Assembly (NCBI GenBank): GCA_944319735.1
Contig: CALUEU010000003.1
Location: forward strand, 186,001-250,000
Length of the DNA stretch: 64,000 nucleotides
Direction of reading: 5' to 3'
Source: an uncultured Methanomassiliicoccus sp.
GTDB lineage: Archaea; Thermoplasmatota; Thermoplasmata; Methanomassiliicoccales; Methanomassiliicoccaceae
This document shows, piece after piece, positions 1-64,000 of this stretch (its first letter is position 1; each line of letters begins with the position of its first letter). A model generated the notes under the pieces. The model had not been told where the DNA came from. It did not search any database and worked only from the letters and a program-made list of their open reading frames with translations. The position numbers and the translations under genes were made by a program.

Positions 1-444
1 AAAAAGTTAGGTCTCATCGGCAATCTATCCATCGCATGGCTGACCTCAGCCTTGTTCTTCTTGGGAGGGGCCATCACCGGGCACATTGAAGTCACAGTTC
101 CCATGGGCTTAATGGCTTTCTTAGCTACACTTGGAAGAGAGATCATAAAAGACGTGCAGGATATGGATGCAGACTTTAACCGTACAACTCTTCCGAAGCA
201 GATCGGAAAGAAGAATGCTTCAATTATTTCCTCAATTTTATTCATTGTCGCAGTTATCCTGTCCTTTGAACCCTATCTGTCAGGAAGGTTTGAATTAGCA
301 TATCTGGCGGTAGTTCTGGTTGCAGATGCAATATTCATATACTCTGCTGCAGTTCTCCATCAGAGTCCTAAAAATGGACAAAAGTTTGCAAAATACGGTA
401 TGTTTGTTGCGTTGATCGCATTTTTACTGGGTGGGTTACTATGA
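1..444 (+). CDS. ubiA: UbiA-family prenyltransferase, 3' part (probable digeranylgeranylglyceryl phosphate synthase)
   Basis: Frame 1 is open from the first base, so the gene starts outside the window and about 147 residues of the C-terminal half are visible. It shows a run of hydrophobic membrane segments and the motif GREIIKDVQDMDAD (about residues 40-53 of the fragment), the second Asp-rich, Mg-pyrophosphate-binding motif of UbiA prenyltransferases. The stop overlaps the start of the GGGP synthase gene by 4 bases (ATGA), so the two are translationally coupled. GGGP synthase makes the substrate that an archaeal UbiA enzyme prenylates a second time to give digeranylgeranylglyceryl phosphate, hence the specific call. 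The family is clear; the substrate is inferred from the neighbour. Confidence 0.88.
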   Translation, partial: KKLGLIGNLSIAWLTSALFFLGGAITGHIEVTVPMGLMAFLATLGREIIKDVQDMDADFNRTTLPKQIGKKNASIISSILFIVAVILSFEPYLSGRFELAYLAVVLVADAIFIYSAAVLHQSPKNGQKFAKYGMFVALIAFLLGGLL

Positions 445-1175
445 GTGTTGAAGATTATATTTTGCAGAAGTTGAAAACCGGCGCTTTACACATGACTCTT
501 ATCGATCCTGCGTCTCAAGACCCTTCCGAGGCAGGAAAAATCGCCAAAGATGCCTGCGCTCTTGGAACCGATGCCATCATGATCGGTGGTTCCACAGGAG
601 TTACACAAGATAATCTTGACAAAACCGCTTTGGAAATAAAAAACAACTCAAACATACCTTCCATCTATTTCCCTTCAGGCGCCAGCGCGATGTCTGCAAA
701 CTGTGATGCTATTTATTTTATGAGCATGCTTAACTCCAGAAGCCTGGACTGGGTCATAAGAGAACAGGTTGCAGGTGCTCCTGCCGTTAAGAAGCTCGGC
801 CTGGAGCCGCTTTCAATGGGGTATATCATCGTAGAGCCGGGAATGAAAGTCGGCGAAGTAGGTCAAGCAGACGCGATTCCAAGGGATAATCCCAAGCTTG
901 CTGCTTCTTATGCTATGGCCGGAGAGCTTTTAGGTATGCGTTCAATCTATCTTGAGGCCGGCAGCGGGGCTCCAGCACACGTTCCTTCTGACATGATTTA
1001 CTATGTAAAGAAATCAATATCTGTGCCTTTGATTGTAGGCGGAGGTATCCGCGATGCAGATGCGGCAAAAGAAGTGAAGGATGCAGGAGCAGACGTTATC
1101 GTTACAGGTACAATTGTAGAAGAAAACGGATATCTTTCACGCTTAGAGAGTATAATTAACGCCATCAAAGAATAA
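441..1175 (+). CDS. Geranylgeranylglyceryl phosphate synthase (group II)
   Basis: This 244-residue TIM-barrel enzyme makes the first ether bond of archaeal membrane lipids, joining sn-glycerol-1-phosphate and geranylgeranyl pyrophosphate. Seen in sequence: IDP at residues 21-23, IMIGGSTG at 46-53 (phosphate-binding loop), YLEAGSGAP near 170, VGGGIRD near 200 and VTGTIVEE near 222, the standard landmarks in the right order. Length is normal for the group II, bacterial/euryarchaeal-type family. The ATG overlaps the stop of the upstream ubiA gene, so both lipid genes are probably one transcript. It ends in TAA before a long gene-poor stretch. Confidence 0.95.
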   Translation: MSVEDYILQKLKTGALHMTLIDPASQDPSEAGKIAKDACALGTDAIMIGGSTGVTQDNLDKTALEIKNNSNIPSIYFPSGASAMSANCDAIYFMSMLNSRSLDWVIREQVAGAPAVKKLGLEPLSMGYIIVEPGMKVGEVGQADAIPRDNPKLAASYAMAGELLGMRSIYLEAGSGAPAHVPSDMIYYVKKSISVPLIVGGGIRDADAAKEVKDAGADVIVTGTIVEENGYLSRLESIINAIKE

Positions 1176-1723
1176 ATAATCAGGATCGGCAGTTATAATC
1201 CGTTAGGGAAGTGCCTACTTAGTTAATTATTTATTGTAATTATAAATAATTTGCAATTGACTAATCTGGAAATATAGTAATGAACTCGATCTAAGATCTT
1301 TTGTAATCAATGGTAGCATGTTTGCACTCTCATCGGTACCTCCGCACGATTTAATAATATGGCAAAATATTCACACATGCTGGCTAGTTACAGCTCATAG
1401 ATATTTTTAAGTGTAGACCATATTATTAATTGTAACATCCAGTTAGAATTGTACTGAATTTTATTGCAGAGTTATCATTCATGATTTTAAAGAAGCTGGA
1501 ACTATGAAAATATAGAATAAATCAAACAATAGCCTAATAAATAAGTTCAATATCTAAAAAAATCTAATTTAATAGAAAAATTTGCAAAGAATGTTTTAGC
1601 CAGTAATGATTTCTGCCTTGAATATAAGGCGTTATAACGCACAACTACACTCTGTACTATGTTATTAAATCAATGCGGAGGTTTCGTCTCATATGTTTGC
1701 TGTAAAATACAGCAGTCTCCTAC
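1176..1723. other. Gene-free AT-rich stretch
   Basis: No open frame of useful length, no tRNA-like fold and no clear promoter was found. The only local structure is a short hairpin, GCTGTA-AAA-TACAGC, at about 1699-1713, just before the adhesin 3' remnant. The stretch may be decayed sequence upstream of that remnant, but nothing in it can be aligned by eye to the intact adhesin gene. Confidence 0.5.
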
Positions 1724-1828
1724 TTAAAGAAAGATGATAACAATATAATATACTACGCTGTTGCAGCAGTAATTGTCATTCTGATCATCATCGCTTTAGC
1801 ATATTACTTCATGAAGAAAAAGCAGTGA
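1724..1828 (+). pseudogene. Remnant of a surface-adhesin gene 3' end (C-terminal membrane anchor)
   Basis: This short frame encodes KKDDNN followed by IYYAVAAVIVILIIIALAYY and FMKKKQ. It is almost identical, at DNA and protein level, to the last ~33 codons of the large adhesin gene at 34810-39607. Identity continues past the stop into the shared 3' hairpin. Upstream of about 1724 the similarity stops and the frame closes at TAA 1703-1705, so the rest of the gene is missing. It is therefore a truncated relic or recombination scar of a second adhesin, not a gene. It shows that this organism has or had a family of such proteins with a conserved anchor and 3' UTR. Confidence 0.85.
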
Positions 1829-1847
1829 TGATAACAAACAAAACAAA

Positions 1848-1872
1848 TTACTGAACGCGAAAGCGTCAGTAA
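1848..1872 (+). terminator. Hairpin after adhesin remnant, T-rich tail
   Basis: TTACTGA and CGC pair with GCG and TCAGTAA around a GAAA tetraloop, with one bulged A, and a T-rich run follows. The same hairpin follows the intact adhesin gene at 39627-39651. It fits an intrinsic terminator or 3'-end stabilising element. Confidence 0.65.
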
Positions 1873-1958
1873 ACTCCTTTATATTTTTTTCTTTTATAAA
1901 CTTTTGAATTCAAATACTTTTTTCACTCACATACTCAATTCATTAAATCATTTGGCAG

Positions 1959-2234
1959 TTAAGACTTCATTAGACAACAATGACTTTTCATCATCAGCCA
2001 ATTGTTTTGTTTTTTCAATTCTTTTTGACTTGTGAGTAAGTGTTTATTTTCATCACTGACACAATTCACTTCTGTACAATCTCTATCAAACGACTGCTTA
2101 ATCAAACGCAGATTTCGTATCACAGTTAAAATTATCATCAACGCAGTAAAAATGAACTCAAAATAGGAACTCTTTGCAGCAGTTTTTCCTTTCAAAAATT
2201 CATTCAAGCAATCATTTTTCTTTAAAATTTTCAT
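1959..2234 (-). CDS. Small hypothetical membrane protein
   Basis: This is a 91-residue protein I do not recognise. It starts with ATG preceded by GGAGGT ten bases upstream, a strong ribosome-binding site that argues for a real gene in this otherwise empty region. One hydrophobic stretch (FIFTALMIILTVI, about residues 28-40) looks like a single membrane span. The remainder is polar and Lys/Asn-rich, ending with SHCC near the C-terminus. Base composition is AT-rich like its surroundings. It stands alone between the adhesin remnant and the repeat array, so context gives no function. Confidence 0.5.
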   Translation of the reverse strand: MKILKKNDCLNEFLKGKTAAKSSYFEFIFTALMIILTVIRNLRLIKQSFDRDCTEVNCVSDENKHLLTSQKELKKQNNWLMMKSHCCLMKS

Positions 2235-2870
2235 TTTTTGATTTACCTCCTTTTTTGTTCTTGATCACCATATCTAACAAGGGTATTTCAATACTTTTTT
2301 TGAATCACTCAATATAAAAATCTGGCTTTTCGATAGTTTTAATAGGGGAAAAAATAAAAGAAACTTGAAAACTCAAGAAAAATGACAAAATACTCATTTT
2401 CAATGAGTTTTCGTATGACTTAAAACGCATGAGATGAAGGAAACAATGCACACCTATGATGAACAGGATCTATCGTTTGCTGGGTTCATCAGATGCAGAG
2501 TTTTAGACACATCCTACATTCATTTTCTGGATGCTATAATCTGTGTTTCCATGCTTGAGCAAAATTGCTGATGACTGTAAGTTCTCAATTCTTGGCCGTT
2601 ATGCAAACAATGAAGTCAGCGGCCAGCAGCATATCTTGCGATGATTTCATGTTATTTCGTCTGCTGTGACTCTTATAGAATTATGTTTAGCCACTTTCGA
2701 AGCATCGCCACATCTAGTTCAGCCATTTTTACAGCTTATTCGCTTGTTTTTTGTTGTTGAGAGCCTTACGTGCACATGGTAAATTGAAGGGGACGTTTAG
2801 GCGGCATTTGAGGTGTCGAGCATGTTGCAACGCAATCGTATTTGACTCAAAATTTCATAAAATAATCGTA
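2235..2870. other. Gene-poor region with possible decayed coding scraps
   Basis: There is no intact gene. A 41-codon frame at 2446-2571 begins with ATG after AAGGA and encodes a protein starting MHTYDEQDLSFAGF. A second scrap near 2578-2645 reads FSILGRYANNEV in one frame before a stop. The base composition here is less AT-biased than the flanks, as expected for broken coding sequence, but I cannot assign a family. No promoter or RNA fold stands out. Confidence 0.3.
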
Positions 2871-2874
2871 AAAT

Positions 2875-3100
2875 CTTCAAAAAACAGTTCCAGTGGAAAT
2901 AAAGCAATTTGCAAAAAATGACGGGCAGGGGATATTGCGTGCTCACGGGTACGCGCGAGTATAAGGAAGTTGCTTGTCTGTATATATTTTAACAATTAGA
3001 TATTAAAAAATGACATGATTTTGATATTTAAGTTTAATTGCAGTTTTTCGTGATATAATTTAATCTTGTTACATTTTGATAATTTGATAAAATAGACATC
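2875..3100 (+). repeat. Tandem repeat unit A (origin-box-like motif, GC-rich block, AT-rich segment)
   Basis: Unit A has four parts in order: TTCCAGTGGAAATAAAGC at 2888-2905, GACGGGCAGGGG near 2920, a GC-rich block GCTCACGGGTACGCGCGAGT ending about 2960, and an AT-rich stretch containing TGATATAATTT at about 3051-3061 and TTTGATAAAATAG ending about 3095. The same order recurs in units B and C. The first motif closely matches the core of the archaeal origin recognition box, an Orc1/Cdc6-binding site. Function is inferred; the repeat itself is plain in the sequence. Confidence 0.8.
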
Positions 3101-3284
3101 TAGGGTCGTTTACGGAAATGAAAACTGCACAGAAATGCTGTTTAAGAAAACAGATAGCTTGCATGCGTGCATGAAGTTAATGAAATGACGCTTCAAACGT
3201 TTTTGAGATCTTAAGCATCTTATCGTAAGTGTGCATTTTAGCTCAAATTTGAAAGCAGACTAGTGAAAAAATCATCAAAAAATC

Positions 3285-3520
3285 ATCGAAATTTTTCAAA
3301 AAGACATTCGAGTAAATTTTCAGGCATGTCGCAAAAATCGCCGGCAGGGACTATTGCGCGCTCACGGGTACGCGCGAGTATAACGAAAACACCCATGTAG
3401 ATATATCTGTACACGAAGATATATCTAAAAGCTACATTTTTAATTATTTAAGCTTGTCTGTAATTTTTCATGATATAATTTCATTTTATTACATTTTGAT
3501 TTTTTGATAAAATAGGCGTT
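3285..3520 (+). repeat. Tandem repeat unit B (diverged first motif)
   Basis: Unit B keeps the CGGCAGGGACTATTGCGCGC and TCACGGGTACGCGCGAGT blocks (about 3342-3380) and the AT-rich segment with CATGATATAATTTC (about 3469-3482) and TTTGATAAAATAG (ending near 3515). The TTCCAGTGGAAA motif has decayed to ATTCGAGTAAAT near 3306. It lies about 420 bp after unit A. Confidence 0.75.
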
Positions 3521-3777
3521 TCCGCAGTCGTTTTCTAACAAGAAAAGTTGCAAAGAAAATGCTGTTTTAGAAAAGTAGAAAAATTGAATCGAAAACTATT
3601 ATGCAAAGCGTAAGCACACTTAGCTCTGTTTCATTCTCATTTTCGATGCTTGCGTATTTGCACGAAGTTAAAAGGTGTAATTACCTCAAACATTTTCAAA
3701 ATGTTGAGCATTGCAACGTAAGCGCATTTTAGACTAAAACTCAAAAATAGCGTAGTGAAAAACTGATCAAAAAATCA

Positions 3778-3990
3778 AAAAATCTTCGAAAAAACAGTTC
3801 CAGTGGAAATGAAGCAAACTTGCAAAAAATGACGGGCAGGGATTATTGCGCGCTCACGGGCGCGCGCGAGTATAACGAAAATGATCACTCATTAAAATAC
3901 GGAACTTGATATTTTTTAAAATTCCAAGTTTTTTGATATTTAAATTTATCTGCAATTTTTCATGATATAATTTCATTTTATTGCATTTTT
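3778..3990 (+). repeat. Tandem repeat unit C (origin-box-like motif retained)
   Basis: TTCCAGTGGAAATGAAGC at 3798-3815 is followed by GACGGGCAGGGATTATTG, GCGCGCTCACGGGCGCGCGC (about 3831-3868) and CATGATATAATTTC (about 3961-3974), matching units A and B in order and spacing. It lies about 490 bp after unit B. Blocks shared by A and C are nearly identical in an otherwise diverged background, which suggests selection on those blocks. Confidence 0.8.
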
Positions 3991-4189
3991 AACTGCATAA
4001 TAAAAATGTATTTGCAAATACTCAAAATGCAGCAAAATGAACCCTAAAATTTGATGATTTTCACTCACACTTGATCTAAGAAACTTACCCATTTTGAGGA
4101 TTCTACAGTTATGTAATGATATCTAGCTGTCCAAAAATAGAAGAAAAATTGTGCCCTAGTTCGTCTTGCAACCGGGAGTTTCAATGACC

Positions 4190-4783
4190 TCAAATCATTT
4201 TAAGAAACATCTCATGAATTCTTGAGTCACCGGAAAGCTCGGGATGGAAGCTCAAACCTATCAAATTGTCTTGTTTAGCCATGACGATTTTGTCATCATA
4301 GTATGATAAAGCTTCACATTTTCCGTAGACTTCTTCGATCAGCGGTCCCCGGATAAAGATCCCGGGAAATGGAGAATCAAATCCTTTAACATCAAGCGGA
4401 GCCTCGAAACTTTCTCTTTGTCTGCCAAAGGCATTGCGGTCGACTCTCATATCCATAATTTTGAGAAGCTCAGTTTTAGTCTTCGCTACTTCTTCATCTC
4501 CTTCTTTGGCCATTAAAATGCAGCCGGCGCAGGTCCCCATGATTGGAACGCCTTCTTCAGCAGCTTTTATCAAAGGGTCATGCAAGTCGAATCTTTTGAG
4601 AAGTTTAGAAATCGTGGTGCTTTCTCCACCGGGCAGTATCAATGCAGAAGATTCACTCAGTTCTTTTGGATGGCGTACAGCAACTGCTTCGCCGCTTAAC
4701 CCAAGGTTGTCGAGAGCCTGGGATACCATATCTATATGCTCAGGGACAGCCCCCTGCAGTGAGATAATGCCGATCTTCATCAA
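4190..4783 (-). CDS. pdxT: Pyridoxal 5'-phosphate synthase glutaminase subunit PdxT
   Basis: This class I glutamine amidotransferase hydrolyses glutamine and channels ammonia to PdxS for vitamin B6 synthesis. At 197 residues the length is typical. Visible motifs: GGESTT (52-57), GTCAG with nucleophile Cys85, RNAFGRQ in the middle, FIRGP, and SFHPEL with catalytic His180 and Glu182. The first two codons are both Met; MKIGIISLQG starting at 4780 is the usual N-terminus. PdxS is not in this window. The ABC ATPase gene lies 41 bp upstream on the same strand, so the two may be cotranscribed. Confidence 0.95.
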   Translation of the reverse strand: MMKIGIISLQGAVPEHIDMVSQALDNLGLSGEAVAVRHPKELSESSALILPGGESTTISKLLKRFDLHDPLIKAAEEGVPIMGTCAGCILMAKEGDEEVAKTKTELLKIMDMRVDRNAFGRQRESFEAPLDVKGFDSPFPGIFIRGPLIEEVYGKCEALSYYDDKIVMAKQDNLIGLSFHPELSGDSRIHEMFLKMI

Positions 4784-4824
4784 GTGCCTTCAGTATGCGA
4801 CAAGAACAAAAACATTTCGTATGT

Positions 4825-5604
4825 TCAGTACTCAGCGATAGTCCTTCCATTAATCTTGTGAACGCTGACAGAAACACCGTAAAGTTCGCTGAGATTTTCA
4901 CTTGTGAGAGTATCAACCCCGCCGTCCCTGATGATCGTGCCGTCTTTTATCATGATAATACGTTCAAACTCTGGGCCGATATCTGCAGGGTCATGTGTAA
5001 CCATTATAATCGTATGGCCGGTCTTTACCAGACCTTCTATTGACCTCCTCACGAGGTACTTTCCGCTTATGTCGAGAGAGTTCATCGGTTCATCTAATAT
5101 CAAAGCTTCAGGGTCATTCACCAAAGCCCTAGCCATAATGACACGTCTCATCTCTCCGCTGGAAAATGCTTTTAAGTGTCTGCTTTTAAGCTGAAGAGCA
5201 CAGGCGTTTTTCAGTGCGGAGTCGGCTCTCTTCCTCATCTCCTCATCAATGCTCTGAGATCTATTAGTCCCTACAGACCCGAAGAATCCCGAGAGGACGG
5301 CATCTTCAGCCGTCACATCTTTGCGGAAATCCGCCTGAATTTCATTAGAAACAATGCCAAAAGCCTTTCTGATGTCAAAAATGTTCCAGAGGGTTTTGCC
5401 GTAAACTTTCACGCTTCCATTGGTAGCACTGTCGCAGCGATATTCCCCGACCATGGTTTTTACCAGAGAAGACTTGCCGGAGCCGTTCTGCCCTAGAATG
5501 ACAATTCTCTCACCGCATTCTATCTTCAGATTTATGTTATGCAAGATGTTCTTGTCTTCCTTTCTTACGAAAACATTCTTCATTTCGATTAAGGGCTGAG
5601 ACAC
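4825..5604 (-). CDS. ABC transporter ATP-binding protein (soluble, YlmA/ModF-like)
   Basis: This is a single 259-residue ABC ATPase. Walker A GQNGSGKS is at 38-45, the signature FSSGEMRR near 145, Walker B ALILDEP near 170 and the switch His in VTHD near 205. No permease or binding protein is encoded next to it, which is common for the YlmA/ModF subgroup whose substrate is unclear. The long alpha-helical insert between Walker A and signature also fits. pdxT follows 41 bp downstream. The ATPase call is certain; substrate and partner cannot be told from the sequence. Confidence 0.85.
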   Translation of the reverse strand: MSQPLIEMKNVFVRKEDKNILHNINLKIECGERIVILGQNGSGKSSLVKTMVGEYRCDSATNGSVKVYGKTLWNIFDIRKAFGIVSNEIQADFRKDVTAEDAVLSGFFGSVGTNRSQSIDEEMRKRADSALKNACALQLKSRHLKAFSSGEMRRVIMARALVNDPEALILDEPMNSLDISGKYLVRRSIEGLVKTGHTIIMVTHDPADIGPEFERIIMIKDGTIIRDGGVDTLTSENLSELYGVSVSVHKINGRTIAEY

Positions 5605-5722
5605 ACTCAGAACATCACTCCAGTTGATAATATTCTTTTGCTTGTCCGCCGTAGAATCGGGATAATGTCATATATCATCCGTTTGAACGTAGCCACAGAT
5701 TAATTGGCATCGAGGAGCTACT

Positions 5723-6469
5723 ATGAATAATGATAGAGAGCAAATAAGAATGAAGCTTGAATCAAGAGAACGTGTAGAACGCATGAAAAATGGTGGAGAG
5801 GATATGAGAGCTACTCTTGCCAGCCAAGAAATTCAGAAAGGAAACACTTCTGAAAACGGTTTCATGAGCCACAGGGAAGAAGAACTCCGCAACAATGTTC
5901 AAAACAGCAAATCCGACCCTTATCGCGGATATGGAGAAGATCAGAGAGCTATGATGGCCTCATGGGGGCACAATAATTCTTCAAGGGAAGATCTGAAAAA
6001 ATACTCTGAAGAAGAACTTCAGCTAAGAGAAGAGACCCTTTCCCGCACTCCTGCAGATCATGATCCAAAGTATCGCATTGTCGGAGAAACATATGCTCCC
6101 ACACCTCAGGGAATGAGGGCGGTAGGAGACGAATCAAGAGAACAGCACAGCATCTACTCTGATGAAATGAAAAACAAACCTTCACAATCCCACAAAGTCA
6201 GAGTAATGGATTCAGATTCCGATTCTTCAGACGGCAACAACATGGCCCAGAAAGCCCGTGATATGGGCAGCAGGACTATGCAGCGTGCTAAAGACATGGG
6301 AAATATGATGGAAAACAAGGCTAGAGAAATGGACGAAGCCCATGTTGTGGAACATTCAGCTCATAAGGCAGGAAGTACGCTGGGATCAATATTCAGCCGT
6401 GCCAAAACTGCAGCAAGAGAGCTGAGTGACGGGTTCCGTGAAGGTTACTCTAAAGATAATAAAAAATAA
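5723..6469 (+). CDS. Hydrophilic, probably disordered protein of unknown function
   Basis: This 248-residue protein is not recognised. It has no signal peptide or membrane span and is very rich in Glu, Arg, Lys, Ser, Asn and Met. Three near-repeats begin MRATLASQE, DQRAMMASWG and PQGMRAVGDE. From about residue 175 on, amphipathic helical repeats of the type KARDMGSRT / RAKDMGNMM / KAREMDEA appear, followed by a short Gly/Ala helix. This recalls LEA-like or apolipoprotein-like proteins, but that is only a resemblance. The start ATG has GAGGAG seven bases upstream, so the gene is real. It is divergent from the ABC ATPase gene and convergent with the Sec61-beta gene. Confidence 0.65.
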   Translation: MNNDREQIRMKLESRERVERMKNGGEDMRATLASQEIQKGNTSENGFMSHREEELRNNVQNSKSDPYRGYGEDQRAMMASWGHNNSSREDLKKYSEEELQLREETLSRTPADHDPKYRIVGETYAPTPQGMRAVGDESREQHSIYSDEMKNKPSQSHKVRVMDSDSDSSDGNNMAQKARDMGSRTMQRAKDMGNMMENKAREMDEAHVVEHSAHKAGSTLGSIFSRAKTAARELSDGFREGYSKDNKK

Positions 6470-6470
6470 T

Positions 6471-6485
6471 CTCACTAGCAGTGAG
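6471..6485. terminator. Short hairpin between convergent genes
   Basis: CTCACT-AGC-AGTGAG forms a perfect six-pair hairpin directly after the 5723-6469 gene and before the end of the convergent Sec61-beta gene. A related sequence, TCACTAGCAG, recurs 20 bases on. There is no T-run, so the terminator role is tentative. Confidence 0.4.
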
Positions 6486-6523
6486 AATGACGTCTATTCA
6501 GTCACTAGCAGCGGATCTTCAGC

Positions 6524-6694
6524 TCATGCTGCAGGCCAAATGAACCCTGCAATGCAGACTACGGCTATTACTGCGATAATTATGCCGACTACAGTCCAAG
6601 GTTTAAGAACGGGACCTTTTGAAGTTTCGTTATCAAAATAGCGGATCAAACCAGCAGCTGACTGAAATCCCTGTCCTTTCTTTTTAGATGCCAT
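6524..6694 (-). CDS. secG: Preprotein translocase Sec61-beta subunit (SecG)
   Basis: This 56-residue tail-anchored subunit of the SecYE-beta channel inserts in the cell membrane. The N-terminus MASKKKGQGFQSAAGLIRYF is the hallmark of archaeal Sec61-beta (basic start, then the conserved SAAGLIRYFD/E motif), followed by one membrane span (VVGIIIAVIAVVCIAGFIW). The frame stays open upstream, but homology begins at the ATG at 6694. No strong ribosome site precedes it, so the message may have a very short leader. Confidence 0.9.
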   Translation of the reverse strand: MASKKKGQGFQSAAGLIRYFDNETSKGPVLKPWTVVGIIIAVIAVVCIAGFIWPAA

Positions 6695-6840
6695 ATTTAA
6701 CCGGGCGAAGTAAATATTGTTTGGTATATATCCTTTTGCAAGTGCGTTACTCATATCAGCGAGCAAAATACACACATTTGCATTTCCGTTCTAAAAACGG
6801 AAAAAGGTTATAACGGCCTACTTGACATTAAAATTAGAGT

Positions 6841-7656
6841 GTGGCTGTTCTTATCGGGTGTAGTGGTTGGGCATACGGGGATTGGGCTGGACGCTTCTAT
6901 CCTTTAGATGTTGCACGCAGGAAAGAAGAATGGTTGAGGTATTATGCCTCATTTTTTGATACTGTAGAGATCAATACCACATTTGATAGAGAACCAAATG
7001 AATATCTGATCAATGGTTGGGTGAGTAGAGGAAAAACTCTCAAAAATTTTGATTATTCCATAACTCTGCCGTCAAAAATATTCAAGGATGCCGACAGGGC
7101 ACTGCAGTTTGAAGAATGGTGCTTACACACTCTGAATGAAGGCGGGGTACTTGGATCCGCAGTGATTCAGACACCGTTGGATTATCAGAATAATCTTTCA
7201 AACAGAGAAAACATGCGCAGAATTCTGGATCTTCTTGACACTGACAATTATAATTACATTGTAGAATTCAGAAATCCCTCATGGTTTGATGAAAACGGGC
7301 TTTTGGAATCTTCAAGAGAGCTTTTGAATGACTACCGGGTAGGATGTATACTCTCTGATGAGTTTTCCCTGCCGATGGACTGCAGCGGTGAGAAAGTTTA
7401 CATCAGGCTGAGGGGAAAAGGAAAGTCAGAATATCCCGGTGACAATCAGTATCAATACACAGATGCGGAGTTGGCATGGTTCAAAGGACTGCTGGATGAT
7501 GCGGCGAAAAGCTGTAAGGAGATCAGAGTTTACTTTGAAAACAGTGCAGCGGCGAGAAGCGTTTATGACGCCCTGCGGCTAATGGACATCCTGCAGATTC
7601 CCCACAGGATAAAAGAAATGAAGGATGCCGAAGCACCCAGGATCATCGCGAAGTAG
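6841..7656 (+). CDS. DUF72 (YecE-family) protein
   Basis: This 271-residue TIM-barrel-like protein belongs to DUF72. Recognisable landmarks are IGCSGWAYGDWAGRFYP at the N-terminus, FDTVEINTTFDREP near residue 40, the central VEFRNPSWF and the C-terminal VYFENS. Biochemical function of the family is unknown. The start is GTG at 6841. The gene ends in TAG, one of only two amber stops in the window, and its last 14 bases overlap the convergent deoxyhypusine-synthase-like gene. Confidence 0.88.
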   Translation: MAVLIGCSGWAYGDWAGRFYPLDVARRKEEWLRYYASFFDTVEINTTFDREPNEYLINGWVSRGKTLKNFDYSITLPSKIFKDADRALQFEEWCLHTLNEGGVLGSAVIQTPLDYQNNLSNRENMRRILDLLDTDNYNYIVEFRNPSWFDENGLLESSRELLNDYRVGCILSDEFSLPMDCSGEKVYIRLRGKGKSEYPGDNQYQYTDAELAWFKGLLDDAAKSCKEIRVYFENSAAARSVYDALRLMDILQIPHRIKEMKDAEAPRIIAK

Positions 7657-8755
7657 TTTTTTTGGCTGCGGTTTTCTTGGGCGGGCTCTTCTTTGTTTTC
7701 TGCGGAGCTTTAGCTTTGGCAGCCACATTGGACTTTTCAGAGTCAAGATACTTGGTCCACTGGTATTTCTTACGTGTACTGAGATTTACATTGTGGTACG
7801 CATAACTGAAGATCAGAGGCACTACTGTGGTAGCTTCGGCGTAAACCATCTGTTCATATGTGGTGCTAACCTTTCCCCAGGATGAGGCTTCTTTCAGTGT
7901 GGAAGAAGAACAGGCTCCGTCGCGGACATCAGCTACAGTAATCTGCACAGCATATTGGTGCATCGGAACTTCCTTTCCTAAGCATTCTGCACAGACAACC
8001 GTATCCTGAGCAAAGTTCTTAGGCACTCCGCCGCCGACCATGAACAGGCCAGAAGTCTTGGCAGCCATCTTTATCTTGGTGAGTTCGTAGAAGTCTTTCA
8101 CTGAGTCGATGGTTACATGACTCTCAGGATTCTCATGCTGATGCATTACAAGTCCAAAACCTGCGCTGCAGTCTGAAAATGCTGGGCAGAACACAGGGAC
8201 ATCATGCTCATAGGCGAGCTGCACAAGCGAATCCTTCTTCTTGGCATTCTTTGTCAGGTACTTTCCCATCTCTCTGATAAATTCACGGGAGGAGTACGGG
8301 CGGGGCTCAAGGCCATCGGCGATCTTCTTGATCGTGCTGTCGCAGACCTGCAGCTGTTCTTCATCAATATATGTGTCATATATGCGGTCAACGTAATTGC
8401 TGCGCAGCATATTGTCATCGATGAACTGTGTGCCATGGTAATGCTTGAATCCCAAGGCTTCAAAGAAATCCATATCCACTATTGAAGCTCCGGTAGATAC
8501 GACTGCGTCTACCATGTTGTATTTTATCATGTCAGCATAGATCTGCATGCAGCCTGCCGCGCTGCTGCTGCCTGCAAGGGTGAGAATGACTGTGCAGTCT
8601 TTGTTTTTCAGCATTTTTACCAAGATATCTGCAGCTCTGGCAGTATCTCTTGAGCTGAAGGACATTTCTCTCATGCTGTTGATGATTGGTGTGGAATCGT
8701 ACTTGGTCGCGTCCACGTGCTTAACCGTTTTCTTTAACAAGTCTTTTTTTGACAT
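7643..8755 (-). CDS. dhs: Deoxyhypusine synthase-like protein
   Basis: This 370-residue protein of the deoxyhypusine synthase superfamily transfers the aminobutyl group of spermidine, in an NAD-dependent reaction, to a lysine of initiation factor aIF5A or to another amine. The catalytic region ACSSSTLKEASSWGKVS places the enzyme-intermediate lysine at residue 295; VVSTGASIVDMDFFEALG is the NAD-site segment. The variant motifs match the DHS-like branch, which also includes bacterial homospermidine synthases, so the substrate is not settled. The last ~25 residues are a Lys/Ala/Pro/Thr tail absent from the core family. It overlaps the convergent DUF72 gene and is divergent from the acyl-CoA synthetase gene. 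Confidence 0.85.
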   Translation of the reverse strand: MSKKDLLKKTVKHVDATKYDSTPIINSMREMSFSSRDTARAADILVKMLKNKDCTVILTLAGSSSAAGCMQIYADMIKYNMVDAVVSTGASIVDMDFFEALGFKHYHGTQFIDDNMLRSNYVDRIYDTYIDEEQLQVCDSTIKKIADGLEPRPYSSREFIREMGKYLTKNAKKKDSLVQLAYEHDVPVFCPAFSDCSAGFGLVMHQHENPESHVTIDSVKDFYELTKIKMAAKTSGLFMVGGGVPKNFAQDTVVCAECLGKEVPMHQYAVQITVADVRDGACSSSTLKEASSWGKVSTTYEQMVYAEATTVVPLIFSYAYHNVNLSTRKKYQWTKYLDSEKSNVAAKAKAPQKTKKSPPKKTAAKKTTSR

Positions 8756-8859
8756 GGATGTTCACCGAATGTTCTTAGACATCAATCCCTACCTAATATC
8801 TAAACTCTCCCTTCTTCTGGATAAGAAGTTTAAACTTCTGAAACGCGTATACTATTCTG

Positions 8860-10959
8860 ATGCTAGGTGCAGAGGAACTTTTCAACCCCAAGTCAATAGC
8901 AATTGTAGGTGCGTCTTCAGATCCTGCAAAGATAGGAAACATGGTACTCAGGAACCTTCTTGCATCTGGATATGCCGGGAGCATCTATGCGGTAAATCCC
9001 AAAGGCGGCGAAGCCCTGGGGTACAAATTTTTCAAATCAATATCAGAAATTAAAGACAAAGTCGACATGGCAGTCATAACAATCCCTTCAGCGGCAGTGC
9101 CTGCAGCGATGGAAGATCTGGGGAAGAAAGGAGTTCCAGCAGCAGTCATCATCTCAGCAGGGTTCAGGGAAATGGGAGCCGAGGGGATGGAGCTTGAACT
9201 CGGCGTGGGAAGGATTGCCAAAAACTATGGTATAAGAGTTCTCGGACCGAACTGCTTAGGCCTGCTGAACACGGCAAACAATATGAACGCCTCTTTCACG
9301 GCTACTTATCCAAGAGAAGGAAACATTGCACTGACTTCTCAGTCAGGTGCAGTATGCTCCGCAATGCTTGACTGGGCTAAGGCGTATGATATTGGCTTTT
9401 CTAAATTCCTATCGATGGGGAATAAATTGGACATTGATGAGGCCGATCTTCTGCAGTATCTTGCAGACGATGATGACACTTCTGTAATCGGCATGTATAT
9501 CGAAGGCATGAACAGGGGCAGAGAGTTCATGAAAGAGGCTTTAAAGACCTCTAAGAAGAAGTCGATAATTGTTTTAAAATCTGGAAGGACGGATTCAGGT
9601 GCAAAAGCCGCTTCTTCCCATACAGGAGCGATGTCTGGAAGCGACAGCGTATATGATGCGGCGATCAAACAGTCAGGAATGATCAGAGCTCACAATCTCG
9701 AAGAGATGACAGATTATCTGCAGGTGTTTTCTTCCATGCCAGTTCCTGATGGAAAAAACATCGCTATTGTGACAAATGCAGGCGGGATGGGAGTCATGGC
9801 CGCCGATGCAGTATCTGATTACGGACTATCTCTGGCAAAGCTGTCAAAGGAAACCATCGACATGCTTCATGAAAAACTGCCTAAAGCTGCAGGAGTCTAC
9901 AATCCGATAGATGTGCTGGGAGATGCACCGGCAGAGAGGCTTACGGCAGCATTGAATGCTGTTCTCAGCGATCCTGCCGTGAATATGCTCATGGTCATGA
10001 TGGCTCCCACGGACACAATAGACATTCCTTCGGCTGCAAAAGCCGTTGCTGAGTTCAAAGATGCTAAAATTCCAATCGTGGCGGCAATGGTGGGCGGAGA
10101 AGAGATCAACAAAGGCTCTTTAATTCTCAGGGATGCCAACATTCCTATATATTCGTCTCCAGAAAGAGCAGTGAGAGCTTTAGGAGCAATGGCTTCCTAC
10201 CTAGACATTAAGAAATCTCCGAAAGAGGATCTTCCGGATAAGTTCATCATTGATAAGGATAAAATACAAAATATAATCAGAACTGCCTCTGCTGAGGGAA
10301 GGACTTCTCTCACAGAATCAGAAGGAAAATCAATTCTTCAAGAATACGATATAAAGACTCCCAGAAAAGAGCTTGCTTCTTCTGTGGATGAAGCAGTGAG
10401 AGTTGCCAGCTCTATTGGCTATCCTGTAGTTATGAAAATTTCATCTCCTGATATTGCACACAAGACCGACGTAGGCGGAGTTTCATTAAATCTTCAAAAT
10501 GAGCAGGAAATTCGGGAAGCTTACTCTGCAATGATGGAGAAGATCAAAACTGCAGTTCCGGCAGCAAGAATAGACGGCGTCCTGATTGAAGAGATGTTTA
10601 GCGGCAGAGAGCTGATTGTAGGAATGGTCAGGGATAAGCAGTTTGGTCCGGTAATCACCTTTGGTCTTGGCGGAATTTTTGTAGAAATAATGAAGGATGT
10701 AAGCAGAGGGGTGGTTCCCATCACAACCCAGATGGCTGACAGAATGATCAAGTCAATAAGATCATACCCGATTCTTGCTGGAGCCAGGGGTAAGAAGCCT
10801 GCAGACATTGCAGCTTTGAAATCTTTAATTTTAAAAATATCTCAGCTTTCACTGGATTTTCCTGAAATATCAGAACTTGAAATGAATCCAGTCATGGCTG
10901 GGGAAGTCGGCTGCTGTGCCGTTGATGCTTTAGTTGTAATTAGGAGGGAGAAAAAATGA
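8860..10959 (+). CDS. ADP-forming acetate/acyl-CoA ligase, fused alpha-beta subunits
   Basis: This 699-residue enzyme interconverts acyl-CoA + ADP + Pi and acid + CoA + ATP. Residues 1-~460 form the alpha part: a CoA-binding Rossmann fold (AIVGASSDPAKIG at 14-26) and the ligase domains, with the phosphorylated His254 in SSHTGAM. Residues ~470-699 form the ATP-grasp beta part (GYPVVMKISSPDIAHKTDVGG near 520, ELIVGMVRD). Fusion of the two subunits is normal for many euryarchaea. The gene overlaps the DRTGG/phosphotransacetylase-like gene by 4 bases, so they form an operon. Substrate (acetate versus longer acids) is not readable from sequence. Confidence 0.93.
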   Translation: MLGAEELFNPKSIAIVGASSDPAKIGNMVLRNLLASGYAGSIYAVNPKGGEALGYKFFKSISEIKDKVDMAVITIPSAAVPAAMEDLGKKGVPAAVIISAGFREMGAEGMELELGVGRIAKNYGIRVLGPNCLGLLNTANNMNASFTATYPREGNIALTSQSGAVCSAMLDWAKAYDIGFSKFLSMGNKLDIDEADLLQYLADDDDTSVIGMYIEGMNRGREFMKEALKTSKKKSIIVLKSGRTDSGAKAASSHTGAMSGSDSVYDAAIKQSGMIRAHNLEEMTDYLQVFSSMPVPDGKNIAIVTNAGGMGVMAADAVSDYGLSLAKLSKETIDMLHEKLPKAAGVYNPIDVLGDAPAERLTAALNAVLSDPAVNMLMVMMAPTDTIDIPSAAKAVAEFKDAKIPIVAAMVGGEEINKGSLILRDANIPIYSSPERAVRALGAMASYLDIKKSPKEDLPDKFIIDKDKIQNIIRTASAEGRTSLTESEGKSILQEYDIKTPRKELASSVDEAVRVASSIGYPVVMKISSPDIAHKTDVGGVSLNLQNEQEIREAYSAMMEKIKTAVPAARIDGVLIEEMFSGRELIVGMVRDKQFGPVITFGLGGIFVEIMKDVSRGVVPITTQMADRMIKSIRSYPILAGARGKKPADIAALKSLILKISQLSLDFPEISELEMNPVMAGEVGCCAVDALVVIRREKK

Positions 10960-11939
10960 AACCATTGTACATTGGTTCAGTTATGGAAAGGTCAGGTAAA
11001 AGTGCAATTGCCTTGGGGCTGGCAAAGAGTCTGGGAGGCGTTGGATACTTCAAGCCGTTCAAGGAATCCTCAGTTGAGTTCAACGGCAGTGCGGTCGACA
11101 GAGACGCCCTGCTGATGGCTTCAGCACTTGATCTTCCATACTCTCCTGAAGAACTCTCTCCTTTCATTTACGATGTCTTTTCTCCACCGTCATTTGATGA
11201 AGTCTGCGCCGCTTACAAGCAGGTGTCTAAAGAAAAGATGATCATCGAAGGCACAAGGGACATAATTACAGGCTGGACAGGAAATCTTTCAGGAATGGCT
11301 ATCGCAAGGGATCTCGGCGCAGAGATAATTCTGGTATCTCCTGCAACTTCTCAGGCAATAGATAAGATCTGCATGTTGAACTCATTTATGAAGCACACAC
11401 CTAGGTTGTTCAAAGGTGTGATTCTCAATCAGATCGAGGACAAGAGATACATCGATCTTCTAGAGAGCCGAGGCATTAACGTACTCGGTGCAGTTCCCCC
11501 TATGAATGAGCTCAAAAGATTCAGAGTCTCTGAAATAGCCTCGCTGCTGTCTGCTGAAGTTCTGATTGATGGAAAAGATGCAGAAATCGAGAATGTAATG
11601 ATCGGTGCCATGAACTCTGAGTCCGCAGTAGCGCAGATGAGGAGGATGCCGGCAAAAGCCCTTATAACCGGAGGGGACAGAGCAGACATTCAGAATGCCG
11701 CATTATCGACTGATCTGGCATGTCTCGTACTCACCGGAGGATTCCAGCCGTCAAATGCAGTTCTGTCCTTAGCATATGAGCAGGGCGTTACAGTTCTCTT
11801 AACGTCAATGGATACCATGGGTGCTGTGGAGACAGTCAACAGACACTTGGCATATATCTCACCGAAGGATGAGAGTAAAATTCTCAAAATAACAGAGGCG
11901 GTAAAGGAAAACGTTGACATCAGCAGGATTACGGAGTAA
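10956..11939 (+). CDS. DRTGG-domain protein with P-loop N-terminus (phosphotransacetylase-like regulatory protein)
   Basis: This 327-residue protein has two parts. Residues 1-~200 resemble the dethiobiotin-synthetase-like P-loop domain (IGSVMERSGKSAIALGLAKSL) found at the N-terminus of long phosphotransacetylases. Residues ~210-327 are a DRTGG domain (ALITGGDRADIQNAAL, CLVLTGGFQP). The catalytic Pta domain is absent. Such proteins often sit next to ADP-forming acetyl-CoA synthetases in archaea, and here the start overlaps that gene (ATGA). A role in sensing or regulating acetyl-CoA turnover is plausible but unproven. The 3' end overlaps the convergent MazG-like gene by 11 bases. Confidence 0.8.
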   Translation: MKPLYIGSVMERSGKSAIALGLAKSLGGVGYFKPFKESSVEFNGSAVDRDALLMASALDLPYSPEELSPFIYDVFSPPSFDEVCAAYKQVSKEKMIIEGTRDIITGWTGNLSGMAIARDLGAEIILVSPATSQAIDKICMLNSFMKHTPRLFKGVILNQIEDKRYIDLLESRGINVLGAVPPMNELKRFRVSEIASLLSAEVLIDGKDAEIENVMIGAMNSESAVAQMRRMPAKALITGGDRADIQNAALSTDLACLVLTGGFQPSNAVLSLAYEQGVTVLLTSMDTMGAVETVNRHLAYISPKDESKILKITEAVKENVDISRITE

Positions 11940-12231
11940 TCTTCATCACAATCCTCTTGCTGAAGCCTCCGTTCCTTTCCCTCTTTTTCTTCATGATTTC
12001 AAAAAGCTCAGCTTCATTTATGCCTATTTCATCTGCCAGATTCAGCACGACTTCCAGTATGTCTGCAAGCTCTTCAGCATTATTGTCCTCTAAAAATTCA
12101 GAAGTTTCTTCCTGCAGTTTTTGGATGAGCAGATTTAACATCTCTTCTTTGCTGGCTGTGTTAAATTTAAACTGCTTGCCTTGTGCCGCTGTTATTTCAG
12201 GTATATTGTCTCTCACAAGCTTGCTGTTCAT
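11929..12231 (-). CDS. MazG-like / phosphoribosyl-ATP pyrophosphohydrolase-like NTP hydrolase
   Basis: This 100-residue all-alpha NTP pyrophosphatase has the typical start KLVRDNIPEI and the metal-binding pattern EETSEFLE...EELADILEVV (about residues 40-65). This short stand-alone type is common in gut archaea and bacteria and is thought to clear non-canonical nucleotides. It is not the histidine-pathway HisE, since no his genes are near. It overlaps the convergent DRTGG gene at the 3' end. Confidence 0.85.
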   Translation of the reverse strand: MNSKLVRDNIPEITAAQGKQFKFNTASKEEMLNLLIQKLQEETSEFLEDNNAEELADILEVVLNLADEIGINEAELFEIMKKKRERNGGFSKRIVMKITP

Positions 12232-12322
12232 TAAATCTGATAATCATTGTGACAAAATATGCCTTGTGATCTCATATGCAGAATAATTTAAATATCAAAA
12301 CTGTGCATAGTATATTGTAACA

Positions 12323-12382
12323 CTGAGGTTCCTGAGACTGAGCCTTTGGGGACGTTATCGGTACGTCGCTCAGGAACGTCAG
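12323..12382. terminator. 60-nt structured inverted repeat with nested hairpin
   Basis: CTGA-G-GTTCCTGAG pairs with CTCAGGAAC-G-TCAG (13 pairs with one G-G mismatch), and inside it GACGT pairs with ACGTC. On the plus strand a T-run follows about 10 bases later. It lies between the ends of the RHH-gene transcript and the MazG-gene promoter, so a terminator is likely, but the nested stem is more elaborate than usual and a small RNA is possible. Confidence 0.5.
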
Positions 12383-12404
12383 ATTATGTTGCTTTTTTAA
12401 AGTT

Positions 12405-12854
12405 TTAAGATTGGAACAATGGATCATTGTGCTCAATGTTTATTCCATACCGCAGTTCTTGATAATGATGGTGCATTACCCAGCGTATGAGATCATCACG
12501 TGATTCATAACCTCTTAACTCTATCTCTTCATCCATCCATTTGACAAGTGTTGAAGGCAGAGTAACAAGAAACTCCTTTTCACTGTTGTTTACTGCCTTA
12601 AACAGGCTGTGAAAATCCTTGTATGTTGTGTATATCAGTTTTCCAACATCTATGGAGGGAATCCTGAGTTTATAGGCAATATCTAGATCTTCCATCCCTC
12701 GTTCTTTATAGATAAATGCACGCAGTTCTTCTTCCTTCATTCCCAGATTTAGAAAAGTCTCAACAAGATCATTTCCCAATTCAGAAAAATCTTTTTTCTG
12801 TGCATCCTGTCCAGTATCTGTGGATTTGTCGCAATCTTTCACATAATCACCCAA
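12405..12854 (-). CDS. Putative DNA-binding protein: sigma-like HTH plus ribbon-helix-helix
   Basis: This 149-residue protein has no named family that I recognise. The C-terminal part (VTLPSTLVKWMDEE, then GYESRDDLIRWVMHHH, about residues 95-132) has the beta-strand and two-helix pattern of CopG/Arc ribbon-helix-helix proteins. The middle (RAFIYKERGMEDLDIAYKLR, about 45-65) resembles the helix-turn-helix of sigma-70 region 4-type domains. This suggests a transcription regulator. The annotated start is TTG at 12854; GTG at 12842, preceded by GGTGAT, is an alternative. It is divergent from the NYN nuclease gene. Confidence 0.6.
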   Translation of the reverse strand: MGDYVKDCDKSTDTGQDAQKKDFSELGNDLVETFLNLGMKEEELRAFIYKERGMEDLDIAYKLRIPSIDVGKLIYTTYKDFHSLFKAVNNSEKEFLVTLPSTLVKWMDEEIELRGYESRDDLIRWVMHHHYQELRYGINIEHNDPLFQS

Positions 12855-13018
12855 TCAACCTTCACTTTGTTTGGATATTCACCAACTAGAAGTGCGTATA
12901 CACTTATCTATAATATAATTCCATGTTGCAGATTATAACGCAGCGGCATGTCTGAAATGCTGTAATAATACTCAGTTCATTTAGTAACATACATATTTCT
13001 TGAGAGTTATTGCCAACC

Positions 13019-13639
13019 ATGGAGAGCCAAGCTGTCGTACTCATTGACAATGGTTACCTTGCAAAAACGCTGGAGAATGATTTTGGCAGGACGCGTTTAG
13101 ATTATTCAGCCTTTGCACATGAGCTCTGCAGCATGATTTCCTGTGATATGTCCAAAGCATATCTGTATGATGCTCCGCCGATAAACAAGCCTACAGACAA
13201 CGCCAAAAGAAGAAAGACATATGCCAACCGAATGAGGTTTTTTGATGACATCCGCAAGACTCCTCAGTTTGAAGTAAAGTTGGGCAGGCTTACAGAGTTT
13301 GTCGATCATGAAACCGGCAGAATGGTGACCAGACAGAAAGGTGTCGATGTCATGCTGGCTGTTGATATGATTGTACATACGCTTGATCCTGAGATCGAAG
13401 TAGACAATATGATTCTTATCGCAGGTGATGCAGACTTTGAACCGGCAGTGAGATACTCCGTATCTAGGGGAAAAAACATAGTTTTGTGCTGCTCAACAAA
13501 GTATAGAAAAAACGGTGGAAAATCATATTCGGATGCACTTATGAATGTAAGCAGTTCATTCATATCGTTAGACTACGACTTGATTTCAAAATGTTCATTT
13601 GTAAGAAAGAAGGCAGAGAGTCTCAAATCTAACATTTAA
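13019..13639 (+). CDS. NYN-domain (LabA/DUF88-like) putative ribonuclease
   Basis: This 206-residue protein has the PIN-like NYN fold. Acidic metal-site residues are visible in VLIDNGYLAK at the N-terminus, QKGVDVMLAVDM near 106-117 and IAGDADFEPAV near 135-145. NYN proteins are Mg-dependent RNases or RNA-binding proteins in RNA decay and sometimes in defence. ATG 13019 (MESQAVVLID) is chosen over the upstream TTG at 13010 because homology starts directly after it. It is divergent from the RHH regulator; no partner gene is visible. Confidence 0.82.
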   Translation: MESQAVVLIDNGYLAKTLENDFGRTRLDYSAFAHELCSMISCDMSKAYLYDAPPINKPTDNAKRRKTYANRMRFFDDIRKTPQFEVKLGRLTEFVDHETGRMVTRQKGVDVMLAVDMIVHTLDPEIEVDNMILIAGDADFEPAVRYSVSRGKNIVLCCSTKYRKNGGKSYSDALMNVSSSFISLDYDLISKCSFVRKKAESLKSNI

Positions 13640-13663
13640 ATCTAGCTGGATCACTAATCCAAA

Positions 13664-13876
13664 GATTTAATTTTGATGATTTTTTAATTTTGATGATGTC
13701 AAAACACACAGAATGATGAATTTTAGAGACAATTCTCAAAGGGATGAGAAACCCTGTTAACGACATCAGCCATGCAATCATTCACAGGGGATGATATCCA
13801 TCCGCTCACTCCTTGAGGCGGGAGATTATGCAGATGGATAAACATTAGTTTGTAGTAGTTTTTTAATTTTGATGAA
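13664..13876. repeat. Direct repeats of TTTAATTTTGATGA around a hairpin element
   Basis: The sequence TTTAATTTTGATGA occurs three times, at about 13667-13680, 13684-13697 and 13863-13876. Between the second and third copies lies a structured segment: ATCCATC (13796-13802) pairs with GATGGAT (13833-13839), enclosing CCGCTCA (13802-13808) with TGAGGCGG (13814-13821). It sits in the gap between the NYN gene and the 3' end of gcvH. It could be a small mobile or regulatory element; no terminal inverted repeats or ORF are seen. Confidence 0.4.
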
Positions 13877-13895
13877 GTTCATTTTTAAATATGCG

Positions 13896-14285
13896 TCAGG
13901 CACCAATAAGCTTCTTGTATTCTTCAGGATTCAAAAGTCCAGAGAGATCACAGTTATCGAGTTTAACTATGGCAAACCATCCTTTGTCATATGGTGATTG
14001 GTTTATGATCAGTGGATCATTCAATATTTCAGAGTTAATCTCCAAGACTTCGCAGTCTACGGGGCAGCTGACAGCAGCGACGGTCTTGATACTCTCTACC
14101 TGTCCGAACAAATCTCCTTGCTGATACTTCTTCCCTATAACAGGCAGTTCTGCATATACCAATTCTGACATCTGCTCTTGTGCATAATCGGTCATTCCTA
14201 TCTTTGCAGTTTCCCCATAAATCAGCACCCATTCATGGGTTTTTGAATAGTACAGGCCGTCTCTGATTTCATTACCGTCTGTCAT
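13896..14285 (-). CDS. gcvH: Glycine cleavage system H-like protein (lipoyl carrier)
   Basis: This 129-residue protein carries a lipoyl group on Lys67 in VESIKTVAAV. The N-terminal THEWV and IGMTDYAQ motifs and the C-terminal GWFAIVKL segment are standard for GcvH. No gcvP, gcvT, lipoyl ligase or dihydrolipoamide dehydrogenase gene is adjacent. It stands between the NYN and hypF genes, so it may act as a general lipoate carrier rather than in glycine cleavage. It is divergent from hypF; the ~100 bp gap holds both promoters. Confidence 0.92.
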   Translation of the reverse strand: MTDGNEIRDGLYYSKTHEWVLIYGETAKIGMTDYAQEQMSELVYAELPVIGKKYQQGDLFGQVESIKTVAAVSCPVDCEVLEINSEILNDPLIINQSPYDKGWFAIVKLDNCDLSGLLNPEEYKKLIGA

Positions 14286-14383
14286 ATACTCAAATGCTGC
14301 AAAGCAGAGACTGTTTTTAGATGTTTAGGTACAGGACTATGCCTGGAAAATTGTAAAATAGCACTCATTTCTTAGTATGGTCA

Positions 14384-16552
14384 ATGAAGCTGATTTTCCG
14401 CGGCATAGTTCAAGGCGTTGGGTTTCGTCCGGCAGTGTACAGATCCGCGGTTAAATTGGGCTATAACGGCTATGTGCAGAACAACGGCTCTAATGTGGTT
14501 GTGGCCATAGACGGAGACGAGAATGTTTTCATAGATAAATTGAAGTCTGAGCTGCCCCCGCTTGCAAAGATAGACAGCATAGAGATGGAAGAAGACAGCA
14601 ACGACTATGATGGATTTAAGATCATAAACAGTTCCAGTGGGGGAAAGGGAGCCAGCATACCCAATGATACTGCAATATGTGATAACTGCAGATACGATCT
14701 CTTTGATCCTTACAACCGCCGGTACCTTTATCCATTCACGAACTGCACAGACTGCGGAGCCAGGTTTTCCATAATCTCTGATCTTCCTTATGATAGAGCC
14801 AATACCTCTATGGATGAATATCCTGCGGATGAACCATGTTCTAAAGAGTATGCCAGTCCATTAGACAGAAGGTTTCATCATCAGACAATTTCCTGTCCGG
14901 CCTGCGGTCCCTGCTATTATTTATTAGATTCAGACGGAAAGAGAATTGATAAAGATCCAGTTAAGGAATTTGCCAGACAGATTGACGAAGGAGCTATAGG
15001 TGTAGTGAAAAGCTGGGGAGGCATGCACATATGCTCTAATCTGGATGAGCTTGCACACCTCAGGTCTTGGTACAGAAGGTCAGAGAAACCCTTTGCCATA
15101 ATGCTGAAAGATATGGATGTTCTCAAAAACTATTGTACACCGACAGATTATGAGGAACAGGAGATAACCTCCCCCAATAGGCCGATAGTTCTGGTTAAAA
15201 AGAAGAATACTGAACTGACAGAATTGATCTCTCCTGGATTGAACACCATCGGAGTGTTTCTGCCTTATTCTGCTATGCATCACATTCTTTTCCATTATCT
15301 TGAGCATGATGCACTGGTGATGACTTCAGCAAATGCTCCCGGAGAACCGATGGTTTTGAAAGACGAAGATGCTTTGGAGCTTGGGGTGGACATATATCTA
15401 CTGCATAACCGTAGAATAATCAACCGCTGCGATGATTCTGTTCTGAGGATGTTCGGCAGCCATCCACAATATATCAGAAAGTCCAGGGGACATATACCTT
15501 CATATTTGGAATGCAAAGAGGGTCAGGCAGTGGCCCTGGGAGGACAGGAAAATCTCTGCGGAGCGGTAGCAAAGGGCGGGAGATTGTACACAACGCAGTA
15601 TATAGGAGATGGAGAACGCCCCGGAGTCATCAGATTTTTAGAGAATGCCACAAGATATTTCCTCAAGCTTTTAGGCTCAACTCCGCAGATCGTTGCAATG
15701 GATCTTCATCCTGGATACAGCAATCGCCCTCTGGCAAAGTCAATGGCAGAAGAGTTCAGTGCAGAGCTGATAGAAGTGCAGCACCACTGGGCTCACGCGG
15801 CGTCTCTTTTGGTTGACAATGGCCTTGAAGAGGCCATGGTGCTTGCAATAGACGGCACAGGGTATGGCCTGGATGGACAGGCATGGGGTGGAGAAGTTCT
15901 TAGAGCAGACTTCTCATCTTTTGATCGGGTAGCCAATCTTGAACCGATTCCTCTCCTGGGGGGAGAAAAGGCAGTCTATGATCCAAGACGGCTGGTATTT
16001 TCTCTTGACGAAATGATCAATAAACCAAATAATTACTTTTCAGACGCGGAAGCATCCATTCTCCGTAAAATGATGCCTGCCGCACCTACTTCCACAGGCT
16101 TTGGCAGAGTTCTTGATGCCTTGTCCTGTTACTTTGAAGTCTGTCAAAAACGCACATATGATGGAGAACCTGCAATGAAGCTGGAAAGAATCCTTGCGGC
16201 AGGAGAGAATAAATTTGATTTTAATGTGGAAGTTAAAAATAACATATTATTGACTTCAAAGCTTTACAGAGATATGACTGACACTTCAGGCACTCCCGCT
16301 GACTTATCATATTCATTCGTCTACGCTCTGCTGAATACCATGGTAAATATTGCAGTAGACAAAGGAGAATCGGCAGGAATCAAAACCATAGGGATCACAG
16401 GCGGCGTTTCATACAATGATCCTATTTCTTCAATGGTAAAAGACTTGGTGGAATCAAAGGGATTCCATTTTGTCTGTCACAATAGGGTGCCGAATGGAGA
16501 TGGTGGAATCTCCACGGGGCAGTGTGCCATAGCACTTCAGAAGCTGGTTTAA
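14384..16552 (+). CDS. hypF: Carbamoyltransferase HypF ([NiFe]-hydrogenase maturation)
   Basis: This 722-residue enzyme makes the thiocarboxamide precursor of the cyanide ligands of [NiFe] hydrogenases. Domains in order: acylphosphatase-like (residues 1-88, GIVQGVGFRP at 8-17), zinc-finger pairs C99xxC102 and C121xxC124 with further cysteines near 150-175, YrdC-like (about 195-370), and a Kae1-like carbamoyltransferase domain (VQHHWAHAASLL near 465, AIDGTGYG near 485, TGGVSYN near 670). Length is close to the bacterial enzyme. It starts at ATG 14384. No other hyp gene is in the window. Confidence 0.95.
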   Translation: MKLIFRGIVQGVGFRPAVYRSAVKLGYNGYVQNNGSNVVVAIDGDENVFIDKLKSELPPLAKIDSIEMEEDSNDYDGFKIINSSSGGKGASIPNDTAICDNCRYDLFDPYNRRYLYPFTNCTDCGARFSIISDLPYDRANTSMDEYPADEPCSKEYASPLDRRFHHQTISCPACGPCYYLLDSDGKRIDKDPVKEFARQIDEGAIGVVKSWGGMHICSNLDELAHLRSWYRRSEKPFAIMLKDMDVLKNYCTPTDYEEQEITSPNRPIVLVKKKNTELTELISPGLNTIGVFLPYSAMHHILFHYLEHDALVMTSANAPGEPMVLKDEDALELGVDIYLLHNRRIINRCDDSVLRMFGSHPQYIRKSRGHIPSYLECKEGQAVALGGQENLCGAVAKGGRLYTTQYIGDGERPGVIRFLENATRYFLKLLGSTPQIVAMDLHPGYSNRPLAKSMAEEFSAELIEVQHHWAHAASLLVDNGLEEAMVLAIDGTGYGLDGQAWGGEVLRADFSSFDRVANLEPIPLLGGEKAVYDPRRLVFSLDEMINKPNNYFSDAEASILRKMMPAAPTSTGFGRVLDALSCYFEVCQKRTYDGEPAMKLERILAAGENKFDFNVEVKNNILLTSKLYRDMTDTSGTPADLSYSFVYALLNTMVNIAVDKGESAGIKTIGITGGVSYNDPISSMVKDLVESKGFHFVCHNRVPNGDGGISTGQCAIALQKLV

Positions 16553-16990
16553 TCACTTCTTTTCAACAAGCAGTGCAAGAGGTCTTTCCAGCCATTTTCC
16601 GCTTTCTAAATCTCCGACACGCTTTCCCATGCAGATGCCCTCTCGTGGCACAGGAGACACAGCCCATTTACCGTCCTCTCTCTGAATCCAGAGTGTTGCA
16701 CCGGGAAATCCTCTCTCCGGGACCCATTTTTCTGCTACGACCATCTGTTCATCTTCACTACTAGACTGAATCAATACCCTTTCAACAGCAGCAGCCATGT
16801 TATGAATTTCTTCACTGCATCCGTGAACATACTTTAAGTCTGTAAGAAACTCCAGTAGTTTTCCTAGTCTGACTTCATCACAGACTCTGAAGTTTCCACG
16901 TTTCATTTCATCCAACAGCGCCTGAGTAGGCGCACCTAGCGCTTGATATTTCTTAGCAAGTGCCAAGAATTCATTAAGGCTGATGTACAT
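16553..16990 (-). CDS. Hypothetical protein of the accessory island
   Basis: This 145-residue protein is not recognised. The start at 16990 (MYISLNEFLAL) is chosen because GAGGT lies seven bases upstream; the frame is open further but without such a site. The N-terminal half is helical and polar; the C-terminal half has aromatic/beta-like stretches (GATLWIQREDGKWAV, ESGKWLERPLALL). There are no Cys clusters, signal peptide or membrane span. It is the last gene of the minus-strand run of immunity-type genes, 124 bp after the LRR-SMI1 gene, and directly abuts the convergent hypF gene. By position it may be another immunity-type protein, which is inference only. Confidence 0.6.
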   Translation of the reverse strand: MYISLNEFLALAKKYQALGAPTQALLDEMKRGNFRVCDEVRLGKLLEFLTDLKYVHGCSEEIHNMAAAVERVLIQSSSEDEQMVVAEKWVPERGFPGATLWIQREDGKWAVSPVPREGICMGKRVGDLESGKWLERPLALLVEKK

Positions 16991-17135
16991 TTTAGTACCT
17001 CGAACTGTCATTTTGGGTTATGATTCTTAATTAGCTTTTGAACTGGCTATCAATTTTGATATTTGGATGGAATAAAATAGCATACTTCTAGTTCTAAAAT
17101 AATTTTCAAACGTAAACTTCAGTATTTTGCTGTTT

Positions 17136-18482
17136 TCAATCTATTTTTCCGTCCAGAAGATCTTTCAGCCAGCAAAGGAAGTCCGCTCCGTTATTGTAGG
17201 GGGATATTCCTACATCAGTAATCTCCCAGACCTCTCCTTTTGCACTTCCACATACAATTAAACTGAAACTGCGCCCACATCCAACATCTATAAGCCGGAG
17301 CTGTCCATTTTGTGTTGCAGCACAGATCCGAGCTTCATCGATATTTTCATCATCTTCCCATATCCATGCTTCATGGAAATCAAATCTTTTTGCAACATGT
17401 TTTGGTGCGAATACTGTTTGTTCTAACGTGTTCAATGAATGCTCACAATAAAAGCCGTTTCCAATTTGTGTCAAAACCGCGATGTATTCTTTCGGCAGCT
17501 TCACACCATGGCTTTCTTCAAACATTTTAATCTCTGCATTTTTCAGACAAGGATGTAGTACAATACCCAGTTCCTTGACTTTTTCTTTCAGACAAACAAT
17601 CTCCTGTTTGATTTCCGTCATAGATTTCTTGCATTTGCTCTTTCCCAGCTTTTTGCGTTCAATGTGGATAACACTCATCCTATCTTGAAATGCTGATAAG
17701 TCTGTAACTGACGTTTTTATCAAGTTAAGGTCGTTGAGTAAAGGAAGTTTTGCAAGACTACTGACATCTGTGACAGGTGTACCATACAGCCAAATCATTT
17801 CTAGTGTGGGGATTTCTGCAAGTGCTGAAACATCCGTTATTTTAGTATTGCTCAACGTTAACCTTTGTAAATGCGGCAGATCTTTCAGTGGAGAGATATC
17901 CTTGACAGCAGTATCATTTGCCATTATTTCGTTTAGGTTTTTGCAGAAAGACAGAGATGAAAGATCTTGCAAGTTTGGATTGTTTCCAATCCAAATATAC
18001 TCCAGATTCGAAAGATTCTCAAGAGGAGATAAATCACAGATACTGCAGTTTCGCAGAATGATCTTTTTCAGGTTTTGCAACCCACTTATCTTTGGTATTG
18101 CAACTTTAAAATCAGATAAACATAAAAAAGAAAGATTTTCAAGTCTTTGAAAATCACAGGATGCAATATTTGTTTTATTGTTATTTATATGTATTTTAGT
18201 CAGGTCGGAAAGCAAAGACAACGGTGATAGGTCTGAAACTGCGCAGTTATGCAATTCAATCTGTTCCAAATTAGTTAGACGGGATAGTGGAGAGATATCC
18301 ATCAGAGCCGGTTTTGAAATGGATGGCGGCGCTTCCATTGCCCAGTAGTGGAAGCGGTTATGATCATATGTCTCTATGAGTTGTTCTTCTGTTACTCCTG
18401 GATTGCATTCCACCAGTTCTTCAAAAACTTCTTTTTCCAATGAAGTTAACTGAACCGTAAAACTTCGCATTTCATATCCCAC
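17136..18482 (-). CDS. Leucine-rich repeat protein with C-terminal SMI1/KNR4 domain
   Basis: This 448-residue protein has no signal peptide or membrane span. Residues ~65-285 hold about ten internalin-like LRRs of ~22 residues (pattern LTNLEQIELHNCAVSDLSPL). Residues ~315-448 form a SMI1/KNR4-type domain (FEESHGVKLPKEYIAVLTQIGNG, then SFSLIVCGSAKGEVWEI). In bacteria this domain is typical of cytoplasmic immunity proteins of polymorphic toxin systems. The start is GTG 18482 or ATG 18470. It lies in the same orientation as the DUF1851 and DUF1266 genes, after a 178 bp gap. No toxin gene is adjacent. Acquisition from gut bacteria is likely by domain content. Confidence 0.8.
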   Translation of the reverse strand: MGYEMRSFTVQLTSLEKEVFEELVECNPGVTEEQLIETYDHNRFHYWAMEAPPSISKPALMDISPLSRLTNLEQIELHNCAVSDLSPLSLLSDLTKIHINNNKTNIASCDFQRLENLSFLCLSDFKVAIPKISGLQNLKKIILRNCSICDLSPLENLSNLEYIWIGNNPNLQDLSSLSFCKNLNEIMANDTAVKDISPLKDLPHLQRLTLSNTKITDVSALAEIPTLEMIWLYGTPVTDVSSLAKLPLLNDLNLIKTSVTDLSAFQDRMSVIHIERKKLGKSKCKKSMTEIKQEIVCLKEKVKELGIVLHPCLKNAEIKMFEESHGVKLPKEYIAVLTQIGNGFYCEHSLNTLEQTVFAPKHVAKRFDFHEAWIWEDDENIDEARICAATQNGQLRLIDVGCGRSFSLIVCGSAKGEVWEITDVGISPYNNGADFLCWLKDLLDGKID

Positions 18483-18660
18483 TCATCAGATGTATTTCAT
18501 ACAGCCAAACTAATTTACGAATTTTATCATCATTGCGTTTTCCTTTCATGTGTGTAGCTTCTTAATGCTTTGATAAAAATTTTAGAGATGTGTGACCACA
18601 TCTCTATGTTTTATTTTATAAAAATACGTCAGAAGCTCTTCGTTTGAAGCCGCATAGAGT

Positions 18661-19581
18661 TCATTGTTCTGACAGTACAGCTTCCATCTCCTCCAGAGTC
18701 AAACCTCGAAGCATTACATAGCTTCCACGAGTTTCTATAATGTATGGTTGCAGACGCTCCAAGGCTTCATGATATTCCAGCACATCCAGCATCTCATCTT
18801 TAGTCAGGCTGAAGAAGCTGAGTGCCCACAGACTGATCTCTTTTCCTTCAACAGCATATAATGTTTCCGGTTCTATCGGTAAAATTGTGTCTGCAGTCTC
18901 TGTGAGTGTAAAGTTTACAAGCACTGCACCATCTTCCCTCTCAAAGACATGTGGATTTGCCTCGTATGCATTTGACCATGCATCTCCATCATCATCTGAT
19001 TCAGAATCATCCGAACCCATTTCAAACAGTAGCTGCTGATGAACTTGAGCGTTGCCTTTCTGGATGCAGTCTACATTTTCACTTCCGCCCAAGGCCAATG
19101 CTGGTGCAAAGAAGTATATTTCATCCTCATCCAGGGCACCTTTTGCTTTCACTGCATTTTCAAATAATTCCTTATTTAATAGTTTTTCTTCGATTTCATC
19201 GTCTGCAATATAATTCTCGAAAAATTCACCAAAACTGTTACCGCAGTTTATTATCTGACGATAATGAATGTCTAACATACATACATCATTCTCGGTCTCT
19301 GAAAGCTTGCGGTAATAGAAGAGATTTCCAAAAGCAGTCATTAAAATCGGCAGCCTGGTTGGATTTTCTTCACCTAACCATTTGTAGAGGCTGCCCATAT
19401 AGTCATTTGGATTGATTACTTTCAGCAGGCCGTTGCCATAATCTCCAAATCCATACTCCCGCCAAAATTCCAGAAGTTCTTTTGGAAGTAGGTCTTGAAA
19501 TTGTTCCAATGTCTGTGAAGATGGTATCTGCAGTTCTTCTCCAGGTACATATTTATTTACAAATTTATCAAATACTTTCAT
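18661..19581 (-). CDS. GAD-like / DUF1851 (Tdi1-type immunity) protein
   Basis: In this 306-residue protein, residues ~1-95 match the GAD-like domain (LPKELLEFWREYGFGDYGNG, NPNDY, TAFGNLFYYR) and residues ~110-195 the DUF1851 domain (GNSFGEFFENYI, KELFENAVKAKGAL, FFAPALALGGSENV). This pair is the architecture of Tdi1-like proteins that neutralise type VI-secreted DNases. The remaining ~110 residues are an acidic linker and an unassigned C-terminal part. The start ATG has GGAGAG eight bases upstream. The DUF1266 gene lies 27 bp upstream on the same strand, so the two are cotranscribed. No matching toxin is seen. Confidence 0.82.
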   Translation of the reverse strand: MKVFDKFVNKYVPGEELQIPSSQTLEQFQDLLPKELLEFWREYGFGDYGNGLLKVINPNDYMGSLYKWLGEENPTRLPILMTAFGNLFYYRKLSETENDVCMLDIHYRQIINCGNSFGEFFENYIADDEIEEKLLNKELFENAVKAKGALDEDEIYFFAPALALGGSENVDCIQKGNAQVHQQLLFEMGSDDSESDDDGDAWSNAYEANPHVFEREDGAVLVNFTLTETADTILPIEPETLYAVEGKEISLWALSFFSLTKDEMLDVLEYHEALERLQPYIIETRGSYVMLRGLTLEEMEAVLSEQ

Positions 19582-19608
19582 AATGCACTCTCCTTTCTTG
19601 CATCCTGT

Positions 19609-20787
19609 TCATCCTGCAAAGCCTATGTTAGGCATTGCGGGCCATGGGCATCTTCTCCATTGACCATCATCTTCATCCTGGCTGGTCAGTAAATCGGTTA
19701 CAGCATCTGCTAGATATCCAAGATAAATCTCTGCATTGCCGTCTCCGCATAGTAGTTTCCACATCAGACCGCCAAACAGGTAGGATTGTGCAAACTCCCT
19801 CCAGCTGTGTAGCTGTTCCATTGCCCGCTGGGAGAGGTCCCACAGTATGCCACTTGCCTCTCCGGGAGTAATCCAGCCGAGGTAGCAGCCCCATCTCGTC
19901 AACATAGCCGCACGGCCAATATCCCAACCGGCAAGAAAGCCTGGTGCATAGTGTGTTTTATAATGCTGAGCGAACCGCCATCCGCGACGGACAGACTCCT
20001 GCTCTTCTTCATCTAAATCCTCATCCATCAGATCTTCCGGAGATGCTGCTTCACAGTACATTGCATATCTTAAGATGTATCCTTCTTGCATCAGGTAGCG
20101 GATGGTATCCAGCAGCTCACTGCGTCCGTTAATGCCCCAAGACCTGCGTACGATGGAAACAATCTGCTGTTCCATTACTGGAACGTGCTCTTCCACATCC
20201 ATCGAATCAAGTTCATGCCCGTTGAGGTTGGATATGATGCCAGAAAGAAGGATGCCGAAGTTTTCCCACTGCGGTGAATTTTTCAAATATGGAACAGATT
20301 CTGTCTCTGGAAGAGCTGCAATTTGAACAAGCTTTTCATCTAAAATTCCATAGAGCTCTTCTTCTAACTCTAAATCAAGCTCCCTGTCTTCCTCATCCTC
20401 ATCGCCTTCTTCCATTTCCAGTGTTTCCATTGCGGCTGAGATTATGGACATCTTCTCGCCAAACAATTGCTCCATCAGCCCGTCTACTCCCAGAGCAGCG
20501 GCTTCAGACACTCGTTCATCAACCATGCGTTGGACCATTTCTTCATTAGCTGCTATCTGTGCAATGTCTTCTGGACTGAACATCTGCCCCATGATTTCAA
20601 CCTGGCGTTGGGCATTGGCAGCTGCCTGCTCAGCTTCTCTCTGCTGCTCATCCACCTCATCATTTGAAGACTTTGCAAATGCCTCCTCATTTATCTTGCG
20701 GCTTTTCTCCATTGATTCCTCAAGCGATTTAGAAGCCTTCTCCGAGGCTTCCTTGGCGCGTCTCATGATCTCATCAACATCTACCAT
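19609..20787 (-). CDS. DUF1266-domain protein with long coiled-coil N-terminus
   Basis: In this 392-residue protein, residues 1-~65 are a charged coiled coil (KEASEKASKSLEESMEKSR and similar), followed by acidic low-complexity sequence near 125-145. The C-terminal ~190 residues match DUF1266: RSWGINGRSELLDTIRYL, GWDIGRAAMLTRWGCYLGW, then SWREFAQSYLFGGLMW. In bacteria DUF1266 proteins occur beside polymorphic-toxin and immunity genes; their activity is unknown. The ATG is preceded by GGAGAG. It is flanked by the DUF1851 gene (27 bp downstream) and the TetR gene (40 bp upstream), suggesting one operon. Confidence 0.8.
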   Translation of the reverse strand: MVDVDEIMRRAKEASEKASKSLEESMEKSRKINEEAFAKSSNDEVDEQQREAEQAAANAQRQVEIMGQMFSPEDIAQIAANEEMVQRMVDERVSEAAALGVDGLMEQLFGEKMSIISAAMETLEMEEGDEDEEDRELDLELEEELYGILDEKLVQIAALPETESVPYLKNSPQWENFGILLSGIISNLNGHELDSMDVEEHVPVMEQQIVSIVRRSWGINGRSELLDTIRYLMQEGYILRYAMYCEAASPEDLMDEDLDEEEQESVRRGWRFAQHYKTHYAPGFLAGWDIGRAAMLTRWGCYLGWITPGEASGILWDLSQRAMEQLHSWREFAQSYLFGGLMWKLLCGDGNAEIYLGYLADAVTDLLTSQDEDDGQWRRCPWPAMPNIGFAG

Positions 20788-20827
20788 ATTTATCTCTCCA
20801 TATCAATTAAATCTTGATGGAAGTAAA

Positions 20828-21445
20828 TTACTCACGCTCCTTCTGCAGCGTCTCCATAAACTCTACTAAAGTGTCAATTTGAAAGTCTACCATTTCATCG
20901 GCAGACTCTTGGAAAAGAAAAGGCAGCTTATCGGGAATTGCTTTACGAACGATTATTATTGATAGTATTTGATTGCATATCAGTTTTATTTTTGATTCGT
21001 CTGTACACACACCAAATACTGCTAAAATCTTAGTGAAAGTATCAATTTGTCTTTCTCGAAATGTATAGTTATTCTTTGCAGATAAATGTTTAAAAATAGC
21101 CTGCTGATCTTCTACGGTCATAATGGCAAAATGATTTTCTTTTCCGTAACAGCAGTCATATATGAACCGTTTTACACAATCATGCAAACTCAAATCTGGA
21201 TTATTTTTCAGATTTTGCATATATTCAATTATGCGGGGCTGCTGATGGTAAAATGCCTCTACAATCAAATCTTCTTTTGTTGGAAAAAATGAGTAGAAAA
21301 ATGTGCGTGAAATACCGACTTGATTGTATATCTGTTCAACAGTCGTATGCTGAATGCCTTGTTTTGCCATTAATTCAAGTCCTGTATCTAACAAAGCTTC
21401 TCTGATCTGTTTACGTTCAGCCTCGGTGTATCCGACTTTTGGCAT
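20828..21445 (-). CDS. TetR/AcrR-family transcriptional regulator
   Basis: This 205-residue protein has the TetR N-terminal DNA-binding domain (LLDTGLELMAKQGIQHTTVEQI, then QVGISRTFFYSFFPTKEDL, about residues 18-62) and an all-helical C-terminal ligand/dimer region. TetR proteins are rare in methanogens and common in gut bacteria. It is the first gene of the minus-strand island, 40 bp before the DUF1266 gene, so it probably controls that operon. A GGAG site lies seven bases before the ATG. The target site is not identified; the 375 bp upstream contain the candidate structured RNA. Confidence 0.9.
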   Translation of the reverse strand: MPKVGYTEAERKQIREALLDTGLELMAKQGIQHTTVEQIYNQVGISRTFFYSFFPTKEDLIVEAFYHQQPRIIEYMQNLKNNPDLSLHDCVKRFIYDCCYGKENHFAIMTVEDQQAIFKHLSAKNNYTFRERQIDTFTKILAVFGVCTDESKIKLICNQILSIIIVRKAIPDKLPFLFQESADEMVDFQIDTLVEFMETLQKERE

Positions 21446-21616
21446 TTTTGCTCCTTTCCGCTCTCAAAATAAAAACAAAGTATTTTAATTTGTTCTTATT
21501 TTTGACATACAGTAATGCTACTAACCTAACACATCAATGAAAAAATTATGATATTCATGTTTAGCATGTGATCGTTTTAGATGATATTGTTTATAAATAA
21601 AACGTAGAATTCAAAA

Positions 21617-21765
21617 GTATCTAGGGGTCAGTAGGGCAGTATTTCATAACTGTGACAAGGGGATACGCTGCCCTGCCGACCCTTGCTAGCACGAAATATA
21701 GTGTTCGGCGGACAAGAACAGCCATAGCTAATTCTTTCCGCCGATTCGTATCCCTGTCAGCTCCT
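21617..21765 (+). ncRNA. Candidate structured RNA with two stems and a pseudoknot
   Basis: GGGTCAGTAGGGCAG (21625-21639) pairs with CTGCCCTGCCGACCC (21668-21682) with one mismatch, extended by CTAG/CTAG outside. TCGGCGGA (21705-21712) pairs perfectly with TCCGCCGA (21737-21744). GGGATACG in the first loop (21660-21667) is exactly complementary to CGTATCCC (21747-21754) after the second stem, giving a pseudoknot. A TATA-like box (TTTATAAAT, about 21590) lies at the right distance for a start near 21620. It lies ~100 bp before the phosphatase-superfamily gene of the cobalamin locus, so it is either a free RNA or a leader. No B12 box is present. Strand is inferred from the TATA box. Confidence 0.6.
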
Positions 21766-21862
21766 GATATTTACTACATGATATAATACTCTTGTGTATG
21801 CTCTGACAGTTCAATGAGCATTGATTTATATTTCAATGCCATTTCCGACGCAGAGGATAACC

Positions 21863-22912
21863 GTGAACACGTTGATAATAATGCTAGATGGTGCAGCAGA
21901 TGAAAAAATACCTGCTTTTAATTATAAGACACCTCTAGAATCTCTGGACAAAAAGTTCATGGACGGCGTGGCTTCCAACGGTTTATTCGGATGGACAGAA
22001 GGCCAGAAATACACTCATCTGTTTTTATTGGGATTCTTTACTGGTAAAGTATGTGATGTACCCAGAGGTCTTATCGAAGCACACGGCATGGATATACCTT
22101 TGAATGAGAACTCTGTAGCATACCGCTTCTCTCCAGCCTGCTTCAGGAATGGAAAGTTTGAGTGGGCCTACAGAGTGAATGCAGACATGTATCTCAAGCT
22201 GCAAGAGTGCATGATTAATTCAATAAGTCTCCTGAACGGCATGGCGCCAAAACTCTATTTTCACGGCAGTGATGGCAGAGGCGTCATAACCATTGAAAAT
22301 GGCCAGTATGATTATCCTATGCCGCCTTATCCGCTTCCTGAGAATCCTGACTACAATCCATTCTGTGAATGCATAGAAGCCGTTGCAGATGAGTTGGATG
22401 GTCTCACATTCCTTCCCTGGGGCGGAGGGTCAATTAAAAACTCAGCCCATAAAGGTGCATTTGCCAAGTCTAAGGACCTCACCATCCTTTCAAGCAGTCC
22501 ATCTGCACTTGGCGTAGGAAGACTTTTAGGAATAAGCTGCAAGCGCGTGGATGATTTCCGGGTGGGAATGGACGAGTCTCTTGAAATGCTTCAGCACAAT
22601 GATGTATTCCTGCATGTTGATGAGACTGATGACGTCTCTCACCGCACGGAACCAGAGAGTAAGAGAAACATGCTTGCTGAAATCGATGAGTTCTTCTGTA
22701 ATAATTTAGACTTTTTAGAAGGACACAGAGTAGCATTAATAATTGACCACGGCACCTCTTCCATCAATGGACAACATATGCCGGTGCCGGTGCCGTTTGC
22801 AGTTTCTAACATCTCAAAATCGATGAAGTCAGGAATAAATTTCTGTGAAAATACCTCTGCACACTACCCGATTGAAAATCTCTTCTGTTCTATAATGCAG
22901 CACACTGATTGA
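21863..22912 (+). CDS. Phosphoglycerate-mutase-like protein of the alkaline phosphatase superfamily, nucleophile lost
   Basis: This ~349-residue protein is related to archaeal cofactor-independent phosphoglycerate mutase (ApgM). It keeps the metal-site segments IIMLDGAADE at the start, HVDETDDVSH and IIDHGTSSINGQH near the end, and KTPLESLDKKFMD after the first strand. The family's GSDTAHL segment, which holds the nucleophile Ser and a metal Asp, reads GQKYTHL here (nt 22001-22021), so normal mutase/phosphatase chemistry is doubtful. GTG 21863 is preferred (GAGG seven bases upstream, family N-terminus); ATG 21836 and TTG 21821 are alternatives. It opens the cobalamin locus on the same strand as cobT. 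Confidence 0.75.
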   Translation: MNTLIIMLDGAADEKIPAFNYKTPLESLDKKFMDGVASNGLFGWTEGQKYTHLFLLGFFTGKVCDVPRGLIEAHGMDIPLNENSVAYRFSPACFRNGKFEWAYRVNADMYLKLQECMINSISLLNGMAPKLYFHGSDGRGVITIENGQYDYPMPPYPLPENPDYNPFCECIEAVADELDGLTFLPWGGGSIKNSAHKGAFAKSKDLTILSSSPSALGVGRLLGISCKRVDDFRVGMDESLEMLQHNDVFLHVDETDDVSHRTEPESKRNMLAEIDEFFCNNLDFLEGHRVALIIDHGTSSINGQHMPVPVPFAVSNISKSMKSGINFCENTSAHYPIENLFCSIMQHTD

Positions 22913-22920
22913 TAAATTGG

Positions 22921-23004
22921 ATGGAGATATTCTCCATATGATTTGTCTGCCCGTTTCTCTTATATATCCCATGCGGTTTATTTGGGTAAACGCATCCAAT
23001 GCGT
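22921..23004 (+). promoter_or_regulatory. cobT promoter region with palindromes
   Basis: A perfect palindrome ATGGAGA-TAT-TCTCCAT lies at 22921-22937. A TATA-like TTATATAT is near 22960-22967. Two overlapping inverted repeats follow: ATGCGGTTTA with TAAACGCAT (22971-22995) and ACGCAT-CCA-ATGCGT (22990-23004). Since ACGCAT is used in both, the two folds exclude each other. They could be operators or an attenuation-like leader in front of cobT (ATG 23022). Confidence 0.5.
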
Positions 23005-23021
23005 AATGGAAGTGAGCATAT

Positions 23022-24128
23022 ATGTCGTGTAAGATCCCAGAAAATATCAGGCTCTGTTTAGAAGAGGATTTAGGCAAGGAATTTATCGAACGCGTGATAG
23101 GCAAAACTCCGACGTATGTGTGCGTTATCGGTAACACAGAGACAGCCAAAATCCCTGGGGTCTCAGCTGCAGGAGCCAATCCAGACATCACAGACACCAC
23201 TCCAGCTGCCGATATGGAATTATTGCATTACGGCAGATGCAAATGTATCGATGGAGTTCCAGTGACGCCTACCGGAGTACCTACTCCAGGAATTATCACC
23301 ATGAGCGCTACAAAAATGTCGAAAATGCCCATTTTTGTAGTTAATGCAGGAACCCGCGTGAAACCACACGTTCCCTATTTTGAGCTGGATGGATCTCCAG
23401 GTGAAGACATACGCACTGGAAAAGCTGTTAAAAATGCAGAAAGGACATTTGACAGAGCTGTCCTGGCTGGAAAAGCGCTCGCCAAAATCAGCAACTATCT
23501 TGTCATTGGAGAATCAATCGCCGGTGGTACAACCACCGCCTATGGTGTTCTTACAGCTTTGGGATATGATGCAAAAGGAAAAGTTTCCAGCAGTATGATT
23601 GATAATCCCTCGTCATTAAAAGACAACATTGTCCAGGAAGGTCTGAGAAACTGCGGCATCAGCGAATCAATTCTGAAAAAGGATCCTATGATGGCAGTAG
23701 AGGCTCTGGGCGATCCGATGATTGTCGCCGCTGCAGGACTGGCTGTTGGAGCTGCAGAATCAGTTCCCGTGCTTCTTGCCGGTGGAACTCAGATGGCGGC
23801 AGTGCTTTCAGTAATCAAAGGCATGGATGACTCGGTATTGGACAACGTGGCCTTGGGAACAACCAGATGGATTGTTGAAGACAGCTCTTCAGACATCATC
23901 GGTTTAGTCTCACAGATTGCAAAGGTGCCGGTTCTGGCAGCAGATCTCAACTTCTCCACATCTAAGTATGACGGTCTGAACGTTTATGAGAAGGGATTAG
24001 TGAAGGAAGGTGTCGGAGCAGGAGGGTCATCAATTGCAGCTATGCTGATGTCTGATGGAAAAATCAATGCCCGCAATCTGCTCGATGAAATTGAAAAGAA
24101 TTACGTCAGGTTAGTATCCAGACGCTGA
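23022..24128 (+). CDS. cobT: Nicotinate-nucleotide--dimethylbenzimidazole phosphoribosyltransferase CobT (archaeal type)
   Basis: This 368-residue enzyme activates the lower-ligand base as alpha-ribazole phosphate in cobalamin synthesis. Visible landmarks of the archaeal branch: CVIGNTETAKIPGVSAAGANPDIT near 35-58, the TPTGVPTPGIIT loop, FVVNAGTRVKPH, GESIAGGTTTAYGVL near 165 and VLLAGGTQMAAVL near 250. It ends convergently with cobY, overlapping by 18 bases. It is the only plus-strand member of the nucleotide-loop pathway here besides the phosphatase-like gene upstream. Confidence 0.93.
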   Translation: MSCKIPENIRLCLEEDLGKEFIERVIGKTPTYVCVIGNTETAKIPGVSAAGANPDITDTTPAADMELLHYGRCKCIDGVPVTPTGVPTPGIITMSATKMSKMPIFVVNAGTRVKPHVPYFELDGSPGEDIRTGKAVKNAERTFDRAVLAGKALAKISNYLVIGESIAGGTTTAYGVLTALGYDAKGKVSSSMIDNPSSLKDNIVQEGLRNCGISESILKKDPMMAVEALGDPMIVAAAGLAVGAAESVPVLLAGGTQMAAVLSVIKGMDDSVLDNVALGTTRWIVEDSSSDIIGLVSQIAKVPVLAADLNFSTSKYDGLNVYEKGLVKEGVGAGGSSIAAMLMSDGKINARNLLDEIEKNYVRLVSRR

Positions 24129-24746
24129 TCTATTAGAGGAGGCTAAAACCTCCTCAGCTATTTTTAACTCATTTACTGTGTTTATATTAATTATCAGATC
24201 TATATTTTCTGTAAGCATGTAGCCTTCAGTCAGACTTTTCATTGAAAGCATGTCAAGTCTGTCAAGCACAGAGACACCGCAGAATACAGACTGCACACCG
24301 TTTACTGGCAGGCTGTATGTGGGTTTAATGCCTAAAGAAGTCAGCAGAGAGTAAGGTGCGGCCACTGAATAGGAGTGCACACCAGACTTATAGTACCCTT
24401 CAATGACAGAATCAATCCCGGATGGGCTGAGCAGAGGCATATCTGCAGGGCAGATGAAGACCTCTTCCGTAGTCATCTGGTTCATTGAGTAGTTTAAATC
24501 TATGCAGTATTCTTCACCAGATGTGTCGACTACGTTCACATCCATATCTTTGAGGTGCTGTTTTGTAAGCGGCGTGTTGGGACTTACAGAAATGTAAATG
24601 TCTTTGATGCTGCTGGCTGCTTTCAGAGCGTCTATTACGTAATCTATAATCGGCCTGCCCAGAATATTGATTATCGGCTTTTCAGTACCGATCTCTTTTA
24701 TTCTGCTGCCTTTGCCGCCTGCTGTTATCAGAGCATCTATTTTCAT
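24111..24746 (-). CDS. cobY: Adenosylcobinamide-phosphate guanylyltransferase CobY
   Basis: This ~211-residue archaeal GTP:adenosylcobinamide-phosphate guanylyltransferase replaces bacterial CobU. The nucleotidyltransferase motif ALITAGGKGSR followed by EKP (about residues 5-24) and FICPADMPLLS near 100 are clear. The start MKIDALITAGG at 24746 is preferred over the Met three codons upstream. The gene begins inside the last codons of cobS, and its 3' end overlaps convergent cobT. With cobS, cbiZ-cobZ, cbiB and cobD it forms one minus-strand operon. Confidence 0.93.
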   Translation of the reverse strand: MKIDALITAGGKGSRIKEIGTEKPIINILGRPIIDYVIDALKAASSIKDIYISVSPNTPLTKQHLKDMDVNVVDTSGEEYCIDLNYSMNQMTTEEVFICPADMPLLSPSGIDSVIEGYYKSGVHSYSVAAPYSLLTSLGIKPTYSLPVNGVQSVFCGVSVLDRLDMLSMKSLTEGYMLTENIDLIININTVNELKIAEEVLASSNRSASGY

Positions 24747-25579
24747 AGAAGGCACAGCACCATCAAAGCTCCCAGAAGAGCTCCTACCTTACCCAATTCA
24801 TTCGATGCTCCGAGAACATCGCCGTTGACGTATCCGAATGACTTCATTGATACATTGCATACAGCAAACCCGACTCCCATGCTGATCAGAAGCATGAAGA
24901 CACCGACCAGCAGACTTTTAATTATGGAAAAGAGCGGTCCAGTGAGCATAAAGATGGCCAGAGGGATCACGATAACTGCGGAAATCAAAATGGATTTCAG
25001 CACATCGTTTGTATTTGCGCTGTTGACAAACATGTTGCCTAAACCACTGCCTGATGCTGTACCGTATGCTGCTGTGATGTAAAGGCTGTTCTTTGCCAGA
25101 ACCTCTGCGGCGATGGGGAAGAACAAGATTGCCCACTGCCAATTGTTGCTAAACACGCTGAATCCTGCACAGGTGCTGAGGGCAGAGATGGTCAGAATGG
25201 CGATCAGAATACCTATTCCCACACCGCCGGCTCCCACATTGGAATCTTTCAGAGCCTTGGTTTTCTTTTCTCTGTCACCATGAGCCACCATTCCGTCTCC
25301 GAAATCCATCAGGCCGTCGAAATGAAGGAATCTGTTGAGCACGTGCCCCATGAGAATTGTAATCACCGCTGCAGGTCCCAGGGAAAACAGGTAGGTTGAA
25401 ATCAGAAAAATGAATCCCAATATCAGTCCGAATACCAGACCGAAAAGCGGAATCGTCCAGAATTTACTGCAGAACTTTTCCACATCCTCCTGCGTGCTGT
25501 CTATCGGAATAATGCTGAACATGGACAGCTGTGTTTTCAAAACATTACTGCTGCCTTTTTTCTCTGCCTCATCAGTCAT
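24743..25579 (-). CDS. cobS: Adenosylcobinamide-GDP ribazoletransferase CobS
   Basis: This 278-residue polytopic membrane enzyme joins adenosylcobinamide-GDP to alpha-ribazole (or its phosphate). The Asp-rich motif HFDGLMDFGDGM near residue 86 and several hydrophobic spans are typical of CobS. Its start overlaps the 3' end of the CbiZ-CobZ gene by 8 bases, and its stop overlaps the cobY start, so translation is coupled along the operon. Confidence 0.93.
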   Translation of the reverse strand: MTDEAEKKGSSNVLKTQLSMFSIIPIDSTQEDVEKFCSKFWTIPLFGLVFGLILGFIFLISTYLFSLGPAAVITILMGHVLNRFLHFDGLMDFGDGMVAHGDREKKTKALKDSNVGAGGVGIGILIAILTISALSTCAGFSVFSNNWQWAILFFPIAAEVLAKNSLYITAAYGTASGSGLGNMFVNSANTNDVLKSILISAVIVIPLAIFMLTGPLFSIIKSLLVGVFMLLISMGVGFAVCNVSMKSFGYVNGDVLGASNELGKVGALLGALMVLCLL

Positions 25580-26699
25580 CCTTTTCCTCCAGTAATTCAG
25601 TATAGATATTGGACATCACCGAGCCGATTACAGACCCGACAATATCATCCAAGAACGGTCCCAATGTTCCAAGGATGCCGGGTTTGCTCTTATCATACCT
25701 GATGTACTCAAAAAGTCCCTTCGTGCCTGCTATGTACTGAGACAGAGCAATTCCCAAAAGCTCGTCGGCAACCAGATGTACAGGGTCATCCTGAAACATA
25801 TCTTCCAGGCCGGGAAGCTTCATTGCATTGCCCTGCTCCTCAAGCCTGATGGCTGCGTAGATCATGGAGTTCACATTCACATCCTTCTCGAGGTTTTTCA
25901 GATGCCTTTTGAACATAGAGTGAACAGTCTCCAACTCCCAGCCAGGTGCGGGAAAATACAATCCTAAAGCGGCATCCCACATCTGCGCCTCTCCTACGCC
26001 CAGCTCATCCAGCTTCTCAAAGGCGGTTTTAGCTCTTCCTGACTGCTTATTCCATTTTCTTGTTGACTGGGCAACAGCGGACCTCACGGCCTTGGCAACG
26101 GCTATCCCAGTTTCTGAAGCAGTGCCAGCATATTTTCCTGTCTCTCCTTTGGGACATAATATGGCAAGAGCGTCGCTGGTAGTTCCTGTTCCGCAAACAC
26201 CCCCGTCGTTCATCCCTGCTGTTTTGGCCTCAGCAATGGTGGCGGCAGCGTTGACCAGCCCGCAGTCCTGCAGAGGTTCAGAGAGAACCGCTATGATATT
26301 GATTGTTCCAGCTTTATGTGTGGGAAGAGTATCGATTACGCTTTGAGGGAGACGCTCGCCTGCTGTAACTGCATTGGTAGTGCCGGCAGTGACGATGGCA
26401 GCAGCTTCAGAGCCGCCTTCGCAGCAGGACTCTGTTGTTATAACTCTGCGGATATCTGCGGCAGTCATCAGACCAATGCTGTCTTCTGGCAGTCCGAAGT
26501 GTCTGCGCACGTTTTCAAGGTCTTCTTCAGGACATGTTCCGTCATAACCGACAGGAACTTCCATTATGAAAACGGTATCAGTTTCGCTGACCCCGCCACC
26601 GATTATAGCAGAAGACAGGCTCTTGTGTTTGAAAGGCAGCCTGACTATGGCAACCGGCCTGTCATTATAATCTGAAATTTCTAATTTGTAATCTAACAA
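25572..26699 (-). CDS. cbiZ: Fusion of adenosylcobinamide amidohydrolase CbiZ and alpha-ribazole phosphatase CobZ
   Basis: This 375-residue protein has two domains. Residues 1-~215 match CbiZ, the amidase that converts salvaged adenosylcobinamide to adenosylcobyric acid (VTAGTTNAVTAGE near 105, GTGTTSDALAILCP near 170). Residues ~225-375 match CobZ, the PgpA-like alpha-ribazole phosphatase of methanogens (HLVADELLGIALSQYIAGT, YDKSKPGILGTLGPFLDDI). The fusion joins corrinoid salvage with the last dephosphorylation step. It overlaps cobS at the 3' end and lies 12 bp after cbiB. The CbiZ part is certain; the CobZ call is by motif memory. Confidence 0.87.
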   Translation of the reverse strand: MLDYKLEISDYNDRPVAIVRLPFKHKSLSSAIIGGGVSETDTVFIMEVPVGYDGTCPEEDLENVRRHFGLPEDSIGLMTAADIRRVITTESCCEGGSEAAAIVTAGTTNAVTAGERLPQSVIDTLPTHKAGTINIIAVLSEPLQDCGLVNAAATIAEAKTAGMNDGGVCGTGTTSDALAILCPKGETGKYAGTASETGIAVAKAVRSAVAQSTRKWNKQSGRAKTAFEKLDELGVGEAQMWDAALGLYFPAPGWELETVHSMFKRHLKNLEKDVNVNSMIYAAIRLEEQGNAMKLPGLEDMFQDDPVHLVADELLGIALSQYIAGTKGLFEYIRYDKSKPGILGTLGPFLDDIVGSVIGSVMSNIYTELLEEKDD

Positions 26700-26711
26700 A
26701 TGATCTTCCCC

Positions 26712-27731
26712 TCAAAGTAATCCAAATAAAGCGTTTTCAAGGAACATCTGCACTGTTATTCCGATAATTAAATACAATGGCATGAGGACGATTATGAAAA
26801 ATAAAATCGAGGTAGCCTTCATCAGCCGCACAGTCTTAGCAATGATCTCTGGATCATTCTGTAATTCCCCGTCGCCTAAGGAGTAGTAACCTTCTTTCTC
26901 CATTCTTATTCCCAAAGCTCCGGCAATGGCAGCCATGGGCCATCCCTTGTTAGGGCTGGAGGTCTGCACATGATCTCTCTTAGCAACTTTCCAGGCATTT
27001 CTCCAATCATATCCGAGAATGGCTGAAGCCAGCATGATAAAAGGCACAGACAGTCTGGCAGTGATGTAATGCAAAGCATCATCCAGCTTGGCGGCGAACC
27101 TGCCTACATTTTTATGTTTCTCGCTGAGATACCCGATCATTCCGTCTTCAGTGTTGGCCACTCTCAGCACTGTGGCCCCGGGAATGCCTGCAATTCCGAA
27201 GTAGAACATCGGCGAGATTACAGAATCGACAAGATTTTCAGCCACAGTCTCTGAAGCACAAGAAATCAGATGAGGCTCATCAAGCTTGTTCACGTCCCTG
27301 GACACGACCATGGCGGCTTTTTTCCTTGCAGCTTCAATATCATTGTTCTTGAGGTCATCCATCATTGGAAGGGTGTGTGTACCAAGAGACTTGATAGCGA
27401 AAAGTGTAGAGAACAGCAGAACGCTGAGAATCTCCCAGACTATCAGTCCGAGATCACCCCCGTAAATTCTTATTGCCCCTAGGATCAGAATAACTGCCAG
27501 TGTAAACAACAGGATGGGAATGAGTGAAACGAAAACTCCGCAGATACGGTCGTGTCTCTGGGATTTTCTCTGCACACGCTCATCCAGAAAACCTATGACT
27601 TTGCCCATCCAGACAACGGGATGTACTTTGTTCGGCGGTTCTCCGAAAAGCAGGTCGATGAAGAGCGCGCAGATCGGTATCAGCAGCGCAACCGCCACCA
27701 GCATCAAGTCAGCAGCCCCGCAAGGATTCAA
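26712..27731 (-). CDS. cbiB: Adenosylcobinamide-phosphate synthase CbiB (cobalamin biosynthesis)
   Basis: This 339-residue membrane protein attaches aminopropanol phosphate to adenosylcobyric acid. The N-terminus LFIDLLFGEPPNKVHPVVWMGK and the region EDGMIGYLSEKHKNVGRFAAKLDD, interrupted by several hydrophobic spans, are CbiB hallmarks, as is SSPNKGWPMAAIAGALG. The gene start overlaps the end of cobD (27709) by 23 bases, which couples CbiB to the enzyme making its substrate. Confidence 0.94.
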   Translation of the reverse strand: MNPCGAADLMLVAVALLIPICALFIDLLFGEPPNKVHPVVWMGKVIGFLDERVQRKSQRHDRICGVFVSLIPILLFTLAVILILGAIRIYGGDLGLIVWEILSVLLFSTLFAIKSLGTHTLPMMDDLKNNDIEAARKKAAMVVSRDVNKLDEPHLISCASETVAENLVDSVISPMFYFGIAGIPGATVLRVANTEDGMIGYLSEKHKNVGRFAAKLDDALHYITARLSVPFIMLASAILGYDWRNAWKVAKRDHVQTSSPNKGWPMAAIAGALGIRMEKEGYYSLGDGELQNDPEIIAKTVRLMKATSILFFIIVLMPLYLIIGITVQMFLENALFGLL

Positions 27732-28830
27732 TCGTTTCTTTCAGAGACTTAAGAAACACATCATTCATTTCAGGAGTTTTTACACAGAATCTGCTGTAGT
27801 TCTCGCACGGACTGCCGAACGACGAACAGTCTCTTACTAAAATGCCCCTTTCAAGCATGGCTTTTCTGAACTCAGGGCTTTTAACTCCAAGTTTGTACAG
27901 CGGACAGAAAAAGAAGTAGGAGTCGGTATCAGGAACAGCATATGGAAATATTCTGATCATTTCAGAATACATTCTGATTTTTTCCGAATCTAAGAGATCA
28001 ACGGCCTTTCTTACATGCTCCTGCTCTTCTCTTATCAGCATAGATCCTACGCGCTGCTCAATCGTTCCCAGATTCCAGGTCAGGCGTCCTGTGTTCATGT
28101 ATCTGATCAAATCCTCGTTTCCGAATCCATAACCGATTCTCAGACCCGGCATGGCAAACGATTTCGTGAACGAGCGGATGATGAACAGATTCTGATGCGA
28201 ATCTATGCTGCCGACGCAGGAAACATCTTTGTCTTTACTGGACAGTTCAAGAAGGGTCTCATCCAGAAACACCATTGTGTTTTTCCGCTCAGCTTCTGAG
28301 ACGAGCTCCAAAACTTCTTTCCTCGCAGCAATCTTACCTGTCGGATTATTTGGATTGCAGAAGTATACTGCTTTAGTGTTATCCAGTAAATTGATAATGC
28401 TGCCTATGTCTGGCCGGAAATCATTCTCTTCCGGCAGGGACGCATCGATAATCTCAGCACCCATCAGCCTGCAGCCGAAGCTGTATTCGGAAAAGGTCGG
28501 ATGAGGCATCAAAACTTTATCGCCGGGAGAGACAAACACCTCAGGAAACAGCCTGATGATCTCTGCAGAGCCGGCACCGACAATGACGTTGTTTACACCC
28601 ACATCATATCTTTCAGCAATGGCTTCTTTTATGATCAGAGCTGAATCGTCAGGATAATTGATGAGTTCCTGAGAAGCTTTTTCAATATATTCATTCAGTC
28701 TTTCTGGGTGGCCAAGTGGGTTGACGTTGGAGCTGTAGTCCAAAACACTCCCTTTTCCCCAAACGTCTCCACCATGTTTAGGGCGCATCATAGCTCTTAT
28801 TTGAGGACGAACATTTTCTTCTAGGTACAT
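27709..28830 (-). CDS. cobD: L-threonine-O-3-phosphate decarboxylase CobD (PLP-dependent)
   Basis: This protein of about 373 residues belongs to the HisC-like aminotransferase fold and makes aminopropanol phosphate for cobalamin. Seen: HGGDVWGKGSVLDYSSNVNP near the N-terminus, CNPNNPTGK, FLDETLLELS and the PLP-lysine motif RSFTKSFAMPGLRIGYG. The longest frame begins with TTG at 28902, but ATG at 28830 (MYLEENV) is a better start, and homology begins only ~15 residues further on. It is the first gene of the minus-strand cobalamin operon, divergent from carA. Confidence 0.9.
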   Translation of the reverse strand: MYLEENVRPQIRAMMRPKHGGDVWGKGSVLDYSSNVNPLGHPERLNEYIEKASQELINYPDDSALIIKEAIAERYDVGVNNVIVGAGSAEIIRLFPEVFVSPGDKVLMPHPTFSEYSFGCRLMGAEIIDASLPEENDFRPDIGSIINLLDNTKAVYFCNPNNPTGKIAARKEVLELVSEAERKNTMVFLDETLLELSSKDKDVSCVGSIDSHQNLFIIRSFTKSFAMPGLRIGYGFGNEDLIRYMNTGRLTWNLGTIEQRVGSMLIREEQEHVRKAVDLLDSEKIRMYSEMIRIFPYAVPDTDSYFFFCPLYKLGVKSPEFRKAMLERGILVRDCSSFGSPCENYSRFCVKTPEMNDVFLKSLKETIESLRGC

Positions 28831-29011
28831 GCCATCGCCGCCGTTGTGAGCGCAGGTTATTGATATTGATGATATCTCCAATCTGTCTATTGGGCGGGCC
28901 AATACATTTTATCATTAATAACTAGATGTCTCCATTCCGACAAAATAGATTATGCATGTTATACCGAAAGGATAAGCCTTAAGTATCGTACCAGTATACT
29001 CCAGTCTTCTG

Positions 29012-30091
29012 ATGGCACGGTGCTTCCTCATCCTTGAAAACGGGACAATCGCAGAGGGCACTGGCTTTGGTTTTGAAAAGACCATCGTTGGAGAGGTCGT
29101 ATTCAACACTGGTATGTCTGGCTATCAAGAGAGCTTGACAGACCCGTCGTACAAAGGCCAGATACTTGTGATGTCCCACCCATTGATTGGAGATTATGGT
29201 ATTAATCCAAGATACTCGGAATCTGATTCCGTACAGGTAGCGGGTTATGTAGTACGCGAAGCGTGCAGAGACCCTTCTAAGATGTACGGTGGAAAATCCC
29301 TTGATGATTATCTAAAAGAATATCAGGTCCCAGGCATTAGCGAAATCGACACGAGGTCTATTATTCTTGACATCAGATCCCGCGGAGTTCTTAAAGGTGC
29401 CATAACTTTTGACGATGACCCTGAGAAACTTTTAGATGAAGTTTGTAAAATGCCTGCATATTCCAGCAAAAACTGGGTGGGAGAAGTAAGCACTAAAGAG
29501 ATCGTGCGTTTTGAAAACAAAGGCGCTAAGAAACTAGCATTGATCGACTGCGGCGTGAAAGGCAGCATTCTTTCTGAACTGAAGAAAAGGTTTGAAGTCA
29601 TCATGGTGCCTTATAACGTTGACAAGTCATTTTTCAGGAATGAGGAGATTGACGGTGTCTTTTTATCAAACGGTCCAGGAGATCCGGCTCATCCAGCAAT
29701 TCAGGAGTCTACCATCCAGACCGTCAAAGCCATCAAGGAAGACTACCCCATTATGGGAATATGCTATGGAACCCAGCTTCTGGCGAGGGCCTTTGGAGGC
29801 ACTACTTACAAGATGAAGTTCGGGCACCGCGGCTCGAATCAGCCGATAAAGCACAAGGGAAAAGTCTACATCACTTCCCAAAACCATGGATATGCAGTTG
29901 ACGAGGAGTCGCTGGAAGACACCGGTTTTGTGGCAGACCACATCAATGTCAATGACGGAACTGTCGAAGGAATAACCCACAAGGAGCTGCCGGTTTTCGC
30001 CGTTCAATATCATCCGGAAGCTTCCGCAGGCCCGCACGATACAATGTTCCTCTTTGATGAATTCAAAAAGAAGCTGGAGGAATCCCGATGA
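29012..30091 (+). CDS. carA: Carbamoyl phosphate synthase small subunit CarA
   Basis: This 359-residue glutaminase subunit supplies ammonia to CarB for arginine and pyrimidine synthesis. The N-terminal domain includes NTGMSGYQESLTDPSYKGQI. The class I amidotransferase domain has nucleophile Cys251 in MGICYGTQLL and the catalytic dyad His334/Glu336 in QYHPE. It overlaps carB by 4 bases. It starts at ATG 29012; no strong ribosome site is seen, so the message may be nearly leaderless. Confidence 0.97.
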   Translation: MARCFLILENGTIAEGTGFGFEKTIVGEVVFNTGMSGYQESLTDPSYKGQILVMSHPLIGDYGINPRYSESDSVQVAGYVVREACRDPSKMYGGKSLDDYLKEYQVPGISEIDTRSIILDIRSRGVLKGAITFDDDPEKLLDEVCKMPAYSSKNWVGEVSTKEIVRFENKGAKKLALIDCGVKGSILSELKKRFEVIMVPYNVDKSFFRNEEIDGVFLSNGPGDPAHPAIQESTIQTVKAIKEDYPIMGICYGTQLLARAFGGTTYKMKFGHRGSNQPIKHKGKVYITSQNHGYAVDEESLEDTGFVADHINVNDGTVEGITHKELPVFAVQYHPEASAGPHDTMFLFDEFKKKLEESR

Positions 30092-33000
30092 AACGTACAG
30101 ATCTTAAGAAAATTTTAGTAATCGGCTCAGGTCCGATCGTAATCGGCCAGGCAGCCGAGTTTGACTTTTCGGGAACACAGGCCTGCCGTTCATTGAGGGA
30201 AGAGGGTTACGAGACCGTTCTGGTAAATTCCAATCCAGCTACAATCCAGACTGATATGGATACGGCTGATGTAGTTTACATCGAGCCACTTACAGCTGAG
30301 ACCGTTGCTAAGATTGCAGAGAAAGAGCATGTCGACGGAATTCTTTCAGGAATGGGAGGACAGACCGCGCTGAATATCTGTTCTGAGCTGGCAGAAAACG
30401 GAACCTTGAAGAGATTGGGAATCCAGCTGCTGGGAACACAGCCGGAGGCCATCGCCTGGTCTGAAGACCGTGAGCTGTTCAGAGAGATTATGCTCAAGAT
30501 CGGCGAGCCGATTCCTAAGAGCAAGACCGTCTGCAGCATTGAAGAAGCAAAGGAAGCCGCCAGAGAACTGGGAAAATATCCTGTTTTGATCAGGCCTGCA
30601 TACACTCTTGGAGGTACAGGAGGCGGCATAGCATACGACGAAGAAGAATTGGAAATGATTGCAGGCCGCGGTTTGATCTATTCGCGTATCCACCAGGTGC
30701 TGATTGAAGAGAGCGTCCTGGGATGGAAGGAATTTGAGTATGAAGTGATGCGTGATGCAAACGACAACTGTATCATCATCTGCAACATGGAAAACTTCGA
30801 CGCTATGGGTATCCACACTGGTGAAAGCATTGTCGTGGCGCCTGTACAGACGTTAAGCGATGAAGATCATCAGCGCCTCAGGAATGCTACGATTAAGATC
30901 ATCAGGGCTCTGGAGATTGAAGGCGGCTGCAACATTCAGTTTGCCTTTGACCCTGAAACAAGGGAGTACCGTGTAATCGAAGTAAATCCAAGAGTTTCAA
31001 GATCTTCAGCGCTTGCTTCCAAAGCCACTGGATATCCGATTGCCAGAGTAGCAACGAAGATTGCTGTCGGCTATACCTTAGATGAAATTCCCAACAGGAT
31101 CACAGGAAAGACCTACGCTGCATTCGAACCTTCAATCGACTATGTGGTGATCAAAGTCCCGCGCTGGCCTTTTGATAAGTTCCGCACGGTAGACAGGACT
31201 CTGGGAACTCAGATGAAGTCTACGGGAGAGGTAATGGCTATCGGCAGGACCATTGAAGAAGGACTGCTGAAAGCCTTAAGGTCTCTGGAGATTGATAAGT
31301 CATACATTGATCCAGGCAATTGGTCCGAGGAAGAGCTGGAGAACGAACTGAAGGTAGCTACTGATCAAAGGCTGTGGGCTATTGCCGACGCCGTACGCCA
31401 CGGCATGGATGCTGACAAGATAGCAGAACTCACGAAGTGGGATGTTTATTTTGTCAACAAGATCAAGAACATCGTCGAGATGGAGAATGAATTGAAAGCA
31501 GGCCTCAACGACGATATTCTCAAGCGTGCAAAGAAAATGGGCTTTTCTGACGAAATCATCGCAAATATAACCTCCTCTTCAGAAGAAGAGGTCAGGAACA
31601 TGAGAAAGTCAAAGAACCTGATTCCGACATACAAAATGGTGGATACCTGCGCTGCCGAGTTTGAGGCTGAGACACCTTACTTTTACTCAACATATGAAAC
31701 ATTCAACGAAGCCGCTCCTACCAACCATAAGAAAGTCATTATTGTTGGTGCAGGACCGATCAGAATCGGCCAGGGCATTGAATTCGACTACGCCTGCGTA
31801 CACGGTGTGATGGCCCTTCAGGAGGAAGGTGTTGAAGCAATAATCATCAACAACAATCCTGAAACTGTCTCCACTGACTATGACATTTCAGACCGCCTGT
31901 ATTTTGAGCCTTTAACTTTAGAAGATGTGCTGAACATCGTTGAAAACGAAAATGCAGACGGAATCATCCTGCAGTTCGGCGGGCAGACCGCCATCAATCT
32001 GGCAATGCCTCTGCAGAACGCACTCAAAGGAAAGAAGACAAAGATTCTCGGAACTTCTCCCAATGATGTCGATGTTGCAGAAGACAGGAAGTTATTCTCC
32101 GCTTTGATGGATAAGCTGGGAATCCTGCAGCCAAAGTCAGGTACTGGATATTCATTTGAAGATGTACGTGCTCTTGCCACAGAAATCGGTTATCCGGTTC
32201 TCGTCAGGCCTTCATACGTTATCGGCGGAAGGGCAATGGAGATAGTCTACAATGAAAATGAGCTGAGAACTTACATGGAGTCGGCAGTCAAGGCTTCTAA
32301 AGCTCATCCGATCCTAGTGGACAAGTATCTTTCTCATGCAGTCGAGATCGATGTAGATGTGGTCTCAGACGGCAAAGACATCTTCATAGGCGGAATTCTG
32401 GAACACATCGAGGAAGCCGGAGTTCACTCCGGTGACGCCACTATGTCCCTGCCGCCTCAGACCATGTCTGCGGAAGTGATAGCCAAGATCGAGGAGATCG
32501 CTGTAAAGGTCGCCAAGGCTCTGAACATCATAGGTCTGCTCAATCTGCAGCTGGCTGTTAAAAATGGCGAAGTTTACATGATTGAGGCAAACCCGCGTGC
32601 TTCCAGGACAGTTCCGTTAGTGTCTAAAGCCATCGGAGTTCCCTTAGCTAAGATCACAACCAAAGTCATGCTCGGCCGCAGCCTGAAAGAGCTTGGATAC
32701 GTGGGCTCGGCAGATCATAAAAATGTAGTGGTCAAGGCCTCAGTATTCCCATTCCTGAAACTTCCCGGTGTCGACTCGATCCTGGGTCCGGAAATGAGAT
32801 CCACTGGAGAAGTCATGGGCATAGCTCCGACATTTGATGAGTCTTGTTACAAAGCTCTGGTCTCTTCAGGAATGAATCTGCCGTCTTCTGGCGGAGTCTA
32901 CATTACCGTTAATGACAATGATAAACCGGAAGTTCTCGCTATTGCTAAAGATCTGTCTGCAATGGGATTCGAGATCTATGCAACCAAAGGTACATCTACA

Positions 33001-33297
33001 TATCTCAGGGAACATGGTCTGCAGACTACCACTGCTTACACAATCTCTCAAAACATGGATCCTGATGCTCTCGGCCTAATGCGCGGCGGTAAAATCCAAC
33101 TTATAATCAACACGCCGACAGAAAGTTCCGGAGCAAGAAGAGACGGGTACATGATGCGCCGTCTGGCTGTAGAACTTGAGATTCCGTTCCTGACGACTGT
33201 GCAGGCCGCCCGTGCTACAGTGATGGCGATGAAACGCGCTGCATCAGGCCCTCTGGATGTTATAGATCTGAGGACATACTGCGGAAATAAAAACTAA
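30088..33297 (+). CDS. carB: Carbamoyl phosphate synthase large subunit CarB
   Basis: This 1069-residue protein consists of two homologous ATP-grasp halves, the first opening GSGPIVIGQAAEFDFSGTQA, the second GAGPIRIGQGIEFDY near residue 555. Each half has its own ATP-grasp loop (RPAYTLGGTGGGIA; RPSYVIGGRAMEIV). The C-terminal ~130 residues form the MGS-like allosteric domain (ATKGTSTYLREHG, QLIINTP). Length is full. It is translationally coupled to carA and followed by a strong hairpin terminator. Confidence 0.98.
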   Translation: MKRTDLKKILVIGSGPIVIGQAAEFDFSGTQACRSLREEGYETVLVNSNPATIQTDMDTADVVYIEPLTAETVAKIAEKEHVDGILSGMGGQTALNICSELAENGTLKRLGIQLLGTQPEAIAWSEDRELFREIMLKIGEPIPKSKTVCSIEEAKEAARELGKYPVLIRPAYTLGGTGGGIAYDEEELEMIAGRGLIYSRIHQVLIEESVLGWKEFEYEVMRDANDNCIIICNMENFDAMGIHTGESIVVAPVQTLSDEDHQRLRNATIKIIRALEIEGGCNIQFAFDPETREYRVIEVNPRVSRSSALASKATGYPIARVATKIAVGYTLDEIPNRITGKTYAAFEPSIDYVVIKVPRWPFDKFRTVDRTLGTQMKSTGEVMAIGRTIEEGLLKALRSLEIDKSYIDPGNWSEEELENELKVATDQRLWAIADAVRHGMDADKIAELTKWDVYFVNKIKNIVEMENELKAGLNDDILKRAKKMGFSDEIIANITSSSEEEVRNMRKSKNLIPTYKMVDTCAAEFEAETPYFYSTYETFNEAAPTNHKKVIIVGAGPIRIGQGIEFDYACVHGVMALQEEGVEAIIINNNPETVSTDYDISDRLYFEPLTLEDVLNIVENENADGIILQFGGQTAINLAMPLQNALKGKKTKILGTSPNDVDVAEDRKLFSALMDKLGILQPKSGTGYSFEDVRALATEIGYPVLVRPSYVIGGRAMEIVYNENELRTYMESAVKASKAHPILVDKYLSHAVEIDVDVVSDGKDIFIGGILEHIEEAGVHSGDATMSLPPQTMSAEVIAKIEEIAVKVAKALNIIGLLNLQLAVKNGEVYMIEANPRASRTVPLVSKAIGVPLAKITTKVMLGRSLKELGYVGSADHKNVVVKASVFPFLKLPGVDSILGPEMRSTGEVMGIAPTFDESCYKALVSSGMNLPSSGGVYITVNDNDKPEVLAIAKDLSAMGFEIYATKGTSTYLREHGLQTTTAYTISQNMDPDALGLMRGGKIQLIINTPTESSGARRDGYMMRRLAVELEIPFLTTVQAARATVMAMKRAASGPLDVIDLRTYCGNKN

Positions 33298-33309
33298 TTT
33301 TGATATAAA

Positions 33310-33331
33310 CCCTGCATCATCTGATGCAGGG
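33310..33331 (+). terminator. carAB terminator hairpin
   Basis: CCCTGCATCA-TC-TGATGCAGGG is a perfect ten-pair inverted repeat 13 bases after the carB stop, followed by an A/T-rich stretch with short T-runs. Confidence 0.75.
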
Positions 33332-33396
33332 AAAATGTTTCTTTATTTGCATAAAATATTTTTTGAATATATTTGATTATGTTATTTTACTGGAGT

Positions 33397-33726
33397 TTAG
33401 TTGATTTTTGATTTTTCATCAGTGGCTTCAATCTTGAATATCACAGGTCTCAAACCGTCATTGCAGCTGCAGATGGCAACTCCAGGAACCTTTATCCAGT
33501 TTCCATAATAGAACAGATCTTTTTCTGCCCCGTGTGCAAGAGCAAAAACATACTGATAAATTGCTTTCCACGCTTCGTCGCAGAAACCTTCCGGCTTTGC
33601 ATAATCTGCATAGAAAATCTGTCCAGCTTTCATCATGGAGCATTCTGTCAGTCCCTCTACTCCATATTCAGAAGCCAATTCTTTATCAAGTGTAGTTTTT
33701 AGAACAGTTATCTTCACTTTATTCAT
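33397..33726 (-). CDS. TIGR04076-type small conserved protein
   Basis: This 109-residue protein resembles the TIGR04076 family of unknown function. It starts KVKITVLKTTLD, has GQIFYADYAKPEGFCDEAW in the middle and ends with ICSCNDGLRPVIFKIE. The conserved Cys and the C-terminal DGLRPVIF motif are the family marks. The start ATG at 33726 has GAGTG five bases upstream, while the longer frame begins with TTG. It lies 24 bp downstream of the ACT-domain gene, so the two are probably cotranscribed. Confidence 0.75.
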   Translation of the reverse strand: MNKVKITVLKTTLDKELASEYGVEGLTECSMMKAGQIFYADYAKPEGFCDEAWKAIYQYVFALAHGAEKDLFYYGNWIKVPGVAICSCNDGLRPVIFKIEATDEKSKIN

Positions 33727-33750
33727 ATTTTCACTCAACGTATCATTGCT

Positions 33751-34251
33751 TCAATGAATTGTCAGGCTTTTGACTCCTTTACAGTCCATGAGTGCAGGTA
33801 TTATCATGGATGGTACTGGTTCATCTGTGATGACATACAGCTTAGGAGATTCAGTTAAATCTGGATCGTCTACCATCGCTTGTCTTATGCTTATGCCGGT
33901 TTCTGCGATGATTGATGCTACGGATGCTAGAATTCCAGGCTCATTAGCGTCTGACGGAACGATTTCGATACATCCCCAGCCCATCACCGATGCAACATCC
34001 TTCAGCATGGTTGTGGGCAGGATTGAAGAAAAAATCTTGTTAAGCTCCTCATCCTGTTCAATTGTTTCAATTGCAGTGCGTACAATTCGTCTGTCTACAT
34101 CTACAACACGGGCTATCGCAGTGTCTGCAATCTCAACTTCCCCGCTGTATACTCTGCCATTCCTTACACACATGCCGTTTGACAGAAGCAGTTTGACGAC
34201 TTTTAGCTGAGAAGGGTATCTCATGAAATGCTTAATTACAGCTGGATGCAC
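33751..34251 (-). CDS. ACT-domain regulatory protein
   Basis: This 166-residue archaeal protein has an N-terminal HTH-like part (KVVKLLLSNGMCVRNGRVYSG, DVDRRIVRTAIETI, residues ~17-65) and a C-terminal ACT domain (IEIVPSDANEPGILASVASI, ETGISIRQAMVDDP, residues ~95-165). Such proteins are predicted regulators of amino-acid metabolism that bind an amino acid through the ACT domain. The start is GTG 34251; ATG 34224 is possible but would remove residues found in relatives. It lies upstream of, and in line with, the TIGR04076 gene. Confidence 0.82.
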   Translation of the reverse strand: MHPAVIKHFMRYPSQLKVVKLLLSNGMCVRNGRVYSGEVEIADTAIARVVDVDRRIVRTAIETIEQDEELNKIFSSILPTTMLKDVASVMGWGCIEIVPSDANEPGILASVASIIAETGISIRQAMVDDPDLTESPKLYVITDEPVPSMIIPALMDCKGVKSLTIH

Positions 34252-34809
34252 GAACCAGTATTCTTATTCAATGCTATAGAGTTTTTGTTATTTCTGAATG
34301 TCTGGTATGTAATCTAAAATATTTTCAATATCTGTTTTTCTTTCTTAGATATTTTATTTGATGTATGTTGATATGTGACACCTCTCAGATATTCATCAAG
34401 CTTATTTCAAAATCATTGTTATCTATTGAATCTGTACATTCTCCATGTAAGCATACTCTCGATACTTTGAACATATTTTTCATTAATGAGATTTGATAAA
34501 TTAGTTTAACTTAGTTTTTATGTAATGTATTAGATTGAAATACATACTCTTGGTTAACCTTGTATCTAAATATAGATGCTTATCTGGTAGTCTTTATATT
34601 TATATAGAATCCTAATAGCATGCATATATATTGTTTTATTATTCATGCAAGATTGTTATGTGTCTGGACGTCAGCATATAGACCTCTGCGATATTTTTGA
34701 CAATGCTCTCAGTCAGCTGAAGCTCTGTTGAAATTTTCTACTGTGTTTATATGCAAGACATTCAGAGAATAAATTCCTTGAAAAGATAGGAAATAATATA
34801 GGTGAGCAT
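34252..34809. other. AT-rich intergenic region, adhesin promoter
   Basis: There is no gene or RNA fold. A TATA-rich segment (TTTATATTTATATAG, about 34594-34609) could be the promoter of the adhesin, which would leave a long leader of nearly 200 bases. GGTGA lies four bases before the adhesin ATG at 34810. Confidence 0.45.
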
Positions 34810-37800
34810 ATGAATAAAAAGAGCAAATTGATACTGGCATCCGCTGTATTTATTGCGGCATTAATGCTGCTTGTACCTTTGTCTCAGGCAAACGTGCCTG
34901 GGGGGGGGGGTACAGGAAAATCACAACTCCGATCCAATTGTTTTGAGTGAATCAACAACTGAGCAAACTTTTGATTACTATGTTTCTTCTACTAATGGTG
35001 ATGATGCCAATAATGGACAATCATCAGATGTGGCGTTTAAAACTATACAAAAAGCTATTGAAGCAGCGGCTGCAAACACTACAGATGGTGTAAAGCAAAT
35101 TTCTGTTGCTGCAGGTGAGTACAAAGAAGATTTGACAATAAATAACTCAATTACTATTATTGGTGAATCTGGTGCTCTTGATAATTTAACTACAAAAATA
35201 GCTGGTGCTGATTCTAGTAAGTCAAACACGATCTCTATTACCAACACATCTGGTGCTGATATTTCTATAACTCTTAAAGATCTCAGCATAACCCATACAG
35301 ATGCTAAAGCTTGGAATGTAGAAGATAGAGCAGTAAATAATGATGCAGCTGTTTCTTTAGAACCTTCAGCTCACAATATAAATTTATCAGTTACTAATTG
35401 TTCTATATCCAGCACTGGTGTAAGTAACCGTGCTACAGCTTTAAACATCTTCACTGATAGCAATGTTAACATATCCAATTCTAAAATCTTTGCAGAGTAT
35501 TATGGCATTCATGTAGATCTGCATCCAACTGTAGCAATTGGATCAGACATTACTGCTGACATCCTTGACAGTTTCAGTTCTGGTGCCAATCCAACTTTAA
35601 CAATTACAAACAGTAGTGTTGATACATACACTGCCCTTACAAACGATAAATACCCAATTTATCTAAGAAGTGGAGCTAATTATACAATAAATATTAACAA
35701 CAATTCTAATGTGATTGGATGGTGTGCATTATACACTAAACCTGGTTTTATTGCATCTACCATTAATGTAGAAAATTCTAATCTTATTGGGATGAATAAT
35801 TACGCGGGAACTTCTAATGATTTTGGTGTTGTAGTTATCGAGGATCCAAATAACTATTCTGATGCAAGTAATTATTCATCTAGGAATGGTAAGAATAATG
35901 AAATAAACATCAAATCAGGCAGCACAATTTCTAATTATTTACCCAATGTCAGTAATTATTATAAAAATCAAGAATATCCGATAGTATTTAATTCATATTC
36001 TCAATATGTTAGTAATCAAAACAGCCTTTGCAACATCACAAAAAATACAAGTGTTGTAAATATTGAAGATTCAACACTCGCTCTTGGAGACAATCTTACA
36101 AAGAATTTTATCAATCAAAATCAAAACAATACTAACAACTATGAAAATATTAAACTTACTGGCAATGTAGAGTTTGAATATGTAAATGGTGAAGACACTT
36201 CAAAAGCTCCTCTGATATATGGTATATTAGATGATAAGGAAGTTTTCAAAAATGCTTCATCAACAATTCAGTCAGCAATTGATCTGGCAGAGAATGGTGA
36301 TATCATCAGATTGCCTGCTGGTATATATACTGAAAATCTGACAATAAATAATAACATTACAATATCCGGAGTTGCTGAAAGTTCTGAGAGTTATTCAACT
36401 CAAATAGTTGGAAAGATTTCAGTGACTGCCATTGGTGCGGTGACTCTTGAAAATTTAAATCTAACATATGTAAGTACAACTAATGATCTTCAGGCCGTAG
36501 TTGAACTCAATGCTGCAGGAAATCTGACAATTCAAAATGCAATTATAACTCCTAATATACAAAGCAATGGAAATTACTGTTCTGGCGTATTAATATCTGA
36601 GGATAATTCGGGTGCAAAGCTAACAATCAATAACACAACCATTCACGCAGATGGAGATGGTGGACGTGGAGTGGCAATAAGATCACTTGGGTCTATAACA
36701 ACTATTTCTGATTCTACAATAACTGCAAATGGAGGAAAGTATGGATCTGCAATTCATATGAATACTCAGAATTCTGCAAATTCTGCCACACTAAACATCT
36801 CAAATTCAACGATTACCGCTCAAAAATATTATGGTATTTATTTACACATGGGAACTTTCACTATAAACATTACAGATAATTCAAAAGTCTCTGGATTTGC
36901 AGCATTATATCTTAAACCAGATTGTATAAATTCCACCGTGAATATATCCAAATCTGAACTTGTTGGAATTATGCAATATGGTGGAACCAGTAACAATTTT
37001 GGAACAATAGCCTTTGAAGGAGTTAACAACACTATTAATATCAAAGATAATTCTATTATAACCAATAAGTATATTTCAGGTGGAGAGTGTCGTGAATATC
37101 TGATCTTATACAGTAATTACCGTTCTAATGGGGCGGATCCAACTGCAAAAGATAACTCAGTCATTGCAGATTCTAGTGTAAAATTTATAAACACTAATAT
37201 TGAAAAATCTCCCGTTTGGATAAGTTATAATGGCAATTCGAATAGCATATCAGCTGATGATGCCCAGTTTTTATATGTTGCTGATGAGTCTTCAAAACCC
37301 GCTCCAATTGTATTGAAAGATAAATCTGGACAGGTTAAAAATGCAGTATCAACATTCACCGATGCCCTATATTTACTAGATGATGAAGACATAATTGAAA
37401 TCGCTGCAAACACAGAATATGATTCTCTAGTTGTCCCAGGTATTGGAATATCATTTTCAATTGTTGGTAACAATTCAACAATCAAGGGACTTTCATTAGC
37501 TGTTGCATCAGAAAAGACTGTAAATATTTCTATCTCTGAAGTCAATTTCACAGAAAAAGGTCTCTTCATATCAGGAGCAAACAATGTAACAATCACCAAT
37601 TGTACATTCACTGATATATCTTCAGGATTTGAAACAACCGATCTGGTAGGAATTTCTACAAATATGTATCACCCCACAGCAATTCATGTTCAGAATTCTT
37701 CAGGAAAAGTTCTGATTGAAGATACTACAATCAATGAAGTTGGTGGAGGAAAAGAAGTTAACAAAAAGTTCATGGGAATTTCTATAACTAATCTCAAAAA

Positions 37801-39607
37801 CAATACAAACACATCTTCAATTGAGATAAAAGACAATGATATACTCAATGTAGATCACAACGCAGTGTACATCTTTGGTAAATATTCTACCATCTCAATA
37901 ACAGATGGAAATAAAATCTCTGAATGGGACAAAAACAATGACAGTATTGACACTGTCCAAGATAAAAATTTTGCAGGTGGACGCGCTGTCAGACTTGATG
38001 TGACATGTGAAAACATCATCATCTTAGATAATTCATTTATTAAAAATTATTTAAAAACATCAGATCAAGATGCTGTAATATTCGGATCTGATTTAGGTGA
38101 TTCAACTGCAGAATCCAACATTGGCTATGATGACGGAAACATTCTGAAAACTAATGCAAATGCAGAATTTAAAAACAATATTTTAGTTCTATCTGGTATT
38201 GACACATATGATTATGCAAATCTCTTCATAATCGGATCAAATGAGAACAAGAAGATGGTTACTTTCAATCCCAACGGTGGATACTACTATACTTCTTCAG
38301 AACCAGGAGTATTGTGTTCCATAGTTGCTGCCAATGACACAGTTTCTAAACCAACTGACCCTTCAAGGTCCGGCTCATATTCATTCAATGGATGGTATGA
38401 TGCAGCAACAGGCGGAAACAAACTAACACTCCCGTTAAGCATAACTGCAGACACAACTCTCTACGCTAACTGGACATACACTGGAGGATCAGGAGTTCCT
38501 GTAACGCCGCCGACAGATCCTGAAGAACCTGTAGTCAAGGAAGAAGAAATTGAGAATGAAGACGGAACAATTTCTTCAATAACTGAAACAACAGTAACAA
38601 AAGAAAACGATGACGGTTCGAAAGAAACTATCGTAGAGAAAGAAGAAGTTGTTAAAGACAAAGACGGAAACGTTCAGTCAGTAATTGAAGAAAAGCAGAG
38701 TGAAGTTGTAAACAAAGACGGTTCAACAAACAAGACTTCTGAAAAAGTTGTTAAAGACAAAGATGGAAAAGTAATCGAAGAAAAGACTGAAATTGAAATT
38801 GAAGACAAGAACACAGGCGTTTCAACTTCAGTTGAAATCACAAAAGGCTCTGACGGAAAAGCAGCTTCAGAAATAACAACTCAGACTTCAGTCGAGACTA
38901 AAGACGGAAAGGCACAAGTCAGTTCAGAAGTTTTAAATGAAGCATTAAAGCAGGCAGAAGCAGCTAAGAAGGCAGCAGAAGAAAAAGGCGCAAAAGATGC
39001 AAAGCCTGTGATTGAGATCGAAGCAGAGAACTCAGAAGACTTCACAGAAACAGAAATTTCAACAGAAGACTTGTCAAAGCTTGCAGAAGCAGAAGTAGAT
39101 GTTAAGATCAAAACTGCAACAGGGGAAGTAAACATACCTCCTGAGGTCTCAAAGAACTTATCATCAAACGCAGATGAGAAAGTCTCATTGTCATTCGGAG
39201 AAGCTGACAAACAGAAATTAACAGAAGAGCAGAAGAAGACTGTAGGCGACGCACCTGTATTCGAGTTTAACTTAAAGTCGGGAGAAAAGGACATTCATGA
39301 CTTAGGAGGAACTGTAAAAGTAACAGTACCTTATGAACTCAAAGCAGGAGAAGATCCTAACAAAATCACAGTCTGGTATATTGATGAAGAAGGAAACCCT
39401 GTAGCAATGAATTCAGTGTATGACCCTGAAACGAAATCAATAACATTCGAGACATCACACTTCTCATACTACTTCATTGCAGAAGATACATCAATTCCGA
39501 ACGACAAGAAAGATGACAACAACACAATATATTACGCTGTTGCAGCAGTAATTGTCATTCTGATCATCATCGCTTTAGCATATTACTTCATGAAGAAGAA
39601 GCAGTGA
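34810..39607 (+). CDS. Large surface adhesin-like protein (beta-helix, Listeria-Bacteroides repeat), frameshifted at a poly-G tract
   Basis: The signal peptide MNKKSKLILASAVFIAALM...LSQA starts at ATG 34810 (GGTGA upstream). Eleven Gs at 34900-34910 put the rest one base out of frame; ten would restore a protein of about 1598 residues. The mature part contains three parallel beta-helix modules starting near 34973, 36232 and 37316; modules 1 and 2 share an ALYTKP/ALYLKP...GTSN motif and look like a duplication. A Listeria-Bacteroides repeat follows (VTFNPNGGYY...SFNGWYD...YANW, about 38256-38475). Then come charged Glu/Lys repeats and a C-terminal membrane anchor ending FMKKKQ. It probably mediates attachment at the cell surface. 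In the sequenced state it is off, or the tract is miscounted. Confidence 0.85.
34900..34910 (+). repeat. Poly-G tract (11 Gs) within adhesin gene
   Basis: This homopolymer lies four codons after the predicted signal-peptide cleavage site. With 11 Gs the frame runs into TGA about 13 codons later; with 10 or 7 it joins the long frame. Long G tracts are otherwise absent from this AT-rich gene. Confidence 0.9.
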
Positions 39608-39626
39608 TGATAACAAACAAAACAAA

Positions 39627-39651
39627 TTACTGAATGCGAAAGCGTCAGTAA
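39627..39651 (+). terminator. Adhesin 3' hairpin
   Basis: TTACTGA and GC pair with GC and TCAGTAA around the GAAA loop region, followed by a T-rich run. It is the same element as at 1848-1872 with a single base change, 20 bp after the stop codon. Confidence 0.7.
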
Positions 39652-39840
39652 ACTCCTTTTTATTTTTCTTCTTTAATTTAACATCAAATTCCATGATCCA
39701 AGAATAAGAGATTTGCAATAAACCTCAAAGAAAAAGAGAATATGTTAATTTTTTCGTAAAACACGTTTGTAACATAGATTAATATACAAAAAATTCCATT
39801 GTCTATCTGGTTAAAACGTAAAATACGTTTAAGTGATCAT

Positions 39841-41088
39841 ATGCTCATTAAATTTCATGTTACAAACTATCACTCCATCAAAGACGAGTGTATATTTTCT
39901 ATGGAGGCGTATACTAGAGATAGAAAGAATCTGAATGCAATATGCACTCCTGATAAAAACACTCCTCTTCTACTTTCAGCAGCAATATTCGGTCCAAATG
40001 CATCAGGAAAAACTACAATAATTTCATCGCTTAATTTTCTAAAAAATCTAGTGAAAACTTCTGGAAATTTTTCCATTAATTCAGATATTGAAGATCAGAG
40101 TTTTGCGTTTACAGACGAGAAATCTCCTACAGAAATCTCAATTGAGTTCTTAAATGATGGCCGTTATATTTATAGCATTTCTATATTTGATGGTAAGATC
40201 CACAAAGAATATCTTTGTTGCGACAACAAGCTGATATTCGATAGGGATGCAAACAACATTCAATTTGGGAGTGTAGCAAAAAAAGAAATAAACAAATTGG
40301 AGTTTGTGTGGTCATTAACTAATCCCAACTCTTTATTTCTTTCAAAATGTTCGCAATCCAATATAAATATAATAAAAAAAGCATATGAATGGATAAGTGA
40401 GAAGATAATATATGTAGATAATGAAAATAGATTAAATGTGGAATTATTATTGAAAACTCTTGAAACTCGTAAATCAGAAATAATAGATATGTTAACAGTT
40501 GCAGATCTAGGAATTTCAGACATAACTTTGCAGGAAACAGACATCCAAGCAAGATTAAATAGAGCGACCTCTGAAGTAACATATCAAAAACTAAAGTCTG
40601 ATCTTGGTTTACAAAAATATTCAATGGGACATGATCTAATATTAGATGATGAGAAAAAAACATATTATTTAGATATGAAATTGGAATCCAAGGGCACTGT
40701 TGCTATGATTGGACTTGCACCAGAATGGATATATGCACTTGAAACTGGAAGCCTCTTGGTCGTTGATGAATTCGAATCAAGTTTACATCCACTGCTAGTA
40801 GATCATCTTCTGAATTTAATCTCTGATCCAGTTACTAATCCCCGAGGTGCACAGATCATATTTACAACACATGATGCATTAATTCCGAAAAGAAATGATT
40901 TAAGACGTGATCAAATATGGTTTACGGCAAGAAATCCAAACGTCGGTAAAACTGTGCTTTATTCACTTTTAGACTATGACGTTAGATCTGATTTGGAATT
41001 CACGAATAATTACCTTAATGGCAGATTTGGTGCTATTCCTATGATCAAAAACAGAAGGAGATTGAATGACCAGAACAAGACATCCTAA
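39841..41088 (+). CDS. AAA-family ATPase of an AbiL/RloA-type defence pair
   Basis: This is a 415-residue SMC/OLD-like ATPase. The N-terminus FHVTNYHSIKDE is the usual first strand; Walker A GPNASGKTT lies near residue 58. The C-terminal half has the Walker B LLVVDEFESSLHP near 305, the switch His in IIFTTHDAL near 340 and an ABC-like region (KLESKGTVAMIGLA) in place of a canonical signature. Start ATG 39841 (MLIKFHV) is preferred over the TTG 14 codons earlier. The 3' end overlaps the RloB-like gene by 23 bases, so both proteins are made together. The pair matches AbiL/RloAB anti-phage systems: the ATPase senses, the TOPRIM-like partner acts. Confidence 0.85.
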   Translation: MLIKFHVTNYHSIKDECIFSMEAYTRDRKNLNAICTPDKNTPLLLSAAIFGPNASGKTTIISSLNFLKNLVKTSGNFSINSDIEDQSFAFTDEKSPTEISIEFLNDGRYIYSISIFDGKIHKEYLCCDNKLIFDRDANNIQFGSVAKKEINKLEFVWSLTNPNSLFLSKCSQSNINIIKKAYEWISEKIIYVDNENRLNVELLLKTLETRKSEIIDMLTVADLGISDITLQETDIQARLNRATSEVTYQKLKSDLGLQKYSMGHDLILDDEKKTYYLDMKLESKGTVAMIGLAPEWIYALETGSLLVVDEFESSLHPLLVDHLLNLISDPVTNPRGAQIIFTTHDALIPKRNDLRRDQIWFTARNPNVGKTVLYSLLDYDVRSDLEFTNNYLNGRFGAIPMIKNRRRLNDQNKTS

Positions 41089-41665
41089 TCGGATAAGAAC
41101 ATCTCTGTTTTACATTCTTACAGAGGGAGAAAAAACAGAACCTAATTATTTTCAATCTTCAATGTTCAGGAATGATAGAACTTTCCCTAAAATAAACCCT
41201 GGAAAGTGTCCGGGAAACGATGCTAATGGACTCAAACAATGGGCAGAAAGCATAATGAAAACAGATTTTGTCAAAGGTGACAGAATCTGGATAGTACTTG
41301 ACAAGGATGAAAACGATCTCCAGAAACTGCACAATCTAAAAGAATGGTGTGAAGAAAATGACGTTGGATTGGCCTTTTCTAATCCTTGTTTTGAATTATG
41401 GCTTTTGATACATTTTAATTATGTAGATTCTTCAATGAATAAAGAAGATCTTATTGCTAAACTTACTCAGAATCTTAGAGAACAATATGATAAAAGCAAA
41501 GATTATTCTCATATTTTTTCAGAAAAAATTGAAACTGCAGTTAGGAATGCTAGAACTTTAAGAGAACACAATGGACAGTCTGGAAAAAGATGTAACCAAA
41601 ACCCGTTTACTAATATCGATATGTTGATAGCAGATCTAATGAAGTTTTTAAAGGAATCTGTTTAA
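41066..41665 (+). CDS. RloB-like TOPRIM-fold effector of an AbiL-type defence pair
   Basis: This 199-residue RloB-family protein has the TOPRIM catalytic Glu20 in YILTEGEKTEPNYF and the DxD-type motif in IWIVLDKDENDL near residue 75. The motif FSNPCFELWLLIHF near 105 and the C-terminal NPFTNIDMLI are characteristic of RloB. It is encoded in overlap with the AAA ATPase. In known relatives this subunit is thought to be a nuclease causing abortive infection; here that is by analogy. Confidence 0.87.
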   Translation: MTRTRHPNRIRTSLFYILTEGEKTEPNYFQSSMFRNDRTFPKINPGKCPGNDANGLKQWAESIMKTDFVKGDRIWIVLDKDENDLQKLHNLKEWCEENDVGLAFSNPCFELWLLIHFNYVDSSMNKEDLIAKLTQNLREQYDKSKDYSHIFSEKIETAVRNARTLREHNGQSGKRCNQNPFTNIDMLIADLMKFLKESV

Positions 41666-41738
41666 TTTCATATTAATTTAATAAACACGGATCATCTAAT
41701 CATGCTATTTTAGATAATACCTGGTCTTCTATTACATG

Positions 41739-41757
41739 GTTCATTTTTACAATGAAC
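41739..41757. terminator. Hairpin downstream of the RloB-like gene
   Basis: GTTCATT-TTTAC-AATGAAC is a perfect seven-pair inverted repeat in the 296 bp gap between the defence pair and the UvrA2 gene. It may terminate the defence transcript. The rest of the gap is AT-rich with nothing recognisable. Confidence 0.35.
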
Positions 41758-41961
41758 AGAATACATGCTATTTAGTCATATATTGGAATTATATACACAG
41801 TTTTATGATGAATGCTGTGATGCATGTAAAAACTATAACAAACTCTCTGGAAACTTGTATGAATCATACGGTGAAAAACATTCAAAACTGTGAACCGCTT
41901 TACAGAAAATAAAACAGTAGTGCTACAGCTCATAATATGAATTGGGAAGAAGGTGAATTAC

Positions 41962-44475
41962 ATGGACAAAGAATCAGGTGCACCGAAGAAAATTCAAGTT
42001 CGAGGTGCCAAAGTACACAATCTGAAAAATATTGATGTGGATATTCCACTAAACAAGATTGTCGGAATAGCCGGAGTATCTGGTTCAGGAAAATCTTCCC
42101 TTGCCTTAGGTGTTTTATATGCTGAAGGTTCAAGACGTTATCTGGATGCACTGTCAACATACACAAGGAGGCGCATGACACAGGCAGCTAAGGCGCAGGT
42201 GGATGAAGTTCTGTACGTTCCCGCGGCTCTTGCCTTACATCAAAGGCCAGGCGTTCCTGGAATCCGTTCTACATTTGGTACTGGAACAGAGCTCTTGAAC
42301 AGCCTGCGTCTGATGTTCTCAAGGCTTGCGAATCATCGCTGTCCCAACGGACATTATCTGAAACCTACATTGGCTGTAGCGGCAGAGAAAGAAATAGTCT
42401 GTCCGGAATGCGGAGAAATTGTCCATGCACCAAGTGCAGAAGAACTTGCATTTAACAGTCAGGGAGCCTGTCTCAAATGCGGCGGAACGGGAGTTGTGCG
42501 GACGGTCGACAGATCAACTCTAGTACCTGATGAATCTCTCACAATTGACGAGGGGGCGGTCGCCCCATGGAATTCATTAATGTGGTCGCTGATGACCGAT
42601 GTCTGCAGAGAAATGGGTGTACGTACCGACATTCCGTTTCGTGAACTTACAGACAAAGAGAAAGAGATTGTATACAACGGCCCTGCTGAAAAGAAACATA
42701 TTTTTTATAAATCAAAAAATAGCAATAATTCTGGAGAACTTAATTTTACTTACTACAGTGCGACATATGCTGTGGAAAATGCCCTTTCAAAAGTGAAAGA
42801 TGACAAAGGTATGAAGCGTGTCGAAAAATTCCTGAAGGAAGAGATCTGTCCAGACTGTGACGGTACACGCTTGTCGGAAGTAGCAAGAGCACCAAAGCTT
42901 TGCGGCATCTCGCTTGATGCAGCCTGTAAAATGACCTTGACAGAGCTTGTGAAGTGGGTTAGTAATGTGTCAGATTTCCTGCCTGATGAAATGAAACCAA
43001 TGGCGGAAAGCATCTGCGACTCCTTTCAGAATGTGGCAAAACGGCTTATAGACTTGGGACTAGGCTATCTTACCCTTGACCGTGCAGCATCTACACTTTC
43101 CACTGGAGAGCGGCAACGTATGCAGCTTGCCCGTGCTGTCCGTAACAGGACAACTGGAGTTTTATATGTGCTGGATGAGCCATCTATCGGACTGCATCCT
43201 TCGAATATTGTCGGATTGAATGATGTTATGCACGATCTGGTTGCAGATGGAAATTCAGTTTTGTTGGTTGATCACGATATACAGATTCTGAAAGAATCAG
43301 ACTGGCTGGTTGAAATGGGGCCGCAGGCAGGCATAGACGGCGGAGAAGTAATCGCACAGGGAACGATTGAAGACATCAAGAACAATGATAACTCTCAAAT
43401 CGGTCCGTTTCTAGCAGGTAAAGCCGACGTATGTATCAGAAAACTGCCCAATTCAGATGAAATGTTTTCAGAAGGAAAAATTCACCTTTCTACAACACAG
43501 ATCCACACGGTAAAACCCTTGGAGGTTGATATACCAAAAGGGAGACTTACAGTGGTAACAGGCGTATCAGGATCTGGCAAGACAACAATGATTATAGACA
43601 GCCTTGTTCCAGGTTTGGAGGCAGCAATATCTGGAAAGAAGCTGCCAGGGCATGTTTTACATATTGAAGCAGATGGCATTGAACATGTAAAGTTAATCGA
43701 CGCTACGCCGATTGGAATCAATGTTCGTTCCACCGTCTCTACCTATGCTAACGTGCATGATGAGCTGCGTAAAGTCTATGCAAAAACATATGACGCCAAG
43801 CAAAAGGGATACAAAGCTGGGGATTTTTCCTACAACACCGGAAGTCTCCGCTGTCCTGTCTGCGACGGAACAGGCGTAATCAGTCTGGATGTGCAATTCT
43901 TGCCTGATGTGGATATCCCCTGCCCCGATTGTCTCGGTTCAAGATATTCAAAAGCAGCATATTGTGTAAAATATACTAACAAAGACGGAGTGACACATTC
44001 ACTGCCAGAGCTTATGGAAATGGATGTAAACACTGCACTGAACTTTTGTAAGGATATGAAAGTTATTCGTGAGAGATTGCAGGTACTTCAGAATCTTGGA
44101 CTGGGTTATCTGACACTGGGTGAAGAAACGCCAAACCTTTCAGGTGGAGAAGCACAGCGGCTGAAATTGGCAAGCGAAATGCGGAAAATGCAGTCTGACT
44201 CTATATTCATATTTGATGAACCAACCATTGGACTTCATCCACTGGATGTGCAGACATTGCTGAGTGTGTTTCAAACACTCATTGAAAATGGTGCAACGAT
44301 TATTGTGATTGAACATGATTTGGATGTGATCCGCAATGCTGACTATGTCATCGATATGGGACCGGATGGCGGCGAGGATGGAGGTCGCATTGTGGCAACT
44401 GGAACACCTCGTGAGATTGCAGATAACAAAGAGAGCAAAACAGGAAGATTTTTAGTAATGCAGCAGCAGATTTGA
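41962..44475 (+). CDS. uvrA: UvrA2-type excinuclease ATPase (lacks UvrB-binding domain)
   Basis: This is an 837-residue tandem ABC ATPase of the UvrA family. Half 1: Walker A AGVSGSGKSS near 38, signature STGERQRMQLARA near 375, LYVLDEPSIGLHP. Half 2: Walker A TGVSGSGKTT near 535, signature LSGGEAQRLKLASE near 730, IFIFDEPTIGLHP. Zinc CxxC pairs include CPNGH...CPECG (about 125-150) and CPVCDG/CPDCLG (about 635-660). Only ~90 residues separate Walker A and the first zinc module, so the UvrB-binding domain of true UvrA is missing. This is the class II form, linked to drug or DNA-damage tolerance. Start ATG 41962 has AAGGTGA six bases upstream. No uvrB/uvrC nearby; origin in gut bacteria is likely. 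Confidence 0.9.
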   Translation: MDKESGAPKKIQVRGAKVHNLKNIDVDIPLNKIVGIAGVSGSGKSSLALGVLYAEGSRRYLDALSTYTRRRMTQAAKAQVDEVLYVPAALALHQRPGVPGIRSTFGTGTELLNSLRLMFSRLANHRCPNGHYLKPTLAVAAEKEIVCPECGEIVHAPSAEELAFNSQGACLKCGGTGVVRTVDRSTLVPDESLTIDEGAVAPWNSLMWSLMTDVCREMGVRTDIPFRELTDKEKEIVYNGPAEKKHIFYKSKNSNNSGELNFTYYSATYAVENALSKVKDDKGMKRVEKFLKEEICPDCDGTRLSEVARAPKLCGISLDAACKMTLTELVKWVSNVSDFLPDEMKPMAESICDSFQNVAKRLIDLGLGYLTLDRAASTLSTGERQRMQLARAVRNRTTGVLYVLDEPSIGLHPSNIVGLNDVMHDLVADGNSVLLVDHDIQILKESDWLVEMGPQAGIDGGEVIAQGTIEDIKNNDNSQIGPFLAGKADVCIRKLPNSDEMFSEGKIHLSTTQIHTVKPLEVDIPKGRLTVVTGVSGSGKTTMIIDSLVPGLEAAISGKKLPGHVLHIEADGIEHVKLIDATPIGINVRSTVSTYANVHDELRKVYAKTYDAKQKGYKAGDFSYNTGSLRCPVCDGTGVISLDVQFLPDVDIPCPDCLGSRYSKAAYCVKYTNKDGVTHSLPELMEMDVNTALNFCKDMKVIRERLQVLQNLGLGYLTLGEETPNLSGGEAQRLKLASEMRKMQSDSIFIFDEPTIGLHPLDVQTLLSVFQTLIENGATIIVIEHDLDVIRNADYVIDMGPDGGEDGGRIVATGTPREIADNKESKTGRFLVMQQQI

Positions 44476-44596
44476 GATACTCACATGTCTCAAACCTGTG
44501 ATCTATGTTGATTAGCCTTGCACACAAGTAAAAGTTGCGAATTTACGGCATTCTCCTTATATCTGATAATCGCCCTCATAGATACTGAGGTATCAT

Positions 44597-45829
44597 ATGA
44601 GCAGTCAGAATATAGAAGAAATGTTATCAAAACATCCCTGCTACAATGAAGAAGCACATAGAAAGTTTGCTCGTATGCACCTGCCGGTGGCTCCAAAGTG
44701 CAACATTCAATGCAACTTCTGCAACAGGAAATATGACTGCACCAATGAAAGCAGGCCGGGAGTAACCTCAGAAGTATTGTCGCCAGAAGATGCAACGACC
44801 AAAGTCTCTTATGTTCGTGATAAAGTACCTAACCTGTCTGTTTTAGGCATAGCCGGACCGGGAGATCCTCTGGCCAATGAAGAGACATTTAAAACTTTAG
44901 AACTAATCAATAAAGATCATCCCGATCTTACATTCTGCCTCAGTACCAATGGGCTCAATCTTCCTGAAAATGTAGATAGGCTGAAAAAGCTCAACGTTAA
45001 TTTTATCACAGTAACTCTGAATGCTGTGGATCCTGAAATAGGTTCTAAGATCTATGATTTTGCAACAAAAGATGGTAAGCAGTACAGGGGCATAGATGCA
45101 GCAAAAATCCTCTTGAAAAATCAGCTTGAGGGAATTCAGAAAGCTGTAGAAGCAGGAATGACTGTCAAACTGAACGTAGTCCTCATTCCTACGATAAATG
45201 ATAAGCACATTCCAGAAATTGCTAAAAAAGCAAAGGAAATGGGAGTGTACATCGTAAACGTTCTTCCTTTGATTCCCGTGCCGGGAACTAAGTTTGAGAA
45301 TCTGAGGGCTCCTACACCGAGCGAGAGAAAGGCCATTCAGGATCAGTGCGGGGAAGATATCCGCATGATGAGGCACTGCAAACAGTGCAGGGCGGATGCA
45401 ATAGGCCTGCTGGGAGAAGACAGATCTCAGGAATTTGCATGCCTTTCAAAGAGCTGTATGAAGAAAGAGAGCTCCAAGGAATGGTACAATGTGGCCGTAG
45501 CAACATCTGATGGAGAAAATGTTGATCTGCATTTCGGTCAGGCTGCAGCATTCCACACATACAAAATAGGAAGCGGTAAAGTTGTAGAATGTGCTACAAT
45601 AGACGTAGAGTCCCCTAGCGATATTCCTGTTTACGGCAAGGAACACTTCACCAAGCTGGAAAAGACTGTAGGGCTGTTAGTTGGAATGGATGCAGTAATT
45701 GCAGAGAAGTTTGGAGAGCCCGTGCTTGAACTGCTGAGGAAGTATGGAATAGCCCACTTGGAAAGCAAGGACGGCATACAGTCAGCGTTAGCAAAGATGG
45801 AAAAGGTTCTGAGGAACGAAGACTCATAA
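44597..45829 (+). CDS. nifB: NifB radical SAM FeMo-cofactor biosynthesis protein with NifX-like C-terminus
   Basis: In this 410-residue protein the radical-SAM cluster cysteines are C35, C39 and C42 (CNIQCNFC), with the NifB-specific NRKYDC just after. Two further Cys motifs lie near residues 255-290 (HCKQCRADAIG, CLSKSC). The last ~110 residues (YNVAVATSDGENVDLHFGQA) form a NifX/NafY-like domain. NifB inserts carbide to form the 8Fe-9S-C core of nitrogenase cofactor. No nifHDKEN genes are in the window, so whether the cell fixes nitrogen is unknown; NifB is widespread in methanogens. It ends next to the convergent rad50 gene. Confidence 0.93.
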   Translation: MSSQNIEEMLSKHPCYNEEAHRKFARMHLPVAPKCNIQCNFCNRKYDCTNESRPGVTSEVLSPEDATTKVSYVRDKVPNLSVLGIAGPGDPLANEETFKTLELINKDHPDLTFCLSTNGLNLPENVDRLKKLNVNFITVTLNAVDPEIGSKIYDFATKDGKQYRGIDAAKILLKNQLEGIQKAVEAGMTVKLNVVLIPTINDKHIPEIAKKAKEMGVYIVNVLPLIPVPGTKFENLRAPTPSERKAIQDQCGEDIRMMRHCKQCRADAIGLLGEDRSQEFACLSKSCMKKESSKEWYNVAVATSDGENVDLHFGQAAAFHTYKIGSGKVVECATIDVESPSDIPVYGKEHFTKLEKTVGLLVGMDAVIAEKFGEPVLELLRKYGIAHLESKDGIQSALAKMEKVLRNEDS

Positions 45830-48235
45830 GGACATGAGCTCCGCAACACTCTCCCCTTCATTGGAATCATGCACTGAAATCACATTCTGCATCAGATCTT
45901 TCACATCATCTATGTGAGTGATCAGCAGAATCTGGCCGAACTGATTTTCAAGCTTTGAAAGAGCGGCCATGATGTTGCGTTTCCTGCTTTGATCCTGAGA
46001 GCCGAAGATTTCGTCAAGCACAAGGAAATTAATATCCTTGCCTGACCTATCAGAAAGCAGTCTTGATATTGCCAGCCTCAGACATAGGTTTGCCAGATCC
46101 ATCTCTCCGCCGGAGAAGCGGCTTATCGGATACTTTGCATCTCCGTCGTAAATCGAGATGTTGTAATCGTCATCCAACTCCAATCCCAGATACCGCCCAT
46201 CAGTCATGTCTGAAAACATTGATGATGCAATGTCCGTAAGGGCGGGAATTATTCTTTCCATCAGATTATCTTTTAAATCTGAAAAAATATTCTTGAGTGT
46301 AGCAAGTTCTGAAATCTTCTTTAATGACTCTTTCTGCTTAAGTTCAGTCTCTTCAACTTCCTTAATCTCCCTGGCATTACCGTCAAGTCTCTCATCAATG
46401 ACGGCCGACTGTGTCTGTTTTTGATTGATTTCTTTTTGAATTGCAGAATAATCTTCCTCAGCAGATTTTACCATTGTCTTGGCACTCTGATATGCTTCTT
46501 CATCATATTCGATGTTCTGAAGATTATTTAGCAGCTTATCCAGCTCATCATTCTGACATCTGATTTTACTCTCATTTTCTTGCTTCTTTTGAATAAGATT
46601 CGGCAGATTTCTGCTCTCTCCTTTCAGTCCGTTATATTCATCAGATGATTTTTTTAGACTCTTTAGACTTTCAATCAGATTTTGATATTCTACTTCATTG
46701 AATTCTACAGACCTTATTGATAAAAGAGAGTTCTCTGCAGCTTTCTTTTCTTCCTCAAGATCTTTTATCTGGTTTCTCACAGATCTCAATGAAGCAGTAT
46801 GTTCAATGCCCTGCTGACGTTCTGCTTCAAGATGAGTTTTTCTCTTCTTCAAAGCTGCCAGATGGATCTTTTCTTCATTTTCAAAGTTCAGAAGAGAGGC
46901 TTTTTCTTCAGATGCAGTTTTGACAGCTTCCGATTTTTCCTGCAGTTCTGTCTGCAGCTTATTCATGAGAATGTTATGATGCTCTCCCAGAGTACGCTCA
47001 CATTCGGGACATACACTCTCAGGACCTCTTTCTTTCATTACTGTGATCTTTTCTTTGATTGATTTTTCAGCCTTTGCGTTCTCTTTCAGAGCAGCATCCA
47101 GCTCGGAAATGTTAATCCTGATTTCATTAATCTTCTCTTCAATCTCTGAAATCTGTTCAGCATTCTTATCAAGTTCAGATGAAACGCCGCTGTATTTTTC
47201 CAGTTCAGTAAGAATCTCTTTTTCTTTAGAGTGATATGATTTTATATTCTGGTCTAAATGGTTTAATTTCAAAATCATATCATTTCTTTTTCCAAAGATT
47301 ATCCTCTCTTCGTCAAGCGTCTCTTTTTTACGAAGCATTTCTTCATATGATTTATACTTCAATTCCAACTCAGGAAGCTTCTCTAATTTCTTGTTGAGAC
47401 TGGCTATTTCCATATCAAGGGACTGCAGATGATTGTTTTCAATCTCAATCTCTCTCTTCTTTGAGTCAGCAGCATTTTTAGCTTCGACATACTTCCTATA
47501 CACAACATCAAGTTTTTCCAGCTCTTCTAAAGCCTTATTCTTTTCACTCAGAAGCTCTGCTTCTTTATCTTTAAGAATTGAGAGCTCTTTATTAATTTCA
47601 TTTTTAGAAGTAATTAACAAGTTCTTATTTCTGATCAGGCAATCTTTTTTCAGCTCTCCATCTGAATTTTTCAGGCTTGATTCCAAAGTATCCTTTACGC
47701 GTTTCTCAATATTCAGATCGTTTCCGACACTCTTCACAACGTCATGCAATATATCTATATCCAGCAGTCTTACGATGTGCTCTTTTCTCTTAGTGGGATT
47801 CAGCTCTGAAAGTGCAGACAGATCCTTTTGGCGTGAAAATATTGAAATGAAGAACTCCTTGCTTCCCATGCCCAGCATCTTTTCGATTTTTTCAGTTACT
47901 GCCGAATCAGAATTTGCCATCTGCATTCCGTCTGCAATCAAATAAGCATTAGGAGTATTGCTCTTTCCTTTTAGAGACCTCACAAGTTCGTAATTTATTC
48001 CATTAAATTCAAATATTATTTTGACGGAGCATTCTTCCTTTGGAGATGCATTGTAATTCTTGATGCCTTCTTTTCCATCTCTGATGATATCGCTGTTTCT
48101 CCCTCCGCTTCCATACAATGCCCAGGCAATAGCTTCAATGAGAGTACTTTTGCCGGCACCGTTGGCTCCGAGGATTCCCACCACACCGTCTGGAATGTCT
48201 AAATGAACATCTCTGAAACGGCGGTAATTTGTCAA
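45824..48235 (-). CDS. rad50: DNA double-strand break repair ATPase Rad50
   Basis: This is an SMC-like ATPase of ~805 residues. Walker A GANGAGKST near residue 20, long antiparallel coiled coils, a central zinc hook CPEC (about 408-411), and C-terminal signature RFSGGEMDLANL with Walker B NFLVLDEIFGS. With Mre11 it tethers and processes DNA ends. The longest frame with a standard start begins at TTG 48235, but in-frame codons just upstream encode IRLTRIE, the expected first strand. Translation may thus begin at CTG 48250, which overlaps the mre11 stop, or ATC 48256, eight bases after GGAG. The gene is downstream of mre11 in the herA-mre11-rad50 operon. Confidence 0.93.
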   Translation of the reverse strand: MTNYRRFRDVHLDIPDGVVGILGANGAGKSTLIEAIAWALYGSGGRNSDIIRDGKEGIKNYNASPKEECSVKIIFEFNGINYELVRSLKGKSNTPNAYLIADGMQMANSDSAVTEKIEKMLGMGSKEFFISIFSRQKDLSALSELNPTKRKEHIVRLLDIDILHDVVKSVGNDLNIEKRVKDTLESSLKNSDGELKKDCLIRNKNLLITSKNEINKELSILKDKEAELLSEKNKALEELEKLDVVYRKYVEAKNAADSKKREIEIENNHLQSLDMEIASLNKKLEKLPELELKYKSYEEMLRKKETLDEERIIFGKRNDMILKLNHLDQNIKSYHSKEKEILTELEKYSGVSSELDKNAEQISEIEEKINEIRINISELDAALKENAKAEKSIKEKITVMKERGPESVCPECERTLGEHHNILMNKLQTELQEKSEAVKTASEEKASLLNFENEEKIHLAALKKRKTHLEAERQQGIEHTASLRSVRNQIKDLEEEKKAAENSLLSIRSVEFNEVEYQNLIESLKSLKKSSDEYNGLKGESRNLPNLIQKKQENESKIRCQNDELDKLLNNLQNIEYDEEAYQSAKTMVKSAEEDYSAIQKEINQKQTQSAVIDERLDGNAREIKEVEETELKQKESLKKISELATLKNIFSDLKDNLMERIIPALTDIASSMFSDMTDGRYLGLELDDDYNISIYDGDAKYPISRFSGGEMDLANLCLRLAISRLLSDRSGKDINFLVLDEIFGSQDQSRKRNIMAALSKLENQFGQILLITHIDDVKDLMQNVISVHDSNEGESVAELMSL

Positions 48236-48246
48236 TTCGATTCTGG

Positions 48247-49374
48247 TCAGTCTGATTGTCCCATCTCCTTTTTCAGATAATTCAGACCCAGTTCCTTGAT
48301 ATGCTGCTTATCGATATTCTCAATTGGTCTGGCATTCACGAATGATACAAACTCATCTTCGATATGGCCGAATACAGCTGAAGTTGACTGCACTGACATC
48401 TTGTCTGAAGAACTAATCATTCTCAGATCAAAGTGGGCTGCAGTAGAAAACTGCTCTTTGATCTTTTTAACATTTATCGAACTTCTGACCGAATTCAAAA
48501 CGCGGTTTATTGTCATTCTTACAATGGCACCGTCAACATCGTCAGGTATCAAATCTTCAATTTCTTTTGTAAGGCTTTCAACATCTAGATGCAAAGCGTC
48601 TATGTAAGGCAGATCAATCATCTTTCTTGCAGGCAGAGAAACAAATTCTTTTGTTCCTTTATCCAAATCAACTATTAAGTAACCTTTTTCCTGCCTCGCC
48701 TCGGAAAATGAAAATCTTTCTGTCGAACCTGAATAGTATGCATTGTCCAGAATCTTCTGGTACCCGTGGTAATGTCCCAGCGCCACGTAATCCATGTTTT
48801 TCTGCAGATGTGAATCCTCTATCACCTGCTCGTTTGTGTTGGGATTTTGGAATGCTTTCAAGCTAGAAACTCCGGCGTGCAGCATCATCACGTTGTATCT
48901 GCTGTCAGTAGAAGCAATGGAATCCAGCTGGGAAAGATATCCGTCTCCCTCACCATAAGGTAAACCATGAACAGTCATATCGCCGATTCTGATCTTCTCA
49001 TATCCTCCGCGGTAGATGCAGTGCACTCCTTCTATGTGGTCAAACAGCCTGAACACGCTGCCGGTCTCGCGGATTCTCGGCATAGAGTGATTTCCGGCAA
49101 TGATGACGATCGGAATGCCTTCTCTGGAAAGGCGTAAAAACTGTTCCATGGCAAACCCGAGAGTCCTGTTTGACGGTCTGATCGAATCAAACAAATCACC
49201 GCTGTGCAGAATCGCATCAGGTCTGAGTTCTATCGCATCATCTACAAATTTCTCAAATGATCTGTAAGTATCGACTTCTCTCTGGTTAAGCCCTTTGTGA
49301 GGTCCTGGATCTGTGCAGAGTGTACGGTATGCATTGAATCCCAAGTGAGTATCTGAAACATGTATGAATTTCAT
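48247..49374 (-). CDS. mre11: DNA double-strand break repair nuclease Mre11
   Basis: This 375-residue calcineurin-like phosphoesterase shows VSDTHLG (Asp8, His10), LHSGDLFD near 57, IAGNHSMPR near 95, MLHAGVS near 165 and the double-His GHYHG near 200, all metal-binding motifs in order. The C-terminal capping domain is more diverged. It starts 9 bp after the herA stop and ends at the rad50 start, so end resection genes are coupled. A NurA nuclease gene, the usual fourth member, is not present here. Confidence 0.95.
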   Translation of the reverse strand: MKFIHVSDTHLGFNAYRTLCTDPGPHKGLNQREVDTYRSFEKFVDDAIELRPDAILHSGDLFDSIRPSNRTLGFAMEQFLRLSREGIPIVIIAGNHSMPRIRETGSVFRLFDHIEGVHCIYRGGYEKIRIGDMTVHGLPYGEGDGYLSQLDSIASTDSRYNVMMLHAGVSSLKAFQNPNTNEQVIEDSHLQKNMDYVALGHYHGYQKILDNAYYSGSTERFSFSEARQEKGYLIVDLDKGTKEFVSLPARKMIDLPYIDALHLDVESLTKEIEDLIPDDVDGAIVRMTINRVLNSVRSSINVKKIKEQFSTAAHFDLRMISSSDKMSVQSTSAVFGHIEDEFVSFVNARPIENIDKQHIKELGLNYLKKEMGQSD

Positions 49375-49383
49375 CAGACCGCC

Positions 49384-50907
49384 TCAGAAAAATCCTTCAT
49401 CTGCAGCTTTTGGTTTGTTTTTTTCTGGAACTTTGATGTTCTTCAGCCTCTCCTCGTAAAGGTGGACTTTCACAGGCACTGCAAAAGGCGTGAAGGGAGA
49501 AGCTACGATCGCTTCACCAGGCATCAGCATCTGGATTTCATTGTCTACCTGAGATATGTCCTGCTTGGCAGAGTTTTTCAGAATCTCCCTGTCTTTTTTA
49601 TCAGACAATCCTAAAATGAACAGTGTATTGAATTGAGAAATGACTTCATTCGCAATCAGCTTAGGCTGCTGTGATACTGCGCAGAGACCGGTTTTGAACT
49701 TACGGCCTTCTCTGGCGATCTGCGCAAAGACGCTGTCTTCTGCTTCTTTCAAGACCCTCTGCGCTTCTTCAATTGCAATCAGGACATTCGGCAGTTTGCT
49801 GAACTCTTTACCATCTGAATACAGCAGCTTGTTCTTTTCAAACACTGCTCTTGAAATGACGGTAGAAATCAGAAGCTCTTCCGTCTCATGTGCATTGGAA
49901 GTATCAACAAGGATGGTTTTTCCCTCATGCAGCTGGTTTATGATCCTGGCTGTAACACTGTAATTCTTATCTTTGGAAACAAGATTCAACCTGAAGAGAT
50001 TGCTTAATCTTCGTTTAATGACACTGATGGTACCGCTCTGATAGCCGGGAAGGTTAGCAACGATCTCGTCGACCTCCAGCTCATCCAGCTTGTTCAGCCA
50101 GTCATTTTTGTATTTATACTGTGCCGTCTGCAAACATTCTTTTTGAGCCTCGGTGAACTCATAGATTGCTTCCAGATCAGAGATCTCGATTTCAGCCGAA
50201 GAGATGATAAGTTTGCTGTATTCTCCTCCGTTGCTAGGCAAATCTCTTGATGAGTATACGGCAAACGACTCTTTGTAGGGAGCATCCTTCAGACCTTTTT
50301 TGCTTAATTCACCGCCGTTAAAATATTCTCCATGAGGATCAAAAATCAGGAAACCGCAGTTTCCTTTACTCATGCATGAAAGTGCTAAATTCTTCATCAG
50401 ATTGCTTTTTCCCATTCCTGTCGTGGCAAAAATCCCTATGTGGTATGGTATGGCCTTTTCAGAAATTCCAACAGGGAAATCAAGAACCTTATCTCCAGAT
50501 CTTAAGTTTCCAATCTCTATCTCTCCCAGATAAGACTTTAAAAATTCATAATCGTCTGCCTGAGTGTATCTGACTTCAGAAAAATGGGTGGGAAGGGTCT
50601 TCGTTTTCTTGAAACTCGCTTCATCAATGTAACCAAGGGGAGAGGAAACTCCAATGCAGAACAGATACTGCTCATATGGAGACATGTCAGAATCATCTTT
50701 CTTCATGATCATGCCTGCAGTCCTGCTCATCCAGCCGCTGTCTTCCTTATCAGCTGCGTGTTCAATGTCCATGACCCTGACCAGGTATTTTCCTTCCTTG
50801 TTTTGAGATTCTACAACAAGCAGCTCTCCAACCTGCAGATTCTCCTCAAAATCAATTCTGAAACGGGTTTCCATCACGTTGGTTCCGATTACTCTTCCAA
50901 TCCCCAT
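49384..50907 (-). CDS. herA: DNA repair helicase HerA
   Basis: This is a 507-residue hexameric DNA translocase. The N-terminal HAS-barrel (residues ~1-110) precedes the FtsK-like ATPase: Walker A ATTGMGKSN (161-169), Walker B FLIFDPHGEY near 190, and the C-terminal sensor region QFNTLFILGLSDKKDREIL. HerA works with NurA and Mre11-Rad50 in resection of broken DNA. It is the first gene of the operon, and a CACGC-TAT-GCGTG inverted repeat sits just before the ATG. Confidence 0.94.
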   Translation of the reverse strand: MGIGRVIGTNVMETRFRIDFEENLQVGELLVVESQNKEGKYLVRVMDIEHAADKEDSGWMSRTAGMIMKKDDSDMSPYEQYLFCIGVSSPLGYIDEASFKKTKTLPTHFSEVRYTQADDYEFLKSYLGEIEIGNLRSGDKVLDFPVGISEKAIPYHIGIFATTGMGKSNLMKNLALSCMSKGNCGFLIFDPHGEYFNGGELSKKGLKDAPYKESFAVYSSRDLPSNGGEYSKLIISSAEIEISDLEAIYEFTEAQKECLQTAQYKYKNDWLNKLDELEVDEIVANLPGYQSGTISVIKRRLSNLFRLNLVSKDKNYSVTARIINQLHEGKTILVDTSNAHETEELLISTVISRAVFEKNKLLYSDGKEFSKLPNVLIAIEEAQRVLKEAEDSVFAQIAREGRKFKTGLCAVSQQPKLIANEVISQFNTLFILGLSDKKDREILKNSAKQDISQVDNEIQMLMPGEAIVASPFTPFAVPVKVHLYEERLKNIKVPEKNKPKAADEGFF

Positions 50908-50912
50908 GTTTC

Positions 50913-50925
50913 CACGCTATGCGTG
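50913..50925. promoter_or_regulatory. Inverted repeat at the herA operon start
   Basis: CACGC-TAT-GCGTG, within TTTCCACGCTATGCGTGAAA, lies five bases before the herA start codon on its 5' side. It could be an operator or a hairpin affecting translation of the repair operon. Confidence 0.4.
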
Positions 50926-50995
50926 AAATTTTATTTGAACTATTTTAATCTCGCATGAAGATCTGATAATATGAAAAATATGGATTGAGAAAGTC

Positions 50996-51325
50996 TCAAT
51001 CCTCGAATTTTATTTCTGATGCTCTCTTCAGCCCCATTCCGGTAGCTACTTCAGCGGCCTTCATCAGTGCGCAGGGAACTATGCAGGCGGAGTGTCCCAG
51101 CACTTTGCCGCATGCCATATAAATCGGATTCTCACCGAAAGGCATCTTCATGACACCCATCATATCTATCTCCTCATCACTGAGTACATCGGCGATCTTG
51201 GATACGTGCGGACATTCGCTTTCTATTTCAAATCTGACTAATCCGTCATCACCGTAAACTGCCTGAATCTTAGTGCTCAATCTGCATACGCCGGGATTAA
51301 CCTCTACGCATGTTTTGTCTGACAT
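50996..51325 (-). CDS. Small cysteine-containing conserved protein (DUF6951-like), paralogue of the 53912 gene
   Basis: This 109-residue protein has no firm functional name; I believe it belongs to a family annotated DUF6951 in methanogens. It has five cysteines, including VCRLSTKIQA, ESECPHVSKIADVL and SACIVPCALMKAAEVA. The gene at 53912-54235 shares the pattern (VCDKTHIITA, ETDCPKVAAYGE, CISPTAVFNAAWLE) and the length. The strand-strand-helix pattern with ExxCP suggests a small redox, metal or persulfide protein, but this is speculation. It sits between the herA operon and the DUF2111 gene, in the same direction as both. Confidence 0.65.
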   Translation of the reverse strand: MSDKTCVEVNPGVCRLSTKIQAVYGDDGLVRFEIESECPHVSKIADVLSDEEIDMMGVMKMPFGENPIYMACGKVLGHSACIVPCALMKAAEVATGMGLKRASEIKFED

Positions 51326-51373
51326 AATTTCATCATTACATTAGGATGCTTTATTACTTCTTCCTGAATTTTT

Positions 51374-52396
51374 CTACCGCCTGCCCTTGTGGGTTTTAGA
51401 CACCAGTTCAAACATTCCGCCTTTGGTGATATCTACGATTCCGAATACGGCCACAGCTTTGTTTTTCTTCATAACCGGTACAGCGACAACTGGAACACCC
51501 ATGTACGGCCCGGAAGGAGAGACCTTGTGTGTTATTTTGGCAGTTTCCAAAACTTCTTCCAATACAGGGCCGGTGTAATTATTGTCGATTACCAAACCGT
51601 CTTCACATCTGACACCGTTGCAGTTCTTGCTTCTCATAGCTATGGGAAGTCTGCCAGTCAGCTCATGAACTGCCAAGGCAATTGATTGCAGGGCCTCAGC
51701 CTCAGTGTCTGGACCGAATGATTCCCAGACATTCTTCTCAACCCATGAAAGATTTACCTGATTCTCGAGTGCCAACGCAGCAGTCACAGCTCCCTGCTCT
51801 GCCAGACGGTACTTTCTTGCAGTGCCGATGATGATTACATCTCCGTCACGGATATTGAATGCAGTCATCAGGCAGGCAGTTGTTTCTTCATCTGGGCATA
51901 TATTACTGCACGGGTAGTACAATTTACCATTTTTAGCTACAAAAGAAGTGGCTCCTTCTGCACCAGAATATACCGCTTCGTCACGCTGATCATTGCCGTT
52001 GCCCATGTGCGCTGCCATTCCTTTGACAAGAACAGCGCAGTCCTGGCTGGAAATGGTAACTCCGTTCAAATCTACCTGGGCAACGCTCATTCCGCAGTCG
52101 AGGTATTCTCGGATACCTCGGTCAGTAAGGCTTACACCATTTTTTCCTACAGTTACAAAGCCTTCTCCAATCATTTTATTGAGGATGGTCCTGATACTTC
52201 CTTCTCCAATTCCAACAATTTGAGAGAGAGCTTTTCTTCCGACAGGACCCTCTTTGAAGATTGTATCATATGTTTTCCATACGTGATATAATGAATACTT
52301 GGGGGTAGGACCTGCTCCCGTGTAAAGCTTATAATTAAGTCCCATTAATCGATGGATAGTAGGACCACCGAATAAAGTTTTTGGATGAAAAATCAT
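51374..52396 (-). CDS. Methanogen regulator-like protein: HTH (DUF4443-like) plus DUF2111
   Basis: In this ~340-residue protein, residues ~30-100 form a winged-helix-like domain (PKYSLYHVWKTYDTIF, GRKALSQIVGIGEGSIRTIL). The C-terminal ~130 residues match DUF2111, a domain confined to methanogens (HELTGRLPIAMRSKNCNGVR, DNNYTGPVLEEVL, SPSGPYMGVPVVAVPV). The middle has a CSNICPDEETTACL cysteine cluster. A DNA-binding sensor is likely; the ligand is unknown. Start ATG 52396 is chosen over TTG 52417; it lies inside a perfect inverted repeat. This is one of two genes in the window ending in TAG. Confidence 0.75.
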   Translation of the reverse strand: MIFHPKTLFGGPTIHRLMGLNYKLYTGAGPTPKYSLYHVWKTYDTIFKEGPVGRKALSQIVGIGEGSIRTILNKMIGEGFVTVGKNGVSLTDRGIREYLDCGMSVAQVDLNGVTISSQDCAVLVKGMAAHMGNGNDQRDEAVYSGAEGATSFVAKNGKLYYPCSNICPDEETTACLMTAFNIRDGDVIIIGTARKYRLAEQGAVTAALALENQVNLSWVEKNVWESFGPDTEAEALQSIALAVHELTGRLPIAMRSKNCNGVRCEDGLVIDNNYTGPVLEEVLETAKITHKVSPSGPYMGVPVVAVPVMKKNKAVAVFGIVDITKGGMFELVSKTHKGRR

Positions 52397-52400
52397 CCAA
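52381..52400. promoter_or_regulatory. Inverted repeat across the start of the DUF2111 regulator gene
   Basis: TTGGATG-AAAAAT-CATCCAA is a perfect seven-pair inverted repeat covering the start codon (CAT at 52394-52396 on the plus strand). It may be an autoregulatory operator for the HTH protein or an RNA hairpin hiding the start. Confidence 0.5.
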
Positions 52401-52885
52401 CTTCTGAAAATTAACAAGTTTGTTCATAATATTGCGTTTAGCAGTTATATTTGTACAGATTTTTTTTGTTATTTATCCACTGCAATTCATATCTTTTTCA
52501 ATAATGTCTTTCTAATAATCTAGACTTCATAGATACAACAATCATCGTTTCCTGCTCTTTCTCTTATCGTCAAGATCTCCCATACCTCTGTATAACTATC
52601 AATATCTTCCAGTTTTTTGGAAAACTCTTGAATGAATTCTGCCAACACATTCATTCTTTTATTACTAATATGATTATTTTGTTTACAATCTGCTCAGCAT
52701 TTAGGATTTTCTCCATTTGAGACGACATTTTCACTGATTACCAGCTATGGAATAATGATCAAACTGCATGATGCTATTATTTCAGATCAATTATGTGCTT
52801 TACCTAATGACATATGTCTGGTTGATTGATGACCCCTCAGTATTCTCAACCAAAGCCTTGCATATTGGATTAATATTATTATCAT
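52401..52885. other. AT-rich intergenic region without recognisable content
   Basis: About 480 bp between the DUF2111 gene promoter and the 3' end of the permease gene. No frame longer than a few tens of codons, no tRNA fold, no strong inverted repeat seen. Confidence 0.5.
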
Positions 52886-53896
52886 TTACATTATGAAATT
52901 AAATAGGTATCCAATGACAATCACTCCTGCAATGACAAACAGTATGAATGCTGCGAATAGCCTTTTCTTCAATACTGTTTTCAATAGAACCAGGGAAGGT
53001 ATTGACATTACTGTTACAGACATCATAAATGAGATTATGGTGCCTACTTCAACTCCTTTGCTGAGGAGGGCTTCAGCAATAGGTATTGTTCCAAATATGT
53101 CGGCATAGATTGGTATGCCTATGAGGGTTGCAATAATTACTGAGAAAGGATTCTCATCCCCCAATATTGTCTGAATGATGTCGGTAGGTATCCAATTGTG
53201 GATTAAAGCTCCTATGAATACTCCGATTAATATATATGGAAATACTTTTTTTAATGTTGTTTTAACCTGATCTTTTGCATACATCATTCTTTCTTTATTG
53301 CTTAATTTGTAACTTTTTAGACAGCCGCATCTGCATCCTTTAGATTTTTCATAATCAGGAAGTGCAAATTCTTCAATCTGATCATTGCCATAATTTTTTT
53401 CTAATATGTATCCGCCAATTACAGCCATCACTATTCCGACTATGACATATAGAACAGCAATTTCAATTCCAAATATGCTGGTAAGGATCACCAAGGCTCC
53501 AAGATCAACCAGCGGTGATGATATCAAAAATGAAAGAGTGACTCCCAACGGAAGCCCTGCTTTAGTGAATCCAATGAAAATCGGGATGGATGAGCAGCTG
53601 CAGAACGGGGTAACAGTCCCCAGCAGTGCCCCGACGACTTTAGCTTTCAGCCCGCCCATTTTGCCCAATATGGCTTTGGTGCGTTCGGGTGGAAAATATG
53701 ACTGTATGTATGAGATGATGAAAATTAGGATTACAAGTAAAATTATAATTTTTATAGTATCATATATAAAAAATTGCAGGCTGCCTCCCATTTGAGTTGA
53801 AACATCAATGCCAAAATATGTCAGGATGGTTGCAACAAGCTCATTTATCCATTGCATCCCAAGTACCTGGTCTTGAATAAAATCCCAAATGGACAT
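52886..53896 (-). CDS. ArsP/DUF318-family permease
   Basis: This 336-residue membrane protein has about eight to nine hydrophobic spans. The motif TPFCSCSSIPIFIGF (Cys99 and Cys101) and the second-half PIYADIFGTIPIAEALL are the conserved pair of the ArsP/DUF318 permease family. A cytoplasmic loop carries a second cysteine cluster, KGCRCGCLKS, near 187-195. Relatives export trivalent organoarsenicals; others have unknown substrates. The small Cys protein lies 15 bp upstream, and a divergent ArsR repressor controls the promoter region, which supports a metalloid or soft-metal substrate. Confidence 0.85.
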   Translation of the reverse strand: MSIWDFIQDQVLGMQWINELVATILTYFGIDVSTQMGGSLQFFIYDTIKIIILLVILIFIISYIQSYFPPERTKAILGKMGGLKAKVVGALLGTVTPFCSCSSIPIFIGFTKAGLPLGVTLSFLISSPLVDLGALVILTSIFGIEIAVLYVIVGIVMAVIGGYILEKNYGNDQIEEFALPDYEKSKGCRCGCLKSYKLSNKERMMYAKDQVKTTLKKVFPYILIGVFIGALIHNWIPTDIIQTILGDENPFSVIIATLIGIPIYADIFGTIPIAEALLSKGVEVGTIISFMMSVTVMSIPSLVLLKTVLKKRLFAAFILFVIAGVIVIGYLFNFIM

Positions 53897-53911
53897 AAGT
53901 CAACCAGCCAA

Positions 53912-54235
53912 TTACATAAATTCAATTGAATTCTCTTTTACCTTCTTCGCCAGCGATTGAGAGATCATGCCTGTCTCTAACCATGCTGCATTGAACACTG
54001 CCGTTGGTGAAATGCAGGTTGGTGAAATATCTCCTCTGATTTCATTGAAATTAATCCTGCTGTTCTGATAATCTACAATGTCTGTTAATGACAGACATCC
54101 GATGCGTTCCCCATATGCAGCTACTTTTGGACAATCCGTTTCAATGGTTATCTCTACATCTCCATCGGTTCGTTTTGTAGCGGTTATGATATGTGTTTTG
54201 TCACACACTCTCATGTGAGCCTTTACAACTGCCAT
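53912..54235 (-). CDS. Small cysteine-containing conserved protein (DUF6951-like), cotranscribed with the permease
   Basis: This 107-residue paralogue of the 50996-51325 protein shares VCDKTHIITA, IETDCPKVAAYGE and CISPTAVFNAAWLE, so its cysteines align with those of that protein. Start ATG 54235 is preferred: GGAGGT directly abuts the first ATG at 54241 and has a six-base spacing to the second. It lies between the ArsR operator and the permease gene, so it may bind or hand over the permease's substrate; this is inferred from position only. Confidence 0.65.
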   Translation of the reverse strand: MAVVKAHMRVCDKTHIITATKRTDGDVEITIETDCPKVAAYGERIGCLSLTDIVDYQNSRINFNEIRGDISPTCISPTAVFNAAWLETGMISQSLAKKVKENSIEFM

Positions 54236-54263
54236 TTTCATACCTCCAAATGTAGTATGCTAA

Positions 54264-54317
54264 CATATAGATGAATATCAATATGATTATTTATACATAT
54301 TGATAAGCATCTATGTG
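54264..54317. promoter_or_regulatory. Palindromic operator between the ArsR gene and the permease operon
   Basis: ATCAATATG (54277-54285) and CATATTGAT (54296-54304) form a perfect nine-pair dyad around ATTATTTATA. It is extended outside by CATATAGATG (54264-54273) and CATCTATGTG (54308-54317). Over the full 22-base arms 18 positions match. It overlaps TATA-like sequence for both directions, as expected for an ArsR-type repressor site. Confidence 0.7.
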
Positions 54318-54352
54318 AAAACATTAGTTCTGCACATATTTATTGTGAAAAA

Positions 54353-54667
54353 GTGAAAATATCAGAAATGTTTGTTATGAGTGGTATGACACAAAGCGAT
54401 GATATTGAAATGTCCAAGATATTCAAGGCCCTTTCAGATCCGAACAGACTGTCAATATTGAAAATGCTTTCAGAATCTGAGCTTTGTGCCTGTAAGATTC
54501 TGGAGTCATTTGACATAACCCAGCCAACACTGTCGCATCACATGAGGGTCCTGTCTGAATTGGACCTGGTAAGCGTACGGCAGGACGGCAAGTGGTCGTA
54601 TTATTCGCTCAACCCCAAGAGTTTAGATCGGATATCGGAATATATTCATCAATTGACAGGTAATTAA
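54353..54667 (+). CDS. arsR: ArsR-family metalloregulatory repressor
   Basis: This winged-helix repressor is up to 104 residues long. KIFKALSDPNRLSILKML (about 22-39) is the family start; the metal motif ELCACKIL holds Cys45 and Cys47 on the recognition-domain helix, the ELCxC arrangement of As(III)/Sb(III) sensors; TQPTLSHHMRVLSELDLV is the DNA-reading helix region. The first codon may be GTG 54353 or one of the ATGs at 54368, 54377 and 54386. It is divergent from the permease operon across a palindromic operator, so it likely represses both. Confidence 0.9.
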   Translation: MKISEMFVMSGMTQSDDIEMSKIFKALSDPNRLSILKMLSESELCACKILESFDITQPTLSHHMRVLSELDLVSVRQDGKWSYYSLNPKSLDRISEYIHQLTGN

Positions 54668-54897
54668 GCGAAGACTAACACATTTTGACATCAGTTTTGT
54701 TTGGCAGAGTTATATTTTGCAATTTTTTTGCAGTTTTGTTCTAAAATCTTAGAATGTTGGTGTTTTAAAAATATCCAGTGATTTAAAATGGCAGTCTTAG
54801 CAATAAAAAACACTCAAAAAATCATCGTCCTAACAATTGTTCCAGTGAGTAAAATCAGCCAAAGACTATATAGCGTTAATTTCTTTTTCACTCTATC

Positions 54898-56517
54898 ATG
54901 TCCGAATCACATGTGTTCATAACTCTGAAAGATATCAGCAAATCATTCAATGGGTCGTATGTGCTAAAAAATATTAGTGAAGAGATAAGCACAGGAGAAG
55001 TTTTTGGACTCATTGGAAGAAGTGGTGCTGGTAAGTCTGTATTGATCAACATGCTACGAGGAACTCCAGAATATCATCCAGATTCTGGAAGTGTGACATA
55101 TCACGTTGATTATTGTGAAAAGTGCGGAAGAGTGGAATTGCCCGGCACTGGAAAATGCACACTGTGTGGAGGTTCTGTAGAACCGAGGGACATAGACTTT
55201 TGGAATACTGACGACAACGATCCAATTAAAAAGCAGTTGAGAAACCGCATAGCCATCATGCTGCAGAGGACTTTCTCTCTTTTCGGAGACATGACAGTTA
55301 TCGAAAACATCTTTGAAGCCCTGCCTCAGGGAATGGATGAGAACCTGAAAGTCGACAAGGCTCTCAAACTGTTAAAGTCTGTAAGACTGGATCATCGTAT
55401 TACACACATCGCTCGTGATCTGTCCGGCGGTGAAAAGCAGAGGTGTGTTTTGGCAAGACAGCTCGCCAAAGATCCAATCCTGTTTCTGGCAGATGAACCG
55501 ACTGGAACTTTGGATCCGTCGACTGCAGACATGGTCCACAATGTTTTGATTGATGCTGTTAAGAACACAGGCATGACAATGGTGGTAACTTCACACTGGC
55601 CTAAAGCCATTGAAGTTCTTTCAGACCGCGCCATGTGGCTTGACCACGGCGAAGTCAAGATGAAAGGATCGCCGAAGGAAGTCTCAACAGAATTCATGCG
55701 CGGACATGAGATGCATGAAGAAAGCCATGTGCAAGTCGGACAACCTCTCATTAAAATCAATGATGTGAAGCGTTATTATTATTCTTACACCAGAGGTGTT
55801 GTGAAAGCCGTGGACGGGGTGTCACTTGAAGTCAATGAAAAAGAAATCGTGGGCTTAGTGGGACTTTCCGGAGCAGGCAAAACAACTCTCTCGAAAATGA
55901 TCTGCGGACTCCGTGAGCCTTCAGAGGGTAAGATAGAAGTAAGAATCGGAGATGACTGGGTAAACATGGCTGAACCGGGACCAACCGGAAAAGGAAGAGC
56001 CACTCAGTACATTGGAATTCTTCATCAGGAATTCTCCCTCTATCCTTTCGATACAATCCTCCAGAACCTGACTGTATGTATCGGTATCAAGCTCCCTGCA
56101 GAACTGGCCAAAATGAAAGCTATTCAAGTTCTTTTAGGATCAGGATTTGACCGCTCAGATGTAGAAAAGATCCTTTATGCTTATCCAGACAACCTCAGCG
56201 TAGGTGAAAAGCAGAGAGTCGCTCTTGCTCAGGTCCTGATCAGGGAGCCGAACCTGGTCGTCCTTGATGAACCCACAGGTACCATGGATCCAATCACTAA
56301 GAACTCTGTAGCTAAATCCGTTCTCACCGCACGTAAAGAGCTAGGCGAAACATTTCTAATAGTTTCTCACGATATGGACTTTGTAATGAATTGCTGCGAC
56401 CGTGCTGCCATTATGAAAGATGGAAAGATCATTGCAATGGGAGCTCCTAATGATATCGTGGAATATCTGGAAGAAATCGAGTTGAAGGAGAACGAGAACG
56501 GCGGTGCTGAAAATTGA
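54898..56517 (+). CDS. atwA: Methyl-coenzyme M reductase activation component A2 (AtwA)
   Basis: This 539-residue tandem ABC ATPase uses ATP to drive reductive activation of the nickel centre of methyl-coenzyme M reductase. Half 1: Walker A GRSGAGKS at 40-47, a Cys4 insert C73xxC76...C87xxC90, signature [21 protein letters not shown]. Half 2: Walker A GLSGAGKT near 325, signature [21 protein letters not shown]. The Cys4 insert after the first strand is specific to AtwA-type proteins. The stop overlaps the TTG start of mcrC. It is the first gene of the MCR activation cluster. Confidence 0.94.
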
Positions 56518-57116
56518 AGGACACCATAGGTAGAAAACTTAGTTTCGTCGAATGCAGGGAATCCCGCGGACTAGGTGTAGGCGGCGGAATGGCCCAGAAA
56601 GCAACAATCTCTGAAAGCGGAAGAGACGTTGTCGCCATAGCGATGGGTCCTGGAAAGCGCCACATAACAAAACCTGTCTGCGAAATCACATTTGCCCTCA
56701 GAGAGGAAGGAATTGATACCAGTGTGCTGGTAGTGAATGCCGGTTCCGGTGTGCCAGCAGATGCACCAGACGTTACCACAAGTTCTATTTTCGGTCTGGA
56801 TCCGATTGAAGTTCAGAGAATCCAGCAGTTTAAGCTCGCAATCATCCACTTGGGGAATGTCAGAAACCATCTGATCTACAAAGCCAGGCTTATTCTCAGA
56901 AATGTCAACATTCCTGCGATCGTGGTCTGTCAGGCCCCTATTGACTTTGAAGACTTTGCATCAATCGGTGTGCAGACAAGACTGGTCATGCCTCCGGAAG
57001 ATAAAATCGACACCAAAGGAAAAATAGTCGACATCGTCAGCGGCGTAGTGAGAGGAACAACCTGCCCGCAGAGCAAGCTTGACGAAATCGTATCAAAAGT
57101 AAGAACTCATCTGTGA
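56514..57116 (+). CDS. mcrC: Methyl-coenzyme M reductase operon protein C-like (McrC)
   Basis: In this 200-residue protein the McrC motifs [36 protein letters not shown] and [12 protein letters not shown] are plain, with NAGSGVP near 75. McrC is a component of the MCR activation complex rather than a catalytic subunit. The TTG start at 56514 overlaps the atwA stop (TTGA) and is preceded by GGTG. McrC is outside any mcrBDGA operon here and placed with atwA and marker genes, matching the biochemical association of these proteins. Confidence 0.92.
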
Positions 57117-57689
57117 TCAGGCGAAGTCAAAGCCCACCAGATGAGTCCAGTATTTTTTATCACTGTATTTTGTAATGTCTCTTAAGTAATCATCAGACAA
57201 AGTCGATATGCTGCCTGATGTGACATTTTTAATTCCTTCCACCTCGTCCAGATAGTTAAATCCCACTTCATTAATCTCAAAATGAACCTCACTCGTGAGC
57301 TTCACTCCTTCGTAAATTACAAAATCATCGGAAAGGAAGTTGGCATCAGGATTTTTTCTCAGAATCTGCTCTTTTCTGAGCGGTGTGACATATTCTCCCA
57401 CAATATTGCCAGAATCATCCATCATCACTACCAGGCCCTCATCAGAAAGCAGCAGATGCTGGTCTCCAACCAACGCGATGGTGACATCTCGCTTAAGAGA
57501 CGCCCAGACGCCGTTGTTAGTGCATTCCAGAAGTCCGCCGCACGCCCCGTTGCTGTCGGCGATGGTCTCTAACCTGAATACCTCACTTCTTACTTTTTCA
57601 TCCATGATCAGGACTTCCACCACGCCTGAGATGGACTGGAGCTTTTCTTTCACCTGGGTTAGAATCTCCTCGCGAGACATGGCCCCCAC
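57117..57689 (-). CDS. Hypothetical protein inside the MCR activation cluster, opposite strand
   Basis: This ~187-190-residue protein is not recognised; MSREEIL at 57680 or the GTG/ATG just upstream are possible starts. It is acidic and predicted mixed alpha/beta (VVEVLIMDEKVRSEV, TIALVGDQHLLLSDEGLVV). Cys in GACGGLLEC may be notable. It has no signal or membrane span. It abuts the mcrC stop and is divergent from mmp3, so it interrupts an otherwise collinear marker cluster. A role tied to methanogenesis is possible by position only. Confidence 0.6.
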   Translation of the reverse strand: MGAMSREEILTQVKEKLQSISGVVEVLIMDEKVRSEVFRLETIADSNGACGGLLECTNNGVWASLKRDVTIALVGDQHLLLSDEGLVVMMDDSGNIVGEYVTPLRKEQILRKNPDANFLSDDFVIYEGVKLTSEVHFEINEVGFNYLDEVEGIKNVTSGSISTLSDDYLRDITKYSDKKYWTHLVGFDFA

Positions 57690-57803
57690 ATTGTTAAACG
57701 AGACTATTAAGAAATTGTTATCAAAAGTAATTTTTTCTTTTGAGATTCTTAGGAATCAGGCAAAAGGATAATAATACTTTCAACCGTTAACCTCACTGAC
57801 CAG

Positions 57804-59414
57804 ATGATAGTCAGCGTGAACGGAGTAAAAAAGGAAGTGCCTCAGGGCGGCAGGATTCGCGACATTCTCGACGGCGAGCCTTATTCCGAAGGCTCCATAA
57901 TGGCAGTCTCGAGGGCCGGGGAAGAAGTTCTCAGTGAGACTGACGAGTATGAAATTGTCACTCAGAAAGGATCATTCAACATCCGCTTGAACGGCACGTT
58001 ATTTGCAGAGAAGTGGAAAGAACTGAAAAGTGCGATAGTCGGAGTCGGGATAAGATGGGGGACCAATAAGATCCTAGCAGTTGGATCATTCCCTTCAGAT
58101 TTACCTGTTGACAGGGAGAGGCACGACTACAAACGCTATGACTGCTTCCTTTCACTGGGCGGATTTGACAACCGCTCAACTTACATGATGATTGCCAAGA
58201 TAGACCACACTGCTGGATACGGTACCAATGACGGAATTTTCGGTAAAGTTACCAAAGGAAGGCACGTGCTGGAGCTCCTTGATGAAGATGATTCTATTCA
58301 GGCCATAAATCCAGTCGTTCTCAATACAATTGAGAAAAATTCGTTTGTCACTCCTGATTTAGACACTCCCTTGGAAGACGGAATGTCTATCGAAACTTAT
58401 GTTCACGTGAAACTCAATAAGAATTCACCAGTGGCATGCGAGCAGTTTCTGGTTGTGACTGAAAATGGAATGATGGAGATAACAGACAAAACTTCCACTT
58501 ACGTTGCCAACTCCACGAGGCTCAACGTTTCTTTGATCAAAGAAGAAACAGCAGTCAGGGATGAAGGCATTGTGACCGTACGCAACGAAGGAAGCGGCGC
58601 CGGCAGAATTTACTTCTACAATTCTAAGAGGCAGTTGTCTCCCAATCATACAGTGATCGGAACAATTACCACAGGATCTGAGCTGCTGCGTCTGTCTCCC
58701 AGAGGTTCAAAAGTAACGATCAGGTCGACTCCGCAGCGCATTATGACTATCGGCATGACTCAGAAAGATGCAGCCGAGTTCCTTAAAAGTCTGGGCATCA
58801 CACAATCAAGAACAGGCTTGGAAAGTGACGACTCCATCGTAGTGGAGCAGGAACCGGAACTCACTATGGAAATTACAGATGAGGTGGAGACCTTCGGACG
58901 CCAGAAGGAGCTGATTGCCGTCTGGGAACTCAACGACAGGGACTCTCCGAAAACTACCAGCTACATCAGAAGGCTGACCGGGCTGGATTACAAAAAGGTC
59001 GGTACTCTCAAGGTGTTCTTTACATTCCCAGGAATGCCGATGGTGACGTTTGAAGGAAATGTTTCACAGGCATCAACTCTTCTGCCTGAAGCCACTTTTA
59101 AAGATATGAGCAAGAAGGGAGAAATCGGAGTCACCAACATGTCTCGTCCGGGAAAGGGAACTATCGGCATAAGGCTTGAAGAGAGCAGTGAATTCGGCCC
59201 GACAGGTGAAGAAAAGTACGGTACGAATGATGCTGGAGTCATGATATCTGACTTGGAGACTTTCCTCAAAGATCTCAGAGACGGCGACCTTGTTTACATC
59301 AGGGAATTTGAATCTGGAGATGAGAAAGCAGAACACAAAGCCGGGGACTTGAAAATTGATGAAGAGGAGTTCAATTTCGTATCTCACAAGCCTCCAGCAG
59401 GTCCGTTTGTTTGA
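57804..59414 (+). CDS. mmp3: Methanogenesis marker protein 3
   Basis: In this 536-residue protein the N-terminal ~60 residues resemble a ThiS/ubiquitin-like domain (MIVSVNGVKKEVPQGGRI). A cyclophilin-like central region and the motif YFYNSKRQLSPNHTVIG near 275 follow, as does FGPTGEEKYGTNDAG near 480. The protein is restricted to methanogens and related archaea; it is reported to be part of the MCR activation assembly. It is separated from mcrC by the antisense hypothetical gene and overlaps the upstream frame of mmp6 by a few bases. Confidence 0.9.
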   Translation: MIVSVNGVKKEVPQGGRIRDILDGEPYSEGSIMAVSRAGEEVLSETDEYEIVTQKGSFNIRLNGTLFAEKWKELKSAIVGVGIRWGTNKILAVGSFPSDLPVDRERHDYKRYDCFLSLGGFDNRSTYMMIAKIDHTAGYGTNDGIFGKVTKGRHVLELLDEDDSIQAINPVVLNTIEKNSFVTPDLDTPLEDGMSIETYVHVKLNKNSPVACEQFLVVTENGMMEITDKTSTYVANSTRLNVSLIKEETAVRDEGIVTVRNEGSGAGRIYFYNSKRQLSPNHTVIGTITTGSELLRLSPRGSKVTIRSTPQRIMTIGMTQKDAAEFLKSLGITQSRTGLESDDSIVVEQEPELTMEITDEVETFGRQKELIAVWELNDRDSPKTTSYIRRLTGLDYKKVGTLKVFFTFPGMPMVTFEGNVSQASTLLPEATFKDMSKKGEIGVTNMSRPGKGTIGIRLEESSEFGPTGEEKYGTNDAGVMISDLETFLKDLRDGDLVYIREFESGDEKAEHKAGDLKIDEEEFNFVSHKPPAGPFV

Positions 59415-59425
59415 GGTGTAGATAT

Positions 59426-59851
59426 ATGCAAGATACTACTGAGACAAGAATGATTATGATCTCTCCGACTTCTGATATCACACCAGATCAGTTGGTCAGA
59501 TTTGTTCACAGCCTTGGGCTGGGGCTGGGTGTCAAAGAGACATGCTATGGAATTAACATTCAGGGACCTGTAGAGAATGTGAAAAAGGCCTTCAAAGAAG
59601 TCAGGAATCTCGATCCCAATAGGATATTTTCCAAAGTCCGCGCCTTTCCCATCGGGGACGAGCGCAGATGCAGGGCCCACCACGGTTCGAGACCTGGTTA
59701 TCCACAGCTTGAAAAGGAGTGGAGCGACCTCCCTAAGATGGACCATGCTCTGACTGCCATGGAAGCGGGGGAACCTGTACCTGTTAAGAAAAAACCGCAG
59801 CCAATTTCGATAGAACGTTTCAAAGAAATCATAGATGAGGTGTCCCAATGA
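59426..59851 (+). CDS. mmp6: Methanogenesis marker protein 6
   Basis: This 141-residue protein has the family core RIFSKVRAFPIGDERRCRAHHG near residue 70-90, the diagnostic stretch of marker 6. Function unknown. Start ATG 59426 has GAGGTG eight bases upstream, which is better than the TTG at 59411. It overlaps mmp5 by 4 bases, so it is translationally coupled. Confidence 0.88.
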   Translation: MQDTTETRMIMISPTSDITPDQLVRFVHSLGLGLGVKETCYGINIQGPVENVKKAFKEVRNLDPNRIFSKVRAFPIGDERRCRAHHGSRPGYPQLEKEWSDLPKMDHALTAMEAGEPVPVKKKPQPISIERFKEIIDEVSQ

Positions 59852-60288
59852 AAGTCTTCATGGTACCATTAAACAGCTTGATATTGTACGATTTAATAGA
59901 GCGCTTTGGCCATGAGCCATTGTCATTGATGTCAGAGATGAGAGACAGAGTAGTCAACGCGGAGATTGAGGCTCCGCCGCTGAATCTTACACCTGAAGAC
60001 GTTAAAGTTGGACTCAACTATGCCGGTATTGAGATTCCATCTGGAATCCGCGGACGTATGTCTATCTGGGGACCGCTGCTTGATAAGGCTGAAGCAGCGA
60101 TAATCATGCATGACATGCCTTACACTTATGGCTGCGTCGGCTGCCACAGGTCAAATACATTGTTAAACCACATGGTGAGGAAGAAAGACATTCCTCTGCT
60201 GGAAGTACACTACCCCAATGATGACGATGAGGCCAAGATCTTAGTTGCCCGCGTCAAGGCATTTTTGGAGGGATTAAATGGCAATTAA
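59848..60288 (+). CDS. mmp5: Methanogenesis marker protein 5
   Basis: In this 146-residue protein the [16 protein letters not shown] segment near residue 92 has the CxxC pair typical of marker 5, and [22 protein letters not shown] is the family start. A metal or cluster ligand role for the two Cys is plausible. It overlaps both neighbours (mmp6 and mmp15). Confidence 0.88.
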
Positions 60289-61510
60289 AATAGCACAGCT
60301 ATCATGCGGAACTGAGTACTCCGGAGTACAGTCTGAGATTGAACATGCCGCCCAGACAGTAGGCGGAAAAATGGTGTACCCGGATGTAGCCTATGATGAC
60401 ATTGCCGCAGCAGTGGATGAGTTCGGCTTTGATCCCGCATCACCGCAGCTGAAACTGATGATTGCCAGAGCCAAAGCATTGGCAGACGGCCATTATGATG
60501 CAGACGCAGTGTTCATTTCCTCATGCTTCAGGTGCGCTGAAGGCGCATTGGTGAGAAATGAGGTCAGAAAGTATATTCAGGAGCACACCAGGCTGCCTGT
60601 CGTTACTTATTCATTTACTGAAAGAATGAAATCCGCCCAGCTTCTGACGAGAATGGAAGCGTTAGTTACCATTGTAGAGAAAAAGGAACTGTTAGCCAGG
60701 GAAAGGCAGGTCGGACTGACAGCTGGTATCGACTCTGGTTCCTCTACCACCAAGGCAATGATCATTCAGGACAACAAAATCATCGGCAAGGCATGGATGC
60801 CTACTGGAGAGGTGTTCGGCACGGCCATGGAAGTTCTCAACAAAGCCATGGAGGAAGCAGGAGTCAGGCAGGAACAGCTTGAAGGCATAGGCGTAACAGG
60901 ATACGGACGTTTCCTCATCGGCAAGAAGCTGAATGCAAACCTGATTCAGGAAGAGCTTACAGTCAACTCAAAAGGGGCTGTATGGCTGGCAGATCGTCAG
61001 AAGGGAGAAGCAACTATCATCGACATTGGTGGAATGGATAACAAGGCCATTACTGTAAGGGACGGCATTCCAGACAACTTCACCATGGGTGGAATCTGCG
61101 CAGGAGCATCCGGCAGGTTCATGGAAATGGTGTCCAAGCGTTTAAGGGTAGACATAAATGACTTAGGAGCTCTGGCTGACAAGGGAGATTGGAGAAAAGT
61201 CAACATGAACTCTTACTGTTCCATTTTCGGTATTCAGGACTTAGTCACTTCTCTGGCTGCCGGAAATACAGTGGAAGATGTAGCAGCCGCAGCATGTCAC
61301 TCCGTAGCCGAACAGGTTTATGAGCAGCAGCTGCAGGAAATAGATGTCAGACAGCCTATCATTCAGGTAGGAGGAACATCACTGATCAGCGGCCTTGTGA
61401 CAGCTGTGGGCGACATGGTCGGAAGCCATCCGATTATTCCGCCTAACTCCCAGTATATCGGGGCAGCCGGCGCAGGGCTTCTTGCTTCTGGTTTCTTAGA
61501 GGGTATCTGA
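60278..61510 (+). CDS. mmp15: Methanogenesis marker protein 15 (BcrAD/BadFG-like ATPase)
   Basis: This 410-residue protein is related to 2-hydroxyacyl-CoA dehydratase activators. ASKHA phosphate motifs are present: [16 protein letters not shown] near 150, [11 protein letters not shown] near 210, [13 protein letters not shown] near 245. The activator cluster motif [14 protein letters not shown] near 273 and [14 protein letters not shown] near 308 supply Cys ligands for a bridging [4Fe-4S]. It probably uses ATP to deliver low-potential electrons, which fits MCR activation. GGAGG precedes the start; it overlaps mmp5 and mmp17. Confidence 0.93.
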
Positions 61511-62064
61511 TGGCAGAAGGCGAAGATTTTGCATTCAAGAACTTTGACACGATCTTTCGTCAGACCCTGAAAGATCTGGGCATAAGCCGGGCAGTCAAAT
61601 CTTTCAACATCATCTCAAAAATTGATGAGCCTTATTTCATAATCTCACTCAAGATGGGAAAAGCCAGATCTGCGATTCATATCTCCGACATGGCTCAGGT
61701 TGATGACAGCCCTCAGGGAGTGCAGATTACTATCACAGATGAAGAGTGGGCTCCGGCCCTGCTGACAAAATTGTGGCAGGTTTACAGTAAAGAGAGGGTT
61801 AAACAGCTGACCAGGTTTGAGATAACAATCCACGATGCCAAAGCTTCTGACGTCGCACCGATGCAGCTCGATCCCGGAGAAGAGCTGAAAACTCTGCTTC
61901 TTGATGCCATCTGGAGGGTATTCCCTGAAGGATTCAAGGTCAGATACAACATCGTAGATGATGAAGTCATGACGATAGTCGGCACAGAGCACGATATGGA
62001 AGATGCATGGCTGGAGACTGCTCGCAAGGTTCACGAGCTTACCAGAGATGTGGAGGCCGAGTGA
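61510..62064 (+). CDS. mmp17: Methanogenesis marker protein 17
   Basis: In this 184-residue protein, DEEWAPALLTKLWQVYSKERV near 80 and MQLDPGEELKTLLLDAIWRVFPEGF near 118-142 are the conserved blocks. It has no cysteine clusters and no membrane span. Reported with McrC and markers 3 and 7 in purified MCR activation fractions of Methanothermobacter. It shares one base with the mmp15 stop and is followed at once by mmp7. Confidence 0.9.
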   Translation: MAEGEDFAFKNFDTIFRQTLKDLGISRAVKSFNIISKIDEPYFIISLKMGKARSAIHISDMAQVDDSPQGVQITITDEEWAPALLTKLWQVYSKERVKQLTRFEITIHDAKASDVAPMQLDPGEELKTLLLDAIWRVFPEGFKVRYNIVDDEVMTIVGTEHDMEDAWLETARKVHELTRDVEAE

Positions 62065-62065
62065 A

Positions 62066-62995
62066 ATGTATGAAGTTCTGATGTATGACGGCGGAGTTTA
62101 CAAAATCAACGAGCTCTATGAGCTGATTGAGGATGTCGGCGGATTCGTCATTCAGAAAACAAAGATTCAGGTGCAGATCGTCGTCACGATGGCTGTTCCA
62201 GAAGAAGAGCATGCAGTTATCGAGGAGAAAACGGCAGAACTCGGAGGAAAATTATCATCTGTTCCTCTTGCAGGAACAGAAATCGCCGTAGTCGCGCCTA
62301 CCTTAGGCAGGCACCACATGCCTCACCCCACATGCGATATTGCTGAGCAGCTGAGAAGGCTGGGAGCAATAACAGTCGTAATGGGTCTGGCCAGAGGAAG
62401 GGGCAGAAGGTCGTCGCAGATTTTAGCCGACGAACGCCGCCTTGTCGAAGAGTATGATGCTGCCGTGTTCGTGCTGGGAAACTTCAAAGACTGTATTATC
62501 AACCATAAGACAAAGCTCTTTGAGGAGCTGGAAATTCCTGTAGCTGTGGTCTGCGGTCCGGAAGTGCAGGATCTTCCCTGCGAGGCTGTGGTCTGCGGAG
62601 TGGGCCGCAAGGTGGAAAGGATGAGACGCGAAGAAGAAATTCTCAAACTGCAGGAAGCTTCGGAAGCGATAGAGAAGATCATCCACAACAAGCGTGCCGA
62701 GTTAGACGAGGATCCGTTATTCATTCATCCTGCTGAAATCAAAAGCAGACTGGATGAGCTTGAACCGATTAAAGAGTGTCTCCGTCCGGCTCCGGTTGTG
62801 CTGCACCTCGACGGCCTGAGGGTAAAGATCCCCTACGAGGAATGGAAAGACACTATTGCTGACATTGAAGTTTACGGGCACCGCCTGGGCGATGTAGCTG
62901 AAATTTCCGAATCCAGTCTGGGAGGCAGCATTCTCATAAAAATCAAAACAACTTCAGAAGTGAATGATGAAGACAGGAAGTCTTCATCTTCCTGA
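62066..62995 (+). CDS. mmp7: Methanogenesis marker protein 7
   Basis: In this 309-residue protein, landmarks are MYEVLMYDGGVYKINELYEL, APTLGRHHMPHPTCDIAEQL and GLARGRGRRSSQILADERRLV near 115-135. ATG 62066 with GGAGG upstream is the start; the longer frame begins inside mmp17. Cys residues near 90 and 160-185 (VVCGPEVQDLPCEAVVCG) could bind a cluster; known relatives are part of the electron-delivery core of the MCR activation complex. It is the last gene of the marker run. Confidence 0.92.
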   Translation: MYEVLMYDGGVYKINELYELIEDVGGFVIQKTKIQVQIVVTMAVPEEEHAVIEEKTAELGGKLSSVPLAGTEIAVVAPTLGRHHMPHPTCDIAEQLRRLGAITVVMGLARGRGRRSSQILADERRLVEEYDAAVFVLGNFKDCIINHKTKLFEELEIPVAVVCGPEVQDLPCEAVVCGVGRKVERMRREEEILKLQEASEAIEKIIHNKRAELDEDPLFIHPAEIKSRLDELEPIKECLRPAPVVLHLDGLRVKIPYEEWKDTIADIEVYGHRLGDVAEISESSLGGSILIKIKTTSEVNDEDRKSSSS

Positions 62996-63046
62996 TCATT
63001 TTTATCTTATGCAAGGTTATTTCTCTAGCAAAATCAATCACTGCTT

Positions 63047-63604
63047 ATGAAAGTCGTAGGTGTTAGCTGCAGCCCTAGAAAAGGGGGAAACTCAGAGATC
63101 CTTGTTTCTGAAGCATTGAAAGGCTCTGAGGCAAAGGGTGCTGAAACTGTTTTTATTAGCTTAGCCGGGAAGAATATTAAGGGCTGCAATGCCTGTCCAA
63201 AGTGCGGAGCTTCTGGAAAATGCATTATCGATGATGACATGCAGGAGATATATCCAATTCTGGAAAGTGCTGACGCAATCATCGTGGCATCTCCGGTATA
63301 CTTTGGAATGTATAATGCACAGACCAAGGCATTTTTAGACCGCAATTACTACCTTTTAAAATCAGGCGGTAAGCTGGCAGGCAAAGTCGGTGGAGTCATC
63401 ACGGTCGGAGGACGCTCAGGACATGACTTTACCGCCGTGGCAATGATGGAGGCGTTAACGCTTTATGGCATGTATCTGCCGCCGAATGCTTTCGCAGAGT
63501 CAATGTCCAGAGAACTTGGAGCCGCTGCAACAGAAGAAAAAGCTCTGGCTGCTGCCAAAGCACTTGGAGAGAGGGTAGCAGGTTTAGCTGCTAAACTGAA
63601 GTAA
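63047..63604 (+). CDS. Iron-sulfur flavoprotein / NAD(P)H-dependent FMN reductase-like protein
   Basis: This 185-residue flavodoxin-fold protein has the FMN-phosphate loop SCSPRKGGNSEIL (about 7-19), the compact cluster motif C47-x2-C50-x2-C53-x5-C59 (CNACPKCGASGKC) of Isf-type proteins, and ASPVYFGMYNAQTKAFLDR near 85. Such proteins accept electrons from ferredoxin or NAD(P)H. It starts 52 bp after mmp7 on the same strand, so it could serve the MCR activation machinery. Its stop overlaps the next start (TAATG). Confidence 0.87.
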   Translation: MKVVGVSCSPRKGGNSEILVSEALKGSEAKGAETVFISLAGKNIKGCNACPKCGASGKCIIDDDMQEIYPILESADAIIVASPVYFGMYNAQTKAFLDRNYYLLKSGGKLAGKVGGVITVGGRSGHDFTAVAMMEALTLYGMYLPPNAFAESMSRELGAAATEEKALAAAKALGERVAGLAAKLK

Positions 63605-64000
63605 TGTCAAAACCAAAAGGAGTCTACCTTCTCACTTTCAGCATTCCTTCTGAAATTGAAGTCGAAGTCGGAAAGCTGGGAAGGTACTCATTTCTTCCAG
63701 GCAGATACGTTTACGTCGGCTCCGGGATGGGCGGAGTGTTTGCCAGAGTAAAGAGGCACTTATGCGGCTGTCAGTCCAAACGGTGGCATATTGACTATCT
63801 TCTAGAGAACGCTTCAGACATAAAAGCCGTAATTTACCTGACAGATGATAAGGAGATGGAATGCTCCCTCAGCAGTCTGGTTAGAAGCATTCCGGGCTCG
63901 CAGAACCCGGTGCGTGGTTTTGGAAGCTCTGACTGCAACTGCTGCTCTCATCTTTACTTAGTTCCTGATGAAACAGAAGTTCTGAACATTGACATTCCTG
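63604..64000 (+). CDS. DUF123 / GIY-YIG-like protein, 3' end outside the window
   Basis: The first 132 residues are visible and the frame is open at the window end. KGVYLLTFSIPSE, GRYVYVGSGMGGVFARVKRHL and KRWHIDYLL are the conserved blocks of DUF123, a GIY-YIG-nuclease-related family often found alone or fused to EndoIII in archaea. Cysteines in DCNCCSH near 115 are also typical. It starts in overlap with the iron-sulfur flavoprotein gene. Confidence 0.85.
   Translation, partial: MSKPKGVYLLTFSIPSEIEVEVGKLGRYSFLPGRYVYVGSGMGGVFARVKRHLCGCQSKRWHIDYLLENASDIKAVIYLTDDKEMECSLSSLVRSIPGSQNPVRGFGSSDCNCCSHLYLVPDETEVLNIDIP

Follow-up and report, generated by a model that had tools for sequence, protein, structure and literature searches.

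The 11-G tract that separates a signal-peptide leader from a 4.7 kb adhesin-like frame in this stretch of methanogen DNA is very likely a slipped-strand (replication slippage) contingency locus, one of about 15 in the phasome of its genome and an example of a device common to other Methanomassiliicoccales, although switching in living cells is inferred. The window (the whole stretch analysed, 64,000 nucleotides, 42% G+C) belongs to a draft genome of 1.77 Mb in 21 contigs (G000), hereafter the source genome. An earlier note had assigned the window to an archaeon. The assignment held, since the McrA of the source genome is 87-90% identical to most records from Methanomassiliicoccus and other Methanomassiliicoccaceae.

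The tract at the adhesin locus

The locus opens on the forward strand, which carries all its features given here, with a Shine-Dalgarno-like AGGTGA (34800..34805), placed as AGGTGA-N4-ATG before the start of the leader; a similar motif also precedes the starts of the paralogs. The leader itself has 30 codons, MNKKSKLILASAVFIAALMLLVPLSQANVP (34810..34899), and is recognised as a signal peptide from its sequence and from paralogous leaders at other loci. It runs directly into the homopolymer (34900..34910), the proposed switch. As read from the frames, 11 G lead to a TGA that closes the leader frame (34948..34950), i.e. the OFF state, and leave the adhesin-like frame (34913..39607; 1,564 codons plus a stop codon at 39605-39607) offset by one base from that of the leader. 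Within the adhesin frame itself, no start codon is accompanied by a signal peptide. The geometry claimed previously (ATG at 34810, an 11-G run, a one-base separation, fusion with 10 G) held, and the frames are also joined by 13 or 16 G. The glycine codon GGG makes up only 8.6% of Gly codons in the long ORFs of the window, which argues against the run of GGG at this locus being an ordinary Gly linker.

The adhesin (L014) is intact and shows dN/dS of 0.31-0.51 against its paralogs. It contains a Listeria-Bacteroides repeat domain (PF09479, List_Bact; 38258..38467; Pfam match, E 3.1e-12) and its sequence ends in a C-terminal hydrophobic anchor with a basic tail, TIYYAVAAVIVILIIIALAYYFMKKKQ (39524..39604). 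The adhesive function proposed in the earlier note remains an inference. The C-terminal region matches 13 places in the source genome. A fragment resembling the anchor, interrupted by an internal TAA and probably a gene remnant, lies at 1682-1825 (+) of the window. Structure prediction of the first 560 residues past the tract gave a strand-rich but unusable model (mean pLDDT 42.7), a sequence search of the PDB found no relative, and no relatives of the adhesin were confirmed in IMG/VR and GTDB genomes.

Long G tracts of the source genome

The source genome holds 15 long G tracts, far beyond chance. Every one of its G-runs of at least 8 is 11-15 long (n=15). From the base and GG statistics of the genome itself, 0.044 runs of at least 11 G/C would be expected genome-wide, against 15 observed, whereas runs of 8-10 G are absent even though about 6 runs of at least 8 are expected. 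In a 312 kb sample of the genome, the G/C-run lengths are 4, 5, 6, and then 11. This gap between the short lengths and 11 indicates that the long tracts form a separate, maintained class. Hence, one criterion for membership among slipped-strand (SSR) contingency loci, a simple sequence repeat longer than chance, is met.

Ten of the 15 tracts are found at junctions between a signal peptide and a surface protein (L009, L012, L013, L014, L017, L018, L019, L020, L021, L022). The proteins concerned include List_Bact-repeat adhesins and their paralogs (L014, L013, L017, L019, L022, L009) and GLUG proteins (L020, L021), while two loci sit at contig ends: L018, with a frame exceeding 2,452 codons, and L012, cut off with only about 30 codons past the tract. 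The start of L009 is not clear. Four junction loci are ON, i.e. in frame (L018, L019, L021, L022), and four are OFF (L013, L014, L017, L020). A single acyltransferase gene (Acyl_transf_3) holds two tracts of 11 G each, where 10 or 13 are needed, and both are OFF. All OFF tracts of the source genome with a clear start (6/6) are off by the same +1. Four tracts do not fall neatly at such junctions (L011, L012, L015, L016); surface-protein genes follow downstream of L015 and possibly also of L012 and L011. A 15-G run on contig C4 (L016:5136-5150) precedes an ABC-transporter-like frame by about 90 nt. The computed frames satisfy a further criterion, that a change of one unit toggles the reading frame.

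Tract length differs between close paralogs: L013, L019, and L022 have almost identical flanks and 13, 12, and 12 G, and L012 and L018 have a common upstream flank and 12 and 11 G. The criterion that repeat number varies between close sequences is therefore met, only among paralogs within one genome. The adhesins called OFF are open and stop-free over 1,314-1,587 codons, and dN/dS against paralogs is 0.07-0.51 in every comparison, which argues that they are not relics and meets the criterion that OFF genes remain under selection. On contig C7, an additional break interrupts the frame of the ON adhesin about 340 codons past its tract (L019:6560-6580).

A separate observation concerns five loci of the same genome (L061-L065), whose upstream region and signal peptide, MKTEKRLTMALSVLVALMMLAVPLASSSNLFVDGGQTNSNGDAP, are identical; the proteins that follow differ, and there is no poly-G. 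They lie at the end of C2 and at C5:2667-2804(-), C13:2660-2824(-), C15:2088-2240(-), and C16:2207-2344(-), all at or close to contig ends, and resemble shared-leader cassettes or leader recombination, which could possibly represent a second variation system.

Tracts in other Methanomassiliicoccales

Across the 147 Methanomassiliicoccales genomes surveyed, most have 0-3 tracts of at least 11 G and some have many; the 210 genomes sampled from elsewhere in the phylum have between 0 and 6 each. Raw counts from GC-rich genomes were left out of the evidence because the contexts look like chance: in the GC-rich family members and in G066 they are mostly random-looking. L027 (G005, on a contig of 40% G+C) is an exception, with a signal peptide, G10, and at least 623 codons off by one.

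The richest case is G056, identified as Candidatus Methanoplasma glyptotermitis by its identical mcrA locus, with 76 tracts of at least 11 G. About 50 of them belong to one paralogous family of BspA-type (LRR_5) surface proteins, with a common layout: ribosome-binding site, ATG, leader of 16-23 codons, G11-13, signal peptide, BspA leucine-rich repeats, and C-terminal anchor. Despite differing leader lengths, 32 of 36 paralogs require n = 1 mod 3, with compensating junctions. A common in-frame class in the face of variable leaders and junctions implies that leader and protein form one conserved coding frame, which further supports a toggle of the reading frame by one unit. The 36 classified paralogs comprise 3 ON and 33 OFF copies, the latter split into 16 and 17 between the two wrong frames (binomial p = 0.0005 if one third were expected to be ON, indicative only because paralogs are not independent). 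A start downstream of the tract was considered for this family and rejected, the sole candidate codon being mostly CTG or TTA. Another tract of this genome lies 29 codons into a D12 DNA adenine methyltransferase gene (L094, MethyltransfD12), which is OFF by one. Together with the source genome, these cases meet the criterion of surface or DNA-modification targets (List_Bact_rpt, GLUG, BspA LRR, Acyl_transf_3, MethyltransfD12).

Other Methanomethylophilaceae also show the signal-peptide junction, OFF in L265 and ON in L288, the latter from a closed genome where a signal peptide, G11, and a 994-codon surface protein are in frame. Other placements exist. In L253 (1-9001; G098 C5:184500-193500), consecutive PKD-type proteins have tracts immediately before the C-terminal anchor, which is in frame in one of them and shifted or truncated in the others; tract phase could conceivably set whether the protein is anchored or truncated and released. 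In L260, the tract is just ahead of a DPPY motif, on which alone the methyltransferase assignment rests. In several genomes of the family, genes for signal-peptide proteins carry a G10-13 tract about 45 nt ahead of their ATG. Such 5'-leader tracts (L250, L251, L252, L258, L259, L261, L264, L265, L295, L296) are followed by a C/U-rich stretch able to pair with the G tract, and the adjoining hairpin includes the Shine-Dalgarno. The z-scores are modest (-1.2 to -3.0), and an RNA-structure switch is no more than a possibility. The longest run seen, 23 G, lies inside an otherwise open 229-codon frame (L267:2217, G073 C1). A Pfam search gave no match from which to propose functions for L102(-) and L100.

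MutS was above cut-off in none of the 147 genomes of the order and NucS in only 2 of the 147, in searches that were positive in control genomes. Without the known mismatch-repair enzymes homopolymers would be free to slip; this is consistent with hypermutation and does not prove it.

Slippage, its rivals, and known systems

Slippage at the G tract is the simplest account of 1) the tracts and their frames; 2) their over-representation; 3) the phases and lengths of the paralogs; 4) the constraint on OFF genes; 5) the independent families; and 6) the lack of a confident MutS and the near-absence of NucS. Under this model, replication slippage would add or remove one G directly after the signal peptide, the surface protein would thereby enter or leave the frame of its only signal-peptide-bearing start, and a clone would become a mixture of ON and OFF cells. 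The same device would act at other placements in other Methanomassiliicoccales. A high rate of tract length change in living cells is inferred, in the absence of reads or a second strain, as are an effect of the switch on adhesion and the role of phage or of host and microbe interactions as the selective force.

Three alternatives deserve consideration. The true tract might have 10 G, with the adhesin simply expressed and the eleventh base an error of assembly or sequencing. In a draft genome such as this one, the length of a homopolymer may be miscalled, and the uniform +1 of the six clear OFF loci could reflect a calling bias of one base. We nevertheless find this very unlikely, because even so the tracts exist far beyond chance, and neither their placement nor their conservation is touched by miscalling. 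Furthermore, four other loci of the source genome are called ON, near-identical paralogs have unequal lengths, both wrong frames are present in G056, and a closed genome (L288) shows the same junction in frame.

Recoding is another option: ribosomal frameshifting or RNA-polymerase slippage would give some full-length protein from every copy, and tract length would matter little. Polymerase and ribosome are both known to slip at long homopolymers (PMC3711429), and all clear OFF loci of the source genome need the same shift. Yet programmed frameshifting predicts one conserved phase, whereas close paralogs show ON copies and both wrong frames, and we consider this explanation very unlikely. It could also be argued that frameshifts have turned the OFF genes into decaying pseudogenes, in line with the additional frame break of the L019 adhesin and the truncation of L012 past its tract. 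This too seems highly improbable, because the OFF adhesins stay open over 1,314-1,587 codons with dN/dS well below 1 and the frame break falls at the G-run in each case. Slippage remains the preferred reading. The earlier note's interpretation of the locus as a poly-G contingency switch of a surface adhesin agrees with all that was tested, and 14 more tracts, the phase-mixed paralogs, and the independent cases in Methanomassiliicoccales add to its strength. The ON/OFF switching it invoked is still inferred, as length variation in reads has not been shown, and the gut setting has not been shown for the source genome.

The archaeal tracts resemble the poly-G contingency loci of Campylobacter and Helicobacter in their length, in their position within reading frames, and in their targets, which are surface proteins, an acyltransferase, and DNA methyltransferases. 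The known mismatch-repair enzymes appear to be missing in the archaeal order, as in Campylobacter and Helicobacter, which are not known to have them. The differences lie in the archaeal host, in the main target (a large family of paralogs, secreted and adhesin-like, whose tract lies at the signal peptide), and in nearly all G056 copies being called OFF. The 11-13 G leader tracts of Methanomethylophilaceae, with their C/U-rich stretch, recall the G-repeat in the 5' leader of Helicobacter pylori tlpB, the target of RepG (PMC8295292); unlike in that system, the C/U-rich partner is in cis, beside the Shine-Dalgarno hairpin, and no small RNA was identified.

A previous survey of homopolymeric tracts in 99 prokaryotes, 18 archaea included, proposed that coding tracts act as gene-inactivation switches (PMC2831843). 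Its signal is one of short poly(A)/poly(T), its poly(C)/poly(G) have no 5'-end bias, and its bearing sections contain no long archaeal G tracts. In a 2025 review, archaea are mentioned only as a group to which the distribution of loci may be extended in future (PMC11868660). An abundance of List_Bact and LRR proteins has been described for host-associated Methanomassiliicoccales (PMC7883539), in a work whose bearing sections do not mention phase, frameshift, or homopolymer. We found no report of slipped-strand or poly-G contingency loci in archaea in the open-access literature searched. The type of switch is already known in bacteria, and it is likely that its presence at genome scale in archaea, and placements such as the membrane-anchor toggle, are new.

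A bolder reading, towards which we lean without great confidence, is that of a true archaeal phasome, where poly-G was recruited independently to surface families, DNA methyltransferase genes, 5' leaders, and membrane anchors. The termite-gut species would then keep about 50 BspA-like proteins mostly OFF, with few ON at a time, in an archaeal parallel to antigenic or receptor variation. Slipped-strand phase variation has so far been a topic of bacteria (and phage), and the question can be addressed at once with existing metagenome reads. If true at genome scale, it would explain how non-pathogenic methanogens diversify their surfaces in the face of viruses, hosts, or partners. An annotation of frameshift or truncation in an archaeal surface gene may then, in many cases, mark a gene in the OFF phase.
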